DNA of 64,000 nucleotides from positions 3,810,450-3,874,449 of the forward strand of contig NC_014962.1 of assembly GCF_000186345.1 (NCBI RefSeq), given 5' to 3'. Below are positions 1 to 64,000 of this stretch, piece after piece. The notes below the pieces were generated by a model. That model ran no database searches, was not told the origin of the DNA, and was given only the letters and a program-made list of their open reading frames with translations. Each line of letters opens with the position of its first letter. The first letter of the stretch is position 1. The DNA comes from Isosphaera pallida ATCC 43644. Lineage in GTDB: Bacteria > Planctomycetota > Planctomycetia > Isosphaerales > Isosphaeraceae. Both the position numbers and the translations under genes were made by a program.

Positions 1-1191
1 GCGTTGGACAATTCCCGATTGCCCCGACCCGCCGACGTGGTCAACGCCGCTCATCGCCGCATTGTCGATCAACTCATCGAACTGGATAGCTACATCACCC
101 TGAGTTACGCCCGAATCGACCTAACCCGGCGTCTGCTCACACTGGTGGATTGCGGTCACACCGGAATCATCCATCGAAGCGCGTCCAACGGCTCAATCCG
201 CGTCCTCAAAGGAGACAACGTGCCGTTTGGCTTCTCGCCGCGCGAAGTTTACAACGAGGTGACCGTGGAGTTAGAGAAGGGGGATCTCCTGGTGTTTTTC
301 TCCGACGGCCTGACCGAAGCCCGTCATCCCATTCAAGGCCTCTATGGACAGGAACGGTTCCAGGAATGGATCGCGCATCACGCCAATTTGGAACCCAACG
401 ACCTAGTCAAGGCGATCGAACGAGAAATCCGCGGATACAGCGGCGAAAATCTTCAAGACGATTTAACTTGCGTAGCAATACGTATTCTTGAATGGGTTGA
501 TGGCGAGGGGCGCGACACCCCTGCGCCGTTTCGCGTCGCGTCGTGGGACGAGGTGGGTGGCGATCGGACGTCTGGCGAGCGGATCCCAAACTCCCGGGCG
601 TTGGTCCACCACTTTGAGAGCGTTTCGCCGGACGATCCGCCTCCTCTGCCCCGTCCCAATTCGCTCAATCAGCTTGCGGCCGCCTTGGGGGGGGTGCCGG
701 ACACGCCGCCACCGGCCTGGGCCGCTTCGCCTCCCACTGTTTCCTACGAGGCGACCCTGCCTAGTCACTACCATCAACTCAAGAAGGTCCGTCAACTGGT
801 GCGTGACGCCGGCGCCGCGGTCCACGCCCTGGCCGGCAGTGGCTCCTCCTGGGATCCGTTCCGACTTCACGAGGTGGAAATCGCCGTTAACGAGGCGACC
901 ACCAACATCATCCGCCACGCTTACCGCGAGGCGACCGATCGCCATTTCCGCATTCGGGTTGACGCCCAGCCCGACCAGGTTGTAGTGCGGCTGACCGACG
1001 CTGGCGACGGCTTCCAACCTGAAACCGTCCCCATGCCCGCCCTCGACGGCCACCAAATCGGCGGGATGGGGTTGTACATTATGCGAAGCTATCTCGACGA
1101 CCTGCACTATGAACGCAGCCCCGAGGGTCTGAACACCGTAGTCCTCACCCGACGCGCCATGACCCTCCCCCCGAACGATCATGAGTTTTAA
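1..1191 (+). CDS. PP2C (SpoIIE-type) phosphatase fused to RsbW-like kinase domain, 5' truncated by window
   Basis: The reading frame is open at the window edge, so the N-terminus (likely sensor domains) is missing. The first ~160 residues are the C-terminal half of a SpoIIE/RsbU-type PP2C phosphatase: GHTGIIH, the FFSDGLTEA metal-binding motif and the closing QDDLTCVAIRI are visible. After a ~95-residue linker, the last ~140 residues form a GHKL/HATPase_c domain of the RsbW/SpoIIAB anti-sigma kinase type, with N-box EIAVNEATTNIIRHAY, DAGDGF and GGMGLYIM. PP2C enzymes of this family dephosphorylate STAS-domain antagonists and RsbW-type kinases phosphorylate them, so both opposing activities lie in one polypeptide. 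The STAS protein encoded just downstream on the same strand is the obvious substrate (inference). The domain assignment is firm; the regulated output (sigma factor or other) is not visible. Confidence 0.9.
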   Translation, partial: ALDNSRLPRPADVVNAAHRRIVDQLIELDSYITLSYARIDLTRRLLTLVDCGHTGIIHRSASNGSIRVLKGDNVPFGFSPREVYNEVTVELEKGDLLVFFSDGLTEARHPIQGLYGQERFQEWIAHHANLEPNDLVKAIEREIRGYSGENLQDDLTCVAIRILEWVDGEGRDTPAPFRVASWDEVGGDRTSGERIPNSRALVHHFESVSPDDPPPLPRPNSLNQLAAALGGVPDTPPPAWAASPPTVSYEATLPSHYHQLKKVRQLVRDAGAAVHALAGSGSSWDPFRLHEVEIAVNEATTNIIRHAYREATDRHFRIRVDAQPDQVVVRLTDAGDGFQPETVPMPALDGHQIGGMGLYIMRSYLDDLHYERSPEGLNTVVLTRRAMTLPPNDHEF

Positions 1192-1352
1192 TCGTGATGA
1201 ATCGATCTCGACCCCGCCCGTCCCCCAACCCCACCTCGTTCGATCGTCCCCACCAACACCGCCGGCGATCCAGACCCAATCCTGCAAGCAACTTCGACCA
1301 CACACCAACGTTCCCAACCCCTTTCCTTCGTCATCTCGGAGCGCTGCGTTCC

Positions 1353-1688
1353 ATGAATCACGACATTCGCCAGGTCGCCGACGTGACCATCGTCTTACTC
1401 GATACCGAACACCTCGACGCCAGCAATTCCAAGGAGTTCCGGGCGTCGGTCAACCCCATCCTCGAATCACATTCCCATGTGGTTTTCGATATGAGTAAAA
1501 TCGCGTTCGTGGACAGCTCCGGTTGCGGCGTTCTGCTCTCGTGCCTGCGCGAACTCAATTCCCGGGGCGGCGACCTGAGACTATGCGGACTCTCACCCCA
1601 GGTCAGATCACTGTTTGAATTGGTTCGAATGCACAAGATTTTCAACATGTATGAAAGCGCTGACGAGGCGATTTCCTCGTTCGGTTGA
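1353..1688 (+). CDS. STAS-domain anti-sigma factor antagonist (RsbV/SpoIIAA-like)
   Basis: A 111-residue single STAS domain, the normal size for the family. The start chosen is the ATG at 1353 because the conserved fold begins at once (DVTIVLLDTEHLDASN); an upstream in-frame start at 1194 would add a basic, proline-rich tail that looks non-coding. The key motif VDSSGCG lies at about residues 53-59 and contains the serine that RsbW-type kinases phosphorylate and PP2C enzymes dephosphorylate. The protein would act in the cytoplasm as the phospho-switch that sequesters or releases the kinase domain. It follows the phosphatase-kinase fusion on the same strand with a ~160 bp gap, so co-transcription is likely. 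Function by family is confident; the target pathway is unknown. Confidence 0.88.
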   Translation: MNHDIRQVADVTIVLLDTEHLDASNSKEFRASVNPILESHSHVVFDMSKIAFVDSSGCGVLLSCLRELNSRGGDLRLCGLSPQVRSLFELVRMHKIFNMYESADEAISSFG

Positions 1689-1777
1689 AACCGGACTGCG
1701 AAATTCGGCAGCGCAGGCTGAATCTCGGGGCACGCTGAAGGCCCCAAGCCGTTGCGTGAGGCGGCGGAACCGTCAAC

Positions 1778-2920
1778 TCAACCCTCCAGAGCGGTCAGTC
1801 GCGCAGTCAGGTCAATCGCGGCTCGACGCAGTTCCTCCCGGGCTTGGGGGGAAGCGTGATGGTAGGCTCGTTGAAAATCCTTTTGGTCGAACCAGGAGGC
1901 GATCTCTCCAAGCTGGCGCGCGACGATCCGAAGGACTTCTGAATCGTCGGCGATTAGAACTCGACGGACGGGGCCAGCTTCGAAGTGAGACTCGGCCGCG
2001 GGGGAGCTGGCATCGCTTGGGTTGGAAGGGCCGTCGAATTCGTCGGGACCTTCCCAGGGCGCGACGTTAGCGTCGTCTTGGTTGGTGTTGGTGTGTGACC
2101 GCGACGCCGGCCAGTCCGATCGGTCCTCCTTGCCGTCTCCGCAGGTGTCCCGACGCTTGAGGGCCGCTTGGAAGGCGTTGGCGTCGTTCTCGGCGGGAGA
2201 CGACCCGGTTTGGGGGCGATCGGCCCGTTCGACCCGGTCCCGGCGGTCGCGACGCGGGGACGACTGGTTGCCGGAGCAGTCGTCCATCCTCGCCTCAGGT
2301 GCGGTTTCGATTCCCGCTGGAACTCGTTCGGTGGGGAGCGTTTCGTTGGGGTCGCGCGGTAGCCCAACCGAATAGAGTCTGCCATCGGATCCGACTCGTG
2401 TTTCAACCCCGGGAATTTCTCCCGCGGCCGTCAGGTCGCGTCGGAGTTTGGCGATCAGTTCACGGCTCGCGCCGAGGGTCTCGGCGAGCTTGCGGTCGGA
2501 CCAATCGGGATGAAGCTTGACCCCCAGTTCAATTGCGCGTCGCCGTTCATGACGATTCAAAGGCAAGCCGTGTCTGAGATTGGCGAACGCGGCCCACCAA
2601 AGCGCGTCGTGCAAACGGCCCTTGCGAACCTCCGCCCGAATCCGTCCGCCGTTGCGACGCGCGACGGCGGCGAAGCGATGGAATCCGTCGGCAAGCAAAT
2701 GGCGACCGTCCACCTCGAAGACCGTCACTGGAGGCAACCGATCCCCCGCCTCGACGTAACGGGCCACCGTCTCCTCGTCGAGGGCGTCGCGGAGGTTGAG
2801 CAACGGGTCCAGGATCACCTCCTCTAGGTTGAGGGTGGTGAGGACCACTTCAGCGGCTGGGGTCGGGTCGGGCGTTCGCGTCTCAGCGCGGTCGGTCTCG
2901 GACGTGGCGGTCGGACTCAT
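1778..2920 (-). CDS. ParB-like nuclease/HTH domain protein
   Basis: A 380-residue protein. Residues ~30-110 form a ParB/Srx-type N-terminal domain (LNLEEVILDPLLNLRDAL, then LADGFHRFAAV, the ADGxHR signature). It is followed by a helix-turn-helix-like stretch at ~120-165 (NRHERRRAIELGVKL, SDRKLAETLGASRELIAKLR), as in ParB/KorB/StrR-type DNA-binding proteins. The middle (about 190-310) is low-complexity, charged and probably disordered. The C-terminal 60 residues begin with VLIADDSEVLRI, which resembles the first strand and helix of a response-regulator receiver, but too little follows to make a full receiver. The ATG at 2920 is preceded by a GGGGGGAGA Shine-Dalgarno site. No parA lies nearby, so it is more likely a regulator than the chromosomal partitioning protein (inference). 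Confidence 0.75.
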   Translation of the reverse strand: MSPTATSETDRAETRTPDPTPAAEVVLTTLNLEEVILDPLLNLRDALDEETVARYVEAGDRLPPVTVFEVDGRHLLADGFHRFAAVARRNGGRIRAEVRKGRLHDALWWAAFANLRHGLPLNRHERRRAIELGVKLHPDWSDRKLAETLGASRELIAKLRRDLTAAGEIPGVETRVGSDGRLYSVGLPRDPNETLPTERVPAGIETAPEARMDDCSGNQSSPRRDRRDRVERADRPQTGSSPAENDANAFQAALKRRDTCGDGKEDRSDWPASRSHTNTNQDDANVAPWEGPDEFDGPSNPSDASSPAAESHFEAGPVRRVLIADDSEVLRIVARQLGEIASWFDQKDFQRAYHHASPQAREELRRAAIDLTARLTALEG

Positions 2921-3167
2921 CGACAGTCTCCCCCCTCCCCTTCCCTCCGCTTGGTCCCGACCCGAGCTCCGGCTTCGGGTCGCTCGTCGTCTGGTCCCAC
3001 CTTACCAGAAGGTCACCCCGTCCTGGTCATCCAGCTCCACGCCGGACATCGGGTCGGGCGGACGACTGGCAGGGGGGCGCGGTTGTTCGCGGGTCGGTCT
3101 ATGGTGTTGCTTCGTCCAACCCACGGCGCGGGGCCAGTCGAGTTGGACATTTTGAGAGGGCGTCCCC

Positions 3168-4070
3168 ATGCGCATCCTTCTGACTGGCGCGGCGGGTTGG
3201 TTCGGCGCGTTCGCGCTGGAATCCTTGATAGAACGGGGTCACGAGGTGGTGGCCTGGAGTGGTCGGACTCAGGGGGAGCGACGGTTCCAGGATCGTTCGA
3301 TCGTGTTAGAGCCGATCGACCTGGGCCATCCCGACCAAGAGCGTCTGGTTCGTCGGCTGGATCAGGTTGATCCCGAGGCGATTCTCCACGCTGCGGCGAT
3401 CGCCTCGGCGGATGCGGCCTTCCGTGACCCCGACCAGGCGCAACGGGTCAATGTCCAGGCCACCGAAACCCTGGGCCTCTGGTGCGCGTTGCGTCGCCGC
3501 CGTCTGATCTTCACGTCAACCGATTTGGTGTTCGGCGGCTCCGGCCCCCCCCGACGGGAAACCGATCCGGCCCAACCCTCGTTGACCTACGGACGCACCA
3601 AGCTGGAAGCGGAGCGACGCCTCGCCCAGGTGAACCCCGAAGCCCTTTCGGTTCGCCTCAGCCTGATGTACGGCTTGACCCGCAGCGATCGCCTGAGCTT
3701 TTTCGACCAAGTCCTAGCCGATCTCGCCCAGGGCCGCCCCCGCGCGCTCTTCATCGACGAGTATCGCACCCCCGCCCACGCCCCTACGGTGGCGCGTCTG
3801 CTGGTGGAATGGCTCGAATCCCCTACCTTCCCCTCCGGCCTCGTCCATGTGGGTGGTCCTGATCGCCTGAGCCGCTTCGACCTAGTTCGTCAGGCCGCCG
3901 CATGTCTCGGCCTCGATCCTCAACTAGTCCAACCCTCTCGAATGATCGACACCCGCTTCAATGAACCTCGACCCGCCGACGTCGCTCTGGACACCACCCG
4001 ACTCCACGCCCTCAACCCCCGCCATCGCCCCCAAACCGTCTCCCTGGAACTCACTTCTCGGAAAAGTTGA
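3168..4070 (+). CDS. NAD(P)-dependent SDR epimerase/reductase (RmlD-like)
   Basis: A 300-residue extended short-chain dehydrogenase. The N-terminus has the Rossmann motif ILLTGAAGWFGAFA (GxxGxxG type), followed by the acidic/polar cofactor region. ILHAAAIASAD is the conserved strand-4 motif, STDLVFGG carries the catalytic Ser/Thr, and YGRTKLEAER is the YxxxK catalytic pair, so the active site looks intact. The order and length match the RmlD/dTDP-4-dehydrorhamnose reductase branch, which works on nucleotide sugars, but no other rml gene is adjacent and the substrate cannot be assigned. The ATG at 3168 is preceded by GAGAGG at a suitable distance. The gene stands alone between a divergent ParB-like gene and an Rrf2 regulator. 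Confidence 0.82.
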   Translation: MRILLTGAAGWFGAFALESLIERGHEVVAWSGRTQGERRFQDRSIVLEPIDLGHPDQERLVRRLDQVDPEAILHAAAIASADAAFRDPDQAQRVNVQATETLGLWCALRRRRLIFTSTDLVFGGSGPPRRETDPAQPSLTYGRTKLEAERRLAQVNPEALSVRLSLMYGLTRSDRLSFFDQVLADLAQGRPRALFIDEYRTPAHAPTVARLLVEWLESPTFPSGLVHVGGPDRLSRFDLVRQAAACLGLDPQLVQPSRMIDTRFNEPRPADVALDTTRLHALNPRHRPQTVSLELTSRKS

Positions 4071-4256
4071 CCATCGTGACTGGTTCACCCTTGCCGATTC
4101 TTCACCCGCGCCCATAACGGTTTCGTCGATCAGATTGGCGATCGACCGCCCCCCCCGTCCCGGCCGCCCACGGGTCACGAGGATGTCGGTCAAACCTGAA
4201 AGGAACCCTACCGACTCCGACGCGATCGAATCGGAATGATTTTTCCGATTTCTTCC

Positions 4257-4283
4257 TTGCCTCGACGTGGATCCTGGTACAAT
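4257..4283 (+). promoter_or_regulatory. Candidate sigma70-type promoter for the Rrf2 gene
   Basis: TTGCCT (4257-4262) and TACAAT (4278-4283) are separated by 15 bp, shorter than the usual 16-18. The -10 element is near consensus and lies in the ~300 bp gap (4071-4374) upstream of the Rrf2 start at 4375. Nothing else is recognised in that gap. Sequence match only. Confidence 0.4.
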
Positions 4284-4374
4284 AAAACTGGTTCGCTCAA
4301 TCCGGTTTGTTGTCCAGAGCAGGGTGCGACGCGAATCTCGGTTCGTTGAACGACGTTCGAGTGGAGTCGGCGCA

Positions 4375-4869
4375 ATGTTTACGCAACGCGTGGAGTACGC
4401 CCTGAGAGCGACGGCCTATTTGGCCAGTCTGGACGGCTACAACTCAACGACGGAAGAGGTGGCCGAGGCGACCAAGGTTCCCCGCGCCTACCTCTCCAAG
4501 GTGCTGCAGGAGCTGAGGCGGGGTGGAGTGATCCGTTCGCGCCGCGGCGTGGGTGGAGGGATCGTGCTGGCCATCGACCCCAAGGAGCTAACCCTGCTGA
4601 GGGTCGTTCAAGCTGTCGAGCCTCTTCAGCGTATCACCACCTGCCCGCTAGGTCTCAAGGCGCACGGTGCGCGGCTCTGTCCGCTTCACAAGCGTCTGGA
4701 CGACGCGATGGCCAAGGTCGAAGCGGCCTTCGCTGGGGTGACGTTGGCTCAGGTTCTGGCCGAGCCGTCGCTGAGCGTGCCGCTTTGCGGTGGAATCGAA
4801 GACAACCCGGTGGCCCGCCACAACCGCGTCAAACTCAACTTCATAGAAAACGTCGCCTCGGGGAGTTGA
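4375..4869 (+). CDS. Rrf2-family transcriptional regulator
   Basis: A 164-residue protein starting at the ATG at 4375 (GTGGAG ten bases upstream). An upstream GTG in frame is rejected because Rrf2 proteins begin directly with the MFTQRVEYALRA-type helix. The winged helix covers residues ~1-70 (YLSKVLQELRRGGVIRSRRG is the recognition region, then the GGG wing). Three cysteines (about residues 90, 102 and 138, in TTCPLG, RLCPLH and PLCGG) are the expected Fe-S ligand positions of IscR/NsrR-type members, although the spacing differs from both. It therefore probably senses iron-sulfur status, redox state or nitric oxide (inference from family). The next gene on the same strand is acetyl-CoA synthetase, but that has its own promoter, so regulation of it is only possible. 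Confidence 0.85.
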   Translation: MFTQRVEYALRATAYLASLDGYNSTTEEVAEATKVPRAYLSKVLQELRRGGVIRSRRGVGGGIVLAIDPKELTLLRVVQAVEPLQRITTCPLGLKAHGARLCPLHKRLDDAMAKVEAAFAGVTLAQVLAEPSLSVPLCGGIEDNPVARHNRVKLNFIENVASGS

Positions 4870-5344
4870 ACACTTTCCTCACCATGTCGCGCCACCACGA
4901 CGAGGCGGAACGGTCTTGCACCGCGCCGTCCCGTCTTTTCGTCGCGCGCCACGTCATGAATGGGGATCACCTTCTCCAACCCCAATTAGGCGGACGGACC
5001 GTCGTGGGCGTGACGGCGGAGCGGCACAGGGGCGGCGAGGTGGAACGTCTCCTATCCAAGGGATGATTGACAAACCCGCGAGGACGGTTTTACGATCCCA
5101 GACTGGGGTTGATCGAAGAGCCATGCCATCGTGAGCCGCGCGGCCCGCTGAAGTTCGGTCACAGCCAAGACGGCTGGGGTCGAATTCGCCGGGACCGACC
5201 GAAATCGACGCGCGGCGCGACAGGAGAGTCGTCTACCGCGCACCCCAAGTCCGGGTTGCATGGTGGTTGGACTTCTCGGCTGGCTTCGAATCCCAGTGGG
5301 AATCGTCGTTGATTCGGGTGCGCGTCAAGGAAAGGGATTCTCCC
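4870..5344 (+). other. Intergenic region and long acs leader
   Basis: No gene is supported here. The strong promoter at 5067-5096 lies inside, which implies a ~240-base untranslated leader before the acs start at 5345. I see no riboswitch I can name in that leader. Confidence 0.6.
5067..5096 (+). promoter_or_regulatory. Strong candidate promoter for acetyl-CoA synthetase
   Basis: TTGACA (5067-5072, perfect consensus) is followed after 18 bp by TACGAT (5091-5096). It is the best -35/-10 pair in the surrounding gap and points toward the acs gene. Transcription would start near 5103. Confidence 0.55.
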
Positions 5345-7303
5345 ATGAACACGTTTGCCGGCGGTTCGATTGAGAGCGTGCTGGTCGAGAAACGGGTCTT
5401 TCCGCCGCCGGTGGAGTTCGCTAAGTCGGCTCGAATCTCCAGCATGGAGGAGTACCGGACCCTCTGGAACCGCGCCAAGGATGATCCCCAGGGCTTTTGG
5501 AACGACATGGCCTCCCATCTGGTCTGGCGCAAGCCCTGGGACAAGGTGATGGAGTGGACCGAGCCTCATGTCAAATGGTATGTGGGTGGCCAACTCAACG
5601 CCTCGGAGAATTGCGTTGATCGCCACTGCGTCGGTCCCCGGCGTAACAAGGCAGCGCTGATTTGGGAGGGCGAGCCAGGCGACCGCCGGGTTCTCCGCTA
5701 CCAAGACCTCAAACGCGAGGTGGGCCGGTTCGCCAACGTCCTTAAGGCGCAAGGTGTCACCAAAGGGGATGTGGTCGCCATTTACATGCCAATGGTTCCC
5801 GAACTGGTCATCGCCATGCTCGCCTGCGCTCGGATTGGCGCGCCTCACACGGTCGTCTTCGGTGGCTTCTCCGGCGAGGCGTTGGCGGGACGCATCCAGG
5901 ATTGTTCGGCCAAGGTGCTGGTGACCGCCGATGGGGGGTTCCGTCGGGGCAACATCATCCACCTCAAGGAACAGGTGGACGAGGCGTTGGCTCACTGCCC
6001 CACCATCCGCAACGTCGTGGTCCTCAAGCGCACCGGCCATCAAATCCACATGGAACCCGGACGCGATCACTGGTGGCATGAGATGGCCTCAATCGCCTCG
6101 GCCGACTGCCCGCCCGAGCCACTCGACAGCGAACATCCCCTCTTCATTTTGTACACCTCCGGCTCGACCGGCACCCCCAAGGGGATCCTCCATACCACCG
6201 GCGGCTATTTGGTCGGGACGACCCTGACGGCCTCGTGGGTGTTCGACCTCAAGGAAGAAGACACGTATTTTTGCACCGCCGACTGCGGATGGATCACGGG
6301 CCACTCCTACTTGGTCTACGGGCCGCTCTCGAACGGAGCCACCGTGGTCATGTACGAAGGCGCGCCGGACTATCCCGACAAGGATCGATTCTGGCAAATC
6401 GTGCAGGACTACGGGGTGACGATCTTCTACACTGCTCCCACCGCGATCCGGGCATTCATGAAGTGGGGTGAGCAGTACGCCCGCAAGCACGACCTGTCGA
6501 GCCTGCGGTTGTTGGGCACCGTGGGCGAGCCGATTAACCCCGAAGCCTGGGTCTGGTACCGCGAGGTCATCGGCGGCGGCCGCTGCCCCGTGGTGGACAC
6601 CTGGTGGCAGACCGAAACGGGGGCGATTATGATCGCGCCCCTGCCGGGAGCCACCCCGACCAAGCCGGGAACCGCGACCCTGCCGTTGCCCGGCGTGGTG
6701 CCCGAGGTCGTTACCAAGTCCGGCGAGCCCGTTGAACCCAATCAGGGGGGCTATCTGGTCATCAAACAACCCTGGCCCTCGATGATGCGCACCATCCACG
6801 GCGACGATGAACGCTACCGTCGCCAATACTGGTCCGAAATTCCCGGCGTCTATTTCACGGGGGACGGCGCGCGGCGGGACCACGACGGCAACTTTTGGAT
6901 CATGGGACGAGTGGACGACGTGCTGAACGTCGCCGGACACCGGCTCTCGACGATGGAGATCGAAAGCGCCCTGGTTCATCACAAGGCGGTAGCCGAGGCG
7001 GCCGTGGTAGGGAAACCAGACGAACTCCGGGGCCAGGCAATCACCGCGTTCGTGACCCTCAAATCAGGCTACCAGCCCAGTGAGGACCTCCGCCAACAGC
7101 TTCGCCAGCACGTCGCCCACGAAATCGGGGCGCTCGCCCGCCCCGACGACCTGCGGTTCACCGACGCCCTGCCCAAGACCCGCAGCGGTAAGATCATGCG
7201 ACGCCTGTTGCGCGACGTGGCCGCGGGAGTGGAATCGACCGGCGACACGTCCACCCTGGAGGACTTCAGCGTGCTGGCGCGGTTGCGTCACGAGGAGGAA
7301 TGA
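5345..7303 (+). CDS. acs: Acetyl-coenzyme A synthetase
   Basis: A 652-residue AMP-forming acetyl-CoA synthetase, the usual length for the family. It activates acetate to acetyl-AMP and then acetyl-CoA in the cytoplasm, feeding central metabolism. Visible adenylate-forming motifs in order are [12 protein letters not shown] (phosphate-binding loop, ~residue 270), [10 protein letters not shown] (acetate/AMP pocket), [16 protein letters not shown] and [16 protein letters not shown] (hinge), and [13 protein letters not shown] at the C-terminus, whose Lys is the catalytic residue inactivated by acetylation in the family. The ATG at 5345 is preceded by AAGGAAAGGG; an in-frame extension to 5267 lacks such a site. 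The gene has its own promoter with a long leader. Assignment is firm. Confidence 0.96.
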
Positions 7304-7429
7304 TCCTTATCACCCACCCGCGGCGATTGTCTCACCCCGTCCTTCAACGACGTTTGCGGCCGGAATATAACCCGGTCCCCGCCGCCGATCTCTCCAACCC
7401 TTCGCATTCGCTCTGGGGAGCATCCCGCC

Positions 7430-8752
7430 GTGACTTCGACCCTCGCCCCATCGTCTCGAATTACGGTCTCAAGAGGTTCCGTCCTAAGAACCTCAACCTT
7501 AGTGAGCCTTGCGTGCCTAGGGTGGGTCGCGGTCGGCGGGGACAACCCAGCCTGGGGCCAGGCCGGACGGGAACGTGATCGGATCGACGGGCGTTTCACT
7601 CTGGATGAACGATTTTTCAGCAATCGTCCAGGTTCGGGGACGGGGCCGATCCTAGACGACCTGCCTGCTCTCTCCAACGGCCTAAGCCAGGAGACCGACC
7701 GCCTGCTGGCCAACATCCGTTTTGACCTGGGCGGGTCAAGTCAAGGCCGCAACCTAGAGCGACGCGCTCGGGCCTTGCAGTCCGCCGCCCAGTCGTTCGA
7801 CCGCGCGGTGAGGCTCAGCGGCCTGGAACTTTCCCAAAACGCCCAACGCAGCCGCCTACGCACCCTGTTCCAAGCCGTGGAACGCGCCCACTTCGCCTTC
7901 GAAGAAGAGTTTCAACAGGTGGGGGGATTCTCGGCAATCGAAACCCGCATCACCGCCCGCCGGGTTGCGCGGTTGGTGGGCGAGATCCGCGTTCTACTAG
8001 GATTTGATCTGGGATCCAACCCCATCCCGCCAGGTCTCGACTTCAACCAGGCGCTGCGGCGCATTCAGCTTGCCGACTCGTTCAATCAGGAGACGATTCG
8101 ACGGATCGAGCAACGTTTCGGCCCCTTTTCCGACTATCGAGGGGTGATCCGCGACCTCGACGAGTTGGATTCGCGGTTGCGGCGGTTCGAATCCGCCCTG
8201 GGGTTGGTTGGGTTCGACCCTAACCGGCTGCGCCGCGACTATGCACCCCTGCCGCGGCTGGCCGAGTCGATCGCTGACCAACTTCGCCGCTTGCGTGCGC
8301 CTAGTGACATTGTTCAGACCCACGACCGTACCCGTCTAGAGATCATCCAAGCTGGTCGCTTGCTGGGTCTGGAGCAGGGCGGCCTTCCTGGCGGCGGTTT
8401 CCCTGGTTCTAATCCCACGCTCGTCAACCTGACCGATGCGGCGATCAATGATCTTCAGGTGTTTTTGAGCCAACTCAACGTGACGGTGGTTCCCGAAGGC
8501 TTCCAAATTCGCGTCGAGTCCGAGCGGTTGTTGGCCGACCTGACCACGTTTCGGAGGCTGTTGGACACCGCGGGGCCGGGAACCTCGTTCCGCCTGGAAC
8601 GGGCCTTGGCCGAGGCGGAACGTTCGTTCGAGGTGGTCGATCGTCGGGTCGATCGGGTCTCGGGTGGCCGAATCGGACCCAACATCGCCCGCCTCAAACG
8701 GGTTGGTGCCACCCTTCGCCAACTCCGCGCGGAACTCTTGCGACGACGTTGA
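7430..8752 (+). CDS. Exported hypothetical protein
   Basis: A 440-residue protein that I do not recognise. It starts at a GTG (7430) with GGGGAG upstream. The N-terminus has a basic stretch, a short hydrophobic core (TLVSLACLGWVAVGG) and a likely signal-peptidase site after PAWGQA, so it is probably exported. The rest is rich in Arg, Leu and Glu and looks mainly helical with no cysteines, metal motifs or membrane segments. A weak promoter-like TATAAC lies at 7366-7371. It sits between acs and another exported protein on the same strand, with no functional link visible. Confidence 0.7.
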   Translation: MTSTLAPSSRITVSRGSVLRTSTLVSLACLGWVAVGGDNPAWGQAGRERDRIDGRFTLDERFFSNRPGSGTGPILDDLPALSNGLSQETDRLLANIRFDLGGSSQGRNLERRARALQSAAQSFDRAVRLSGLELSQNAQRSRLRTLFQAVERAHFAFEEEFQQVGGFSAIETRITARRVARLVGEIRVLLGFDLGSNPIPPGLDFNQALRRIQLADSFNQETIRRIEQRFGPFSDYRGVIRDLDELDSRLRRFESALGLVGFDPNRLRRDYAPLPRLAESIADQLRRLRAPSDIVQTHDRTRLEIIQAGRLLGLEQGGLPGGGFPGSNPTLVNLTDAAINDLQVFLSQLNVTVVPEGFQIRVESERLLADLTTFRRLLDTAGPGTSFRLERALAEAERSFEVVDRRVDRVSGGRIGPNIARLKRVGATLRQLRAELLRRR

Positions 8753-8938
8753 GGAACTCACGATGTAGATTGATCCAAATGGGCTGACTGCCTGTCATCC
8801 AGCCGGCCCCCCCATCGCTGAGGGATCAACGGCAATGCGACGAGAGGGGAGTCGGATTCCTCGGATCAATGAGCATTCAGCGAGAAGCGGCGCGTTGGCC
8901 GCGAATCCCTCAAACCGATCAACAAGGAGCGGTTGCCC

Positions 8939-10324
8939 ATGCGACGAAGCCGGAAAGCGTGGCGTGGTTGGGGGTGGATGGTGTTGGTCCTCGTGGGTTG
9001 GGGAAGGTTTGGATGGGGGGCGGTTGACGAACCGCCCGACCCGCCGCCGGCACCTCCGCAGTCGCCGGAGTTCGTCGCTGACCTCAAGGCGGTGGGAGCC
9101 GGTTTGGAAGCGGTCTCGGGCTGGAACTTGGTGGTCGAGACGCGAGTGACCCAGTTCCATCGGCCCGTCGGAGCCGCCGACGCGGTTGAGGGGGCCAGCC
9201 TGATTCGCCGCTCGCGTTATGTGTTGCGGCGTCCTGGCCGTTTTCGCATCGAGTTGAGCGTGGCCGACGCTGCTAAGGTTCCCGAGTTGGGTGAGCAAGC
9301 GTTCCAACGGGAACTGCTGATGGTGGGCAATGGTCGAACGGTGACGATCGAACTAAATGGCCGCCTCGTCCAAACTTACCCCCAGGCTCCTCCCGGAGTC
9401 GGCCTAAGACTCAACCGAGCGGTGGCCGACCTCTTGGCTGGAACAGTGGTGGAGGCGTTGCTGACTGACGACCCCGCTGCCTCAATTCTGGAACGCGCTG
9501 GCTTGGCGGAACGAATCGACCCGCCGGCCGATCGGCCGCTCGACCCCGCGCGACCTCGAACCTACCGGTTTCGAGATCGCGGTTTGGAACTCACCGAGTT
9601 GACCCTGGCTCCCACCACGACCGATCAAGTTGGTCCGCGCTTGCGTCCCGTAGCGGTGCGAAGGGTAGAGGAACGCCTCCTGCCTAACGGCGAAGCAACG
9701 CGGGTCGTCTCGCACGCCCAACTCGCTTGGGAGTTCAACCCCTCCCCGCCCACGACTCCCGACGCGATCCAGGCTGAGTCGGAGCAATTTACGTATCAAC
9801 CGGCCCCCGAAGCGATCGCGGTGACCGATCTCGACGAGGCGTTGGCCGCCCTGACGGCCGAGGAGGCCGACCCCACTCCGCTTCTGATCGAGCGGATTGA
9901 CGATGGCCCGCCTGTGGTGGTGCATCCCCCAGCAGGTCTGCCCAAACGAGTGGTCATCTTCTGGGCCACCTGGTCGCAAGAGTCGATCGATGCCCTCCAC
10001 GCTCTGGAACCGCTGATCGATCCCCTCACGCGACGAGGATTGGACTTGGTGGCAGTCGCCGTCGGCGAGGAGAAGCCGGAGGTGGAAGAGTTTCTGAAGA
10101 CCCACCCCCTGCCCGCCGGGTTGACCTTGGCGATCGACCCCCGCGACCATGTGGTGGATCGTCTGGGTCTCAACGCGCTGCCGGCTGCTATGTTGCTCGA
10201 CCGCCGCGGCCGCATTGTCCAACGCCTAACTCCGAGCGAGGGGCGATCCCTATGCGACCTGATTGCCGAGGCGTTGGGGCTGACAAGGACTCCTCTTCAA
10301 CACGATCCTCGCTCAAGGCGATAG
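8939..10324 (+). CDS. Exported protein with DUF2092-like region and cysteine-free thioredoxin-fold domain
   Basis: A 461-residue protein starting at ATG 8939, with AAGGAG nine bases upstream. The N-terminus is a basic/hydrophobic signal peptide (RGWGWMVLVLVGWGRFGWGA) followed by a proline-rich segment. Residues ~35-280 resemble the DUF2092 family of exported lipoprotein-carrier-like proteins (RYVLRRPGRFRIEL is the typical strand pair). From ~residue 330 a TlpA/AhpC-type redoxin fold follows: VVIFWATWSQESIDAL, later LNALPAAMLLDRRGRIV with the cis-proline. In TlpA proteins the site reads WCxxC; here it is WSQES, so both redox cysteines are missing and thiol chemistry is unlikely. The domain may instead bind or scaffold. 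Fold assignment is moderately sure, role unknown. Confidence 0.72.
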   Translation: MRRSRKAWRGWGWMVLVLVGWGRFGWGAVDEPPDPPPAPPQSPEFVADLKAVGAGLEAVSGWNLVVETRVTQFHRPVGAADAVEGASLIRRSRYVLRRPGRFRIELSVADAAKVPELGEQAFQRELLMVGNGRTVTIELNGRLVQTYPQAPPGVGLRLNRAVADLLAGTVVEALLTDDPAASILERAGLAERIDPPADRPLDPARPRTYRFRDRGLELTELTLAPTTTDQVGPRLRPVAVRRVEERLLPNGEATRVVSHAQLAWEFNPSPPTTPDAIQAESEQFTYQPAPEAIAVTDLDEALAALTAEEADPTPLLIERIDDGPPVVVHPPAGLPKRVVIFWATWSQESIDALHALEPLIDPLTRRGLDLVAVAVGEEKPEVEEFLKTHPLPAGLTLAIDPRDHVVDRLGLNALPAAMLLDRRGRIVQRLTPSEGRSLCDLIAEALGLTRTPLQHDPRSRR

Positions 10325-10364
10325 CCGTTCTTCCTTATCTCGATCTCGATGAATGATGATGAGT

Positions 10365-11534
10365 TCAATCGAGCGCGGCCACCCTTTCGATGCGGCCCGC
10401 GCGATTCATTCGACCCAGCAACCGCGCGCTCGCCACAGGCGTTCCGAGGGCGGCGTGAAGGTCGGACCCGGTGGGATGAAGGTCGAAGTCGAGCAGCCAG
10501 ACGGACTCGCCCCAGCGCAGGCGTTCCGCGCGGGCTTGGTCGAGTCCCAACAGGGTGGAGCGGCGGGTGACGGTGAGGGTTCGGGTCTCGGCCAGACGAC
10601 GGCGACTGTGACGAGTGGGGTTCCACGAGAGCATCAACGGCAAAACAGCGCGCCGACGGCCCACGGGCAAAGTGAGGCAAGCTTCCAGGCGAGCAGGGAG
10701 ATTGGTTGAGGACTGGTCGTTTTGGAGTAAGAGGCGAAGTTCCACGCCAGCGCTTTGCGGGGCGGTCTCACCCACCAGTTGAACCAGTGCGTCGGAGGGC
10801 GAGTCGCCCGTCGCGTCGTTCGTCCTGGTCGTAAGCCTTGCTCCGGTGGCCAATCCGGTTTCGTCGGAGACCAACTCGGCTCGAACACCATTGCCCAGTT
10901 CCCAAGACCAGGACAGCGTCAGAGGGGAGGAGGCGGCCGCGGCGGGCCGTTCGATGAGGTCGTATAGGAAGGCCAGGCGATCGAGAGCCGACCAGACCAC
11001 CCCGCGGCGGGTTCGAAGCCGAGTTGCGCCGGCCAACCCCTCGACGCGACTAGGTGGCCCCGCCCACTCCACCCAGGCCGCTCGGCCATGATCGGTCAAT
11101 GAGGCCCGCGCGCGGGGCGGGGTGCTGGTCTTGGTGGATGCCAACGTGGCTAGCCCGCGACTCCAAACCCCGCTCAACCAGATCGTCCCCCACGCTTCCC
11201 ACTCGACCCGACAGTCCCCCCCCGGCCCCTCCGCCGCGACCAGAGCCGCCCCCTCACCTTGCGCGGCCAACCAAGGACGCTCGGCCCAGATGTCTACCCC
11301 CACACCCCGTTTGGAGGGCGGACGCGACCCCACCGGTCCCGCCGCCGGCAACGTCAGACGAAAACTCCCATCGCTTCGAGACGCCATCGCCAAACGTGCC
11401 CTCAGACGCTCCCGCGCCGCCGCACCAGCCGGCGTCAGATCCCCCTCGAATACCTCGGGCCAACGAACCAACTCCAAACCCAACGGCCACCCGTCCTCCA
11501 AAAACCGAAACTGTCGCACCACCCTTGGCATCAA
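10365..11534 (-). CDS. Hypothetical protein
   Basis: A 389-residue protein with no family I recognise. It begins MMPRVVRQFRFLEDGWPLGLELVRW and has no signal peptide or membrane segment, so it is probably cytoplasmic. The sequence is rich in Leu, Ala, Arg and Trp with alternating beta-like strands (GIELRLLLQ-type patterns, SPLTLSWSWELGNGVRAELVSD), suggesting a beta-rich fold. No catalytic motif or cysteine cluster is evident. It converges with the preceding plus-strand gene with only 40 bp between them. The long open frame with typical codon use supports a real gene. Confidence 0.6.
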   Translation of the reverse strand: MMPRVVRQFRFLEDGWPLGLELVRWPEVFEGDLTPAGAAARERLRARLAMASRSDGSFRLTLPAAGPVGSRPPSKRGVGVDIWAERPWLAAQGEGAALVAAEGPGGDCRVEWEAWGTIWLSGVWSRGLATLASTKTSTPPRARASLTDHGRAAWVEWAGPPSRVEGLAGATRLRTRRGVVWSALDRLAFLYDLIERPAAAASSPLTLSWSWELGNGVRAELVSDETGLATGARLTTRTNDATGDSPSDALVQLVGETAPQSAGVELRLLLQNDQSSTNLPARLEACLTLPVGRRRAVLPLMLSWNPTRHSRRRLAETRTLTVTRRSTLLGLDQARAERLRWGESVWLLDFDLHPTGSDLHAALGTPVASARLLGRMNRAGRIERVAALD

Positions 11535-11978
11535 CTCGCCCCTCGTGTCTTGCTTCCACTTCGATACGTCTCACGCCCAATTTCCCTCGACGCCATCATC
11601 TCACCTAGGCGCGTTTCCGAAAGAAGCGTCCTGTCATAAGAAGCATCTTGTCCAATTCGGCTGCCTAATCCATGTGCGGAATTGCGCTCGATTTCATCAG
11701 TCTACAGTCTCATCGGAATTTCTCACAAAAGCCCTTGCCGAGTCCAGAAAAACGGATATTCGCTGGAACCTGTTGTAGATTTTCGAGTTACTACAGAGAC
11801 CCTTCGGAATCAAGAAAAAATCAGCGGGAAAACAGCGTTGGCACGAAAGGTGCTGTTATATCTCTCGTCCGAACGATGAAGCCTAAAGCCAAAAAGCAAG
11901 GCAGCGTCGCTTGGACCTTGAACGTTGATGAAGCCACACTTCAACGGCGACGGGTTGCCTGCACAACCCTACCGCCAT

Positions 11979-12019
11979 GGAGCGGATGGGTAGCCTCGCA
12001 CGACCCCCCCATCCGCTCC
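11979..12019. repeat. Hairpin repeat A, copy 1
   Basis: A perfect 12-bp stem, GGAGCGGATGGG (11979-11990) pairing with 12008-12019, closes the 17-base loop TAGCCTCGCACGACCCC. Copy 2 at 12193 has the same loop and a stem with one compensating A-T to G-C change. Confidence 0.85.
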
Positions 12020-12034
12020 CTCTTTCACCGCAGT

Positions 12035-12062
12035 GGTTTCGGGTCTGGTTCAACCCGAAACC
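12035..12062. repeat. Perfect hairpin between the repeat A copies
   Basis: GGTTTCGGG (12035-12043) pairs with CCCGAAACC (12054-12062) around a 10-base loop. It lies 15 bp after hairpin A copy 1 and differs in sequence from it. Confidence 0.7.
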
Positions 12063-12192
12063 GGGAAGATGGAGGCGAAGCGGAGCTGACGTTTGGGTTT
12101 GAGTTCCTCCGTTTCAACCCCCTTCTCGTTGACTTGTTGGTTCGATCCCGCCTCTTTGGACGACGGTTCGCTTTGTGCGTTCCAACCGTCCC

Positions 12193-12233
12193 GGAGCGGG
12201 TGGGTAGCCTCGCACGACCCCCCCACCCGCTCC
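12193..12233. repeat. Hairpin repeat A, copy 2
   Basis: A perfect 12-bp stem, GGAGCGGGTGGG (12193-12204) pairing with 12222-12233, around the loop TAGCCTCGCACGACCCC, identical to copy 1. Same orientation, 214 bp from copy 1. Confidence 0.85.
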
Positions 12234-12460
12234 CTCACTTACATGACCTTGATTTGTCCGTTGATTCGGCAACTCGGTCTCTCGAGTCAAGTGATCCGTC
12301 GGATTGGCACAAGGCGACTATGGGAGAGGTGGTCCGCCGAGTGATCAGTCTGACGGATTGCTTGTTTTAATAATTTTGGTGGAGGATAAGCGGGTCGGCA
12401 ACACCATGACAACGTAGGCCAGGATGCGTTTCCCAAGCGAGGGTCTGACGTTAGGTCAGC

Positions 12461-13153
12461 TTACGTTTCGTCGGGGAAGGCGTCCAGCGCTTCAGGCCGG
12501 GGGTGAGGCAAAAAGCGGGCGTTGCCCAGGATGCGGACAGCGGCGAGGAGTCCCTCATCCACCATGTGGGGTGGCCCGGGTTGGGCGTTGGGATGATGGG
12601 CGCGAACCAGACGGCGGGCCTGGTCGGGTGAGACGCCGCACGCCACAAGATAAAGCCAGGTGACGGTCGGTCCACGCATTTGACCGGCGACGCAATGAAT
12701 GTAAACCCGAGCGTCCGGTTCGATGAGGGCCTCATGGACCGCTTCGAGGGCGGCGAACAGGTTGGCTTCGTGAAGACGACCGTGATCGGCCAGGGGGTGC
12801 CAGGCGACGCCGCGGAAGTCGAGCGGGCCGGAGCCGATTTGGGCCACCCCGGGAGATCCGCCGACATTGACGAGGTGGGTGATGCCCGCGTCGCGCAAGT
12901 CGGCCAGGCGCGAGTCGTCGGCGTAGGGGCCGACAAACAGGGCGTTGGTGACGGGGTGAATGCGGCGAGAGACCAAGGAGGCGAAGGGTCGCGCCATGAC
13001 AAACCCAAGTTCATGCGGTCCGGGATCGAGGTCCGTCAGGAAGATCATGTTCGTGGGCCGATCGACCCGGGCGGGTGGATGGCGGGCCTGTTCCCGTCCG
13101 GCGAGGAGCGGGCCGCCGACGATCGAGAAGGTCTGATTGGCAACCGGTCCCAT
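12461..13153 (-). CDS. Tyrosine/dual-specificity protein phosphatase
   Basis: A ~230-residue cysteine phosphatase. The signature loop HCVAGQMRGPT contains the full HCx5R motif (nucleophile Cys, phosphate-binding Arg), and an upstream Asp-rich loop (WHPLADHGRLHEANL) is the likely general-acid region. The frame is open to 13282, but that would overlap the upstream carboxypeptidase gene. The ATG at 13153 is chosen, and the ATG at 13048 (before IFLTDLDPG) is also possible; neither has a clear Shine-Dalgarno site. It could remove phosphate from Tyr/Ser/Thr proteins or other phosphorylated substrates in the cytoplasm. It lies 35 bp downstream of the M14 gene on the same strand, so it is probably co-transcribed with it. 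Confidence 0.8.
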   Translation of the reverse strand: MGPVANQTFSIVGGPLLAGREQARHPPARVDRPTNMIFLTDLDPGPHELGFVMARPFASLVSRRIHPVTNALFVGPYADDSRLADLRDAGITHLVNVGGSPGVAQIGSGPLDFRGVAWHPLADHGRLHEANLFAALEAVHEALIEPDARVYIHCVAGQMRGPTVTWLYLVACGVSPDQARRLVRAHHPNAQPGPPHMVDEGLLAAVRILGNARFLPHPRPEALDAFPDET

Positions 13154-13188
13154 TTCGTCGGCGACCTCATCCTCAACCGCTCCACAGG

Positions 13189-15024
13189 TTAGGGTAGCAC
13201 CAACGAACGGTTCAGGACGCCTCCTTTTTGGGATTCGAAGCGGAGGCGGAGTTCCGAACCGGCCGGGGCTTGCACGATCCAACGCGCGTGAATAGCTCCC
13301 AGACCAGGCACGCCACGCGCGAAGCGAACCACCCGTGGTTCGGGACGCACGCCGGAGGCAAGGTCGTCTTGGTCCAGCGCGGCGGTGGAGTCGGCTCCAA
13401 GGGTCAAACCAGCATCGGGATTGACGAGTTCCCCGCCGTCGAGGATGGTGGCGGCATCGCCCATGAGGGACAACCGGTCAGGTAGGTTCAGTTTGTGGCG
13501 GGCGGCCTGGGCGGTGATGGTAGGGATGCGTCGGGTGTTGCGCACCGAGGCGTCGATTTGATAGACCTCGCCGCCCAGCGGGGTGGCCTCGACCTTGAGC
13601 CATTCGGGCCGGGGCATCTGATCGGCGTGAAAAATCACAAAGGCCGCGTTGCGGTGCGAGCCTTGTTCCAGCAGGAACGGCGGGGGAATCCGTTGCGACT
13701 CTTTGACGAAGCCGCCGATTTCGATGTCGCCCAGAGTCGGATGACGGAACGGCGTCCAGTCCTTGAAGGTCGCGCCGTGGAGCAAACGATCGGCGGCGAA
13801 GAGGTCGTCGTTGGGTTTGGCCTGGCCAGGGGCGGTGCCAAGCAGTTCGTTGGAACTCCACAACTCGTTGGTGAATGAAACAATCCCAAGATTCTCGTAA
13901 GTCCAGGTGATGAAGCCTCCGTGGACCGTGTAGAGGTCTTTTTCGATGACGAGGTTGCGGTAGAACGGCAGCAAGCGGACCCCTTCCTCGCCAATTCCCC
14001 GAATCATCCGTTCGTCCTCGGCGGGATACTGGGGGGCGCGGTCGGGGTGGCCAGGACCGCGCAGGATCATGCCGCCGGCGTTGTGGAACGATTGGACCCC
14101 GGCGATGTGTGGACGGTTCTTGATGAACTCCGCCACCGCGCGGGTCTCGGGCCAGCAAAGCGGGAAGGGTCCCGCCCCGCGCTGTACCGTCTCGGGCCGC
14201 CAGTCGGAGGGATAGTTGCGGTTCATGTCGTAACCGCCAGGGAGGTCTTCATTGATTTGGCCGTCGCCGTCGTTGTCCAATCCTTCAAAGCCGAGCAACT
14301 CGTACTCGCCGAACTCTCCGGGAGGAGCCAATTCCATCCGCCGGGGATCGTCGCTCGCGGCGCGGTAGCGGCCCACCGGGCTGCGCCGCCGCATCTGCCG
14401 AATCTGACCATCACCATCAAGATCTTGATATGTATCCTCATCGATTCGCCCATCCCGGTCGTCGTCTTGGGGGGCTTTACCTGAGCGCGACGAGTTGGTG
14501 GTGTTGGGACCGTTGAACCACCAGGCCCGGCCGTCGGGGTTGACTGTCGGCAGAACGTAGAAGACCCGTTCATCCACCAATTGACGGATTTGGGGAAGGC
14601 GATCGTAGTTCTCGGTCAAATACCAGATGAGATAAAGACAGGCTTCCGAGGTTTGAACTTCGTTACCATGCACGTTGGCGTCCACGTAGAAGGCGGGTTT
14701 GGTTTTGGGGTCACCGGTTTTAGGGTTGGCGATGGTGACACACCACAAGTCGCGGCCCTCGACGCTTTTGCCGATGGACTCCATCGTGAGCAGGTCGGGG
14801 TGGGCGGCGACCAACCGCCGCATCGCCTCGACCAACTCCGGCTCGTCGTACAACCGATTGAACGCCAACTCCACCTTGGGAGCCCGGTACACGGCGTTGT
14901 CGGGAATCCGCGCCGGGGACGATCCTGGTTGGGGATTGAGCTCCTGAGCCTCGGCTCGACCGATCGGCAAAGCGAGCGACATTCCCACACCGACCGCAAT
15001 CAACCATCGGCGAAACGTCATCAT
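13189..15024 (-). CDS. Exported M14-family zinc carboxypeptidase
   Basis: A 611-residue metallopeptidase with an N-terminal signal peptide (WLIAVGVGMSLALPIGRAEA, cleavage after AEA likely). The zinc site is complete: DANVHGNEVQTSE gives HxxE, and GVQSFHNAGG gives the third His. SFTNELW holds the probable catalytic Glu. Two Asp-rich stretches (DDDRDGRIDED with DLDGDGQI, and LDNDGDGQINED) resemble calcium-binding DxDxDG loops and are inserted in the catalytic domain. The last ~170 residues form a beta-rich domain beginning near HPTLGDIEIGGF. It probably trims C-terminal residues from peptides or cell-wall material outside the cytoplasm. The upstream paralogue is its tandem duplicate. Confidence 0.9.
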   Translation of the reverse strand: MMTFRRWLIAVGVGMSLALPIGRAEAQELNPQPGSSPARIPDNAVYRAPKVELAFNRLYDEPELVEAMRRLVAAHPDLLTMESIGKSVEGRDLWCVTIANPKTGDPKTKPAFYVDANVHGNEVQTSEACLYLIWYLTENYDRLPQIRQLVDERVFYVLPTVNPDGRAWWFNGPNTTNSSRSGKAPQDDDRDGRIDEDTYQDLDGDGQIRQMRRRSPVGRYRAASDDPRRMELAPPGEFGEYELLGFEGLDNDGDGQINEDLPGGYDMNRNYPSDWRPETVQRGAGPFPLCWPETRAVAEFIKNRPHIAGVQSFHNAGGMILRGPGHPDRAPQYPAEDERMIRGIGEEGVRLLPFYRNLVIEKDLYTVHGGFITWTYENLGIVSFTNELWSSNELLGTAPGQAKPNDDLFAADRLLHGATFKDWTPFRHPTLGDIEIGGFVKESQRIPPPFLLEQGSHRNAAFVIFHADQMPRPEWLKVEATPLGGEVYQIDASVRNTRRIPTITAQAARHKLNLPDRLSLMGDAATILDGGELVNPDAGLTLGADSTAALDQDDLASGVRPEPRVVRFARGVPGLGAIHARWIVQAPAGSELRLRFESQKGGVLNRSLVLP

Positions 15025-15170
15025 GGCCGCGATTCCATTCCAAATCAGCAGATATGAGAAAATGTAACTTCATCCCGACGGTGAGGCCTGGCCGGGGCGG
15101 GAATTGGCGTTGGCTGGGTGGGCACGCAACTGACTGCTGGTTAGCCGGTCTCATCCGACTTCCTTTACGT

Positions 15171-17252
15171 TTACTTGTGTTTTCGCTGGAGCGGGCGAAC
15201 GACCACGCCGGCTTGGGGGTGGAAGACGACCAAGCGGGCCTGATCGACGGCGACTGGCGGCGGGACCAAGAGGGTCCATCGCAGGACTTTTGAGCCGCCC
15301 GACCCTTCGAGCCGCTCGAGCGATTCGTTGGCTCGGCCCACCAGCACTCGGATGTCCTGGGGCAGTTCGAGACGAACGAGGACCGGATGAGCAGTCCGGT
15401 TGGCCAATCCCCGCGCGGTGGCAGTAGGCCACTGGCCGAGGTTGGCGATCGTCGCTTCCACGGTGTGGATGGGTCCGCCGCGATGCGTAACCTCCAGCTG
15501 GGTCACCGCCAGACGCGGTGGTTTGCGGGTCACTTCGCAGAGCATCGCCCAATGGACCTCGGCGATCGCCTCGATCTGATCGGCAGGGGGATTGAGCAAC
15601 ACGCCTGGCAGCCAACCGCCGATCTCCACGGAACCCAAGGTCGGATGCTCAAACGGGGTGAAGGGTTTGAAGGCGCGGCCGTTCATGACCTGATCGTTCC
15701 AACGCAGCGCGTTGAGGGTGGGGTTCGTCTTGAGGTCGTCGGCATCAACTCCCGGTGGTTCGGGACCGCTCCAAAGTCGTGATCCGAAGGCGACCAGGCC
15801 GCGTTGCTTTTCGAGCCATTCTAGAGGGTGACCGTCGGTTGGGGGCGGGGGGATTGGACCTTGGCCCACCACCGGAGCGGGGCGGGAAAGGGTTGGTTCG
15901 GCCTTGGGTTGGTTGAGGGTTGGATTCGCGGCGTCTTGAGGTTGATTTTCATCTTGAACCGGTTGGGCCAGGTCGCGTCGGGGTTCTTCGAGCCGCGCAG
16001 GTTGGACGGCCGGATCGCTCGGCTTGTCGTTCGGTTCGACGGGATGGGGCGGAGCCAACACCACCGCGACGGCGTTGCGTTTGACAGGCTGATCGGAATG
16101 GTCGGCGGGGGAGGTGGTGGGATCGTGGGGCGTGCTTTGACTCTCCTTCTGATTCTGATCATCCTTGGAGGGCTTGGGTTTGGGGTCGAGACCAGCGAGG
16201 CGGCGATAGAGTTGGGTCAGGTCGGCGTAGAGGGGACGATCGCCGTCGAGCGGTCCAGCGGCCCCGGTGGGTGGTTCGTCGCGGAGGGTGTCGCGGAGGC
16301 CGAAGAGCCAGACCGCGACGAGTTCGGGATGATCGGCCACGAATCGGAGCATCACCAGGCTTTCCGGCTCGCTGCCAGGAGCCCAACCGGCCTCGGGATC
16401 GAACTCGGACCAATCCTGGGGAAAGTTGCGGGCCAGGTGGACGCCGTCCTCGGGGTCTTCATAGAGTCGTCCATCACCGTCGTTGTCGATCCCTTCGACC
16501 AGTTCCAGAAACACGCCTCGTTCCGCCTTGGCGGGGTCGGCGGGTCGGGAGCCTCGGGCGTCCTCTTCGAGCGGGATGCGGCCGCGTCCCACCGCGGTTC
16601 CAGCGGGCAGAGGACGCCTCATGGTCAGGATCAAGCCATCGCCGTCGAGATCCTCGGGGCCATCTTCGGCGAATTGGCCGTCGCGGTCGCGGTCGAGAGG
16701 CCGTAGGTTGGCCCTCACCACGCGCCGCGGGGTGCCAAAGAGTCGTTCAGCGGCGTCGGGATTGAGTTGGGGCAAAACATAAACCACCACCCGCTCGCGG
16801 ATTTGGAGGGCCGCCTCGTCGTCGCCGCTGAGGCGTTCGATCAGTTTGAGGGCGACTTGACAGCCCACCAGGTGATCGCCTTCCAGTCCTGCCGCGATTA
16901 AGACGCCAGGCTTGGCGGGCCGACGGGCGTCATTCGCCCTCAGGTTGGGGTCGGGACGCTCCAACGCCGCAACATCCTGCGTGATGGTCACCAGCCAAAT
17001 CGGGCGACGCTCCAGACTGGTTCCCACCTGGGTCAGTTGGAGGCAGTCGCTACGGACAGCAGCGAGCTCGCGCAGTGTCTTCCCGAACGTTTCGGGGTCA
17101 TCGTACCCTTCGGGAAACACAGGGGGCGGCTCGTTGAGGGCCGCCGAGACCCAGGCGGCGTTCCCCGCCGTTGTTGGAATGGTTCCCATTCCAAGCCAGA
17201 AGAACACGACTCCGCCTATCCATCCGACTCGTCGTTGTTTGATCGTGACCAC
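15171..17252 (-). CDS. M14 carboxypeptidase paralogue, probably catalytically inactive
   Basis: A 693-residue exported protein with a signal peptide (VGWIGGVVFFWLGMGTIP). It is co-linear with the M14 enzyme downstream: the same two Asp-rich loops (DRDRDGQFAED, GIDNDGDGRLYED), ARNFPQDW matching NRNYPSDW, and the same C-terminal domain (HPTLGSVEIGGW). The active site is not conserved. HGNE is replaced by EGDH, the third-ligand His in QSFHNAGG is Gly in WLFGLRD, and the catalytic Glu in FTNELW is Arg in FGSRLW. A ~110-residue Pro/Asp/Gln-rich linker is inserted in the middle. It may be a binding or regulatory partner of the active paralogue (inference). The family call is sure; loss of peptidase activity is likely. 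Confidence 0.82.
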   Translation of the reverse strand: MVTIKQRRVGWIGGVVFFWLGMGTIPTTAGNAAWVSAALNEPPPVFPEGYDDPETFGKTLRELAAVRSDCLQLTQVGTSLERRPIWLVTITQDVAALERPDPNLRANDARRPAKPGVLIAAGLEGDHLVGCQVALKLIERLSGDDEAALQIRERVVVYVLPQLNPDAAERLFGTPRRVVRANLRPLDRDRDGQFAEDGPEDLDGDGLILTMRRPLPAGTAVGRGRIPLEEDARGSRPADPAKAERGVFLELVEGIDNDGDGRLYEDPEDGVHLARNFPQDWSEFDPEAGWAPGSEPESLVMLRFVADHPELVAVWLFGLRDTLRDEPPTGAAGPLDGDRPLYADLTQLYRRLAGLDPKPKPSKDDQNQKESQSTPHDPTTSPADHSDQPVKRNAVAVVLAPPHPVEPNDKPSDPAVQPARLEEPRRDLAQPVQDENQPQDAANPTLNQPKAEPTLSRPAPVVGQGPIPPPPTDGHPLEWLEKQRGLVAFGSRLWSGPEPPGVDADDLKTNPTLNALRWNDQVMNGRAFKPFTPFEHPTLGSVEIGGWLPGVLLNPPADQIEAIAEVHWAMLCEVTRKPPRLAVTQLEVTHRGGPIHTVEATIANLGQWPTATARGLANRTAHPVLVRLELPQDIRVLVGRANESLERLEGSGGSKVLRWTLLVPPPVAVDQARLVVFHPQAGVVVRPLQRKHK

Positions 17253-17635
17253 GTCTTCGTCCTTTTTCCACGCCGACCGGGAATGACCTGTCCCCCTTTA
17301 TCTTTGGCGCTTGGCCTGATTGCTTTCCTTGAGGAGGGGGCGGGAGATCTGTCGTGCGGGCCGGTCGAGCCGGTTAGTGTTATCCGACGCCGGGGCTGCC
17401 GTCCAGATCACGGTTCAGCCATCGGTGAGGGTGGCTCTCACCATCGCAACAGCGGTAAATCGCCCGACTAGCCTCGGGCCGCGTAATCGGATAGAGTCAC
17501 TCCGCGACCGCGCCCACCTGGGATTGCCCACGACCCGACGCGCTCGCGGGAATGGGTTCCGCCGGGTGGGCGCAGTGATTTGCTCTGAGATGAATTGGCG
17601 ATGGGGAATGAACTCCGGTCTGGGAGTGGCTAAGC
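17253..17635. other. Divergent intergenic region
   Basis: About 380 bp between the minus-strand M14 paralogue and the plus-strand small membrane protein. It should hold both promoters, but I find no convincing -35/-10 pair, RNA or repeat. Confidence 0.5.
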
Positions 17636-17872
17636 ATGAGCGCCTTCAACAAGTGGGGATTGATGGGTTTGGGGGTGGTCACGGCGTTGCTGACCATATC
17701 GCAGTTTGTGATGGGACTGTTGATCCGCCGAGGCGCGGGAACCGAGTTGCGGGCGCTTCATTTTCACTCCGGCTCGGCCATGATGGTGGTGGCCCTGGTG
17801 TTCATCGCCTGGGCGCTGGTGGTGATCGCCTCGATTCCCACCCGTTCAACCGCGCGGCAAAGCGAAGTTTGA
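17636..17872 (+). CDS. Small two-helix membrane protein
   Basis: A 78-residue protein with two clear membrane segments (about residues 8-31, GLMGLGVVTALLTISQFVMG, and 47-67, AMMVVALVFIAWALVVIASI). The loop between them contains RALHFHSG with two histidines, which could bind metal or haem, but this is only an observation. GGGAGTGG lies upstream of the ATG. I do not recognise the family. The hydrophobic pattern and ribosome site support a real gene; it is followed by the convergent pabB-like gene. Confidence 0.6.
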   Translation: MSAFNKWGLMGLGVVTALLTISQFVMGLLIRRGAGTELRALHFHSGSAMMVVALVFIAWALVVIASIPTRSTARQSEV

Positions 17873-18031
17873 ACCGCACTCCTTCCTCGGACCGGACCAC
17901 AGATGGGGAAGAAATGGCCATTCGTTTCGTTGGTTGGAGTAGGGTAGCGGGTGGGGGGCTGTTGGCGAGGAAGCGTCCGCTTCTCGGCCGTGGAACCATC
18001 CGCCCGTTTCACGCCCCCACGCGGTTCAGCC

Positions 18032-19642
18032 TCATTGCAACCCGTTGGGTTCGCCACGGACGGGGGGGGGAGGGAGGGTCAGCGCGTCGAGCAGGCCGCG
18101 GGCTTTATGTAAGGTTTCCTCATACTCGGCCTGGGGGTCGGAGTCGGCCACGATGCCGCCGCCCACTTGGAAGCTCACCTGATCGCGTTCGATGATCGCG
18201 GTGCGGATGGCGATGTTGAAACGAGCGGATCCCCCGCGGCCAATCCAGCCGATGGCTCCGGTGTAGGGGCCGCGCCGCACGGGTTCCAGTTCGTCGATGA
18301 TTTGCATGGCTCGGATTTTAGGCGCGCCGGTGATTGAGCCGCCGGGGAACATCGCCTCCAGGACCGTGGCGGGGTCGGCGTTGGGTTTGAGGGTGCCCTC
18401 GACGGTCGCCACCAGGTGGTGAACCTGAGCGTGGCTTTCCAAGGTGAGTGGTTCCCGAACCCGCACGCCGCCGGGGATGCAAACCTTGCCAAGGTCGTTG
18501 CGTTCCAGATCCACGATCATAGTGAGCTCAGCGCGGTCTTTAGGGGAGTTCAGCAGCGCTTCGGCCTCGGCGCGGTCCTCGTCGGGGTTGGGGTGTCGGG
18601 GTCGGGTGCCCTTGATGGGACGGGTGACGATCCGATCGCCAGTCACGGTGTAAAACCATTCGGGGCTGGCCGACACCAGCGCCCGGTCATGCCAACCGTG
18701 ACCTCGCCGCGTGTTGGGTTCAGACAGGCCGACAAAGGCGGCGAAGGGGGCCGGCGCTCGTTCCATCAGACGTTCATGCAGCCAGAGCGGGTCGCCCTGG
18801 TATGCCGCGTGAAAGCGTTGAGCCAGGTTGACCTGAAAAATGTCGCCGGCGTGGATATACTCAATCGCGCGTGCCACTGCGCGACAGTGTTCCTCGGGCT
18901 GGCGGTCGGGTCGAACTGGGTCGAGGTGAGGCGGCGGCGGAGAGAGAGCCTCGTGGGCGTCGAGAAGCCGCTCCTTCCAGGCCTCCAGGCGATGTTGGAG
19001 GTGACGCGGTCCCTCCCCAAGCAGATCGAAGGCCCAAAGGGTGGTTGTGTGTCGCTGGTGATCGATCGCCACCAGTGTGTCGTAAAGTCCCAGGGCGACA
19101 TCGGGCAGATCGCTGCGACGAGGAGCCCGCCGGGGTACGCGCTCCAACAAAGCTCCGAAATCGTAACCGATGAAACCGGCCAGACCCCCGGCGAAGGGGG
19201 GAGGCGAGAGGGGGGGGAGAGGCGTTGGCGTCGCGGCGGGGCCAACGTGGGAATTGGTTGCGGCATCGAGTCCGGCCCATCGGATGAGGTGCCGCAGCGC
19301 CACGCGGGCCTGATCGTCGCCTGACTCGACTCGGCCGGTTGGATCGACGAAGCGCCAGGCGTTCGCCGTGATCTCGAACCAGGCGCGGGGTTGGGCGGTG
19401 AGGATCGACCAACGGCCCGCCACGCCAAAACGTTCAGGGCCGCCGCCGGTTTCCAGGAGGATGGGTCGATCCATGCGAGCCACCGTCCACGCCCAGCGGC
19501 GCGGATGCCCACAGGGTTGGTGGGGCAATTCCAGGCAAAGACTACGGACTCCGATCTCGAGCCTAGTTGGGTCGGTCGGCGAGCCGCGGGGCGTTGTGAT
19601 CACGAGCCGTTGGTCCAGTTCCAGTGGACTCATCGAATCCAA
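18032..19642 (-). CDS. pabB: Para-aminobenzoate synthase component I (PabB-like chorismate-utilising enzyme)
   Basis: A 536-residue chorismate-binding enzyme. The C-terminal catalytic core is well conserved: GDIFQVNLAQRF, TRPIKGTRPR, EDRAEAEALLNSPKDRAEL, MIVDLERNDLGKVC, FPGGSITGAPKIRAM and AGGGIVADSDP-like FQVGGGIVADSDP. The PIKGT motif with Lys is typical of aminodeoxychorismate synthase (folate route); anthranilate synthase TrpE normally has PLAGT here. It therefore probably makes 4-amino-4-deoxychorismate with a glutaminase partner that is not in the window. The TTG at 19642 is used because GAGGTG lies eight bases upstream; the ATG at 19633 is three codons further in. TrpE remains an alternative. 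Confidence 0.85.
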   Translation of the reverse strand: MDSMSPLELDQRLVITTPRGSPTDPTRLEIGVRSLCLELPHQPCGHPRRWAWTVARMDRPILLETGGGPERFGVAGRWSILTAQPRAWFEITANAWRFVDPTGRVESGDDQARVALRHLIRWAGLDAATNSHVGPAATPTPLPPLSPPPFAGGLAGFIGYDFGALLERVPRRAPRRSDLPDVALGLYDTLVAIDHQRHTTTLWAFDLLGEGPRHLQHRLEAWKERLLDAHEALSPPPPHLDPVRPDRQPEEHCRAVARAIEYIHAGDIFQVNLAQRFHAAYQGDPLWLHERLMERAPAPFAAFVGLSEPNTRRGHGWHDRALVSASPEWFYTVTGDRIVTRPIKGTRPRHPNPDEDRAEAEALLNSPKDRAELTMIVDLERNDLGKVCIPGGVRVREPLTLESHAQVHHLVATVEGTLKPNADPATVLEAMFPGGSITGAPKIRAMQIIDELEPVRRGPYTGAIGWIGRGGSARFNIAIRTAIIERDQVSFQVGGGIVADSDPQAEYEETLHKARGLLDALTLPPPPVRGEPNGLQ

Positions 19643-19689
19643 CCCGAATTCACCTCAAAGAGAGGGGGCAAGTTCGGTGGGGTGGGAGC

Positions 19690-22629
19690 TTAGCGTTCGG
19701 CCTTCCCACGCCATTCACGGTCGAGGTCCTGAGCTTCGGGCAGGGTCGGGTCGGCCTGGAGAATGGCGTCAAGACGTTGGCGGGCCTCGTCGCGTTGGCC
19801 GGCAGCCCACTCGGCGCGGGCGAGCTTGACACCAAGCAATGCCAGCTTCTTGGGCTGGAGTTGCAGCGCGACTTTGTACTCGGCAACCGCCCGGTCGGCC
19901 TGGTTCTGGCCCAGATGCGCGTCGGCCAAGAGTTCATGACATTCGGGATCATACACGTCAATGTACAAGCATTCTTTACCCCAACGCGCGGCCTGGTCGA
20001 ACTCGCCGCGTTGGAGGTGGCGTTTAGCGAGTTCTTTGCGGAGGGTCAGGTCGTCGGCGTCGTTGAGGGCGAGCTTAGCGAGGTCTTCCAGAAAGGCGTC
20101 CACTCGTTTCTGGCGGAGGTGGACGCGGGCAAGACCGGCGATCCACTTGCTGTTGGAGGGGTCGAGGCGGCGGGCGGTCTCGAAGAGGCGTTCGGCTTCG
20201 TCGAGGTTGCCGGCCTTCATTTCCAGTTGGCCCAGCAGATCGACAACCCGTTCGTTGGGGTTTTCGGGATCGAGGGCTGGTTTGAGGACGGCGCGGGCCG
20301 CTTCTTCGTCGCCGATGGTTTCCAGCAACCGCGCTTTAACGTAGGCGGCCAGTGGTTGTTTGGGGTTGAGCTTGAGAGCTTTATCAGCGAAGGGGCGGGC
20401 TTCCCGCAGATCGCGTCGCGAGAAGTGTTCGTAGGCCATCTTGGCGTTGAGGTCGGCGTTTTCCGGGTCGGCTTTGAGCCTATCTTGAAGTTTGGAAAAG
20501 GTGATTGGCTCTTCCGACTCGACACGGGCTTTGAGGGTGCGCACTTCGGCGTCGAGGAAGTCGAGGTAACCGGCTTCGAAGTCCTCCTTGGGGATGCCGA
20601 AGGCGTCGGGGACGGCTTGGTCGGTGGTGAGTCCCCGGCGATAGGCGTCGAGCAGGCGGATGTGGGCTTGGGGACCGAACCGTTGGGTCATGTACTGGGC
20701 GTAGAGTTGGGCTTGACAGTAGGCCAGTTGGCGTTCTTCGGGTTCGGAGGGGCGAATGAAACCGAGGTTGATGGTGTCCAGGTTGAGCAATTTGCGGGCT
20801 GGCACCCGCACCAGCAGCATTTTGTTCCACTCTTGGGGCCGGGGGTAGCCTTCGGAGTTGACCGCCAGGGCTTCGGTGTACCAGTGGGGAATGTTGAATT
20901 CGGTTTGTTGAAGGTTGAGAACGTGAACCATTTCATGCTTCAACACCCGCGCCCAGTTGTAAGGACGTTGGGTAGCGCGAGGCGAGGCCATTGCCACCAC
21001 CTTACCAGTGCAGGCTCCAACGGTGGGGATGAACGGCAGGCCGATGGTGCGACCACTAAACCACTGATGATTTTTAAGAATTTCGACTTGAGTTTGGCCT
21101 GGTGGGGTGAAGCCGAGGGTTTGGGAGAGTTCGACGAGAACCTCTTCCAGGTAGTCGGCCATGTAGCGGCCGAGCAATTCGTCTTGAGCTGGATCGACCA
21201 GCACGCGGAAGTGGTTGGTTTCGATGGTGGTGTAGCCTGAAAGGTGGCGCAACACCTTCATCATATTGTCAGCGCGGACGTTGAACGGATCGGCGGCGAA
21301 GGCTTGGTCGAACAGGGTTTTGGCTTCGGCCTCCCGACCGACTTGCATGTGCAGCATCCCCAGTCCGATGATGGCGTCGGCTTGGTTGGGGTCGGCTTCG
21401 ACCGCCTTAAGGAAGGCGCGTTCGGCTTCGGGGTATTTACGGCGATCGGCCAGGCGTTCGCCCAACGCGGCGTAAAAGCGGGCGGGGCGCGGATTGTCGG
21501 CCAGGACGGCGAGTTCCGCTGCGCGGGCGGCTGCGTCGTTGAGCAGCAGACGTTGGGCCGCCGCGTAACGCGCCAGAGCGTCCTGATCGCGGGGGTTGAT
21601 CGCCAGGGCCGATTCGGCTGCCTTGAGTGCGTCGGCGAACCGTTCGTCCGAGATATTCAAATCGGCCAGCAGCACGTAGGCTGGCAGATAGCTGGGATTG
21701 ATCTCCAGGGCCCGTTGGGCTTTCTCGCGTCCGGCGGCCAGTTTGTATCCATTGAGGTCGGCCTGGCCTAACGTGGTCAGCACTTCGGGCGCGAGCGGGT
21801 TGATCGTCAGGGCGCGTTGCAACTCAGGCATTGCTAGGCGTTCGTTGTAACCGGCCAGAAAGAGGCGTCCTTCCAGCCAGGCCGCTTGCCAGCAATGGCG
21901 GTCGGTCGTGATGGCTTGTTCGTAAATGACGTTGATCACGTCGTTGAGTGATTGCGCTAGGTCTTCGCCGCGGGCCTCAGCGCGGAAGTAGAGTTCGGCG
22001 GCCTGGCCGACCAGGAGCAGGGCTTCGGGGTCGGTTTTGAGTCGTTCGGCCTGTTCGTTCTGGAGATCGACAAACCATCGGCAGGCGTTGACGGCGTCTT
22101 CCAGCTTGCCGGTTTCGCGCAGCAGCTGGGCGTCCACCCAACGGGCCAGCAGATGATTGTCGTCCTGGGCGCGGGCTTGGGCGGTTCGTTCGGCGGCGGC
22201 TTCCCAGCGTCCCCGGCTGAACTCCAGATCGGCCAGGAGGGCCAGCAGGTCGGGGTTGGCCGGGGCGGCCTTGATGGCTTCCTCCAAAATACGCGTCGCC
22301 TCGTCGAGTTCTCCCTGGGCGCGGAGGCAGATGGCTTGCGCCCGCGCGACTTCGGCGGCCAAGTCGGAATCCTGGTGAACCCGGGGCGATTGGCTGAGGG
22401 CTTCGAGTTGTTCCCGGGCAGTGGCGGTCTTGCCAACTTGCAGGGCTTTGAGGGCTTGGGCAAGCTGATCCCGTTCGTTCTCCTGAGCGGCTTGGATCGT
22501 TCGAACCCAAACGCCGGCCGCTTGGGTTGTCAACCTCCCTTCTCCAACGCCTACCAGTGAACCGAGCGTGAGCGCCGCGAGGGGCACAGTCACTCCCATC
22601 AAGCGGTGTGATCCCATCATGGAAAGCAA
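19690..22629 (-). CDS. Exported TPR protein with gluzincin (peptidase MA-like) domain
   Basis: A 979-residue protein with a signal-like N-terminus (LMGVTVPLAALTLGSLVG). Residues ~45-475 hold many tetratricopeptide repeats (YPEAERAFLKAVEADPNQADA and similar). The middle (~480-700) is a zincin domain: RVLKHEMVHVLNL gives HExxH and WYTEALA about 20 residues later gives the third ligand Glu, the pattern of the peptidase MA-like gluzincins. More TPRs follow to the C-terminus. The metal site looks intact, so it may be an active protease, presumably outside the cytoplasm with TPRs binding partners (inference). It lies 47 bp upstream of pabB on the same strand. Confidence 0.85.
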   Translation of the reverse strand: MLSMMGSHRLMGVTVPLAALTLGSLVGVGEGRLTTQAAGVWVRTIQAAQENERDQLAQALKALQVGKTATAREQLEALSQSPRVHQDSDLAAEVARAQAICLRAQGELDEATRILEEAIKAAPANPDLLALLADLEFSRGRWEAAAERTAQARAQDDNHLLARWVDAQLLRETGKLEDAVNACRWFVDLQNEQAERLKTDPEALLLVGQAAELYFRAEARGEDLAQSLNDVINVIYEQAITTDRHCWQAAWLEGRLFLAGYNERLAMPELQRALTINPLAPEVLTTLGQADLNGYKLAAGREKAQRALEINPSYLPAYVLLADLNISDERFADALKAAESALAINPRDQDALARYAAAQRLLLNDAAARAAELAVLADNPRPARFYAALGERLADRRKYPEAERAFLKAVEADPNQADAIIGLGMLHMQVGREAEAKTLFDQAFAADPFNVRADNMMKVLRHLSGYTTIETNHFRVLVDPAQDELLGRYMADYLEEVLVELSQTLGFTPPGQTQVEILKNHQWFSGRTIGLPFIPTVGACTGKVVAMASPRATQRPYNWARVLKHEMVHVLNLQQTEFNIPHWYTEALAVNSEGYPRPQEWNKMLLVRVPARKLLNLDTINLGFIRPSEPEERQLAYCQAQLYAQYMTQRFGPQAHIRLLDAYRRGLTTDQAVPDAFGIPKEDFEAGYLDFLDAEVRTLKARVESEEPITFSKLQDRLKADPENADLNAKMAYEHFSRRDLREARPFADKALKLNPKQPLAAYVKARLLETIGDEEAARAVLKPALDPENPNERVVDLLGQLEMKAGNLDEAERLFETARRLDPSNSKWIAGLARVHLRQKRVDAFLEDLAKLALNDADDLTLRKELAKRHLQRGEFDQAARWGKECLYIDVYDPECHELLADAHLGQNQADRAVAEYKVALQLQPKKLALLGVKLARAEWAAGQRDEARQRLDAILQADPTLPEAQDLDREWRGKAER

Positions 22630-22859
22630 AGCCTCATGGATCGTTAAACGTTGGGGCGGAGCGAATGGAATGGGAAGGTGCCGGTAGGTCAGGGACGAAG
22701 GGGGTCAGGACGCGCTGGGTTGACGACCGCGGTTGGGACGATTGCGTGGAACACGCCATGACCTGAGCCGGAGAAAGACGGATCGCGCTGCGGCGGCTTG
22801 GGTGGAGCGGTTCGGGTCGCGGAACCGAATGTCCCGGTTTGTGCCGGATCAATCCAAGG

Positions 22860-23648
22860 TCACTGTGTTGGAGAGGCGGTGACCTTGCCAGTGGCGGCCC
22901 ATTCGACGCCCCGGCGCATCCATTCGCGGAACTCCGGCGAGCTCATCGCCTCTTCGTCATGGCCCAGCACGTTTTGATAAACTCGTCCTGATCCGTAGGT
23001 GGCGACCCAGATGATGGGTTCGTCCTTGCCGGTGCCCCGAGGCAGCTTGGGGTCGGAGTAGGCGGTGGCCAGCACGGTGGCTCCTGGAGGGATCATGGAA
23101 TTCTGGTAAAGTTCGTCGAGCTTGTGGACGAACTCGGAGGGCATCCCGTCGGAGATGGGATGGGAGACAGCGGTTTTCTTGACCGTGAACACATGCTTGG
23201 GACCATGAAAACCTTGGGCGCGCCAGCCGCCGGCGATCGCCTTCTCGAACTCCTCCCAGTTGGGCTTGGTGAACGCCGAGGAGGCGTGATGGAACACGAC
23301 CAGACCCTTGCCGCCCCGGATGGCGTCGAGGAATGCGTTCTTGTTGGCGTCGGTCCATCGAGTTTCCGGCGCGCCGTTGGCGGTGTCCTTGTAATTGAGC
23401 AACAGCACGTCGTACCGCGCCAGGTTTTCCGGGGTGAGGTCGTCGGCGGGCTTGGTGGTGATGTCAACCTGAATGCGCCCGGTCTCGGGCAGGAACTCCT
23501 CGAACACACGGGTGGTGGTTTTCCAGTCGTGGCCGTGGTCGCCGGTGATGATGAGGAGTTTGACCGGCTCGGGCGGTTGAGGAGACGTGAGGGGGGCAAT
23601 GGGAATTCCCAGGCTCAGCGAGACCAAAGCGGCGCAAAGGGTTGTCAT
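22860..23648 (-). CDS. Exported ThuA-domain protein
   Basis: A 262-residue protein with a short signal peptide (TTLCAALVSLSLGIPIAP) followed by a complete ThuA-like fold, related to class I glutamine amidotransferases. Matching features are KLLIITGDHGHDWKTTT, YDVLLLNYKDT, GGKGLVVFHHASSAF, HPISDGMP and YGSGRVYQNVLGHD. ThuA proteins are linked to sugar (trehalose) utilisation and are greatly expanded in planctomycetes, but their chemistry is unsettled. It probably works in the cell envelope. Neighbouring genes do not define a substrate, although a GH15-like gene lies just upstream on the same strand. Confidence 0.86.
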   Translation of the reverse strand: MTTLCAALVSLSLGIPIAPLTSPQPPEPVKLLIITGDHGHDWKTTTRVFEEFLPETGRIQVDITTKPADDLTPENLARYDVLLLNYKDTANGAPETRWTDANKNAFLDAIRGGKGLVVFHHASSAFTKPNWEEFEKAIAGGWRAQGFHGPKHVFTVKKTAVSHPISDGMPSEFVHKLDELYQNSMIPPGATVLATAYSDPKLPRGTGKDEPIIWVATYGSGRVYQNVLGHDEEAMSSPEFREWMRRGVEWAATGKVTASPTQ

Positions 23649-23829
23649 AGCGGGCGGCTCCGTTGCGGAATTGCGGATACGCGGGCGAATAGACGGTGAG
23701 GTCGTGGGGAGGAAGGTGATTGGAATCGCTGCCGGGTTGGGGTTGGGCGTGGTGTGGCGCAGAACGCGGCCTCACCAGTGGCGACGGTGTAGGGACGCAA
23801 CTTTGCGAGGCGAAGGCGGTCCTTGGGTT

Positions 23830-26800
23830 TTAGAGACGAGCCGGGTTGGATTTGGTTTCTTGAGCGAAACGGGGGGTGTGGGGCGCAGGATCGGCGGCGG
23901 GTGGGCTGGTCACGGCCGTGACCCAGGAGGAGGTGGATACCGGGAGGCAACGCCAGCTCCAACGCCCTTGCCAGCAGCCCGCCGGCAGGACGGTCTCGAA
24001 TTCCAGATGGCGACGGGTTGAATCGAACCGTGGCAGGCTTGCGATGGGGATGGGGGAGGGGTCTCCCCGAACCAGCCAGGAAGTTCGATCGAACTGACCG
24101 GAGTGGGGACAGACCACGGCGACTTCCAGACGCAGAGAGTCCGCCAACCGCGAAGTGACGGTCAGATGGAATTGGTGGCCCTGGGAATCCTGAGACTGTT
24201 CCAGCTTATAGCCGATCGACCCGTCGGGCAAGTCGCGCTCCAGACCGATCCGGGGCCAATCGGGGAGCAAGATCGGTCGCAATTGGACCACCCGGTTCAG
24301 AAGATCGATCTCCAGACCGGCCAGGTCCAAGTGAAGGTCGAGCAGCCAGACGTAAAACATGAGAAGACCCTGTTCCATCCTCTCGGTTTCGCTCCGAGGG
24401 CGGGCCGAGACTCGAAGGCGGGTGCCAAGATCGTCGAGGCGGGACAAGAGGGCGTCCAGGAAGTCCAGACCAGCGCGAAGATCCTCGACTCGTCCGGTTT
24501 CTCGACCGCGTTGTAACAAGTAGCGAGCCATCCAGAGCGTCGCCAGCGCGGAGAGTTCCGGCTCGGGGATCAAACCCAATTCCAAGGCCGAGTCGGCCGA
24601 ACGGGCGGGGTCGTGGCTCCAGCGGACTAGGGCGAGTTGGTCGTCGGGGAGACGGTTGAAATTGAGGATCGCCTCCGCGCTGCGGACCACCCGGGGGTCG
24701 TCGGGGGGGAGCAGACCGAACGGCAGGTGAGCCGAGAGCAGGTTGATGGAGATGGTGGGGGAGGCGTCGATGAGCAGTTCGGGGTCGTCGGGCCAGAAGT
24801 GATGGACTTTGGAGAACCGCCGGGCGTCGAGGAATCGTCCCGTGATTGGATCGACTAGGCCGGGGCGGGGTGGGCTTGAGGATTTGTCCAGGAGGGCAGG
24901 CGGAGAGGCTGGCGAAGTCACCGTTGTGTCGTGGTTGGAACCAACTTGAGCGGGCGTGGGGTCGGTGTGGGATTGGCCACAGTGCAAGGATTCGGTGGCG
25001 TCCGATTCGCCAAGGATACCCTGACGCCAGATCAGGTCGGCTCGTTCCTCCCAGGCCGTGGCCAGTTGGGTGTGGCCAAGCATCCGAGCCATTCGGGCTG
25101 AGGCTCTTAGACCGGCCACGATGGCGCAGTTGGAGTGAAGGAAGGCTCCATAGCGGCGATCCCACAGCCCGGCGCTGCGAACCAGCCGCAGGTCGTCCAA
25201 CCAGCGGATGGCTGGGTGGCCGGCGTCGCCCATACAGACCTCGGCGGCTCGTTGGATAATCGGCCAAAACCGTTGGACCAGGCTGGCGTCGCCGGCTCGC
25301 TTGAGATGACGTTCCAGCACCCAAGGGATAATGGCGGTTTGGTCGATCGCGGGGGTTTCCCATTCGGGTACGCCGTCGATGGTGTACTTGCCGAACCAGT
25401 AGCGATGGGTCGGTTGGTCCTGAACCACGCGGGCCAACCAGTCGAAGGCGGAGAGGGCCAGGTCGAATTGACCCAAACGGGAGAACAGATCGGCAGTCAT
25501 CGCCACTTGGCGCGGCACGCAGTAGGCGTTGAGGCCCCGGTCGTAGCCGGCCGCGAATCCCCCGTGATGGGCGTCGCCGTGCAACGCAGCGATTAAGGCA
25601 GCGCGTCGGAAGATCGCTTCTCGGTCGGGCCGTCCCAGGTCCAGCCGGGGGAGTCCCTGGGCGAATGTCCGCCACGCTTCGTCAGCGCGGGCTTCGAGTT
25701 GGTCATGGTCGGTCGAGCGGAACCACTCCAGCGCGGGGCGAATCCAGAAGTCGTAGGTGTGGGTGTCGTTGAGCCAGCCGGTGAAGGCTCCACTAACGAG
25801 AAGATCGACCACCGCCTCGCCCTGGGCCGGCAGGGTCAGGTGGCGCAACAGCATCCCTGAAAACGGGCCGGTTGGCTCATAGCGGATTTCACCGCGATCA
25901 TCCAGCGCCAGGGCGAATTCCAGGGTGGCCAGGCGTCCGAGTTTGACGTTGGCGTGGCCGTGACCCCGGTTGGCGGCGATCAGCACCCGGTCCTCGTCGC
26001 GCCACAATAACGAAACGTCGCCAAAGCCGCCGTTGATCACCGCCGAGACCGCCACGCCGAAGAGCGCTTCGCGGTCGGTGTGGCCTGAGTTGATGATGCG
26101 GAACCGTTTGAAATATTGACCCGGGGCTTCGCCTCCACCCTGATTGGTCGGGCAGGTACCTGAGACGGCCACGAAGTCGGTCTGCTCGACCCGAATGGCA
26201 CCTCCTCGCCAGTGAAGGGTCGTTTCCAAGACGTTGGATTCGTCGCGGTAACGTTGGGTGGCGTTCCAGCGGGTTCGTTCGTGGAACCAGTCGATCCGCT
26301 GCCCCAACGCCAGACCGCCCAGGATGGCTTGGAAGTTGGTGCGGCTGCGCGGTTGGTCTCCTTCGGCAGGGCGAACGTTGGAGTGCAGACCCACCGTGGG
26401 GTAGTACACGTCGGTGGTAACGCCCCGAGCGTCCACTCGCGCTGTCATTTGGCGGTTGCCCACCAGAGCGGTACCGCCGGGCAGGGTCAATTCGTCAGTT
26501 TCGCCGCGTTCCGGCAAGTTGGCTCGCACCACTGCATCCAACGGGTCGCTAGAAATGACGTGGCCGTCCTTCAACCGCGCAAAGGCGCGGTAGCGCAACC
26601 GCTGCTCCACCCCCATGGGCGGAATCGGCACATGCCACAACTGGTTCGGCGGCTTAATTTGAAGCCGGAACCCCGGTAGGCATCCGAAGTCCCGTTCCCC
26701 CACCTGCAACGCCAGCCAGACCTCCACCGCCGTGTCGCTGGGATAAGTGCCCACCACGACCGCCGACCACATGCCGGCCCGAACCGGACCCCCATGCCGA

Positions 26801-26841
26801 CCCTTGGCTGCCGACTCGATCCAACACGTGGACACGCTCAA
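23830..26841 (-). CDS. GH15-like (alpha/alpha)6-barrel glycoside hydrolase homologue with altered active site
   Basis: A 1003-residue protein. Residues ~1-110 look like an added beta-domain. A GH15-type N-terminal super-sandwich follows (ARVDARGVTTDVYYPTVGL), then a helical catalytic barrel from ~residue 400. GVPEWETPAIDQTAIIPWVL and the helix-rich remainder match GH15 glucoamylase/glucodextranase relatives. The active site departs from the family: the substrate-binding W-L/P-R-D motif is YCVPRQVAMTAD, and the general-acid GIWE motif reads GLWDRR. A Pro/Ser-rich insert sits around residue 650. No signal peptide is evident. It may have a different substrate or be non-hydrolytic. The start at 26841 is uncertain. 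Confidence 0.7.
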   Translation of the reverse strand: MSVSTCWIESAAKGRHGGPVRAGMWSAVVVGTYPSDTAVEVWLALQVGERDFGCLPGFRLQIKPPNQLWHVPIPPMGVEQRLRYRAFARLKDGHVISSDPLDAVVRANLPERGETDELTLPGGTALVGNRQMTARVDARGVTTDVYYPTVGLHSNVRPAEGDQPRSRTNFQAILGGLALGQRIDWFHERTRWNATQRYRDESNVLETTLHWRGGAIRVEQTDFVAVSGTCPTNQGGGEAPGQYFKRFRIINSGHTDREALFGVAVSAVINGGFGDVSLLWRDEDRVLIAANRGHGHANVKLGRLATLEFALALDDRGEIRYEPTGPFSGMLLRHLTLPAQGEAVVDLLVSGAFTGWLNDTHTYDFWIRPALEWFRSTDHDQLEARADEAWRTFAQGLPRLDLGRPDREAIFRRAALIAALHGDAHHGGFAAGYDRGLNAYCVPRQVAMTADLFSRLGQFDLALSAFDWLARVVQDQPTHRYWFGKYTIDGVPEWETPAIDQTAIIPWVLERHLKRAGDASLVQRFWPIIQRAAEVCMGDAGHPAIRWLDDLRLVRSAGLWDRRYGAFLHSNCAIVAGLRASARMARMLGHTQLATAWEERADLIWRQGILGESDATESLHCGQSHTDPTPAQVGSNHDTTVTSPASPPALLDKSSSPPRPGLVDPITGRFLDARRFSKVHHFWPDDPELLIDASPTISINLLSAHLPFGLLPPDDPRVVRSAEAILNFNRLPDDQLALVRWSHDPARSADSALELGLIPEPELSALATLWMARYLLQRGRETGRVEDLRAGLDFLDALLSRLDDLGTRLRVSARPRSETERMEQGLLMFYVWLLDLHLDLAGLEIDLLNRVVQLRPILLPDWPRIGLERDLPDGSIGYKLEQSQDSQGHQFHLTVTSRLADSLRLEVAVVCPHSGQFDRTSWLVRGDPSPIPIASLPRFDSTRRHLEFETVLPAGCWQGRWSWRCLPVSTSSWVTAVTSPPAADPAPHTPRFAQETKSNPARL

Positions 26842-27262
26842 GCCTTCGCCCTCCCCACCCGGTTCCCCGATCCCTCGCTCATTCCACGCCCCCGCGATGA
26901 TTGGTCCCGCTTCAGCTTCGAACCAGTCGCTCCTCGCTATCCCCCCCGCCGCCTCCGCCCCCCTCTACTGTCATCTCCAAACCAAAGCAACGTCCTCGCT
27001 GGCCGATTCGTGTTCCCTTCCACTCAATTGCGCCTCGGCTTCAAACCGGTCCAAACCATCCCCCCTCCGCGTTGTATTCCATCCCCATCCCCTCCCAATT
27101 TCAAGACCCGCCCCCCCAATCTTTCAACAGGGCCAGTCTCATTTTTTCGACACCGAACCCTCCCTGTTCGATTCGTTCGATTTTGTTGCCGATATCGGTT
27201 TTGAGATTGCGAAAAAAGGGATTATCGGTTGACTCTGGACGTCTGGGGAGAGGGTTTCACGG
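26842..27262. other. Divergent intergenic region with weak promoter
   Basis: About 420 bp between the GH15-like gene and the outer-membrane barrel gene. TTGAGA (27201-27206) and TATCGG (27223-27228), 16 bp apart, could be the promoter of the barrel gene. The rest is pyrimidine-rich and contains nothing recognised. Confidence 0.4.
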
Positions 27263-29131
27263 ATGAATCAACAAAGCAAGGGCAGAGGGTGTGGGGGGCG
27301 GGTGGGTCATGTGGTTGCGTGGGTTGTCGCGGTTGTGGGTTTGGGGTCGCTGGCGTTGACTTTGCCTTCATGGGGGGCGGTGGAGGATTACGGGATCCGA
27401 GGTGGTCGTAATGGTGATGCGATGGTCGAGTCGTCCGGGAGGGAAGGGGGAGTTCGGGACGGCGGTTTGGTCGCGGCCGACTGGCCTGAGCCGCGACCTC
27501 ATTTGCCGCTGTCGCCGAACGAGCGTTTACCTCCGTTGATGCCACCCCTTTTGACCGCGCCGGAGGCACCTCGGATCCTGCCGGTGTCGCCGTCGTCCGA
27601 ATCGAGGGGTGAGGGAGTTATCCGGGTGGCACCGGCGATGAGTGTTCCAGGTTCCTCGGGTGGGGCGATCGGGATCCCGCCGGCGACGCCCTCGCCGTCA
27701 CCCTTGGTGTCACCGTTGGTTCAACCAGGGCCACCCTCGCGCGTGTCGAGGCAGATTCCCGAAGTGGTCTGGTCTGGTTCGGAGTCGGAGAGGTCCGACG
27801 ATCGGGCGGCCGTGGGATTTCAAACTCCTTTGGTTGGGGAACGCGACGAGGCGCGATGGAACGCCCAGCGGTTCGGCTGGGAATGGTGGGGGCGTCGGGA
27901 GTGGGATGCCCCCTCCCTCCGGCCTGCCTCACCGGTGTTGCCGGGGCCGTCCGGACCTTTGGTGGAAGGGCCGGGGTGGGATTCGCGTTCCAGCGAGGCG
28001 TCGGGGGATTGGCCGCGCTGGACGCTATCGGGTCTGATTCAAGGGAGTGGCGCGTTGACGTTGAGCGACTCGTCGAATCGGACGTCCTGTGCCGTGCCAA
28101 ACCTAAACCGACCGCTTCCCCGTCCCAATGGCGCGACGCTCAATCAAATCGTGGCGAGACTGGATCTCAGTTGGAACGACGCCACGGCCGATCGGTTTGG
28201 CCTGACGGCCCAGCTGGATGGGTTGATGGGTTCCGACGCCGGTTTGACCCGTCCTGGACGAGCCGAGCGCCGGTTTCCCCCCACCCGCCTCGATCAATTC
28301 GACCTACCCCAAGCGCGTTTAGATCTGCTTTGGCCGGGCGAGTTGGCAGGCGGTCGTTTGAGGTTGGGCGGTGGGCGGTTTCCCTCGCCTTTTGGCATCG
28401 AAGGTCTCTACGCCAACGAACGGCCCCTACCCTCGTTCACCTTGGCCCGTTCCTTCGCTCAGCCGTTGACCTTGACTGGAGCGACCTTGGGTTGGACCCG
28501 CTCCGACGGCCGGGTTACCCTTCTCCTGGGGTCAAGCAACGGCTGGGATCGAGGTTGGGACCGACGCGCTCGGTTTGGGTTTTTGGGGGGATACTCGGTC
28601 CAAGGGGCGGATGGTCGCACCCGCTGGAGTTTGGGGGCGATCGTGGGACCCAACGCCGCGCCTCGGTTCCTGCCGGGCCGCACACCGCCGGGGTTCCGTC
28701 CGGGGCAGGAGGATCCGTTAGCCAACCACTCCACCCGTTCGGCGCTGATCGCTTCACTGAGCCGTGACTGGACCGAGCGGGTCAGCCAGGCGTTCGAGTT
28801 GACGGCAGGTTGGGAGGATCAGGTTCCGGGGGTGGGGCGTTTCGGTTTGCGCGACCAGGCGCAGTGGTTTGGCGGAGCCACCTGGTTGACGTGGACCCCC
28901 ACGCCCACCCTGGGACTGGTTGCCCGCGGGGAGGTTTTCCGGGACGACGACGGAGCGCGAACCGGCTGGGCGACCACGTTTGCCTCGGCCACCCTGGGAC
29001 TTTCGTGGCGTCCCCGGCCTACCTGGACGCTGCGTCCCGAGTTTCGCTACGACCATTCGGACGCCTCGGCGGGCCGTGGAGCCCTAGGGGATCGTGTCGG
29101 GTTCGCTTTGGATGCCGTGGTGAGCTTTTAG
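27263..29131 (+). CDS. Putative outer-membrane beta-barrel porin (BBP2-like)
   Basis: A 622-residue exported protein starting at ATG 27263 with GGGGAGAGG upstream. The signal segment (VVAWVVAVVGLGSLALTLPSWGA) ends in a plausible AxA-type site. Residues ~60-260 are Pro/Ser/Arg-rich and low in complexity. From ~residue 265 there are repeated amphipathic strands: VARLDLSWNDAT, GLTAQLDGLMG, GRLRLGGGRFPSPFG, LTLTGATLGWTR. The protein ends in LDAVVSF with the terminal Phe usual for barrels inserted by the BAM machinery. This is the pattern of the planctomycete putative beta-barrel porin-2 family. It would form a pore in the outer membrane; the substrate is unknown. Confidence 0.78.
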   Translation: MNQQSKGRGCGGRVGHVVAWVVAVVGLGSLALTLPSWGAVEDYGIRGGRNGDAMVESSGREGGVRDGGLVAADWPEPRPHLPLSPNERLPPLMPPLLTAPEAPRILPVSPSSESRGEGVIRVAPAMSVPGSSGGAIGIPPATPSPSPLVSPLVQPGPPSRVSRQIPEVVWSGSESERSDDRAAVGFQTPLVGERDEARWNAQRFGWEWWGRREWDAPSLRPASPVLPGPSGPLVEGPGWDSRSSEASGDWPRWTLSGLIQGSGALTLSDSSNRTSCAVPNLNRPLPRPNGATLNQIVARLDLSWNDATADRFGLTAQLDGLMGSDAGLTRPGRAERRFPPTRLDQFDLPQARLDLLWPGELAGGRLRLGGGRFPSPFGIEGLYANERPLPSFTLARSFAQPLTLTGATLGWTRSDGRVTLLLGSSNGWDRGWDRRARFGFLGGYSVQGADGRTRWSLGAIVGPNAAPRFLPGRTPPGFRPGQEDPLANHSTRSALIASLSRDWTERVSQAFELTAGWEDQVPGVGRFGLRDQAQWFGGATWLTWTPTPTLGLVARGEVFRDDDGARTGWATTFASATLGLSWRPRPTWTLRPEFRYDHSDASAGRGALGDRVGFALDAVVSF

Positions 29132-29502
29132 GTCAGGTTCCATCCCATTGCTTCACTCATCATTCCATTCCCACCACCTGGTGAGCTCGATGTGCCTGCC
29201 CATCACCCCGTCTGCTCCGCTCGTCTCCCGCAACCCCCTACCCCGAGCAAGTTGGGTTGCGTATCGTGACATCAAGCGCTTCCGCAGGGGCGTCGGCCAA
29301 TTCATCCGCTCAATTCCCCGTCGCGGGAGAATGATTGCGGGATGGTGGCGGATCCCTGCCGTCGCGCCGGGTCCGACGCGGTCGTTGGGCCGATCCCCGT
29401 CCTCCCGCGGGTCTGGCGTCCGGCGAATCACCGGCGATTGGAAGACGAATTCGCCACGACTCGCCTTCCCTCATCGTTTAGACGTTCATCTCTCCTCAGA
29501 CG
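29132..29502. other. Intergenic region
   Basis: About 370 bp between the barrel gene and the PTPS-like gene. No gene, RNA, repeat or convincing promoter seen. Confidence 0.5.
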
Positions 29503-30042
29503 ATGCCTATGACGATGCCCAATCCGCCCGCGTTGGCTGGACATTATCGCGTTCGGGTGACCAAGGATCATCTCGTGTTCGCCGCTGGTCATTTCATTAC
29601 CTATAACGGCGATCATTGCGAACGAATCCACGGCCATAACTATCGAGTCGCGGTCGAGGTCGAAGGGCCGCTGGATGACAACCACTACGTCTTCGACTTC
29701 ATCGCGCTGCTTGAACTTAGCCGTTCGATTGTGGCCGAATGGGATCATCGGATGCTGCTGCCCGACGGCTCGGGATTGATCGCCGTTCATGACGATCCCG
29801 GCGAAGGGCCGGCTCATGTGCGGGTTTGCTACAAGGAACGCCGTTGGGTCTTCCCCAAGGAAGAGTGCGTCATCCTACCTATCCCCAACACCACCACCGA
29901 ACTTCTAGCGCGTCTCTTCGGCCAGCGGCTCTGGGAGCGGATGGGTCAACAAGGTCTGAAACCGCCCTCGGTGTTGCGGGTGGAGGTCGAGGAGAATTTC
30001 GGCCAAATGGCCGCCGCCGAATGGCGGAACCCATCGGAATAA
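29503..30042 (+). CDS. 6-pyruvoyl-tetrahydropterin synthase / QueD family protein
   Basis: A 179-residue T-fold enzyme. The zinc site is visible as FAAGHF and HGHNY. The catalytic Cys lies in DHCERIHGH (CxxxHGH), the arrangement of QueD and classical PTPS; archaeal PTPS-III replaces the Cys by Glu. FDFIALLELSRSIVAEWDHRML and PIPNTTTELLAR are further family motifs. The protein is longer than typical QueD (~120) because of an insert around residues 95-130. It could make a queuosine precursor or a pterin. The downstream fhcB gene makes a role in tetrahydromethanopterin-linked C1 metabolism attractive, but that is inference. Several ATGs (29503, 29509, 29515) are in frame at the start. Confidence 0.85.
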   Translation: MPMTMPNPPALAGHYRVRVTKDHLVFAAGHFITYNGDHCERIHGHNYRVAVEVEGPLDDNHYVFDFIALLELSRSIVAEWDHRMLLPDGSGLIAVHDDPGEGPAHVRVCYKERRWVFPKEECVILPIPNTTTELLARLFGQRLWERMGQQGLKPPSVLRVEVEENFGQMAAAEWRNPSE

Positions 30043-30212
30043 TCACCGAGACTTGAATGTGATTGTCGATCGATGACACGACGAGGGATTTCAAAACAAT
30101 AATGATGAATAAGCAGCGTCGGTTTGGCCTTGGCCGTTCCAATCGACCTCGGCGGTTGGCTTCATAGTTTCCCGGATGATGTTTCCCCTGTTCGGAATTG
30201 TGAGCGTCGGCG

Positions 30213-31661
30213 ATGATGCGCAACTGCACTCCGGTTCCGCCTTCGGAAGCAACGACCACCGGGGCCGCGCCGTTGGGGAGCGAACCGCCGCCGGTGTGTT
30301 TGGGTTGCGGCTGCCTTTGTCCTGGCGACACGATTGAGCGCGACACGCCGGATTATCCCGCCTGCGATCTAGGTCGGGCCTGGTTGCAGCGTCACCAGGC
30401 CGAGCGCGCCGAGGTGGAATCCCGCGAGGTGCCCGAGGCGGTTCTGTTCGGCGAGCCGGTCCCGATCTCGCTGGCGTTGGATCGAGCTTGCGAGATTTTG
30501 ACCCAGGCTTCGGCGGTGGGGATTGTGGGGCTGGGTCGGGTCTGCGTAGAGGCTCAGCGCATTCTGCTCGACCTCGCCGACCTGTTGGGAGCCTCGTTGG
30601 AGCCGTTGTCCGCCCCAAACGCCCAAGCGTCGCGCGATGCCTGCCGGGCCTTGTTGCGGGTGGGACGGGTCTCCGCGACTCGCGGCGAGGTCCGTGATCG
30701 AGCCGACCTGCTCTGGCTGTGGCGGGCCGACCCGTCGAAGCGGCATCCCCGGCTTCTGGATCAATTGGGATTCGCTGGAACCAACCGCCCCGTGTTGCGC
30801 ACCGTGTTCGTTTCAACTCCCGACGACTCCAGCACGAACTCTTCGCGGGCGTTGACCACGGCCTGGCTGCTGCGGGCGATGGTGGAGCGTTGGGAGAGTG
30901 GGCGGGAGCGGGATCTCATTAATCCAGTCCTTGACTGGATCGCGGCGACTGGCCATTCCCGAGAACAGGTTGAAGAGCTGGCCCAGCGTTTGATGCAGGC
31001 GCGAATCGGCTGCCTGGTGGTCGGGCATTGCGACTCGCTCGAGGAACGCGAGGCGTTGAATCGCCTCGTGCGGTCGCTCAACCGCTCGGGCCGACGCCGG
31101 TTTGTGGAGTTCGAGCCGGGGTTTTCTAGTTTCGACCATCCTCGAACCGACTGGAATGATCCGGGCGCTCGGGCGGTCTGTTGTTGGCGGGGCGGCTTCC
31201 CTGAGGCGATCGGCTTTGAAGGGGGAATTCCCCGTTCCTGGTTGGGCTGGAGGGATCCTTGGCCATCCTGCCCCCCCACGCTGCTGGCCGTCGGAGATCC
31301 TGCGCCGCTCGACGGGCTGGATCGGGAACGGGTCGAACTGGTGGAATGTTCTCCGTGGGCGACTCTGACGCCAAGAATCTCCCGCCTTTCGCCGCCGCCC
31401 GCGGTCGGTTTGGCCTGCGGACCCATCGGCGCGGGCAGTTTTGGCACCGTGGCGCGAGCCGATGGAGCTTGGTTGCCGATCCGCGACCCCGCGATGACCC
31501 GTCCCGCCCCGGCGGTTACCTCGTGGCCAGGACGAACGACCACCCCCGTGGCGGTCCCGATCGTGCCTTGGGACGGAACGCCCCGCCTCATGCGTCCCGA
31601 CGTCGTTTCGCTTCTGGCCAGTCTGCGCGATCGGATCGAAGCCCGGCTTCGTTTCACGTGA
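30213..31661 (+). CDS. fhcB: Formylmethanofuran dehydrogenase subunit B homologue (FhcB)
   Basis: A 482-residue protein of the molybdopterin-oxidoreductase-like FmdB/FwdB/FhcB family. The N-terminal CLGCGCLCPGDT has the CxxCxxxC spacing of a [4Fe-4S] site, with a fourth Cys in YPACDLGRAW. Later family motifs include SAVGIVGLGRVCVEAQ and RADLLWLWRADPSKRHPR. In bacteria FhcB is part of the formyltransferase/hydrolase complex that releases formate from formyl-methanofuran or its analogue, and the B subunit there is thought to be structural. The other fhc genes are not in this window. It follows the PTPS-like gene by 170 bp on the same strand. Family assignment is good; presence of a working C1 pathway is inferred. 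Confidence 0.85.
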   Translation: MMRNCTPVPPSEATTTGAAPLGSEPPPVCLGCGCLCPGDTIERDTPDYPACDLGRAWLQRHQAERAEVESREVPEAVLFGEPVPISLALDRACEILTQASAVGIVGLGRVCVEAQRILLDLADLLGASLEPLSAPNAQASRDACRALLRVGRVSATRGEVRDRADLLWLWRADPSKRHPRLLDQLGFAGTNRPVLRTVFVSTPDDSSTNSSRALTTAWLLRAMVERWESGRERDLINPVLDWIAATGHSREQVEELAQRLMQARIGCLVVGHCDSLEEREALNRLVRSLNRSGRRRFVEFEPGFSSFDHPRTDWNDPGARAVCCWRGGFPEAIGFEGGIPRSWLGWRDPWPSCPPTLLAVGDPAPLDGLDRERVELVECSPWATLTPRISRLSPPPAVGLACGPIGAGSFGTVARADGAWLPIRDPAMTRPAPAVTSWPGRTTTPVAVPIVPWDGTPRLMRPDVVSLLASLRDRIEARLRFT

Positions 31662-31761
31662 ACGTCCGCACGACGGCGCATCCATCCCGTACCATTCACA
31701 TTCGTATGACGCACTCGGTTGAATCTCGTGACGTTCTCCGACCCGGTGTCCCGATTGACCA

Positions 31762-32973
31762 ATGACCACACCGAACGAGTCGCCATTTCCTTCAACTCCT
31801 CCCCCCGCATCCCCGCTACCCCTTCCAACCGGCGGCGTCTCGACCGATCCGGCTAAACCGTCAGGATTGACTCAAGCGCTTGAGGGGCTGGCGAGGCCGA
31901 CCCGACTGGCGTTCCTGGGGATCGGAACGCTGGTGGGTCTGAGAATTGCTCGAAGCGTGGGCCAGTCCAGTCCGGCCTGGGGAGTCTTTGAGGGGGGGGC
32001 GGCGGCTTTGGCCCTGATCTCGGCCGGAGAGATCTTGGCGCGCCTCTGGGGTGTTTTAGCGCGTTGGACTCTGGAACCTCGAGCCAGAGGAACGGAGGCG
32101 TTCGCCAGCGGATCGCCTCGCGTGGCCGTGGTTGGCGGAGGGAATGTTGCCGCGTCGTCCCCGCCAGTTTCCCCATCGGGGTCGCCGACAGCTCCAATTT
32201 CCCCCGCCGAGACAGCGACGGAGTCGCCCCGGTTGGTCCGGATCGAACGAGCGTTGGAGACACGCGACTGGGCGTTGGTGGCCCGAGAGCTGGCCGAGTG
32301 GCGGGCCGACCCGACCCTCGCCGATCCGCCCGCGACCCTGTTGGCCCGCTGGCAGGCCATCCGCCAGACCGAAGCGCGGCGGTTGCTGGGGCGTATTGAA
32401 GCGGCCCGTCAGGCCCGTGACCTGGAGGGCGTGCTTGAGGACCGTCGCGCCCTGGAACCCTTGGTCGATCCCGACGAGCAGGCTCGCTTGACCCGCGACC
32501 TCGCCGGTTGGGTGCTTCGTACGTTTCAGGAACGTTTGCGGGGAGGGCTTTTCTCGGCAGAAACCGCCTTGCTGGCAGCACGCTTGGCTGAGGAGTTCGC
32601 CGAGACCCCCGAGGGAGCCAGTCTGCGGGCCGCGCTGCCCACTTTGCGCCGCGCTGCCAAGCTTTGCCCGCGCTGCGCTGGGCCTTACGACGGCGTGGAG
32701 GATTGTTGCCCCCGCTGTTTGAGTCACGAGCTGGGCGGCACGGTCGTCGCCCCGGAGCAAACCAACGCGGCCTCCTCCACGCCCCACCCCATCCCGTCCA
32801 CTCCGCCCGCGGCGACCATGAACGGTCAAGTGTCGCCGGGCGCGACGCCCTTAGCATGGGGGCCGCCCGACGGTGATTTGCCCCCCCTCACCCGCAATTC
32901 GGAGGAGGAGTCCTACTTCCTCGATCCCGACGACGACGCTGACGCCGCGGAGGAGGACGAGGGGCGGCCTTGA
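31762..32973 (+). CDS. Hypothetical membrane-associated zinc-ribbon protein
   Basis: A 403-residue protein I do not recognise. It begins with a Pro/Ser/Thr-rich stretch, then a hydrophobic region at ~residues 45-95 (AFLGIGTLVGLRIARSVG, GGAAALALISAGEILARLWG) that probably forms two membrane segments. The middle (~150-300) is helical and Arg/Ala/Glu-rich. Near residue 310, KLCPRCAGPYDGVEDCCPRC gives two CPRC knuckles of a zinc ribbon. The C-terminus is acidic and disordered (ending in DDDADAAEEDEGRP). It lies 100 bp after fhcB on the same strand, but no link to C1 metabolism can be argued from the sequence. Confidence 0.65.
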   Translation: MTTPNESPFPSTPPPASPLPLPTGGVSTDPAKPSGLTQALEGLARPTRLAFLGIGTLVGLRIARSVGQSSPAWGVFEGGAAALALISAGEILARLWGVLARWTLEPRARGTEAFASGSPRVAVVGGGNVAASSPPVSPSGSPTAPISPAETATESPRLVRIERALETRDWALVARELAEWRADPTLADPPATLLARWQAIRQTEARRLLGRIEAARQARDLEGVLEDRRALEPLVDPDEQARLTRDLAGWVLRTFQERLRGGLFSAETALLAARLAEEFAETPEGASLRAALPTLRRAAKLCPRCAGPYDGVEDCCPRCLSHELGGTVVAPEQTNAASSTPHPIPSTPPAATMNGQVSPGATPLAWGPPDGDLPPLTRNSEEESYFLDPDDDADAAEEDEGRP

Positions 32974-32996
32974 CTTCAACCAGCGCCGCTTTGCTT

Positions 32997-33016
32997 GATG
33001 CGATGCGATGCGATGC
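32997..33016. repeat. Short tandem repeat (GATGC)x4
   Basis: Four exact GATGC units lie between two convergent genes. Short enough to be slippage; it could vary in copy number. Confidence 0.8.
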
Positions 33017-33024
33017 AGGAGTCG

Positions 33025-34104
33025 TTAGAGGGATGGGCCACGTCGAGAGAGTTGGATTTGCGAATCCATCGGCCGACCAGCTCCGGGATGGGCTTCGGCG
33101 AAGAAATCGGCAACGTCGATGAGCGGAAGGGCGTCCCACGTCTTCTGTTTGCGGCGCCAACAATGATGAACCACTGAGACCGAGTCGCCATCTAGCAGGA
33201 TTTCGAGGAACCCAGGCGAACGAAACCCGCGTGGGTCGTGCATCAGCGGCGCTCCGGCGTTGAGGCAAAGCTGCTCAGGCAGGTCGAGAGGCCGGAACGC
33301 CCAGGCGGCATGAATGTGGCCGCAGCAATAGAGATGCGGACCCAGAAGGCGGAGCCACTCGCCCAGCACCCAGGCATTGGTAAGTCGTTTGGGGTGAAGT
33401 TCCAGGAGATAGATCGGCGGCGCAGTCAAAGGATAGTGACACAACACGATCAGTCGTCGAGGCTTGTGAGGCGGGACGCCGACATGGACTTCGCCGGAGC
33501 CATCGGGGTCCGGCGTCAATTGCCCACCTAGCAAATGATGGGCTGCCACGATTTGGCTCTCGGGAAGATGACCGCGGGCCGTCAGATCGGCGCGGGTGGG
33601 ATCCAGCCCGAGAATCGCGGTTTGATGGTCCAGGTGTTTGAGCCACGGAAACTCGGGACCGCCCGTGAACTCGCCGAAATATTCCTCGAACCGTCGGGAG
33701 CGCTGGGCCTCGCCGGTGTAGCGGTCATGATTGCCCGGCACAATGGTCGCGCGACGGGGATCCTCCAAAAGAGGAGCCAAGCCAGCTCGGGCGTCTTGAA
33801 ATTCCCGTTCGGAGGCGGTGGTGGTTAAATCACCCGAAATCACCACGTGGTCCGGCTGGAGGCTCAAAACCCGTTCGATCACGGCGGGCAACCGATCCAG
33901 CTTGAAAGCCCGCGCCCGACCCAACAGCAGCGAGACGGATCCCACGATGCGCTTGGAAAACAGATCACGCGGGCCAATCTCGATTCGCCAAAAGTGAATG
34001 TCCGAGAGATGAACGATCCGCAGTGGGGTGTCGCAAATCGGTTGGTCGGGTCCGGGGATACGATGGTGCGCCGTCATCCAAAACTCCCACCAGGACAAGG
34101 ACAA
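33025..34104 (-). CDS. Calcineurin-like metallophosphoesterase
   Basis: A 359-residue phosphoesterase with all the family's metal-binding blocks in order: IVHLSDIHFW (DxH), VVISGDLTTTA (GDxx), IVPGNHDRYTG (GNHD), VLCHYPLT (H) and CCGHIHAAW (GHxH). It therefore should be an active two-metal enzyme, with a phosphodiester or nucleotide substrate that the sequence does not reveal. The C-terminal ~60 residues lie outside the core. No signal peptide is present. The start may be 34104 or the nearby ATG at 34077 (MTAHHRI). Confidence 0.87.
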   Translation of the reverse strand: MSLSWWEFWMTAHHRIPGPDQPICDTPLRIVHLSDIHFWRIEIGPRDLFSKRIVGSVSLLLGRARAFKLDRLPAVIERVLSLQPDHVVISGDLTTTASEREFQDARAGLAPLLEDPRRATIVPGNHDRYTGEAQRSRRFEEYFGEFTGGPEFPWLKHLDHQTAILGLDPTRADLTARGHLPESQIVAAHHLLGGQLTPDPDGSGEVHVGVPPHKPRRLIVLCHYPLTAPPIYLLELHPKRLTNAWVLGEWLRLLGPHLYCCGHIHAAWAFRPLDLPEQLCLNAGAPLMHDPRGFRSPGFLEILLDGDSVSVVHHCWRRKQKTWDALPLIDVADFFAEAHPGAGRPMDSQIQLSRRGPSL

Positions 34105-34295
34105 GCGAGAGAGGCTCGTTCCAGGTCGCTAGTGACTTGGGGTTGACCAATCGGGGGAATGGTGCTTCGTTGTCGCTGAGTCGCGCCACAGAAGAAAGGG
34201 CCACCGAGAGCCTGATTCAGGGAAACGAGACGTTTCAGAGGAGTGATCTGCGACCATGGACTGACAGCAGGATGAGACGGATGGGTTCCTGGTGT

Positions 34296-34496
34296 TCAGT
34301 CCAAGACAAGAAGCGTCACGGCCAGATTGTAAGAAACATGTCCTCCAACAGCGATCCCGAAACCGCGAAACCGCGCCAATGCGTCCAAGTCCAACCCAGC
34401 TAGCAGCCGGAAGGTCAGCGCGAGCGGTTCGATCGGCTCCCCCAAGGACCACCACATCGCGCGATGAGCCAGGGCCAACAGCGCCGAGGAGAGCAA
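34296..34496 (-). CDS. Possible small membrane protein or gene remnant
   Basis: A 66-codon frame beginning at a TTG and reading LSSALLALAHRAMWW, LALTFRLLAGLDLDALARF and GGHVSYNLAVTLLVLD. The two hydrophobic stretches look like real membrane helices and resemble the C-terminal end of a larger integral membrane protein. There is no ATG or clear ribosome site and the frame is closed by a stop about 15 codons upstream, so it may be the remnant of a longer gene. Weak call. Confidence 0.3.
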   Translation of the reverse strand: MLSSALLALAHRAMWWSLGEPIEPLALTFRLLAGLDLDALARFRGFGIAVGGHVSYNLAVTLLVLD

Positions 34497-34633
34497 AGCG
34501 GCTCCAATTCCTCGTATTTCGAGGAATCAACCCACGATGACAGCGGGAATTGGTCGAGTTGAATCAATCCGCACAACCAGATTTGTCGTTGGGTGGAGTC
34601 GGCCAGGTGGGGAAAGGCGGGGCTGGATTGATC

Positions 34634-34662
34634 TTGAAGGGCAAGGGGTATTGAGGTAATTA
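34634..34662 (+). promoter_or_regulatory. Candidate promoter for guaB
   Basis: TTGAAG (34634-34639), 17 bp spacer, TAATTA (34657-34662), about 105 bp before the guaB start in the AT-rich part of the gap. Confidence 0.4.
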
Positions 34663-34769
34663 AATACAGGGAAAGGCCGCTGGGTCCGCTTGCTTTATTG
34701 TCCCGCCTCGCGGCGGGTCCAGCCCCGAAGGAACCCTGCTTCACGGCGGGCGACGGGCACTTTCCTCCG

Positions 34770-36299
34770 ATGTTGAATCGCATCGCGTACACTGGCATCA
34801 CCTTCGACGACGTTCTGCTCGAGCCGAGCTTTTCCGACATTCTCCCCAGCCAGGTTGAAACCCGCACTCGCCTCACCGCGCGGATTTCGCTCAACGTACC
34901 TTTGCTGTCGGCCCCGATGGACACCGTCACCGAGGCTGATCTCGCCATCGCCTTGGCTCAGGAGGGCGGACTGGGGATCATCCACAAAAATCTCTCGATC
35001 GAAGCCCAGAACCGCGAGGTAGCCAAGGTCAAACGTTCGGAAAATGGCATCATCGTCGATCCGATCACCCTGCCGCCGACCGCCACCGTCGCCCAGGCGC
35101 GCGAGATCATGCGAACCCACAACATCTCGGGGGTGCCGATCGTGCTGGGCGGCAAGCTCAAGGGTATCCTCACCCGTCGCGATTTGCGGTTCCTTGAACA
35201 GGGTGACACTCTGGTTCAAGACGTGATGACCTCCGAAAACCTCGTCGTCGCCCCTGAAGGAACCACGCTCCAGGAGGCCGACCGCATCCTGATGAGCAAC
35301 AAGGTCGAGAAGCTGCTACTGGTTGACGAGGAGTTTCACCTGCGTGGTCTGGTCACAATCAAAGATATCGACAAGCTGCACCGTTACCCCAACGCCTGCA
35401 AGGATGCCCGGGGACGTCTGCGCGTCGGCGCGGCGGTGGGAGTTCACGACTACGAGCGGATCGCCTCGTTGATCGAGGCAGAGGTGGATGTGCTGGTGGT
35501 CGATTCTGCGCATGGTCACTCGAGCAATGTGGTCGAGACCGTCAAGCGGATCAAGCGTGACTTCGACATCGACGTGATCGCCGGCAACGTCGCCACTGAG
35601 GAGGGGACGCGAGCGTTGATCGCCGCGGGGGCCGACGCGGTGAAAGTCGGAATTGGACCCGGCTCGATTTGCACCACGCGGGTGGTCACCGGAGTCGGTG
35701 TGCCCCAGATCACCGCTGTGGCCAACGCCGCCCGCGCTGCGGAATCCTTCGGGATCCCGATTATCGCCGACGGTGGCATCCGCTACTCTGGCGACATCAC
35801 TAAAGCCCTCGCCGCCGGAGCCCACTGTGTTATGATCGGCAGCCTGTTCGCAGGCCTGGCCGAAAGTCCCGGCGAAACGATCATTTATCGAGGCCGCAGC
35901 TTCAAGAGCTATCGCGGTATGGGTTCCCTTGGAGCGATGGCCAAAGGCTCGGCCGACCGTTACCGCCAGGCAGGGGGCGAGTCCACCGGCGGATCCAACC
36001 GGGGAGGTTCCACGCCCGAGGGGCAGGCGTCCAAATACGTTCCTGAAGGGGTCGAAGGCCGCGTTCCTTACAAGGGTCCCCTCGCCGATTATCTCTTTCA
36101 ACTCGTCGGCGGCCTGCGCGCAGGGATGGGATACGTCGGCGCACGCACCATTGAACAGCTTCGCACCCAAACTCGCTTCATCCAAGTCACGGGCGCATCG
36201 GTTCAGGAGAGCCACCCTCACGACATTGTGATTACCCAGGAGGCACCCAACTATACCAGTCTCGCACCCGATCTGGAGGGCGGACGCGGCGGCCTCTGA
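34770..36299 (+). CDS. guaB: Inosine-5'-monophosphate dehydrogenase
   Basis: A 509-residue IMP dehydrogenase, which oxidises IMP to XMP, the committed step of GMP synthesis in the cytoplasm. The start is the ATG at 34770 because family proteins begin close to [14 protein letters not shown]. The two CBS domains lie at ~residues 95-205. The active-site loop [18 protein letters not shown] carries the catalytic Cys, and [10 protein letters not shown] is the phosphate-binding motif. The flap region around residues 400-445 contains a Gly/Ser-rich insert ([15 protein letters not shown]) slightly longer than usual. The sequence otherwise covers the full family length. Confidence 0.96.
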
Positions 36300-36331
36300 A
36301 TCCGAGCCGCCGTCCCGCCGGTCTGTTCGGT

Positions 36332-37699
36332 TCAGTCAGCTTCGGTGTCCTGGGAGCGGCTTTCCGAACAGACCGCGGCCAGAAGCGCTGAGCCGAGCAG
36401 TCCGCTGACCAGGGAGCCGGCCAGCACGCCGATCTTGCCAGCGGCTTCCTTCTCGGGAAATTCGCTGACTGGGAAGGCCAGGGTGTTGATAAACAGGGCC
36501 ATCGTGAAACCGATTCCCGCCAAGCAGGCTCCTCCTGCGATCATTCGCCAGGTGACTCCCTCAGGCAAGCGGGTCCACCCCAGGCTCACGGCGAGGGCGG
36601 ACGCTGCTAGGATTCCTAGCGGCTTGCCTAGCACCAGCCCGGCTGAGACCGCTAGGGCCACCGGCTCCCGAACCGCGGAGGGGTCCAGAGGCACCCCGGC
36701 GTTGGCCAGCGCGAAGATCGGCATGATGAAGAAAGCCACCCAAGGATGAAGCGCTGTTTCCAGGCGATGCACCGGCGCGATCGTTTCCCGCGCCGCGAAA
36801 CTCAAGCGTTCCACGCTGGGCAACATCTGTTCGGGTGGCAAATCCTCGCGCTTGGCCTTGGCGATGGTTTGCTGGAGGATCTCCACGAAGGCCGGGCTGC
36901 CGATCAGCGCCTTGGCCGGAGTGAATAGACCCAAAAGCACCCCCGCCACGGTGGGGTGGACGCCCGACTTCAAGAAGCTCAACCAGATGAAGATCCCGAC
37001 CACGACATAAACGCCCACCTTGCGCACGCCGACCAGATTCAGAGTATACGTCAAGACGAAGCCGAACCCCGCCGCCAACAGCCAGGAAAAGGCGATCTCC
37101 TCGGTCAGGACAAAGGCGATGACCAGGACCGCGCCCAGGTCGTCCACGATCGCCAGGGTCAAAAGGAAAATTTTGAGACTAAACGGCACGCGGTTGCCAA
37201 ACAACGCCAGCAGACCCACCACGAAGGCGATGTCGGTGGCCATGGGAATCGCCCAGCCCCGTTGGCCTGGCTCGCCCCACTGGAACGCCAAATACACGAG
37301 TGCTGGACCGACCATGCCGCCCAACGCCGCGACAATCGGCAGCAACGCCTTTTTGGGGTCGCGCAGTTCGCCGTGAACCAATTCGCGCTTCACTTCCAGA
37401 CCAATGACGAAAAAGAAGATCGTCATTAGACCATCATTAATGATGAGATGTCCAAAGGTGTCCGCGATCGTGAACTCGTTGAACAACACCACGATCGGCA
37501 TCTTCCAGATCGCGGCGAACTCTTTGGCATAAGGGGAGTTGGCGATCGCCAGGGCCGTGGCGGCGCACAGCATTAGCAAAATGCCGCTGGTTGCTTCAAT
37601 ATGCATGAAGCGGTTGACTGGAGCCAACCAACGGTCGATTGGTTGAACCGGCAGAGGGTTGTGGGTGGTGGGCTTGGTCTTGTCTTTGCGCGTGGCCAC
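36332..37699 (-). CDS. nhaA: Na+/H+ antiporter NhaA
   Basis: A 455-residue integral inner-membrane protein with about 11-12 hydrophobic segments. The ion-binding motif AIVDDLGAVLVIA contains the two adjacent Asp residues of NhaA; FFFVIGLEVKRELVHGEL and WAIPMATDIAFVVGLLALFG are further signature stretches. It exchanges sodium for protons for pH and salt homeostasis. The N-terminal ~25 residues are hydrophilic, and the first helix starts near SGILLMLCAATALAIANS. It is longer than E. coli NhaA by a central loop around residues 275-320. It converges with guaB (32 bp apart). Confidence 0.95.
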   Translation of the reverse strand: MATRKDKTKPTTHNPLPVQPIDRWLAPVNRFMHIEATSGILLMLCAATALAIANSPYAKEFAAIWKMPIVVLFNEFTIADTFGHLIINDGLMTIFFFVIGLEVKRELVHGELRDPKKALLPIVAALGGMVGPALVYLAFQWGEPGQRGWAIPMATDIAFVVGLLALFGNRVPFSLKIFLLTLAIVDDLGAVLVIAFVLTEEIAFSWLLAAGFGFVLTYTLNLVGVRKVGVYVVVGIFIWLSFLKSGVHPTVAGVLLGLFTPAKALIGSPAFVEILQQTIAKAKREDLPPEQMLPSVERLSFAARETIAPVHRLETALHPWVAFFIMPIFALANAGVPLDPSAVREPVALAVSAGLVLGKPLGILAASALAVSLGWTRLPEGVTWRMIAGGACLAGIGFTMALFINTLAFPVSEFPEKEAAGKIGVLAGSLVSGLLGSALLAAVCSESRSQDTEAD

Positions 37700-37795
37700 G
37701 GTCTGAGTCTCGTTGAGTGGTGCAAAGATGGATTTGGATCAATAGAGACGAGATTGTGAACCGGTTTTTCTTCTCAAAAAGGAATCCAGGCCGAA

Positions 37796-39595
37796 TCAGA
37801 CGTGGTGGTGTGGCAGCGCGTCCGGGGTGGCGGCCTGTGTAAGGAGACGGGCGGTGTTGACGAGTCCTAGGTGGGAAAAGGCTTGGGGGAAGTTGCCCAG
37901 CTGACGCTTGGCGATCGGGTCGTATTCTTCGGCGAGCAGGCCCACATCGTTGCGTAGGTCGAGCAGGGTTTGAAATACCCGTTGAGCTTCTTGGACCCGG
38001 CCCATCATCAGATAATTATCCGCCAGCCAGAAGGAGCAAAGCACGAAAACCCCTTCGCCGGGCGGCAGACCGTCCACCCCGCTGGAGGTGCGGTAGCGGT
38101 GGACCAAACCGTTCGAATCGGTCAACTCCCGTTCAATGGCCGCGATGGTGCCGACCATCCGTGGGTCGGTTGCCGGAAGGAAGCCGACTTCGGGAATCAT
38201 CAACAGTGCCGCGTCCAATTCCCGACCGTCGTAGTCCATCGTGAAACTGTTGAGTTGGGGATTGAAACCCCGTTTGAGAATCTCGCGGCGGAGTTGGTCA
38301 CGCAGGCTTCGCCAGCGTTCGACCGGACCTGGCAGGCCGAACTGTTCCACATCCTTGACAGCGCGATCGAAGCCGACCCAGGCCATCACCTTGGAGTGGG
38401 TAAAATGGCGTTGCGGACCACGCACCTCCCAAATCCCCTCGTCGGGGAGATTCCAGACCTTTTCAAGACGATGAAGTAATTCGCATTCGATATGCCAATC
38501 GTTCCGCGTGTCGCCCTTGAGTCCTAAGTGGCGGCCAAGATGCAAACAGCTGAGCACTTCGCCAAACACGTCGAGCTGGAATTGCTTCGACGCTTGATTG
38601 CCGATGCGAACGGGTTTGGAATTTTCGTAGCCGGGCAGCCAGGGGAGTTCCATTTCGGGCAGGCGTCGCTCCCCGGCCAGGCCGTACATGATCCGCAGTT
38701 CTGAGCCGCAACCGGCGACCGCGCGGAGCAGCCATTCCCGCCAGGCGCGGGCTTCCTCGATGAAGCCGGACTGCATCAAAGCGCCCAGGGTGAAAGTGGC
38801 GTCACGAAGCCAGCAATAGCGGTAATCCCAGTTGCGGGTGCCTCCCAGGTGTTCTGGCAGCGAGGTGGTCGCGGCCGCCACGATGCCGCCGGTGGGAGCG
38901 TAGGTTAGGGCCTTGAGGGTGATTAGCGAACGCACTACCGCTTCGCGCCACGGGCCTTGATCGACGTAGGCCGCGACCCATTCCTGCCACCAGGAGGCGG
39001 CCGTTTCGATGGCGTGTTGGGCGTCGATCATCGGGGGAGGGGTCAGATGCGAGGGGTGCCAGTTGAGGACGAATGGCACCGACTGACCCGCGACCACCTC
39101 GAAGTCGCCCACGGTTGTCCACCCCTCGCCTCTGAGAGGGATGGGGGTACGGACGTGGATTGTGTCGGGGCCGCCCACCGCTTGGATTCCCCCGGGCTCG
39201 CGTCTGACCCAGGGGGTGATCGAGCCGTAGTCGAACCGCACCACCAGTTCGCAACGCATCGCAACCCGGCCCCTCACACCAGTCACCAGGCGAGCCAGGT
39301 CGGGTTGTCCGGTGCGGATCGGCATGCAATCTACTAGGGTCACTTCCCCCGAATCAGTCTCGAACGTGGTTTCCAACACGAGGGTGTCGGGGCGATAGCG
39401 GCGGGTGACACGGCGGATTGGCTCGACCGGGGCGATTTTCCAACGACCATGATCCGGGGTGCCCAGCAGCGCTGCGAAACAGGCCGGCGAATCGAAGCGC
39501 GGGAAGCACAGCCAGTCGATCGAGCCGTCCTTGCCCACCAACGCCGCGGTTTGGCAGTCGCCGATCAAAGCGTAGTCTTCGATCCGGAGCGGCAT
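37796..39595 (-). CDS. GH15 glucoamylase/trehalase-like glycoside hydrolase
   Basis: A 599-residue enzyme of glycoside hydrolase family 15. The ATG at 39595 is chosen because it gives the standard N-terminus (MPLRIEDYALIGDCQTAALV) and has GAGGAAGGG just upstream. The barrel motifs are intact: GGTRNWDYRYCWLRDATF (substrate-binding R-D), GIWEVRGPQRHFTHSKVMAW (general-acid Glu) and GEGVFVLCSFWLADNYLM (general-base Glu). Close relatives hydrolyse alpha-glucosidic bonds in maltodextrins or trehalose; which one applies here is not decidable. No signal peptide, so it is probably cytoplasmic. Compare the degenerate GH15-like protein at 23830-26841. Confidence 0.9.
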   Translation of the reverse strand: MPLRIEDYALIGDCQTAALVGKDGSIDWLCFPRFDSPACFAALLGTPDHGRWKIAPVEPIRRVTRRYRPDTLVLETTFETDSGEVTLVDCMPIRTGQPDLARLVTGVRGRVAMRCELVVRFDYGSITPWVRREPGGIQAVGGPDTIHVRTPIPLRGEGWTTVGDFEVVAGQSVPFVLNWHPSHLTPPPMIDAQHAIETAASWWQEWVAAYVDQGPWREAVVRSLITLKALTYAPTGGIVAAATTSLPEHLGGTRNWDYRYCWLRDATFTLGALMQSGFIEEARAWREWLLRAVAGCGSELRIMYGLAGERRLPEMELPWLPGYENSKPVRIGNQASKQFQLDVFGEVLSCLHLGRHLGLKGDTRNDWHIECELLHRLEKVWNLPDEGIWEVRGPQRHFTHSKVMAWVGFDRAVKDVEQFGLPGPVERWRSLRDQLRREILKRGFNPQLNSFTMDYDGRELDAALLMIPEVGFLPATDPRMVGTIAAIERELTDSNGLVHRYRTSSGVDGLPPGEGVFVLCSFWLADNYLMMGRVQEAQRVFQTLLDLRNDVGLLAEEYDPIAKRQLGNFPQAFSHLGLVNTARLLTQAATPDALPHHHV

Positions 39596-39823
39596 AACCC
39601 TTCCTCGATCCTGTTGCGACGCCGCGACCCGCACGGGTGCGCGACGCATGAAGCGTCGTAATGTGTAGCGACCGCATTCGCGTCAAGACGAAGATCCACG
39701 AACGCGGTCGGAGCGAACACCGGTACGGAGTGGGGAACGAGTGGGGATAGGACAAAGACTTGAGTCTGGAACAACCTCACATCAAGGCTGTTTTCAAGCC
39801 GTTTGAGCGTTGGTGCCGCGGAT

Positions 39824-40996
39824 TCAAGACCCGGAGTTCAGCACGGGCAACTCGGATTTGCGTCGCCGTTTCTCTTCGTGGTGGGCGTTGAGGGCGGGGG
39901 TATCCTCGTGGAACCTCTGAACCTCCTCCCAGAGGGCTTCGACCATCTCGGACTCTTTGACGTGACGGATCGGCACACCTTTCTTGAAGATGATCCCCTT
40001 GCCCGAGCCGGCGGCGATGCCGATGTCGGCCTCGCGCGCTTCGCCGAAACCGTTGACAAGACAGCCCAAAATGCTGATCTGTAGAGGGGTGGTCAGACCT
40101 TTCATCCGCTCCTCGACCTCGCCGACAATCCGCTCGAGATCGATGTCCAGACGTCCGCAGGTGGGGCAGGCGACCACCTCGGGACGGGTGACCCGCCGGC
40201 CAGTGGCCCGCAGAATGTCGAAGCAGACGGCGATTTCAGGCACCGGATCGCCCAAAAGGCTGCACCGGATCGTGTCGCCGATCCCCTTAAGCAGGATCGC
40301 GCCGATGCCCGCAGCGCTCTTGATCGAACCGTATTCGCGCGAGCCAGCCTCGGTGATGCCAACGTGGGTGGGGTAGTCGCTGGCCTGGGAGAACTGGGTG
40401 TAGGTCTCCACCGCCGTGGGGACATGGCTGCACTTCACCGAGACGATCAAGTCATCGAAGCCCAGCGATTCAGCGGTCTCGATGTGCCGTAAGGCGCTTT
40501 CGACCATCGCCTCGGGACAGGGGTAGCCGTACTTCTCTAATAGATCTTTTTCGAGACTGCCGGAGTTAACCCCAATGCGGATGGGGATTCCCTTGTCCTT
40601 GGCCTTGCGGATGACCTCCTTGAATCGTTCTTCGCCGCCAATGTTGCCGGGGTTGATCCGCACCTTATCGATGGCTCGCTTGCCGTCGGGCGTCACCGCC
40701 TCCAGGCAGCCGAGGGCCATGCGATAGTCGTAATGGATGTCAGCGATCAGGGGAATCTTGATTTGCGACTTGATGTAGCCGACCGCCTCCAAGTCCTCTT
40801 TCTTGGGCACGGTGACCCGCACCAATTCGCAACCGGCCTCCTCCAAACGGTGGATCTGCTCGATGGTAGCCGCGGCGTTGAAGGTGTCGGTGGTGGTCAT
40901 CGACTGGACCCAGATCGGGTTGTCGCCGCCGACGCCGTGGCCGCCGACTTCGACCACTCGGGTTTTCCTGCGTTGAATCGTTGTCGCGTAAGCCAT
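39824..40996 (-). CDS. ispG: 4-hydroxy-3-methylbut-2-enyl diphosphate synthase
   Basis: A 390-residue IspG (GcpE), the [4Fe-4S] enzyme that makes HMBPP in the non-mevalonate isoprenoid pathway. The ATG at 40996 is used because the conserved region starts immediately (RRKTRVVEVGGHGVGGDNPI); a longer frame to 41131 has no homology-like sequence. Visible motifs are VQSMTTTDT, LIADIHYDYRMAL, VRINPGNIGG, and the cluster ligands in ACPTCGR and GCLVNGFGEAREADIG. The usual NGPGEA has Phe in place of Pro here. Length fits the short bacterial two-domain form. Confidence 0.95.
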   Translation of the reverse strand: MAYATTIQRRKTRVVEVGGHGVGGDNPIWVQSMTTTDTFNAAATIEQIHRLEEAGCELVRVTVPKKEDLEAVGYIKSQIKIPLIADIHYDYRMALGCLEAVTPDGKRAIDKVRINPGNIGGEERFKEVIRKAKDKGIPIRIGVNSGSLEKDLLEKYGYPCPEAMVESALRHIETAESLGFDDLIVSVKCSHVPTAVETYTQFSQASDYPTHVGITEAGSREYGSIKSAAGIGAILLKGIGDTIRCSLLGDPVPEIAVCFDILRATGRRVTRPEVVACPTCGRLDIDLERIVGEVEERMKGLTTPLQISILGCLVNGFGEAREADIGIAAGSGKGIIFKKGVPIRHVKESEMVEALWEEVQRFHEDTPALNAHHEEKRRRKSELPVLNSGS

Positions 40997-41266
40997 GTGC
41001 GGGACGTTCCAAGAGGAGGAAGGCGCGAACCGACCGGTGGTCCGCCCCGTGAGGTTGAGCCGAGTCGTGGCGACCGTGTCAAGTCCGAAAATTGGTGCCG
41101 GAGGGCCAGTGTGAGGTCCCCGGCGCGTCATTCAGACAGGGGTGTTATAGACAAGGGTGAGCGTTGGGGTCAAGCGTCGCCGCGCGGCCGGAGGTGGGGA
41201 TCGGCGGGGCGATCCCGCCATCCAACCGCGCCGCAGGCGGCTGGCGTGAGTAAGGGAGCCGAAGCA

Positions 41267-42895
41267 TTAGGCGATGTCGGAATTAGGGAGGGTCGTCTTG
41301 GGCGCGACGATCGCCTTGGGCTGGAACAGCAGCAAGAAGGCGACGATGCACAGGCAGGTCAGGACGAACGGCCCGGTCCAGATTGCCGACCAGTCTTTGC
41401 CGAACGCATCGATCGACCAACCAGCCAGCACGCTGCCCAGCACAGTGCCTAGACCATAGATGATGAACAGCAGGAAGCTTTGGGCCGACGCCTTGATGTC
41501 TTCGCTGGCCGCCTTGTCCACGTACATCTGAGCCGGCACGAAGAAGAAGCCAAACGCGAAGCCGTGCAGGCCGATCGTCCCGACCATCAACGCGAACGGC
41601 TGGCCCACGATCGACAGGCCGAACCGGATCGCCCAGGCTGAGGCCCCGATGATCATGGTGGTTTTGTAGCCCAATTGTCTGATCGAAATCGGCACCAGCG
41701 TCATCAGCACGAGTTCAGCGATCTGACCGATTGTCATGTAGGCTCCAATTTGCGGCTCGATCTTCTTGATCCGCTTGAGCGCCTCTTTTTCGCGGTCGCT
41801 TAAGGGTCGCTCGGCGATCTTGTTGTTGATGAGGTTGGTGTAGTTCTCAAGTTCCACGCTGTCGGCCGAGCCGGTGGCTTCGACTTTCTCGGCCAGGTCG
41901 AGAAAAGCCAGGAAATCGTTGTCGGGCGGCGTTTCGGCGCGGGCTTCGGCCTGAAGGCGAGCGATCTCGGCCCGTTTCCAGGCGTTTTCCAGGAAGAGGT
42001 TTTCACACGCAAAATAGAACGCCAACATGATACCGATGAGACCCGCGACAATCACCAGCACGGCGAACGAGCGGTCGCGCATCAGGGTGAGGGTTTCCAG
42101 GACAGCGTTGCGCTTGTCGATCGGATCGGTTTCCTTGGCCGGAATCGGCGGGGTGTGGGGGAGGGTCAGGCAGTATAGACCATAGACCACCGAGACCAAC
42201 CCGGCGACCCTCAGACAGTCGCGAAAGTTGGGTTCGCCCACAAAGGGCAGCGCGTGGAACGACTGCAGCGCGGGCACGATCGTCTCGCGCCACCAACCCA
42301 GGATACTCTCGAACGCTCCGGTCAGGCCGATCAGCTCGAAGATGGTGCGAAAGAAGCCCAGTTCGTTGTAGTCGAGATACATCGTGAAGGTCAGACCGGC
42401 GGCAATCCAGCCTAGTGTGCCCCAAAGCCGAATGCCGGGGAAGAGATTCTGGTTGCCTTCGCCCAAGGCGCGGAAAGTCAAGGAGTTGGTCAGACCCATC
42501 GTCGGCATATACAAGCAACAATAGATTAGCATCAACAGAAAAATGGGCCAAAAGGTGGTGAACTCGGACGCCGCGATGAGCATCAACCCGCCGACCAGGT
42601 GACAGCCGAAGAGAACCTTTTCGGTGGCGAGGTAGCGGTCGGCGATTTGACCGAACAGGAACGGCCCGGCGATTGCTCCCAGGCCGTACACTGAGAAGAT
42701 CCAGCCGATTTCGGAGCCGCTGAGATTGAGGCCGTTGGGTCCCAGGTGCTGGGCCAGCATCGGCAGCCAGATCCCCCAAACGTAATATTGAAGGATCATC
42801 ATGAGGGAGAGACGAATCCGCAAACCCAGGCCGATGTTGGGCGCGGGGGAATCGTCCGGCGAGGAGGAGGCGACCGAGGAAGCGGGGGCGGCCAT
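41267..42895 (-). CDS. MFS transporter, nucleoside:H+ symporter-like
   Basis: A 542-residue major facilitator protein with about 12 membrane segments. The N-terminal half (MMILQYYVWGIWLPMLAQHL, GWIFSVYGLGAIAGPFLFGQIADRYLAT) matches the nucleoside permease (NupG/XapB) branch, which imports nucleosides with protons. Between helices 6 and 7 region and after residue ~300 there is an unusual hydrophilic, helical insert (~75 residues, AEIARLQAEARAETPPDND onward) not expected in NupG. The substrate is therefore uncertain. It lies 270 bp upstream of ispG on the same strand. Confidence 0.8.
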   Translation of the reverse strand: MAAPASSVASSSPDDSPAPNIGLGLRIRLSLMMILQYYVWGIWLPMLAQHLGPNGLNLSGSEIGWIFSVYGLGAIAGPFLFGQIADRYLATEKVLFGCHLVGGLMLIAASEFTTFWPIFLLMLIYCCLYMPTMGLTNSLTFRALGEGNQNLFPGIRLWGTLGWIAAGLTFTMYLDYNELGFFRTIFELIGLTGAFESILGWWRETIVPALQSFHALPFVGEPNFRDCLRVAGLVSVVYGLYCLTLPHTPPIPAKETDPIDKRNAVLETLTLMRDRSFAVLVIVAGLIGIMLAFYFACENLFLENAWKRAEIARLQAEARAETPPDNDFLAFLDLAEKVEATGSADSVELENYTNLINNKIAERPLSDREKEALKRIKKIEPQIGAYMTIGQIAELVLMTLVPISIRQLGYKTTMIIGASAWAIRFGLSIVGQPFALMVGTIGLHGFAFGFFFVPAQMYVDKAASEDIKASAQSFLLFIIYGLGTVLGSVLAGWSIDAFGKDWSAIWTGPFVLTCLCIVAFLLLFQPKAIVAPKTTLPNSDIA

Positions 42896-43592
42896 GTGTT
42901 GACGTCTCCGACGGATCGCAAGAAGGAGAAGGCGGGAGGACGACCAAATCCCTCCGGAACGAAAGGAGCGATTCCTCGCGCCGTTGTGTCGTGCGGCGGA
43001 CGAATCGAGCGGCGGCGGGGTGTTCGTTCTCCGGGGATTGGTGGGTCATCCTACACCACCGCGCCTTGTCTCGCCAGACGGCCTGTCCGGGTCGTCCTTT
43101 CCCCACGATGGTTGACAAAGCAAGTCCATTTCAGCGACGACAATGACGAAAATCTGGCATTTCGACGACCGCATCTAGTAGAGTTTCGCCACGCCTGCAT
43201 CGCGCCGTTGGGACCGCGGGTTGAGGCGTGGTCGGGTTGGTTCGACCTCCTCACCCCTTCAACCTCGCGCCGCCTACTCGGGTGTCCACTCCCGAAAGTG
43301 AGAGGACGCTTTTCAAATAACCAACACTTTGAGTTTTCTTGATCAAGGTGATCAAAACTAAGAACCGATGGTGATATTGGTCCAACCCACTCAATCCGCC
43401 TGGTGCCGATGTTGCTCTTGCGAGCCAATTCCTTTCATGAGGCGATTGAAGCCATGCAATGCAGCCGCGCATTGCCTCGATTCTGGGAGTCCGACCATCC
43501 GTGACCGCTTGGGTGGCACAGAATCGAAACCAGAACATGAACCAAGGCCAATCTTGGTCAGGCCAACGATTTGGTTGAAGGATGTCTTGGAA
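42896..43592. other. Gene-poor, AT-richer intergenic region
   Basis: About 700 bp between the MFS gene and the coiled-coil gene, both minus strand. From ~43100 to ~43600 the base composition is more AT-rich than its neighbours. Short frames exist on both strands but none has a recognisable motif or ribosome site. A small hairpin at 43339-43355 is listed separately. It could be a decayed gene or insertion (inference). Confidence 0.5.
43339..43355. repeat. Small inverted repeat TTGATCA-AGG-TGATCAA
   Basis: A perfect 7-bp stem around a 3-base loop, flanked by TTTTC and AAAC. It lies ~240 bp past the end of the coiled-coil gene. No T-run follows in the minus direction, so it is not a clear terminator; it may be a protein-binding palindrome. 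Confidence 0.55.
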
Positions 43593-45479
43593 TCAGGCTG
43601 ATGAGCTGGGATGCCCGCTGGAGCCGTTGGTCGAGGCGTTGGCGGAACTGAGGCGGCGGTGGATGCCGCGCAGTTGTGAAAGTTTGTACATGCGCCGCTG
43701 GATTTCCTCTTGCGATTTGTCCAGCTTGGCACGGACGCTCTTGAGGTCCAGAAGCGGAGCGACCGGATTGGGGGCTGGAGCGGGGGCGTATTGCTCGGGT
43801 TCGTGGCGGGCGAGTTTGGCGCGAAGCTGACGCACCTCCTCCTCCAGCACCTCGATGGTGGCGTTGAGTTTGGATTGGCCCAGGGTGGCGGCCTCGTCGA
43901 GTTGCCGGCGCAGTTGCTGATTTTGATTCTCCAAGGTTTTGACGCGGACCGCGATTGCGTGGCGGTCGGCCTCCATCGCCTGTTTCTGCTGTTCCATCAG
44001 GGTTTGGAAGTGGGCGCGTTCTTGTTCCTGAAGCTGGGTGAGGCGTTGGTTTTCCTGATGGGCCTGGTCGAGTTGGGCTTGGGCTGACCGGAGTTCCAGA
44101 CGCACCGCTTCAAGCTCGACCCGGATGTGTTCGGCGGTTCCCTGGTCGCGGAGCCGATCTCGGAGCATCTGGTTTTCCTGTTCCAGTGCGGCGACGAGTT
44201 CGGCGGAGTCGGGGGTATTCCGGGTCGCCGCCGCGGCCAGTTCCTCCCGCAGCCGTTTGACTTCCTCTTCGAGGGCGCGGCGCTGTTGGTCCCAGGTTTT
44301 GCGTTGCGAGTCGCGAGCCTGACGAAGCGCGTCGGACTTGAGCCGTTCCAGTTCGAGTTGGACCTGGATGTTGCGGGTGTCCTGATCGCGGGCTTCCACC
44401 AAGCGCTGGACTTCCTCCTGAGCGGCGTCGAGTTGGGAGCGGACCGCTTCCAGGTCGCGGCGGACCGCCTCGAGTTCAGCGGCGGTCGCCGAGTTGCGGG
44501 TCAACTCCTGACAACGTTGACGAATCGCCCGATTCTCATCCTCAAGGGCGGCCAGAGCGTGATGGACCTGGGCTTCGGTCGATTTGGCGATTTCGGCGAG
44601 TTGAGCGCGGAGGCGTTGAACCTCCTCCTCGTTGAGTTTGCGTTGCAGTTCCCAGTTGCGCCGTTCGGTCTCGAAGCTCTGACGCAGCGCCTCGCCGCGT
44701 CGTCGTTCCGCCTCCAGTTCCAGTTCCAATTCCAGCGATTTGCCGTCGAGGTCACGATGGGCGGCCAGTCGTTCTACTTCGACGTGACTGCGATCCAGGC
44801 GGGCGCGGACCGTCTCGAATTTGGAGCGAACCGCGTGCAGCTCCGCGGCGGCGGCCGAGTCGCGGTTGAGTTCCTGAATGCGCAGCTTGAGAAGACGATT
44901 CTCCTCCTCAAGCGCTAGGAGGTCGGGGTGATTGGGAGGAAGGGCCGAGGGGGCCTGCGAGGAAGTTTGAGCGCGCAGTTCGGCGAGCTGTTCCTCTAGG
45001 CTGCGGCGTTGCGCTTCCCAGCTGCGTCGTTCGGTCTCGTTGGCCAGCCTCAACGCCTCAGCGCGCTTGCGTTCCTGTTCGACCTGGTCGAGCAATTCGA
45101 CAAACCGCCGCTTGTCGTCGGCGGTGATCTGCACTTCCAGTTCGTCGATGTAGCGCCTAAGTTCGTCCAGGTCGTTTTCTCGGGCGACCTCCGCCTCCTC
45201 GATCAGCCGCAATTCCTCGAAAAGTTCCCGGATCGACTCCTCGCGGCGCTCCAATTCCTCAGTCAATTCGCTCAGCTTGCGGTCGGCGGTGTGGTCGAGT
45301 CCCTTCTCCTCCTCCAACTTGCGGCGAAGGTGATCCAGCGCCTCGTCGCGCAACCTAATCTCATGTTCGAGAAAGGCGATCTCTTCCTGAAGAAGCGACA
45401 GGGTTTCCTGCTGCATCGGGTCTTCGCCCAGAGGCGAGCCCGACGAATTGCCCAGACCCAGATGGGACATACCGCTCAT
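43593..45479 (-). CDS. Long coiled-coil protein with ~122-residue internal repeats
   Basis: A 628-residue, almost wholly helical coiled-coil protein, very rich in Glu, Arg, Gln and Leu with heptad spacing. The ATG at 45479 is used because GGAGG lies nine bases upstream; the longer frame to 45590 is glycine-rich and unlikely. From ~residue 150 a unit of about 122 residues recurs about three times, each containing ALEEENRLL-like, AAELEAVRRDLEAVR-like, ALRQARDSQRKTW-like and EEEVKRLREEL-like blocks. No signal peptide or membrane segment. It probably forms a long rod or filament with a cytoskeletal or scaffolding role (inference). No specific family recognised. Confidence 0.75.
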   Translation of the reverse strand: MSGMSHLGLGNSSGSPLGEDPMQQETLSLLQEEIAFLEHEIRLRDEALDHLRRKLEEEKGLDHTADRKLSELTEELERREESIRELFEELRLIEEAEVARENDLDELRRYIDELEVQITADDKRRFVELLDQVEQERKRAEALRLANETERRSWEAQRRSLEEQLAELRAQTSSQAPSALPPNHPDLLALEEENRLLKLRIQELNRDSAAAAELHAVRSKFETVRARLDRSHVEVERLAAHRDLDGKSLELELELEAERRRGEALRQSFETERRNWELQRKLNEEEVQRLRAQLAEIAKSTEAQVHHALAALEDENRAIRQRCQELTRNSATAAELEAVRRDLEAVRSQLDAAQEEVQRLVEARDQDTRNIQVQLELERLKSDALRQARDSQRKTWDQQRRALEEEVKRLREELAAAATRNTPDSAELVAALEQENQMLRDRLRDQGTAEHIRVELEAVRLELRSAQAQLDQAHQENQRLTQLQEQERAHFQTLMEQQKQAMEADRHAIAVRVKTLENQNQQLRRQLDEAATLGQSKLNATIEVLEEEVRQLRAKLARHEPEQYAPAPAPNPVAPLLDLKSVRAKLDKSQEEIQRRMYKLSQLRGIHRRLSSANASTNGSSGHPSSSA

Positions 45480-45974
45480 CGTCGGACCTCCAAACAGGAC
45501 GTCGCCCTCGACTCCACCCCAAGACGCGCCGTGACCACCCCGCCACCCTTTCCCTAGTCCATCTCCCACCCCCAAAACTCGCGCGCCCATCCTCGCCGCT
45601 TCGAGGGTCCATCCCCGGTTGAACCGGCATCAATGCTTGTTTCGGGTATTGAGTTGCCCAAAGAGGGATCGAGTTGCAATTTTTCTGCAACTTGAAGTGG
45701 GTTAGGTGGTTATCGTGGGGGGTGAGAGGTCGCGGTGTCGTAGGGACGACGCAATCTGTTGTTGCCAGTTTAGCTCGACTTCGCAACCCCTCGGCGGCTA
45801 AAAGGGTTCAGATTGCGGGAGCGTGGGAGGGGATCGTGGCGTGGGGCTGGAGGGGGTGCTGGTGTTGGTTGGGGTCGGTGGTCATGATGATCAACCGTCC
45901 GAGGGGCCGCCCGAGTGGTTCGGTGATGCCGGCGGGGGTGGGTTCGTTGTGGTTTTGGTAGGGAAAGGGTTTTG
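45480..45974. other. Divergent intergenic region
   Basis: About 495 bp between the coiled-coil gene and the OPT transporter. An inverted repeat GTTGCA/TGCAAC (45674-45692, 7-base T-rich loop) is the only structured feature seen. No confident promoter. Confidence 0.45.
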
Positions 45975-48266
45975 ATGTCCGAACATTCGTCGTTTTCGCC
46001 GGCTCCGTTTCGTCCTTACGTTCCACCGGAGCAGGAATTGGCCGAGTTGACTGTGCCGGCGGTGGTGGTCGGGGCGGTCATGGGGATCGTGTTCGGGGCG
46101 AGTTCGTTGTATCTGGTCTTGAAGGTGGGAATGACGGTCTCGGCCTCGATTCCGGTGGCGGTGCTGTCGATCACTTTGTTTCGGGGGATCTCCCGGCGCT
46201 TCAAGGTGCGTCAGGCGACCATTCTGGAGAACAACATCGTCCAGACCACCGGCTCGGCGGGCGAGTCGATCGCCTTTGGCGTAGGGGTGACGATGCCAGC
46301 ATTGCTGATCCTGGGCTTCGACCTGGAGGCGGTGCGGGTTATGATGGTCGCCTGTTTGGGCGGCCTGTTGGGCATTCTCATGATGATCCCGCTGCGGAGG
46401 GCCTTCATCGTCCAGCAGCACGGACGGTTGCCCTACCCCGAGGGAACCGCTTGCGCCCAGGTGCTGATCGTGGGTGAAAAGGGGGGGACGTCGGCCCGCA
46501 CCGTGTTCTTCGGCTTTGGACTGGCCTTCGCCTATCAGACGCTGATGCAGGCGTTGGCGTTGTGGAGGGAGGAGGTCTCCGCGCGAGTCACATCGATTCA
46601 AGGATATGACAAGGCGAACCTCTCTTGCGGGGTGGAGCCAGCGCTCCTTGGGGTCGGCTACATCATCGGCCCCCGGATCGCCTCGATCACGGTCTCCGGC
46701 GGCTTGCTGGCCGCGCTGGTCCTCACGCCGATGATCGCCTACTTCGGTTCGCTCAACACGACCCCCCTGCCCCCGGCGGTCCAGCCGATCCCAGCGCTCG
46801 AACCCAGCGACATCGCCGGCACCTATGTTCGTTACATCGGTGCAGGCGCAGTGGCGATGGGGGGATTCATCAGCATGATTCGGGTTCTGCCCTTGATCGT
46901 CTCCTCAGTCGCTGGCGGGCTGCGCGATTTGAGACGCTCCGACAAGGTTGACTCGAATGAGGTCGAGACCCAGGAAATTGGGCGCGACGCCCGGCCCCGC
47001 ACCGAGCGCGACTTGCCCATGACCGTGGTGTTCCTGGGCGCGTTGGGATTGGTCGCGGCCATCGCTGCCTCCGACCTGATCCCCACCGCTTGGCCCGGCC
47101 GGATCGTCGGGGGCGGCCTGATCGTCCTCCTAGGATTCTTATTTGTAACGGTTTCCTCCCGCTTAACCGGCGAAATTGGTTCCTCCAGCAACCCGATCTC
47201 GGGTATGACGATCGCTACCTTGTTGGTCACCTGTCTGGTATTCTCATTGCTGGGCTGGATTGGCGACGAGTACCGCCTGGCGGCGCTTTGCATCGCTGGG
47301 ATTGTCTGCATCGCCTCCTCCAACGGCGGCACGACGTCGCAAGACCTCAAAACCGGCCACCTCGTCGGCGCGACCCCCTGGACCCAACAGGTGGCCATCG
47401 CGGTTGGCTCGTTGACCTCGGCGCTGGTGATCGGGTTTACCTTGCTGATGCTCAACCAGGTCAACACCGTGGTTTCGGCCAAGGCGGAATATCTCCCCAC
47501 CTCCGCGGCAGTCCTCCCAGCTCCGACCGAGCTTGAACAGACCTATCTCCATAATGGACGCACCTACAAACTTTGGGTGGTGACTACCCCACGCGAGGGA
47601 GTGGAGCCGGGCCGTTACTTGATCGATCCCGAAACCGGTGTGGTGGCCTATCGGGTTGATCCGGCCTTCTCCAAGCGAATCACCACGCGGGACGACGGCT
47701 CAAAGGTCGAGAAGTTTACACCTCCGCAAGCGTCACTATTTGCCACAATCATCGACGGCATCATGAAGGGCGAACTGGCGTGGGGTTTGGTGGTCATCGG
47801 GGCGATGATCGCGGTCATTGCGCAGCTGTGCGGAGTCTCGGCCCTGCCGTTCGCCGTGGGGGTCTATCTGCCTCTGGCCACCACCATGCCGATCTTCGTG
47901 GGCGGCATGACGCGAGCCTGGGTCGAACGTCGTCGCGCCCAGATGGAGAAGGCCGCCAAGTCGCCCGAGGAGAGCGATTCCGATACGAGTCCAGGCGTGC
48001 TAATGTCGTCCGGCCTGATCGCTGGCGGCGCGATTGCGGGCATTTTGATCGCCTTCCTGTCGGCGGTCCCCTCGCCGTCCTGGTTCTCGCGTTTGACCGG
48101 CTTGCCAGAAGCGAACCTCGCCGAAGCGACCCTGCGTTCAGCTCTCAGCATGGACCGCCACCTGCCCGCCTTCTGGACCGAGAGCCACCTGCCCGCGCTG
48201 TTGATGTTCCTCATGCTGGTGACCACCCTCGTTCTCGTTGCCACCGGAAAACTACTCCGGAAATGA
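45975..48266 (+). CDS. OPT-family oligopeptide/metal-chelate transporter
   Basis: A 763-residue integral membrane protein with about 14-16 hydrophobic segments, the size of bacterial OPT transporters. Matching stretches are ELTVPAVVVGAVMGIVFGAS (first helix), GESIAFGVGVTMPALLILGF, GRLPYPEGTACAQVL and TSQDLKTGHLVGATPW. OPT proteins import oligopeptides or metal chelates with protons; the substrate is not decidable. A soluble insert at ~505-590 (between helices) is longer than usual. Start at ATG 45975 with AGGGAAAGGG upstream. A single-gene unit by spacing. Confidence 0.92.
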   Translation: MSEHSSFSPAPFRPYVPPEQELAELTVPAVVVGAVMGIVFGASSLYLVLKVGMTVSASIPVAVLSITLFRGISRRFKVRQATILENNIVQTTGSAGESIAFGVGVTMPALLILGFDLEAVRVMMVACLGGLLGILMMIPLRRAFIVQQHGRLPYPEGTACAQVLIVGEKGGTSARTVFFGFGLAFAYQTLMQALALWREEVSARVTSIQGYDKANLSCGVEPALLGVGYIIGPRIASITVSGGLLAALVLTPMIAYFGSLNTTPLPPAVQPIPALEPSDIAGTYVRYIGAGAVAMGGFISMIRVLPLIVSSVAGGLRDLRRSDKVDSNEVETQEIGRDARPRTERDLPMTVVFLGALGLVAAIAASDLIPTAWPGRIVGGGLIVLLGFLFVTVSSRLTGEIGSSSNPISGMTIATLLVTCLVFSLLGWIGDEYRLAALCIAGIVCIASSNGGTTSQDLKTGHLVGATPWTQQVAIAVGSLTSALVIGFTLLMLNQVNTVVSAKAEYLPTSAAVLPAPTELEQTYLHNGRTYKLWVVTTPREGVEPGRYLIDPETGVVAYRVDPAFSKRITTRDDGSKVEKFTPPQASLFATIIDGIMKGELAWGLVVIGAMIAVIAQLCGVSALPFAVGVYLPLATTMPIFVGGMTRAWVERRRAQMEKAAKSPEESDSDTSPGVLMSSGLIAGGAIAGILIAFLSAVPSPSWFSRLTGLPEANLAEATLRSALSMDRHLPAFWTESHLPALLMFLMLVTTLVLVATGKLLRK

Positions 48267-48309
48267 TTGGATGATTGTCTTCAAGAATATCTCGCTCACC
48301 AACACCACC

Positions 48310-48369
48310 GGGACTGTCCCGCGACGATCGATCGCGTGGCGCAGTCCCGATGGATTTCCTCTCGCGAGA
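48310..48369. repeat. Hairpin repeat B, copy 1
   Basis: GGGACTG (48310-48316) pairs with CAGTCCC (48342-48348); an inner CGCGA (48320-48324) pairs with TCGCG (48332-48336). A second small palindrome, TCTCGCGAGA, follows at 48360-48369. Copy 2 lies 358 bp downstream with the same order: AGTCCCGATG, then a TCCTCTCG-type small hairpin. Confidence 0.7.
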
Positions 48370-48429
48370 TGCGCGTTTCTTTTCTACGTTGAGACCGCTT
48401 CGGTTCTGGCGGGTTGGATAGTGCGGACG

Positions 48430-48564
48430 TTGCTTGACTTATGGAACACTCAGGTCAGCGACGCGGGGTTGAATGAACTGGCGGGTTTGAGGAACCTCAC
48501 CACGCTTTTCCTGGATGGCACCGGTGTGAGCGACGCGGGTGTGGCGGAGCTGAAGAAGGAATGG
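48430..48564 (+). pseudogene. Leucine-rich-repeat gene remnant
   Basis: About 45 codons encode two planctomycete-style leucine-rich repeats: LLDLWNTQVSDAGLNELAGL and NLTTLFLDGTGVSDAGVAEL. Intact LRR proteins have many such units after a long N-terminal part; here the frame before (48238-48429) does not look coding and the frame after soon loses the pattern, ending at 48633. I read it as a fragment of a former LRR gene carried between two hairpins, not a functional gene. Confidence 0.6.
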
Positions 48565-48667
48565 TCTAGGTGTCAACTCATCCGATCATCGGATGTTGTC
48601 AAGCGATTCTCCATGCTTTCCACGAGCGATTGATCGTCAACGGCAAGCGGCTGTGGCCAAGAACGAG

Positions 48668-48727
48668 GGGACTCCCCGACACGACGACCAATCGCGTGGG
48701 GAGTCCCGATGTCCTCTCGAAAGAGAG
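48668..48727. repeat. Hairpin repeat B, copy 2
   Basis: GGGACTCCCC (48668-48677) pairs perfectly with GGGGAGTCCC (48698-48707) around a 20-base loop that ends ATCGCGT, as in copy 1. It is followed by CTCTC-GAAA-GAGAG (48714-48727), a 5-bp stem with a GNRA-type tetraloop. Confidence 0.75.
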
Positions 48728-48790
48728 CGAGTCTGGGTTGGAGAATCGGTTCGTTTTGCCTGTTTGGCCACGATCCCTTGTGGCCGTCTT

Positions 48791-50275
48791 TTACTTGCCC
48801 GCTTTGAGTTGGGCTTCGGCGGGAGCGGTGTTGGGGATGATCCCAGCGTATGGTTTCTTGTCGGGCGTGACCCGAACCGCGGTCGAAACGATCAGGGGAG
48901 CGGGACCGCCCAGGTCGTAGCGGAACTCGATAAAGAAGGCAGTCCAGCCCGCGCTGGGTGGTTCCACTTGAGCGACGTATTGGCCCTGGTCGTTGGCCTC
49001 AACCGGCGAGGATTCCCACGCCTTGCCGATGGTCTCTAGGCGGAAGTCGCGCGCCTTGGAGTTGGTCGCCTTCCAAAGCGTCGCCGAACTCGGCTTGACA
49101 TCAGAGGTTGCCACAATCGAGCCGTCTTCAGTGAAGTCCCAGGAGAGCGCCGGTAGGGTTTTGCCCATGACAATCGCCCAATGGAAGGCGATGACCCCGT
49201 CCAGGGCGTCCGAATCGCGCAACGAGTGGTCGGCGTTGGGGACGTAACGCAGCAGCTTGGGATCTTTGAGATCCTTGAAATAGAAGTTGGCCGAGTCGGG
49301 TGTGAAGAATTGATCGCCCGCGCCGTTCAACACATATTTAGGCATAGTCAGTTTATCGAGGTGATAGTAAGGATCGACCGCTTGATAAAGATTCTTCAGA
49401 CGAGGATGGTCCCAACGTGCCATAATCTTATGAACAACATAATCGTTCACTGCTTCAGACCAGAAGCCGTAAACCTCAACGTGATTGCGCATGGTGGCGT
49501 CCACGTTCACCACGTCGATGACGATGGGTACAAGGGCGACGATGCGGGGGTCGCGGGACGCGCCGCTCATCCAGGTGGTCCAGCCTCGTTTGGAGGCTCC
49601 GCCGACGACGAACTTGGTGAGTTTGAAACCGCCGCCGGCTTCGGAGGCGAGCAATTCCTGGGCGCAGTCCATTGTTTTGATCACACTCTTGACCATCGGC
49701 AGCCGTGGCAACCAAAGCGGGTCGCCGGTTTCGATGAATTTGTTCCAGCAATAGCCGATGAGGTCGTCCTCGTAGCGTTCTACGCCGTCGTTGAAGAAGA
49801 CAAGGGGTTGGTTGGGGACCATCTTGAGCTCGACGACCACACTACGGGTTGCCTCGGCGATCGCCAGGATGCGGCCATCGGGCTTGTCAGGCGGTCCCCC
49901 TTTGTTGGAGCCGCCGGTGACCATGAGGAAGCCGGTGTCGACCTGCGTGCCAGTAGGCTGAACGATAGTGACCCAGTGTTCCCACAACGGTCGGTCTACC
50001 TCGTCGGCGTTGCGCCAGGTTTGCGAGGTGAGTTTGACGAGATGAATCGTCGCCTTGGGGGATTTGGTGGTTTTCAGCAATTCTCCCTTGGAGGATGGGT
50101 CGGGTTGTGCGATGTAGGTTTCCAGCGCCGAGAGGTAAGTGGCGGGGTCGCCCGGCTCGTCGGCGGCTTGGCCGAAGGCGTCGGCGGAACCGACCATGAC
50201 GCGCCAAGCCGCCACCACGATCAAGATGACGAAGGGGGATCGGCGGTTGTTGAAAAGCTGGACAATTCGACTCAC
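48791..50275 (-). CDS. PhoPQ-activated pathogenicity-related (PqaA-like) exported hydrolase
   Basis: A 494-residue exported protein starting at the GTG at 50275 (GGAG upstream), giving a signal peptide (FVILIVVAAWRVMVGSADAFG) that a longer frame to 50395 would bury. The core matches the PhoPQ-activated pathogenicity-related family, an alpha/beta-hydrolase fold: WEHWVTIVQPTG-like LWEHWVTIVQPTG, LPMVKSVIKTMDCAQ, FVVGGASKRGWTTW (nucleophile-elbow Ser), YVLNGAGDQFFTPDS and RYVPNADHSL (likely Asp and His). The natural substrate is unknown, and despite the name a role in virulence is not implied in this organism. The catalytic residues appear intact. Confidence 0.88.
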   Translation of the reverse strand: MSRIVQLFNNRRSPFVILIVVAAWRVMVGSADAFGQAADEPGDPATYLSALETYIAQPDPSSKGELLKTTKSPKATIHLVKLTSQTWRNADEVDRPLWEHWVTIVQPTGTQVDTGFLMVTGGSNKGGPPDKPDGRILAIAEATRSVVVELKMVPNQPLVFFNDGVERYEDDLIGYCWNKFIETGDPLWLPRLPMVKSVIKTMDCAQELLASEAGGGFKLTKFVVGGASKRGWTTWMSGASRDPRIVALVPIVIDVVNVDATMRNHVEVYGFWSEAVNDYVVHKIMARWDHPRLKNLYQAVDPYYHLDKLTMPKYVLNGAGDQFFTPDSANFYFKDLKDPKLLRYVPNADHSLRDSDALDGVIAFHWAIVMGKTLPALSWDFTEDGSIVATSDVKPSSATLWKATNSKARDFRLETIGKAWESSPVEANDQGQYVAQVEPPSAGWTAFFIEFRYDLGGPAPLIVSTAVRVTPDKKPYAGIIPNTAPAEAQLKAGK

Positions 50276-50716
50276 GGAGGCGGACTCCCAATGTCTAAGG
50301 ATCTCACGTTTGGCCTCCCTCGAGTGGTGGAAGGGCGGCGGAGAGGTGGCCACAACGCGCAAAGGCTCAATGAGATGGTAGGGTGGAACACTCAAAAAAG
50401 CCTTGTCGAGACGTTGAGTTCAAGAGGGTCGCAAACCGATGAGCCACAGGATCGACACGGTTCGTTCACCGTCATCTCCCTTGCGCCACCGTGTTACGAC
50501 GTATGCAGTTTAGCGGGATGGAGTTGAATGCGATAGACGCGGACGCTCGGCTGTTGGTTGGGGTGAACGTTAGGCCACGTTGCGCATCAGATGGCTAGTG
50601 AGGCAAACGCTGATGTCCGATCTCCGAAGGAAATCGGTTCCGCAAGCCATTAGGGAGACGCCAGACAGTCCGAACCGGCGAATGAGAGGTTGCGGAGGTT
50701 GGAAGTTGCTTTCCAG

Positions 50717-50746
50717 TTGACGGCGGATGGGGTGGAATCGTAGCAT
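50717..50746 (+). promoter_or_regulatory. Candidate promoter of the leuA leader
   Basis: TTGACG (50717-50722), 18 bp, TAGCAT (50741-50746). Transcription would start near 50753, about 310 bases before leuA. Confidence 0.5.
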
Positions 50747-50801
50747 GAAACCAAGGCGATCCTGGTTCCAAGGTTTTCCCCTCTTTGAGGGCTTAGTTGG
50801 C

Positions 50802-50891
50802 GTGGTGAATCGTCCAGAGCTAAGCTCGCTGATTCTTTTGGCGTTGCTTGAGCGGGCCGCGCTTCTCCTTTCGGGGATGCGGGGGTCGTAG
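50802..50891 (+). CDS. Leucine-rich leader peptide upstream of leuA
   Basis: A 29-codon frame, GTG start with GAGG eleven bases upstream, ending in TAG. Nine of its 29 residues are leucine, clustered as ELSSLILLALLERAALLL, read by mixed codons (CTA, CTG, CTT, CTC, TTG). The same frame is open back to an ATG at 50745, which would give 48 residues, but that ATG overlaps the candidate -10 element. An intrinsic terminator begins 43 bases after the stop and leuA follows. This is the arrangement of ribosome-mediated attenuation of leucine operons, where scarcity of charged leucine tRNA stalls the ribosome and prevents termination. Function inferred from position and composition only. Confidence 0.5.
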   Translation: MVNRPELSSLILLALLERAALLLSGMRGS

Positions 50892-50934
50892 GAGGGTTGC
50901 CGCGCGTCGCGCCGCACACAAACCATACTCCACA

Positions 50935-50970
50935 CCCCAAGGCCCATCCGAGTGGTCCTTGGGGTTTTTT
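50935..50970 (+). terminator. Intrinsic terminator / attenuator ahead of leuA
   Basis: CCCCAAGG (50935-50942) pairs with CCTTGGGG (50957-50964) and is directly followed by six T residues. It lies ~95 bases before leuA with no plus-strand gene immediately upstream, so it most likely terminates the leuA leader transcript. The 5' arm could also pair with CCTTTCGGGG (50867-50876) in the leader frame, a possible antiterminator. Confidence 0.75.
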
Positions 50971-51064
50971 GTCTTCCCGTTTGACTTGAGTTGAGTTGTT
51001 TGAGTCAAGGCTTTGTCCTTTCTCCCCGCTCGCAAGGGCACCGACCGCTTCGGAGCGCTTTCCA

Positions 51065-52630
51065 ATGGATCCCAACCGCGTTGTGATTTTCGACACCACG
51101 TTGCGCGACGGCGAGCAATCGCCGGGTGCAAGCATGAACCAGGCCGAAAAGTTGGAGATGGCCCGCGCTCTGGCCAGCCTTGGGGTCGATGTGATCGAGG
51201 CGGGGTTCCCGATCGCCTCGCAGGGCGACTTCGAGTCAGTGCGGGCGATCGCCACCGAGATTGCTGGGGCGACCATCTGCGGCTTGGCCCGCTGCAACGA
51301 CCGCGACATCGAGCGGGCGGCTGAAGCCCTCAAATATGCTCAGAAACCCCGCATCCACGTCTTTCTGGCGACCTCGGCAATTCACCGCGAACACAAGCTC
51401 CGCATGACCAAGGAGCAGATCATCGAGCGGGCCGTCAAATCGGTGCGGTTAGCCAAGAGTTTTTGCGACGATGTCGAATTCTCGCCTGAGGACGCGGCCC
51501 GAACTGAGACCGAGTTTCTGGTCGAAGTGGTCGAGGCGGCCATCGAGGCCGGCGCAACCACGGTGAACATCCCCGACACCGTGGGCTACGCCGTTCCTCA
51601 GCAATACGCCGAGGTCATCGCTACCCTCAAACGACGGGTGCGGGGCATCGACAAGGCGATCATCAGCGTCCATTGCCATGACGATCTGGGCATGGCAGTG
51701 GCCAATAGCCTCGCAGGGGTTCAGGCCGGAGCGCGCCAGGTGGAATGCACCATCAACGGCATCGGCGAGCGGGCTGGCAACGCAGCGCTCGAGGAAATCG
51801 TCATGGCGCTCAAGACCCGAAGGGATTACTTCGGGGTTCACACTGGAATTGTCACCGAGAGGCTCTTCCCGGTCAGTCGCCTGCTCTCAACAATCACCGG
51901 CTTGACCGTTCAGCGCAACAAGGCCATCGTAGGTCGCAACGCCTTCGCCCACGAAGCCGGCATTCACCAGGACGGGATGCTTAAGGAACGATCGACCTAT
52001 GAGATTATGAAGCCCGAGGAGGTCGGCGTGCCCAAGACCGACCTCGTGCTGGGCAAGCACTCCGGACGCCACGCGCTGAGGGATCGGGTCGAGTCGCTGG
52101 GCTACTCCCTCACCGAGACGGAGCTCGATCGGCTGTTCGAGGAATTCAAAGCGCTGGCCGACAAGAAGAAGGAAGTATTTGATGAGGACCTCATTCTGAT
52201 GTTGACCCACTCGCATGTGGGCGGCGCTCCGACGGGCTATCGGTTGGAGAACCTCAACGTCTTTTGCGGTATGAACGTGATGCCGACGGCGACCCTCGCA
52301 GTGCGCACTCCCGATGGCGAGATTCTGCGGGACGCGGCGATCGGCTCGGGTCCGGTGGATGCGATCTTCAAGGCGGTCGAACGGATCACCGGGGTTCAGG
52401 CCAATCTCAAGGAATTCCATATTCGCGGCGTTACCGCCGGCAAGGACGCTCAAGGCGAGGTCGCGCTGGAGATTCAGGTCGAGTCAGACGATCGGGCTTT
52501 CGTCGGCCGCGCGGCTTCGACCGACATCATCGAAGCGTCGGCCCAGGCGTATCTCAACGCGGTCAACACCCTGCGACTCATGAAAGACCAACCCCGCGAA
52601 GTCATCGCGCGTCCCGGCGCGGGGGCTTGA
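51065..52630 (+). CDS. leuA: 2-isopropylmalate synthase
   Basis: A 521-residue LeuA of the long type with a C-terminal regulatory domain. It condenses acetyl-CoA with 2-ketoisovalerate, the first committed step of leucine synthesis. Visible motifs are FDTTLRDGEQSPGASM (metal and substrate binding), VDVIEAGFPIAS, SVHCHDDLGMAVANSLAG (HxH metal ligands) and NGIGERAGNAALEEIVMAL. The last ~130 residues form the leucine-binding allosteric domain (GGAPTGYRLENLNV, GSGPVDAIFKAVERITG). The ATG at 51065 fits the family start, with GGAG upstream. Regulation is probably twofold: allosteric feedback and the leader attenuator described at 50717-50970. IlvE lies 4 kb away on the other strand. Confidence 0.96.
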   Translation: MDPNRVVIFDTTLRDGEQSPGASMNQAEKLEMARALASLGVDVIEAGFPIASQGDFESVRAIATEIAGATICGLARCNDRDIERAAEALKYAQKPRIHVFLATSAIHREHKLRMTKEQIIERAVKSVRLAKSFCDDVEFSPEDAARTETEFLVEVVEAAIEAGATTVNIPDTVGYAVPQQYAEVIATLKRRVRGIDKAIISVHCHDDLGMAVANSLAGVQAGARQVECTINGIGERAGNAALEEIVMALKTRRDYFGVHTGIVTERLFPVSRLLSTITGLTVQRNKAIVGRNAFAHEAGIHQDGMLKERSTYEIMKPEEVGVPKTDLVLGKHSGRHALRDRVESLGYSLTETELDRLFEEFKALADKKKEVFDEDLILMLTHSHVGGAPTGYRLENLNVFCGMNVMPTATLAVRTPDGEILRDAAIGSGPVDAIFKAVERITGVQANLKEFHIRGVTAGKDAQGEVALEIQVESDDRAFVGRAASTDIIEASAQAYLNAVNTLRLMKDQPREVIARPGAGA

Positions 52631-52740
52631 GTTGAGGCGAAGCAAACTGTTCGCCGTTCACCGATGTTTGATCAACCGACCGACTGACCAACCGACTGAT
52701 CAGCCCGCCGGTCCACACCATGTGGGGTGGTTTGGTTCAG

Positions 52741-54486
52741 TCATTCGTCGGGGAAGAATCGCAGCAGGCTCAAGAGCGGGTTGGGCGCGGCTTGGCCCAA
52801 CCCGCAGATCGAGGCTTGCCGCATCGTTTCGGACAACTCCAGAAGGAGCGGGCGATCCCAGCCGGGCGGGTCGGTAAGTTGCACGAGTTTTTCTGTCCCG
52901 ACCCGACAAGGGGTGCATTGGCCGCAGGACTCATGCTCGAAGAACTTCAGCAGGTTGCGGACCACCGCGCGAAGCGAATCCTGTTCGGAGAAGACCACGA
53001 CCGCCGCCGAGCCGATGAAGCAGCCGTAGGGGTCGAGGGTGCCGAAGTCGAGCGGCTCGTCGGCCAACCGCGCTGGCAGCAGGCCGCCGGAGGCTCCACC
53101 AGGCAAGTAGGCTTTGAGGGTGTGGCCAGGGGCCATGCCGCCGCAATACTCGTCGATGAGTTCCCGCGCGGTGATGCCCGCCGGAGCCAGTTTGACTCCC
53201 GGCTCGGCCACTCGTCCCGACACTGAGAAGGAGCGTAAGCCGGTGCGTCCCCGGCGTCCGTGGCGCGCGAACCAGTCGGGACCGCGTTCCAGAATGTCGC
53301 GCAACCAATACACGGTCTCGACGTTGTGAATCAAAGTGGGCCGGCCGAACAGACCCACCTCGACCGGGTAAGGTGGCTTGTGGCGGGGGTAGCCGCGCTT
53401 GCCCTCCAGACTCTCCAACATCGCCGATTCCTCGCCGCAAATGTAGGCTCCCGCCCCGCGTCTGAGGACGATTCGGCAATGGGGTGAGAGACCCGCCCGA
53501 GCGACGCGCTCGATCTCGCGGAGCAGAACCTTGCGGAGGTGGGGATACTCGTCACGCAAGTAGATGTAGCAGGCTTCGGCTTCGACCGCCCAGGCGGCGA
53601 TGAGCATCCCTTCCAGGAAGCGGTGGGGGTCGAGTTCCAGATGGTGACGATCCTTGAAGGTCCCCGGCTCCCCTTCGTCGGCGTTGATCGCCATAAGCCG
53701 CGGGGCGGGTTGCTTGCGGACCAGACGCCACTTGAGGCCCGACTTGAACCCTGCACCACCCATGCCACGCAGCCCGGCGGTCTCGACCCGGTTGACCACC
53801 TCCTCGCGGTCCAACCTACCGTCGAGACAATGTTGCAGCGTCAGATAGCCGCCGTGGATGCGGGTCTCGTCCAACGAGAGGAAGGTGATTGGGATTGGGT
53901 CGGTCGAGCCTTCGACAGCAGCGGCCACCAGGCGTTCGGGGGTCGCAGCGCTGATGTGGCGTTGGCCGACCATCGCGGCGGGAGCGCGGTCGCACCAACC
54001 CATGCACGGGGCAGGCACAACGCGAACATCCGCCGGAGCGTTCGCCCTGGTCTCACGCAACAACGCTTCGGCCCCCTGGATCATGCAAACCACACCGTCG
54101 CATACGCGGATCGTGGCCCGTGGAGGCGCAAGATCGTCGCTGCGGCTCATCTGAAAATGAGCGTAGAATGTGGCGGTCTCGTACACCTCGGCCAGTGAGA
54201 GCCGGGCCAAATCAGCCAGCGCCGCCAGATGGCGGGGAATCAAAATGCCGTAAAAATCTTGAAGGGCGTGAAGATGTTCAATCAATAGGTCGCGTTGATC
54301 GGGTGGGCCGGAACCGGCCTCTTCGAGCGCTGCCTGAACTTCGCGGATCGCCTGGGGATCGACTTGACGGCCCTTAGGGGTCACGGGCGGCTTGCGACGT
54401 CCCGAACCGGGATGGATCCAACCTTGAGTGGGCGAATCCGACGGGGTCGGCGTGGACGCGGTGGAGTGGGGAGGCGTCATGGTCAT
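52741..54486 (-). CDS. NuoE-NuoF fusion: NADH-binding diaphorase (formate dehydrogenase beta / HoxF-like)
   Basis: A 581-residue fusion. Residues ~45-195 are a NuoE/FdsG thioredoxin-like domain with the [2Fe-2S] ligands in CDGVVC and CMGWC. From ~residue 215 a NuoF/FdsB domain follows: GMGGAGFKSGLKW (NADH/FMN), INADEGEPGTFKDR, GAGAYICGEESAMLESLEGK, and the [4Fe-4S] site ESCGQCTPCRVG with a fourth Cys in ASICGLG. Such fusions occur as the diaphorase part of NAD-dependent formate dehydrogenases and hydrogenases, moving electrons to NAD+. No catalytic subunit and no complex I genes are next to it, so the partner is unknown; formate dehydrogenase would suit the C1 genes in this window (inference). 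Convergent with leuA. Confidence 0.85.
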   Translation of the reverse strand: MTMTPPHSTASTPTPSDSPTQGWIHPGSGRRKPPVTPKGRQVDPQAIREVQAALEEAGSGPPDQRDLLIEHLHALQDFYGILIPRHLAALADLARLSLAEVYETATFYAHFQMSRSDDLAPPRATIRVCDGVVCMIQGAEALLRETRANAPADVRVVPAPCMGWCDRAPAAMVGQRHISAATPERLVAAAVEGSTDPIPITFLSLDETRIHGGYLTLQHCLDGRLDREEVVNRVETAGLRGMGGAGFKSGLKWRLVRKQPAPRLMAINADEGEPGTFKDRHHLELDPHRFLEGMLIAAWAVEAEACYIYLRDEYPHLRKVLLREIERVARAGLSPHCRIVLRRGAGAYICGEESAMLESLEGKRGYPRHKPPYPVEVGLFGRPTLIHNVETVYWLRDILERGPDWFARHGRRGRTGLRSFSVSGRVAEPGVKLAPAGITARELIDEYCGGMAPGHTLKAYLPGGASGGLLPARLADEPLDFGTLDPYGCFIGSAAVVVFSEQDSLRAVVRNLLKFFEHESCGQCTPCRVGTEKLVQLTDPPGWDRPLLLELSETMRQASICGLGQAAPNPLLSLLRFFPDE

Positions 54487-54563
54487 CGGTGTGGGTTCCC
54501 GAAGGACCGGTCAAACACACGCAGCCAAGTGGGTTGAGGTCGGCTTGAGATCAGAGACAAGCT

Positions 54564-55130
54564 TTACACTAGGCCGCGCCGCCGCGCGGTGAGGAGGGCG
54601 ATGATTGTTTTGGCGTCTTCGATCTCGCCGTGGTCGATCATGTCGAACACCTCTTCGGCACTCAAGGGGTGGACGGTCAAGACCTCGTCCGGTTGCAAGT
54701 TGTCGGGGCCGGGGGTGAGATCCCGGCAAAGTACCAGGTTCATTCGTTCGGTCAGGGTACCGGGGCTGACGTACCAGTGGGCCAGCGGTTCGAGCGTGGC
54801 GGCGCGATAGCCAGTTTCCTCGGCGAGTTCACGGGCGGCGGTTTGCACCACGGTTTCGCCAGGGTCGATTGTGCCGGCGGGCAGTTCCCAGAGGGGTTGA
54901 TCTAAGACGTAACGATAGTTGCGAATCAGAACGATTCGACCATCATTCAGCAGCGGCAACATCACCACCGCGCCTCGATGAACGATCACCTCGCGTTCGC
55001 ACGTCCCGCCTCCGGCCAGCTTGATGGTTTTGAGGGCCAGATCGAACTTGCGCCCGCGATAGACGATGCGGAGGGGGTGGGAAGCCGGTTCGGTTGGCAT
55101 CTCGTCGCGGGACATCAGTGGCTCGGACAT
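54564..55130 (-). CDS. Nudix hydrolase (ADP-ribose pyrophosphatase-like)
   Basis: A 188-residue Nudix enzyme. The Nudix box is complete from GTIDPGETVVQTAARELAEE onward to TGY, with the catalytic REx-EE residues, and it is preceded by LWELPAGT, typical of the ADP-ribose/NUDT5-type branch. It would hydrolyse a nucleoside diphosphate linked to another moiety, most likely ADP-ribose, in the cytoplasm. It is 77 bp upstream of the NuoE-NuoF gene on the same strand, but a functional link is not shown. Confidence 0.88.
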   Translation of the reverse strand: MSEPLMSRDEMPTEPASHPLRIVYRGRKFDLALKTIKLAGGGTCEREVIVHRGAVVMLPLLNDGRIVLIRNYRYVLDQPLWELPAGTIDPGETVVQTAARELAEETGYRAATLEPLAHWYVSPGTLTERMNLVLCRDLTPGPDNLQPDEVLTVHPLSAEEVFDMIDHGEIEDAKTIIALLTARRRGLV

Positions 55131-55245
55131 CGGTGGCTCGCTTGCGAGGGGAGCGTTCCCAGATTCGGAAGTCAGAAGTCGAACCGGAGAGCCAGACTGG
55201 CTCCGCTCGTCCCCGCCTGGGGTGGTGGGGGGGCGCAGGGAGGGG

Positions 55246-55701
55246 TTAGGTTTGCGAGCGGATGGTCATTACAGGACAGGGTGCTTCGCGGACGATTCGT
55301 TCGGCGACCGATCCCAGCAGAACATGGCTCAAGCCGGTTCGGCCGTGGGTTGAGATGACAATCAAGTCGATGGGATGATCGCGGGCATATTCGACGATGG
55401 CCTCCACCGCATTGCCCCAGACAACCGCCTTGACAAGGCTCCGAGGTTGCGGCCAATCGGGGTGGACGAACTGGTTGAGCGTGTCAAGGCTTTTCTGCTC
55501 GCTCTCGGTGTAGAACTCCGGCGGCATGACGCTTATCAAGGTCGGGTCGGGACCGATAGGCACCACGTCGGCCAAAACGTGCAGCAGATGGAGTTCGGCC
55601 CCAAAGTGTTCAGCGAGTTGAAACGCCGCCTTCACGGCTGGGCGGCTGTGTTCGGACAAGTCGGTGGGAGCCAGAATGGCGTGGGGGGGAATAGTCGCCA
55701 T
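55246..55701 (-). CDS. Universal stress protein (UspA family)
   Basis: A 151-residue single Usp domain. The ATG at 55701 is chosen because GAAGGGAAG lies just upstream and the fold starts at once (HAILAPTDLSEHSRPAVKAA). The ATP-binding signature is present: STHGRTGLSHVLLGSVAE (G-2x-G-6x-G-S) with DLIVI before it. These proteins bind ATP or UspA-type partners and are induced under stress; the exact role here is unknown. No membrane or signal sequence. Confidence 0.9.
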   Translation of the reverse strand: MATIPPHAILAPTDLSEHSRPAVKAAFQLAEHFGAELHLLHVLADVVPIGPDPTLISVMPPEFYTESEQKSLDTLNQFVHPDWPQPRSLVKAVVWGNAVEAIVEYARDHPIDLIVISTHGRTGLSHVLLGSVAERIVREAPCPVMTIRSQT

Positions 55702-55838
55702 AGCGCTTCCCTTCGGGGAGAGGACCAAGAAGTTCGGCGGGCAGAGGTTGGTTGGCGTTTAACGCGGCCAACCCCGACGATCCTACCCTTATGAAGTTAC
55801 CGTTTAGGAGGGAGGTTGGGAATCGCCCACCGCCCTCC

Positions 55839-55860
55839 GTGTCAACCTTCGGATTGACAC
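55839..55860. terminator. Hairpin with UUCG-type loop
   Basis: GTGTCAA (55839-55845) pairs with TTGACAC (55854-55860); the loop CCTTCGGA contains C-TTCG-G. On the plus strand it is followed by TTATTT, but no plus-strand gene precedes it. On the minus strand it lies 22 bp after the hypothetical gene at 55883-56446, a usual terminator position, without a T-run. Confidence 0.45.
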
Positions 55861-55882
55861 TTATTTGCATGGCTTTCTCTGA

Positions 55883-56446
55883 TTAAGGCTTCTGGGGAGG
55901 ATTGGGATGGGGTTGGTCGGAGTCAGGGGGTTTGGGTTGAGGCGGTTGCCAGGTGGTGCAATCCAGGGGATCGGCATCGGGAAGCGGTTCCAGCGGACTG
56001 AGGCTGGGGTGGTCGATCAAGCCCACCAGCGGAGATCGGAAGGGCTTGTTTGGTTTGGGCGACAGAACGATCACTCTCGGCGGGGAGGTGGGGACGACCA
56101 CGATCTTGACTTTGAACTTGTCGTTATCTGGGGGAGGTTGGGCGGGATCTTTGTCTGTGATGCCGTTGGACGTGATGAGTGTTCGGATAAAACTTAACGC
56201 CTGAGTTTGGTCGAGAAAACCGGATTCGTTGGCGAGTCGGGTTGCCAGACTGGTCACGTCGGGTCCATTGGGATCGTACTTAAGATCCCCGTTATTATTG
56301 TAGCAGGCCACTTCAGCCTCGATCCGACTCGGAGGATTTCTCAGAAGCAGGTCGTCCACCAATAAGCGGTTGCCGCCAAGATCGAGCTCCTTGACGTTCG
56401 TTCCATCATGGGCGAGCAGTTTTGAGATCCTCTGTGAGGTACTCAT
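55883..56446 (-). CDS. Hypothetical protein with proline-rich tail
   Basis: A 187-residue protein starting at ATG 56446 with AGGAGG twelve bases upstream; a longer frame to 56590 lacks such a site. The N-terminal part (ISKLLAHDGTNVKELDLGGN, then RLLVDDLLLRNPPSRIEAEV) looks folded, the middle has VTSLATRLANESGFLDQ, and the last ~70 residues are Pro/Asp/Lys-rich and likely disordered (PPQPKPPDSDQPHPNPPQKP). No catalytic motif, signal or membrane segment is seen, and I recognise no family. Base composition around 56150-56450 is slightly more AT-rich than its neighbours. Confidence 0.6.
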   Translation of the reverse strand: MSTSQRISKLLAHDGTNVKELDLGGNRLLVDDLLLRNPPSRIEAEVACYNNNGDLKYDPNGPDVTSLATRLANESGFLDQTQALSFIRTLITSNGITDKDPAQPPPDNDKFKVKIVVVPTSPPRVIVLSPKPNKPFRSPLVGLIDHPSLSPLEPLPDADPLDCTTWQPPQPKPPDSDQPHPNPPQKP

Positions 56447-56823
56447 GATAAGGCGTCCTCCTGGAAGAGAGGGGGATTGCTGGATCAAGGCGTCGTTCCA
56501 ATCCCGGGACAATGGTAAGAGGATGTGTCTTCGTGAAGTGCCAAGACATCCGATTGATTTGATCATCGGTGGTCTTGGGTCGCAAGTCAAGGATTGGTCG
56601 AACGAGAGCTTGATCGAACCTTGAATCCCTTCTACCAGCGAGGTCGTTGATTTGCGGTGGGGGGGAGCGACCCTGGCATTGCGAGCCCGTTCGATTTGAC
56701 GCGGACGAGTGGCGCTGCGCTGTGGTGGGGTCCGGCGAGGTGTCTTTGGGAAAGGGTGAAATGGAACTTGGAAAGGCGAACGTGGTTTGGGGTTGGTCGG
56801 CGTAGGTTTGGGTGGGGGAGGGA
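56447..56823. other. Intergenic region
   Basis: About 380 bp between ilvE and the hypothetical gene, both minus strand. No gene, RNA, repeat or confident promoter recognised. Confidence 0.5.
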
Positions 56824-57753
56824 TTAGGTAGCGCTAGGGGTGGATCCAACCGGTTCGCTGTTGAGGGCGTCCTCGTCTTCGGGGTGGGGTTGACGGACGA
56901 GGTGCTGAAATCGTTCGAGTAGGTCGAGGGTGATGGGGCCGGGGGTGCCTGAGCCGATGGCGCGGCCGTCGCATTCGACCACGGGGATGAGTTCGGCGGC
57001 GGTGCCAGTCAAGAAGCATTCGTCGGCGGTGTAGAGGTCGTGACGGTCCATAGTGCGTTCGACCACGTCCAGACCCAGGCCGCGAGCGAGTTCGATGACC
57101 ACCTCGCGGGTGATGCCCCCCAAGATACCCGAGTCGATGGAAGGGGTGTGAAGGGTTCCACGGCGAACGATAAAAAGGTTGTCGCCGGTGCATTCAGCCA
57201 CATGACCTAGATGGTTCATCATGACCGCTTCCAGGCAACCGGCCTTGATTGCCTCGATCTTAGCCAGCACGTTGTTCAGATAGTTGAGCGACTTGATCCG
57301 GGGATTGAGTGCCTGGGGGTGGTTACGGATGGTGCCGGCGGTGACGATCGATAGGCCGTGACGATAGAACTCGTCGGGGTAGAGGGTGATCGAGTCGGTG
57401 ATGATGATGATTTGGGGGTGGGTGGTTTTGCGGGGGTCCAGACCAAGGCTGCCTGCGCCACGGGTGACAATGAGCCGAATGTAGGCGTCCTCCAGGTGAG
57501 AGTTGGCCTCCAGGCAGCGGTTGACCTCGCGCATCATTTCGACGCGGGAAATCGGAATCTCCAGCCAGATCGCCTTGGCCGATTCGTAAAGCCGATCGAT
57601 GTGCCTTTTGAGCCGGAAGACGCGCCGCGAGTAGGACCGCATCCCCTCGAACACACCGTCGCCGTAGAGCAGACCGTGGTCGTACACGCTGATCTTGGCG
57701 TCCGACTTGTCGTGAAGGATGCCATTGATCGAGATTTTCGGTTCGATGGCCAT
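56824..57753 (-). CDS. ilvE: Branched-chain amino acid aminotransferase
   Basis: A 309-residue class IV (fold type IV) PLP aminotransferase. The ATG at 57753 is chosen because the family starts near ISINGILHDKSDAKISVYDHG; a longer frame to 57978 would overlap lolD. Signature features are GLLYGDGVFEGMRSY, RIKSLNYLNNVLAKIEA (PLP-binding Lys in the KxLNYLNN stretch), EAVMMNHLGHVAECTGDNLF and DECFLTGTAAELIPV. It transfers amino groups to and from leucine, isoleucine and valine in the cytoplasm. D-amino-acid transaminase and aminodeoxychorismate lyase are relatives, but the motifs favour IlvE. The gene follows lolD on the same strand. Confidence 0.92.
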   Translation of the reverse strand: MAIEPKISINGILHDKSDAKISVYDHGLLYGDGVFEGMRSYSRRVFRLKRHIDRLYESAKAIWLEIPISRVEMMREVNRCLEANSHLEDAYIRLIVTRGAGSLGLDPRKTTHPQIIIITDSITLYPDEFYRHGLSIVTAGTIRNHPQALNPRIKSLNYLNNVLAKIEAIKAGCLEAVMMNHLGHVAECTGDNLFIVRRGTLHTPSIDSGILGGITREVVIELARGLGLDVVERTMDRHDLYTADECFLTGTAAELIPVVECDGRAIGSGTPGPITLDLLERFQHLVRQPHPEDEDALNSEPVGSTPSAT

Positions 57754-57889
57754 GACACGGCGACTCCGGGAGAGGGGGATGACCAACCTGGGGGCATTAT
57801 CGAGTCCCAACCCGGCCCCGGCAAGATTGAACCAAACCCACGGGGATTGGATGGCCGAGGATTGGGAGTGCAGGGCGGAGACCCGGGAT

Positions 57890-58609
57890 TCAGATCGCCG
57901 CGGCGTGCCGCCATTCCTGGATGCGTCCTGCGTCGAGCCGGATGACTCGATCGGCGCGACGGGCCAGTTCGTGGTCATGAGTGACCACGATCATGCTGAC
58001 TTCGCGTTCGCGGTTGAGGTCGCGCAGCAGGTTCCAGACCCCTTGACCGGTCGAGGGGTCGAGGTTGCCGGTCGGTTCGTCGGCCAGCACGATCGCGGGG
58101 CGTCCCATCAACGCCCGGGCGATCGCCGCGCGTTGCATTTCGCCGCCGGACAACTCGGCGGGACGGTGATGGAGACGGTCGCCCAGGCCGACCCGTTCCA
58201 TCAACGCGGCGGCCTCGCGGGTCAAGGCGGCGCGGCGGTAGTAGTAGCCAAGAACGCTGTGCCGGATCATATGAGGCAGCAACACATTCTCAAGCGCCGT
58301 CAGTTCGGGCAACAAATGATAGAACTGGAAAATGAATCCAAAGACACGATGACGCAACTCGACCCGCTTGCGCTCGGGCAGATTGTCGATCCGTTCGCCG
58401 TCTAGCACGATCAGCCCGCGGTCGGGCGCGTCGAGTAACCCCAGAAGGTGCAACAGGGTGCTTTTGCCCGAGCCGCTGGAGCCGACCACGGCGACCATCT
58501 CGCCATGCTCGATTTCCAGATCGACTCCATGCAGGACCGGAATTTCGGTTTTGCCCCGCCGGTAGGTCTTGCGGAGCCCGTGGGCGCTGAGGTGGATCGT
58601 CGCGGTCAT
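57890..58609 (-). CDS. lolD: Lipoprotein-export ABC transporter ATPase (LolD-like)
   Basis: A 239-residue ABC ATPase. The ATG at 58609 has GGGAGA eleven bases upstream. Walker A is GSSGSGKSTLLHLLG, the Q-loop FIFQFYHLLPELTALENV, the signature LSGGEMQRAAIARAL, Walker B AIVLADEPTGNLD, and the H-loop VTHDHE. Its closest pattern is LolD/MacB-type (STLLHLLGLLDAPDRG). With the permease encoded upstream it should form the inner-membrane complex that releases lipoproteins to the carrier. Some planctomycete members may serve other envelope exports. Confidence 0.9.
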   Translation of the reverse strand: MTATIHLSAHGLRKTYRRGKTEIPVLHGVDLEIEHGEMVAVVGSSGSGKSTLLHLLGLLDAPDRGLIVLDGERIDNLPERKRVELRHRVFGFIFQFYHLLPELTALENVLLPHMIRHSVLGYYYRRAALTREAAALMERVGLGDRLHHRPAELSGGEMQRAAIARALMGRPAIVLADEPTGNLDPSTGQGVWNLLRDLNREREVSMIVVTHDHELARRADRVIRLDAGRIQEWRHAAAI

Positions 58610-58867
58610 CGCCGACGTCTCCCGTTGAAGGCGGAGCGGTGCAAGGAACGGGGAAAACGGGGGGAAGGGCACCACGTCGCTTGGGAGCGGGGGTCGATCC
58701 CTCCCGTCTTGATCGAGCTGAATCAAATCGTGCGGGACAAGGAGTTGAGAGGAAAGGCGGTGAGGCAGTGAGTCGATGAGTCGGGTGGGGGCGTGGCGCG
58801 CCTCGCGTTAGGTCGGTGCGAGATTAAGCCGGCGTTGGGAGTCGCAGCCGTGGGTTGGAGCCGAGCG

Positions 58868-60328
58868 TCATTCGTAACGCAACGCTTGCACTGGGTGAAG
58901 TTGGGAGGCACGATGGGCGGGCCAGATCGAGGCGGCCACTGCGATCACCAGCGCCCCGACCACGATGGCGGCCACGGTCCAGGGGTCGATCAGGGTCGGA
59001 ATTTCTGTGAAGTAGTAGATGCGGTCGTCGAAGACCTTGCGTCCGGTCAGACGGCTCAAGAACGCTTCAATGTCGTTGATCCGTTCGACGAACGCCAGGC
59101 CGCCGATCATCCCCACACCGCTCCCCACCAGTCCCAGCAGCAGCCCGTAGCCCAGGAAGATGCTCCGGACCCCCGAGTTGCTGGCCCCTAGCGCTTTGAG
59201 GATGCCAATATCGCGGGTCTTCTCGACCACGATCATCGAAAAGATCGCCAGGATGCCAAAGCCGGCCACCGCGATGATAAGGAACAGCAAGATGTTGAGA
59301 ATCCCCTGCTCCAGCGAGACGGCCGCCAGCAGAGGCCCCTGTTTCTGTTCCCAGGTGGAAACCACGAAGAAGGTTTGATGTGGGTCGAGCGCTTGGCGGA
59401 TGACCTGAGCGACCCGGTCAAGGTCGGCCCCTTGGCGGACTTTGACCTGAATCTGGTTGACCGCTCCTTTGCCTTTCCCGTCGCCGAGGACGCGGATGTA
59501 TTGCAGGCGTTCCAGGGGTACGTAAACCATCGACGAGTCGTATTCAGACATGCCGGAGCGGAAGAAGCCCACCACCGTGAAGCGGTCGTGGCCGGGGGCC
59601 GGCTTGCGTCCGCCCCGCACGAAGGAAAGTGTCACTTTGGCTCCTTCAGGGGCCAGGTAGACATCGCCCTTGCCAGGGATGTGATGGGTCGCCAGCGCGT
59701 AGCCGAGGATCGCGCCGTGGTCCTGGGCCTCGTCGCGGGCGGTGGCCTCGCGCCCCAATGCGTTGAAAAACTCGTCTCCCTGCTCGTCGATTAGGTCGCG
59801 CTGGGTGGCGGCGTTCTCTTGGGGTTCGTCGAAGTCCGGGTCGAAGTCGCGCCCGCGGAACATCGGCGGGGCGTTGTCCAGAATCTCCTGGGTCACCTCG
59901 AAGCTGGGCGGGGCGGGGCGGCCGTCCTCGCGGAACAGGAACTCGGCGAAGTCGCCCGTCCGAGCGCGTTCCTCAGGGCGGACCCCGAGGATTTGGACCT
60001 GACGGGTGATCGACCGACCGTTGGGCAGATCGATTTTCATCAAGCCGAAGGTTTCCATTGCCGCGGCCATTGCGACAACGTCGTCGCCGGCCGCCTGGTG
60101 AATCCGCTCCATGACCTCGGCCGATTCGCGGAACCCATCGAGGTCTTTGCTCTCCACCACGATATCAGCGAGGATGCCATGAAGACGGTCTCGCATCTTT
60201 TCGGAAAATCCAGCCATGACCGCGTTCACCACGATCATCGTGGCCACGCCTAGGGTCACGCTGACGATACTCGCCAACGCGATGTATCGAGTTCGAAGAT
60301 ATCGCCAGCAAAGCAGCAGTTTGTACAT
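58868..60328 (-). CDS. LolC/LolE-family ABC transporter permease
   Basis: A 486-residue inner-membrane protein. The N-terminus has the hallmark start YKLLLCWRYLRTRYIALASI, one membrane helix, a large extracytoplasmic domain (~45-355), and three C-terminal helices around residues 360-480 (NILLFLIIAVAGFGILAIF, GYGLLLGLVGSGVGMIGGL, WTVAAIVVGALVIAVAAS), i.e. an FtsX/MacB-like permease core. The C-terminus ends in RASQLHPVQALRYE, typical of the family. It pairs with the LolD-like ATPase 258 bp downstream. The extracytoplasmic domain contains an Asp/Glu-rich insert (DFDPDFDEPQEN). Only one permease gene is present, so it may homodimerise. Confidence 0.88.
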   Translation of the reverse strand: MYKLLLCWRYLRTRYIALASIVSVTLGVATMIVVNAVMAGFSEKMRDRLHGILADIVVESKDLDGFRESAEVMERIHQAAGDDVVAMAAAMETFGLMKIDLPNGRSITRQVQILGVRPEERARTGDFAEFLFREDGRPAPPSFEVTQEILDNAPPMFRGRDFDPDFDEPQENAATQRDLIDEQGDEFFNALGREATARDEAQDHGAILGYALATHHIPGKGDVYLAPEGAKVTLSFVRGGRKPAPGHDRFTVVGFFRSGMSEYDSSMVYVPLERLQYIRVLGDGKGKGAVNQIQVKVRQGADLDRVAQVIRQALDPHQTFFVVSTWEQKQGPLLAAVSLEQGILNILLFLIIAVAGFGILAIFSMIVVEKTRDIGILKALGASNSGVRSIFLGYGLLLGLVGSGVGMIGGLAFVERINDIEAFLSRLTGRKVFDDRIYYFTEIPTLIDPWTVAAIVVGALVIAVAASIWPAHRASQLHPVQALRYE

Positions 60329-60490
60329 GGATGGGTACCCGTCTTAGAAGAAGGGGCCGACTCCGTTCGAACCCGTCGCAGTGACGAGACCGACTGAAAC
60401 TGAATGCCATGAAATCGATCACGAACCAGGCAAGAGGATCGGAAAATGAGACAACCAAGGAACGCCCCACCCTACGAAACCAAGGGGCGG

Positions 60491-61966
60491 CTACGACTCG
60501 GGACGCAGCAGAGGAAAGAGAATCACGTCGCGGATGCTGGCCTTGTCGAGCAGCACCATGCACAACCGATCGATTCCAATGCCTAGGCCGCCCGCAGGGG
60601 GCATGGCGTGCTTGAGAGCCCGGATGAAGTCGTCGTCGATCCGAGCCATCGAGTCCTCCTCCTTTTGGCCCTGAAGTTGACGGCGAAACAATTGATCCTG
60701 AAGGTCAGGATCGTTGAGTTCGGTGTAGGCGTTGGCTAACTCCATCCCGTGAACGAACAGCTCGAAACGTTCGGCGAACCGGGGGTCGCCAACCTTGCGC
60801 TTGGTCAGCGGGCAGATTGCCGCCGGGTAGTCAATCACGAAGATCGGTCCCTCCAACGCTTCCTCTACCGTTTCCTCGAAGACTTCAGAGACGATCACGT
60901 CATGCTCCTTGCCGGCCGTGGCGATTCCCAGTTCGCTCGCTTTAGCCACGACCCCCGCGCTATCCTCCATTGCAACTCCGGCGTGTTCCTCGAACAACTC
61001 GGCGTAAGTCCGACGGGGCCAGGGTGGCGTGAAGTCGATCGCCCGACCGTTCCAAGTCCGCTCGAACCGGCCGTCGAGCGCGTTGATCGCGTTGACGATC
61101 AGACGCTCGGTCAAATCCATCATGGTGCGGTAGTCGCCGTAAGCCTGATAGGCTTCCATCATGGTGAACTCGGGGTTGTGCTTGGGGCTGATCCCTTCGT
61201 TGCGGAACACCCGGCCAATCTCGAAGACCCGCTCCATTCCGCCAACCAACAGCCGCTTGAGATAGAGTTCCGGCGCAATTCGTAGAAACAGTTGCAAATC
61301 TAAGGCGTTGTGATGGGTGACAAAGGGACGAGCCGCCGCGCCGCCGGCGATCGCCTGCATCATCGGGGTCTCGACCTCGACGTAGCCCTGGTCCCCCAGA
61401 GTGGAACGGAACGATGCGACAAGCTTGGAACGACCCAGAAACGCCGCCATGGACTCCGGATTGGAGGCGAGATCGACGTAACGCATTCGCGACCGCAACT
61501 CGGTGTCGGTGAGCCCGTGGTACTTCTCGGGCGGCGGCAACAGCGACTTGCTCAAGAAGGTCAAACCGGTGGCAAAGACGGTCAACTCTCCCGTTTTGGT
61601 ATGGCCGAGGGTGCCGTCCACCCCGATCAGGTCGCCCAGGTCGAGTTCTCCGGTCAAGGCCCAAGCCGTCTCGCCCACCTGGTTTTTGCCGATGAAGATT
61701 TGGAGGGAGCCGGTCCAGTCGCGCAACGTCAAAAACACCACCTTACCCTGGCCACGGCGAAGGACAATCCGTCCCGCCACCCGCACCGACGGTCCCGGCC
61801 GATCGGCTCCGGCCCCTTCGGGCAACTCCACCTCACGAGAGCGCACGACCGCCACCGGTTCGTGGTTGTCAAACCGCGAACCCCACGGATCGACCCCTAG
61901 GGCCGCGATCCGCGTGAGCTTCTCGCGGCGAATTTCCTCCAGACTCTCCCGCGACTCCTCGACCAT
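60491..61966 (-). CDS. lysS: Lysyl-tRNA synthetase, class II
   Basis: A 491-residue class II LysRS, charging tRNA-Lys. The OB-fold anticodon domain covers ~residues 55-150 (VRVAGRIVLRRGQGKVVFLTLRD). The catalytic core has motif 1 near YVEVETPMMQ, motif 2 GRVFRNEGISPKHNPEFTMM, and motif 3 GLGIGIDRLCMVLLD. The ATG at 61966 is preferred because the family starts shortly before RREKL; ATGs at 62074 and 62122 are in frame, but the latter lies only ~10 bases after the predicted transcription start. No strong Shine-Dalgarno site precedes any of them. First gene of the minus-strand run to lolC. Confidence 0.94.
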   Translation of the reverse strand: MVEESRESLEEIRREKLTRIAALGVDPWGSRFDNHEPVAVVRSREVELPEGAGADRPGPSVRVAGRIVLRRGQGKVVFLTLRDWTGSLQIFIGKNQVGETAWALTGELDLGDLIGVDGTLGHTKTGELTVFATGLTFLSKSLLPPPEKYHGLTDTELRSRMRYVDLASNPESMAAFLGRSKLVASFRSTLGDQGYVEVETPMMQAIAGGAAARPFVTHHNALDLQLFLRIAPELYLKRLLVGGMERVFEIGRVFRNEGISPKHNPEFTMMEAYQAYGDYRTMMDLTERLIVNAINALDGRFERTWNGRAIDFTPPWPRRTYAELFEEHAGVAMEDSAGVVAKASELGIATAGKEHDVIVSEVFEETVEEALEGPIFVIDYPAAICPLTKRKVGDPRFAERFELFVHGMELANAYTELNDPDLQDQLFRRQLQGQKEEDSMARIDDDFIRALKHAMPPAGGLGIGIDRLCMVLLDKASIRDVILFPLLRPES

Positions 61967-62138
61967 GCCTACACTTTCGTTCGTTGGCGACGAATCCTCT
62001 GGGGGGACACTCCGCACCACCACCCCGTTGAATCCAGAATCTTGTCCGACTCCGCCGTTCAAGCCACAATCCATCGGTCCACACGCCTCAATGTTTCGGG
62101 CGGTGCGGATCGTTGCGGCCATAATTGGAAGCGGCTCG

Positions 62139-62166
62139 ATTGTAGTGGATCGGCCCCCTTGGTCAA
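62139..62166 (-). promoter_or_regulatory. Promoter for lysS
   Basis: Read on the minus strand: TTGACC (62166-62161), 16 bp, TACAAT (62144-62139). Both elements are near consensus. It implies transcription from about 62132 and excludes the upstream extension of the lysS frame. Confidence 0.6.
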
Positions 62167-62393
62167 GCCGACTCGTTCCGGGAACGTAAAATCGAGTTCC
62201 GGAACCGCAAATCCATCTCCCATCCCTGTTTCGTAAGTCGAAGTGACGTTTCATGAACGGTCCTCCCTGAATGAGGAATGGTTGCGCTGATTCCGAGTTG
62301 AACGACCGAGTCGAACAATTCAGAACGTCCCTGATCTGAGGTGATCTTATTCCGCCACCTGGGTGTCACCGAAACAATTGGAGCGACAATTCG

Positions 62394-63857
62394 ATGTCAC
62401 GTTCTCGCGCTTTTCTGATCGTGATTGCAGTGGGGTCCGTCGCGCTCGTTTGGGCGGCGTTTCCAAGTGGGGGTGGCGCGATCATCGCGGTCCCGCAATC
62501 GGATTCGAGGACGACCGCCCCATTGCCGCGAGATGCTCGGATCACCGCTGTTTGGTTGGAGGGGCCGATGGAGGTTCGGCTCCGGGTCGATCAAGCTCCT
62601 GACGCCGAAACCGTTGCGCAGTGGAGGCGGTCGGTGATCTGGTATCGGGAACGGGCCGAGGGTGGAACCGAGTTTGCGTTTCCGGTCGCGGCCGTGGAAC
62701 CTTGCGAGGGAACCAAGGAACGGGTCTGGCGTCTGGCAGTCAATCCGTTGCCGGGACGGGGCTGGTACCGTTGGATGGTGGAATCGGACCCGCCCGCGCC
62801 GGCGGACGCGACAACGTTCGTTGCCCAGGGTTGGACCGCCTCTTGGTTCGGCCCCGAGGAGCTCGATCTACCGATGTGGTCCACCTGGCTGCCCGACTTC
62901 AATCCCCACGTGTTTGATCCTCATCTAGAAGCGCTCGGTTTGACTCAAGCTTGGCGCGATCGGTTCCGCCAACCGGGCCGCCTTGAACTCCACGCTGTGA
63001 CCTTCGCCCCTCTGGCGGGTCTGGCCGTCCAAGCCGACCGCCCCTTCTCCCTGACGGTCGGCTTCGCCACCGATCCGATCCTCTCGCAACCAGACCCGGA
63101 CAACACCTCCCAAGAACAGCAAGGACCGATTCATCGGGTTCAAATTGCCCTCGACGAACCGCATGATCCAGCCAACGGGCCTCGAGATGTGACGCTCGCC
63201 TTCCAGACCGGGGCCGAACCAGGATCAGGTTCCAACGCCCCGCCGCGACTCCTGGTCTTGGAGCCGCGTTGGAAGAACAAGGATGATGGGCCCGACCCGA
63301 CCAAGACCCCTCTTTGGCTGCCTCCGTGGGTGGCCGACGCCTCTCCCAGCACGATCCGCGCCGAGGAGGACCCCGAAGCGGTGGCCGCCCAGACCATCCC
63401 ATTCGACCTCAACGGCGGCGATCCCCAACGCGGTCGCTTGGTCTTTTGGGACGAGGAGGCCAAGTGCGCGGTTTGTCACCAAGTGGGAGGCGAGGGTGGA
63501 GCAATCGGACCAGCGTTGGATCGCCCCGAACTCGCGCGATTCGACCAGGCTTGGTGGTATCGCCAGATTGCCGAACCCTCGGCGGTGATCGCACCCAACG
63601 TCCGTACTCATGTCGCTCAACTCGCAGATGGACGGGTCCTTTCAGGAGTGGTTCGGGTGGTCGATTTCCAAACCCTGACCCTCGCGGGCCACGACGGAAC
63701 CATCGAGACCCTCAACCGCGACGATCTGACCGCCCTCAACGCCTCCAGTTCCTCCACCATGCCCTCGGGACTCACCGGCGCGCTTGGCCAGCAACGACTC
63801 CGTGACCTCCTGGCCTTCCTTATGGACGCGGCCCGACGATCCCAAAGCCTACCCTGA
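62394..63857 (+). CDS. Exported protein with PVC-type cytochrome c domain
   Basis: A 487-residue protein with an N-terminal membrane/signal segment (AFLIVIAVGSVALVWAAF). Residues ~40-330 form a beta-rich region with no motif I recognise. From ~residue 340 a cytochrome c domain follows: GDPQRGRLVFWDEEAKCAVC continuing to CHQVGGEGGAIGPAL gives the CxxCH haem site, and SAVIAPNVRTHV and DGRVLSGVV match the C-terminal part of the planctomycete/Verrucomicrobia putative haem-binding domain. A Met ligand candidate near LNASSSSTMPSGL completes the domain. It probably carries electrons or acts with exported dehydrogenases outside the inner membrane. Divergent from lysS; the partner is unknown. Confidence 0.85.
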   Translation: MSRSRAFLIVIAVGSVALVWAAFPSGGGAIIAVPQSDSRTTAPLPRDARITAVWLEGPMEVRLRVDQAPDAETVAQWRRSVIWYRERAEGGTEFAFPVAAVEPCEGTKERVWRLAVNPLPGRGWYRWMVESDPPAPADATTFVAQGWTASWFGPEELDLPMWSTWLPDFNPHVFDPHLEALGLTQAWRDRFRQPGRLELHAVTFAPLAGLAVQADRPFSLTVGFATDPILSQPDPDNTSQEQQGPIHRVQIALDEPHDPANGPRDVTLAFQTGAEPGSGSNAPPRLLVLEPRWKNKDDGPDPTKTPLWLPPWVADASPSTIRAEEDPEAVAAQTIPFDLNGGDPQRGRLVFWDEEAKCAVCHQVGGEGGAIGPALDRPELARFDQAWWYRQIAEPSAVIAPNVRTHVAQLADGRVLSGVVRVVDFQTLTLAGHDGTIETLNRDDLTALNASSSSTMPSGLTGALGQQRLRDLLAFLMDAARRSQSLP

Positions 63858-64000
63858 AACCAACTCGGCAACTCAACACACCCCCCCCCACTCCCCGCGC
63901 GTCACGCGACGGTCCGAGCAAATCGCGACCACCTGATCCCGTCCGCCTCGAAGACCTCGATCATCCCCCGCGCTGACCCACCCAAATCCAGTATTTTCCC

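What the first reader, a model, noticed from the sequence alone, without database searches (positions are those of the whole stretch)
13189..17252. Tandem M14 carboxypeptidases, one with every catalytic position replaced
The downstream gene keeps HxxE, third His and catalytic Glu. In its upstream paralogue the aligned residues are EGDH for HGNE (ligand order swapped), Gly for the third His, and FGSRLW for FTNELW (Glu to Arg), while the Ca-like DxDxDG loops and C-terminal domain are kept. The fold appears preserved without catalysis, which suggests a pseudoenzyme that binds the same substrate or regulates its neighbour.
Basis: partly seen in the sequence, partly recalled or inferred. Interest (0 to 1): 0.5.

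Follow-up and report, generated by a model that had tools for sequence, protein, structure and literature searches.

The report
Dead-live carboxypeptidase gene pair
Two neighbouring bacterial genes encode a zinc carboxypeptidase with an intact active site and a copy that has lost its catalytic residues, and this couple has stayed together across several bacterial phyla, which suggests that the working enzyme needs its dead partner.

Summary
The window is from Isosphaera pallida (chromosome length match). Gene 15171-17252(-) has the M14 carboxypeptidase fold (predicted model, Z 32 to carboxypeptidase T) but Glu/His/Gly in place of zinc ligands His/Glu/His and Arg in place of the catalytic Glu. 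Gene 13189-15024(-), directly downstream, keeps all four.

This is not a local oddity. A profile of the ACTIVE family alone hit 59 of 244 Planctomycetota, 20 of 150 Gemmatimonadota, 31 of 197 Acidobacteriota and 39 of 392 Bacteroidota genomes. Of 152 active genes examined, 145 have a dead paralogue directly upstream; the other seven are three at contig edges, two second tandem actives, one apparent M14 of another clade, and one genome whose dead gene lies elsewhere. Of 184 complete dead sequences none keeps the four residues and 172 keep no zinc ligand; 190 of 191 actives keep all. Dead and active sequences form two groups with similar branching, which fits one ancient duplication; one within Isosphaeraceae is rejected. 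The dead genes tested are under purifying selection. No third conserved neighbour was found.

Best reading: an obligate pseudoenzyme-enzyme pair, probably an exported heteromer, the M14 counterpart of dead/live M16 pairs. Binding is inferred, not shown.

The parts
15171..17252 (-). Dead (pseudo) M14 carboxypeptidase, 693 aa, upstream gene
   Evidence: ORF; Pfam PF00246 62.5 bits; model pLDDT 81.6, Z 32.1 to carboxypeptidase T
13189..15024 (-). Active-type M14 carboxypeptidase, 611 aa, downstream gene
   Evidence: ORF; Pfam PF00246 164.6 bits; model pLDDT 83.4, Z 36.8 to carboxypeptidase T
16872..16883 (-). Dead gene: E124-G-D-H127 in place of H-x-x-E (His69/Glu72)
   Evidence: alignments
16299..16301 (-). 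Dead gene: G318 in place of third zinc ligand His196
   Evidence: alignments
15810..15812 (-). Dead gene: E481 in place of Tyr248 (Tyr in 175 of 190 dead rows)
15777..15779 (-). Dead gene: R492 in place of catalytic Glu270
16635..16694 (-). Dead gene: DRDRDG...DLDGDG Ca-like loop region
   Evidence: sequence; invariant or near-invariant Asp/Gly columns in A3
16470..16487 (-). Dead gene: DNDGDG Ca-like loop
   Evidence: sequence; conserved in A3
15861..16115 (-). Dead gene: low-confidence Pro/Lys/Glu-rich insert, residues 380-464, between the third-His and Tyr248 regions
   Evidence: pLDDT under 50; variable among relatives
14659..14670 (-). Active gene: H119-G-N-E122 zinc ligands
14083..14085 (-). 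Active gene: H314, third zinc ligand
13864..13866 (-). Active gene: E387, catalytic Glu270 equivalent
15025..15170 (.). 146-bp intergenic gap of the tandem pair

Best explanation
The two genes form an obligate pseudoenzyme-enzyme module. One ancient duplication of an exported M14 metallocarboxypeptidase gave an active copy and a copy that lost zinc binding and catalysis. The dead gene nearly always stays directly upstream of the active gene, and the two were inherited, and probably transferred, as one unit. Most likely mechanism: the dead protein is a stable subunit or activator of the active one, secreted with it, so that the peptidase folds, becomes active or selects its substrates only together with the dead subunit, as the inactive chain does in two-gene M16B peptidases. 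Shown: residue loss, predicted fold, synteny, co-occurrence, two separate groups in the tree, purifying selection. Inferred: export of both (signal-like N-termini), physical contact, and the direction of control.
For: (1) Active genes found with an active-only profile have a dead paralogue directly upstream on the same strand in 145 of 152 cases (loci; searches). (2) In Planctomycetota 59 of 59 genomes with an active-clade gene have a dead one beside it: 56 by the table; three more at contig edges, by a fragment in G066 and in G207 (this fragment does not cover the catalytic positions, the rest of a dead gene ends another contig) and by the pair running off a contig in G041. (3) In the two genomes where I found the genes unlinked away from contig edges, both are kept: G815, dead gene on another contig; the genome of L086 (G1015, Omnitrophota), dead gene without an active neighbour but an 838-bit active-clade gene on another contig. 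(4) 0 of 184 complete dead rows keep the four catalytic residues, 172 keep no zinc ligand; 190 of 191 actives keep all. (5) Dead and active groups are each one side of a branch (support 99 and 100; 93, not starred, and 100 under a mixture model; catalytic columns left out of both). Pair distances correlate, r 0.74, 0 of 2000 permutations as high. A duplication within Isosphaeraceae is rejected, AU p 3.8e-8. (6) Dead genes have dN/dS 0.03-0.44 in 26 comparisons within 8 groups. (7) M14 fold kept in the model, Z 32. (8) No third gene family recurs widely nearby. (9) Signal-like N-termini in 58 of 107 dead and 128 of 140 active proteins, against 20 of 915 internal control segments.
Against: No interaction, co-folding or activity data. 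The dead family is less conserved than the active one (mean column identity 33% against 54%) and its dN/dS is the higher of the two in 20 of 25 comparisons. Its former active site varies strongly between lineages, so a single conserved role for that site is unlikely. Synteny plus co-inheritance can also arise from shared regulation in one pathway without contact. The two unlinked cases show that adjacency is not strictly required. In one genome (G758) with the active gene at a contig edge no dead gene was found. The distance correlation partly reflects shared organism history. Many relatives are metagenome bins.
Confidence: 0.6

Rival explanations
1. The dead protein is a transient folding helper or inhibitor of the active one, doing in trans what a prodomain does in other M14A enzymes, and is not part of the working enzyme.
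For: The active protein has only about 50 residues before the catalytic domain, the first 31 of low confidence, so no prodomain is visible. The dead gene comes first in the pair.
Against: Comparable size of the two proteins suits a lasting subunit as well; no data separate the two.
Confidence: 0.2
2. The dead protein is an independent receptor that captures C-termini or peptides for the enzyme or for uptake and does not touch the enzyme.
For: Tyr248 is kept in 175 of 190 dead rows (117 of 194 active rows), and Asn144 plus Arg145 in 83 of 184 complete dead rows.
Against: The Isosphaera copy has Ala and Glu at the Asn144 and Tyr248 positions; Asn144 plus Arg145 are not both kept in 101 of 184 complete dead rows; no other gene family recurs widely beside the pair.
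Confidence: 0.12
3. The dead protein has a new enzymatic activity or metal site built from the replaced residues (Glu69, His72, Asp199, Arg270 equivalents).
For: Glu69 with His72 and Asp199 occurs together in 47 of 184 complete dead rows, and Glu, His and Asp there are invariant in the eight Isosphaeraceae sequences of A1.
Against: The residues change between lineages; no set is shared by the family; a new activity would not explain the tie to the active paralogue.
Confidence: 0.06
4. The upstream gene is a decaying or species-specific pseudogene.
For: Long branch of the Isosphaera copy (1.23, 1.01) and its extra substitutions. dN/dS was measured in other lineages, not in Isosphaera itself, for want of a close relative.
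Against: Intact ORF; syntenic across phyla; dN/dS below 1 in all 26 comparisons; AU test rejects a local origin.
Confidence: 0.02

Closest known systems
Two-gene M16B peptidases with one chain lacking the zinc motif (MPP alpha/beta; SPH2681/SPH2682; TTHA1264/TTHA1265; AlbE/AlbF)
   Same: Paralogous chains, one without the zinc motif; prokaryotic forms come from a two-gene operon (PMC11266112 section 4); TTHA1264 alone is reported as inactive and forms a heterodimer with the product of its neighbour (passages of PMC12731061)
   Different: M16 fold, not M14 (fold difference recalled); heterodimer not shown here
Eukaryotic M14 pseudopeptidases (AEBP1/ACLP, CPXM1, CPXM2, CPD domain III, Ecm14)
   Same: M14 fold with catalytic or binding residues lost
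   Different: By the review's table they change one to five of six key positions and all five keep His69; CPXM1 and Ecm14 keep all three zinc ligands. No adjacent active partner is described in what I read, though CPD domain III lies in one chain with two active domains. The bacterial clade keeps no zinc ligand in 172 of 184 rows
Carboxypeptidase T (Thermoactinomyces vulgaris), M14A
   Same: Top-ranked solved fold for both proteins
   Different: An active enzyme; I know of no dead partner (recalled)
Prozyme-AdoMetDC of Trypanosoma brucei
   Same: Catalytically dead paralogue that activates its live partner (title and start of abstract in a listing only, PMC5201418)
   Different: Decarboxylase of a eukaryote, unrelated fold (recalled)

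Membership tests
Peptidase family M14 (PF00246), dead protein | M14 sequence profile and funnelin fold | tested here: met
   62.5 bits over cut-off 21.6; 53 of 53 dead alignment members match at E 0.01; Z 32.1, 282 residues, rmsd 2.5 to carboxypeptidase T
Peptidase family M14 (PF00246), dead protein | Zinc ligands His69, Glu72, His196 | tested here: not met
   E, H, G in the window protein; 0 of 184 complete dead rows keep all
Peptidase family M14 (PF00246), dead protein | Catalytic Glu270 | tested here: not met
   Arg in the window protein; 0 of 184 complete dead rows keep Glu
Peptidase family M14 (PF00246), active protein | Zinc ligands and catalytic Glu | tested here: met
   H119, E122, H314, E387; 190 of 191 complete active rows keep all four
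M14 pseudopeptidases | M14 fold with catalytic residues lost while the gene is maintained by selection | tested here: met
   (selection measured in relatives, not in Isosphaera)
M14 pseudopeptidases | Absence of peptidase activity in the purified protein | not testable with these tools
   needs an assay
Two-gene dead/live metallopeptidase pairs (M16B kind) | Adjacent paralogous genes, one with and one without the zinc motif | tested here: met
   145 of 152 active genes
Two-gene dead/live metallopeptidase pairs (M16B kind) | M16 fold with HxxEH motif | tested here: not met
   Both proteins are M14 by profile and fold; works-like comparison only
Two-gene dead/live metallopeptidase pairs (M16B kind) | Stable active heterodimer | not testable with these tools
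   no complex prediction or binding assay available

The most novel reading that the evidence does not exclude
A clade of exported bacterial M14 carboxypeptidases, spread over several phyla, works only as a heteromer with a zinc-free paralogue; this would be the first M14 enzyme known to be built on the dead/live two-subunit plan of M16, arrived at independently in another fold.
Probability: 0.5. Interest if true: 0.75.

Novelty: new variant of a known kind. Interest (0 to 1): 0.62.

Why it matters
A 2024 review of metallopeptidase pseudoenzymes names four vertebrate M14 pseudopeptidases and one characterised yeast one, Ecm14 (passages and section 4 read); no bacterial one appears in what I read. 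A two-gene bacterial module in which the live enzyme is almost never without its dead copy gives a simple, heterologously testable system for why a dead paralogue is kept. It would also mean that M14 genes of this clade expressed alone may look inactive, and that a profile match alone (Pfam calls the dead protein a zinc carboxypeptidase) misnames the upstream gene.

Tried and rejected
Recent, species-level decay of the upstream gene: rejected by synteny, tree, AU test and dN/dS of relatives. Phage or plasmid origin: no near DNA match in plasmids and no protein match in phages. A known defence or NCBI-named family: no NCBIfam or PADLOC match for five proteins. A larger conserved operon: clustering of flanking ORFs of 56 loci put M14 genes of the pair together in 53 loci; the next groups are kinase-like ORFs (by eye) in 10 loci and ORFs antisense to the pair in 8; loci cut by contig ends limit this. 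A single-sequence scan of genome contigs found no relative; the alignment scan worked. Its 80-locus list (of 387 relatives) was chosen by patterns from the dead family, so it is biased; counts for the partnership rest on the active-only searches instead.

Literature: of ten searches of the held open-access library, eight were on this question, one on M16 pairs and one on the organism. I saw no description of a bacterial M14 dead/live pair in their listings. One search matched 408 papers and listed ten; subscription papers are not held. In the 2024 review (PMC11266112) I read the outline with abstract, found passages and section 4; in the M16 review (PMC12731061) and the I. pallida genome paper (PMC3072084) only found passages.

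Rows dropped or chosen: three hits, two active fragments and one M14 of unclear clade. In one search, ten of twenty earlier family rows were carried over beside the new ones, as most of the rest recur in L043-L048. Before the first tree, five fragments and 14 of 24 outgroup rows. The second tree uses 30 chosen pairs and 15 other rows. One search counts some genomes twice; one search counts distinct sequences. ORFs are stop-to-stop, so some include untranslated overlap, which raises dN (notably the actives of L168-L171); several dS values are near saturation.

The 11 of 40 genomes include the window's own.
Full report
1. The observation. The chromosome is 5,472,964 bases and the genome 5,529,304 in two contigs, which equals the published Isosphaera pallida IS1B chromosome plus its 56,340-bp plasmid (passages of PMC3072084). 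Both proteins match Pfam Peptidase_M14 over its cut-off. Alignment with relatives and with carboxypeptidase T by profile places E124, H127, G318 and R492 of the upstream protein on His69, Glu72, His196 and Glu270 (bovine numbering, as used in PMC11266112). The downstream protein has H119, E122, H314 and E387 there. The upstream copy also has Ala for Asn144 and Glu for Tyr248, but keeps Arg145.

2. Fold. AlphaFold2 models from alignments of 53 dead and 49 active sequences have mean pLDDT 81.6 and 83.4. The dead model matches carboxypeptidase T at Z 32.1 (282 residues, rmsd 2.5) and the active one at Z 36.8 (304 residues, rmsd 2.6). Residues 380-464 of the dead protein are a low-confidence insert.

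3. Breadth, first pass. The dead protein matched 11 of 40 genomes, the window's own included. An alignment scan of genome contigs kept the best 80 of 387 loci. Of the 56 loci L043-L097 and L105, 49 hold both a dead and an active gene, in order dead then active on one strand, from Planctomycetota, Gemmatimonadota, Acidobacteriota, Verrucomicrobiota, Bacteroidota, Balneolota and records titled Aminicenantes and KSB1. Seven show the dead gene only: six at contig edges (L045, L049, L052, L084, L087, L089) and L086 (Omnitrophota), where unrelated genes follow. The genome of L086 has an active-clade gene (838 bits) on another contig. The other 24 loci, L098-L122 without L105, have HxxE and score as ordinary M14 enzymes. 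This scan used dead-family patterns and is biased towards the dead gene.

4. Breadth, active-only pass. I therefore searched with a profile of the active family (A4). Planctomycetota: 244 genomes, 71 with any match at 1e-20, 59 with an active-clade hit over 450 bits; 56 of these 59 show a paralogue directly upstream in the table. The three others are at contig edges: in G066 a dead fragment precedes the active gene; in G207 a dead-type C-terminal fragment does, with the rest of a dead gene ending another contig; in G041 the pair runs off one contig. Gemmatimonadota 20 of 150, Acidobacteriota 31 of 197 and Bacteroidota 39 of 392 genomes have a hit at 1e-130; the Acidobacteriota number includes G448, which looks like another clade. 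I fetched the surroundings of 58 of the 59 Planctomycetota loci, the 59th being the window, all 20 and all 33 hits of the next two phyla, and 40 of the 42 Bacteroidota hits; the two left out are tandem copies inside two fetched stretches. In the automatic count 145 of 152 active genes have a dead paralogue directly upstream: 56 of 57, 20 of 20, 31 of 33, 38 of 42 (G066 and the window are not in this count). The seven exceptions: L181, L220 and L239 start at contig edges; L267 and L268 are second tandem actives behind a first one that has the dead gene; L234 (G448) appears to be an M14 of another clade by its motifs and scores, not placed on a tree; L264 (G815) has no dead gene within 5 kb upstream. 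G815 carries a dead gene on another contig. G607 (L220) has a dead gene ending at the edge of another contig; in G758 (L239) none was found.

5. The reverse. In the same 244 Planctomycetota genomes the dead profile matched 66 at 1e-60. Seven of these are outside the 59: G128, G147 and G173 are HxxE-bearing M14s of other clades, G225 and G267 carry the second pair of paragraph 9, and G082 and G197 were not read. So in this set I found no plain dead-clade gene in a genome without the active gene, with two genomes unread and weaker matches not listed.

6. Residues. Over distinct sequences (200 dead, 194 active), 0 of 184 complete dead rows keep the four catalytic residues, 172 keep no zinc ligand, 12 keep one, and none keeps Glu270; 190 of 191 complete active rows keep all four (the exception is L268:499-2229). 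What replaces them varies: His69 is Glu in 102 of 190, Glu72 is His in 117 of 190, His196 is Gly in 141 of 192, Glu270 is Pro in 65 and Arg in 46 of 190. Tyr248 is kept in 175 of 190 dead rows but only 117 of 194 active rows. Asn144 and Arg145 are both kept in 83 of 184 complete dead rows. No replacement set is shared by all, which speaks against one family-wide new active site.

7. History and selection. With catalytic columns removed, dead and active rows are each one side of a branch (122 rows, support 99 and 100; 75 rows under a mixture model, 93 and 100). Distances between 30 pairs correlate (r 0.74; 0 of 2000 permutations as high; dead distances about 1.5 times longer). Forcing the Isosphaeraceae dead and active genes together is rejected (AU p 3.8e-8). 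The simplest history is one old duplication and inheritance or transfer of the pair as a unit. In 26 comparisons within 8 groups of close relatives, dN/dS of the dead gene is 0.03-0.44 and of the active gene 0.007-0.51 (one saturated); the dead value is the higher in 20 of the other 25. The dead gene is thus constrained, though usually less than the active one. Isosphaera itself had no close enough relative to test.

8. Surroundings and export. Clustering of flanking ORFs in 56 loci shows no third widely recurring gene. Signal-like N-termini occur in 58 of 107 dead and 128 of 140 active proteins against 20 of 915 internal segments. This is a simple hydrophobicity rule; about half of the dead proteins do not pass it, perhaps because the profile edge reaches into some N-termini.

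9. A second pair. In 13 genomes of one Planctomycetota family (f29) there is another dead-type M14; in 12 of these 13 it is followed by a second, weakly matching M14-like gene that also lacks the ligands (four of each were put on the tree, where both fall on the dead side). Long branches make that placement unsure.

10. Mechanism. A gene that has no catalytic residues, is constrained, almost never leaves the side of its active sister, and is kept with it in the two genomes where they were found apart, is best explained as a partner of that sister protein. The precedent is the M16B two-gene peptidases, where one chain lacks the zinc motif and the active chain needs it (passages of PMC12731061; PMC11266112 section 4). 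I put 0.6 on an obligate heteromer or lasting activator, 0.2 on a transient folding helper or inhibitor, 0.12 on an independent peptide receptor, 0.06 on a new activity and 0.02 on decay. No experiment or complex model supports the contact itself.

11. Novelty. Dead paralogues that control live ones are known, dead M14 proteins are known in eukaryotes, and dead/live two-gene peptidases are known in M16. A dead/live two-gene M14 module in bacteria did not appear in the listings of the eight searches made on it. I rate it a new variant of a known kind.

Noticed in passing
L276-L288 (Planctomycetota family f29): A second tandem in which both M14-like genes lack the catalytic residues, separate from the dead/active pair; two members in 12 of 13 genomes.
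   Followed up: partly
L264 and L301 (genome G815); L086 and L306 (genome G1015): Two genomes, one of Bacteroidota and one titled Omnitrophota, with the active and dead genes on different contigs; both genes are kept.
   Followed up: partly
L268:499-2229 and L267:3146-6653: Two active-type genes in tandem behind the dead gene; in L268 the first has Leu for the third zinc His, which may be a second loss under way.
   Followed up: no
L055, L056, L064 and other active genes of Gemmatimonadota and Acidobacteriota: Tyr248 is Asn in 34 of 194 active rows (for example WTNDGLG) while the dead partner in these three keeps Tyr; the tyrosine is better conserved in the dead family than in the active one.
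   Followed up: partly
L206:2711-4912, L235:2962-4950, L060:7860-9644, L267:1508-3156: Dead genes split into two ORFs, by one stop in the first three and by a frame change in L267, beside active genes; assembly error or real breakage not decided.
   Followed up: no
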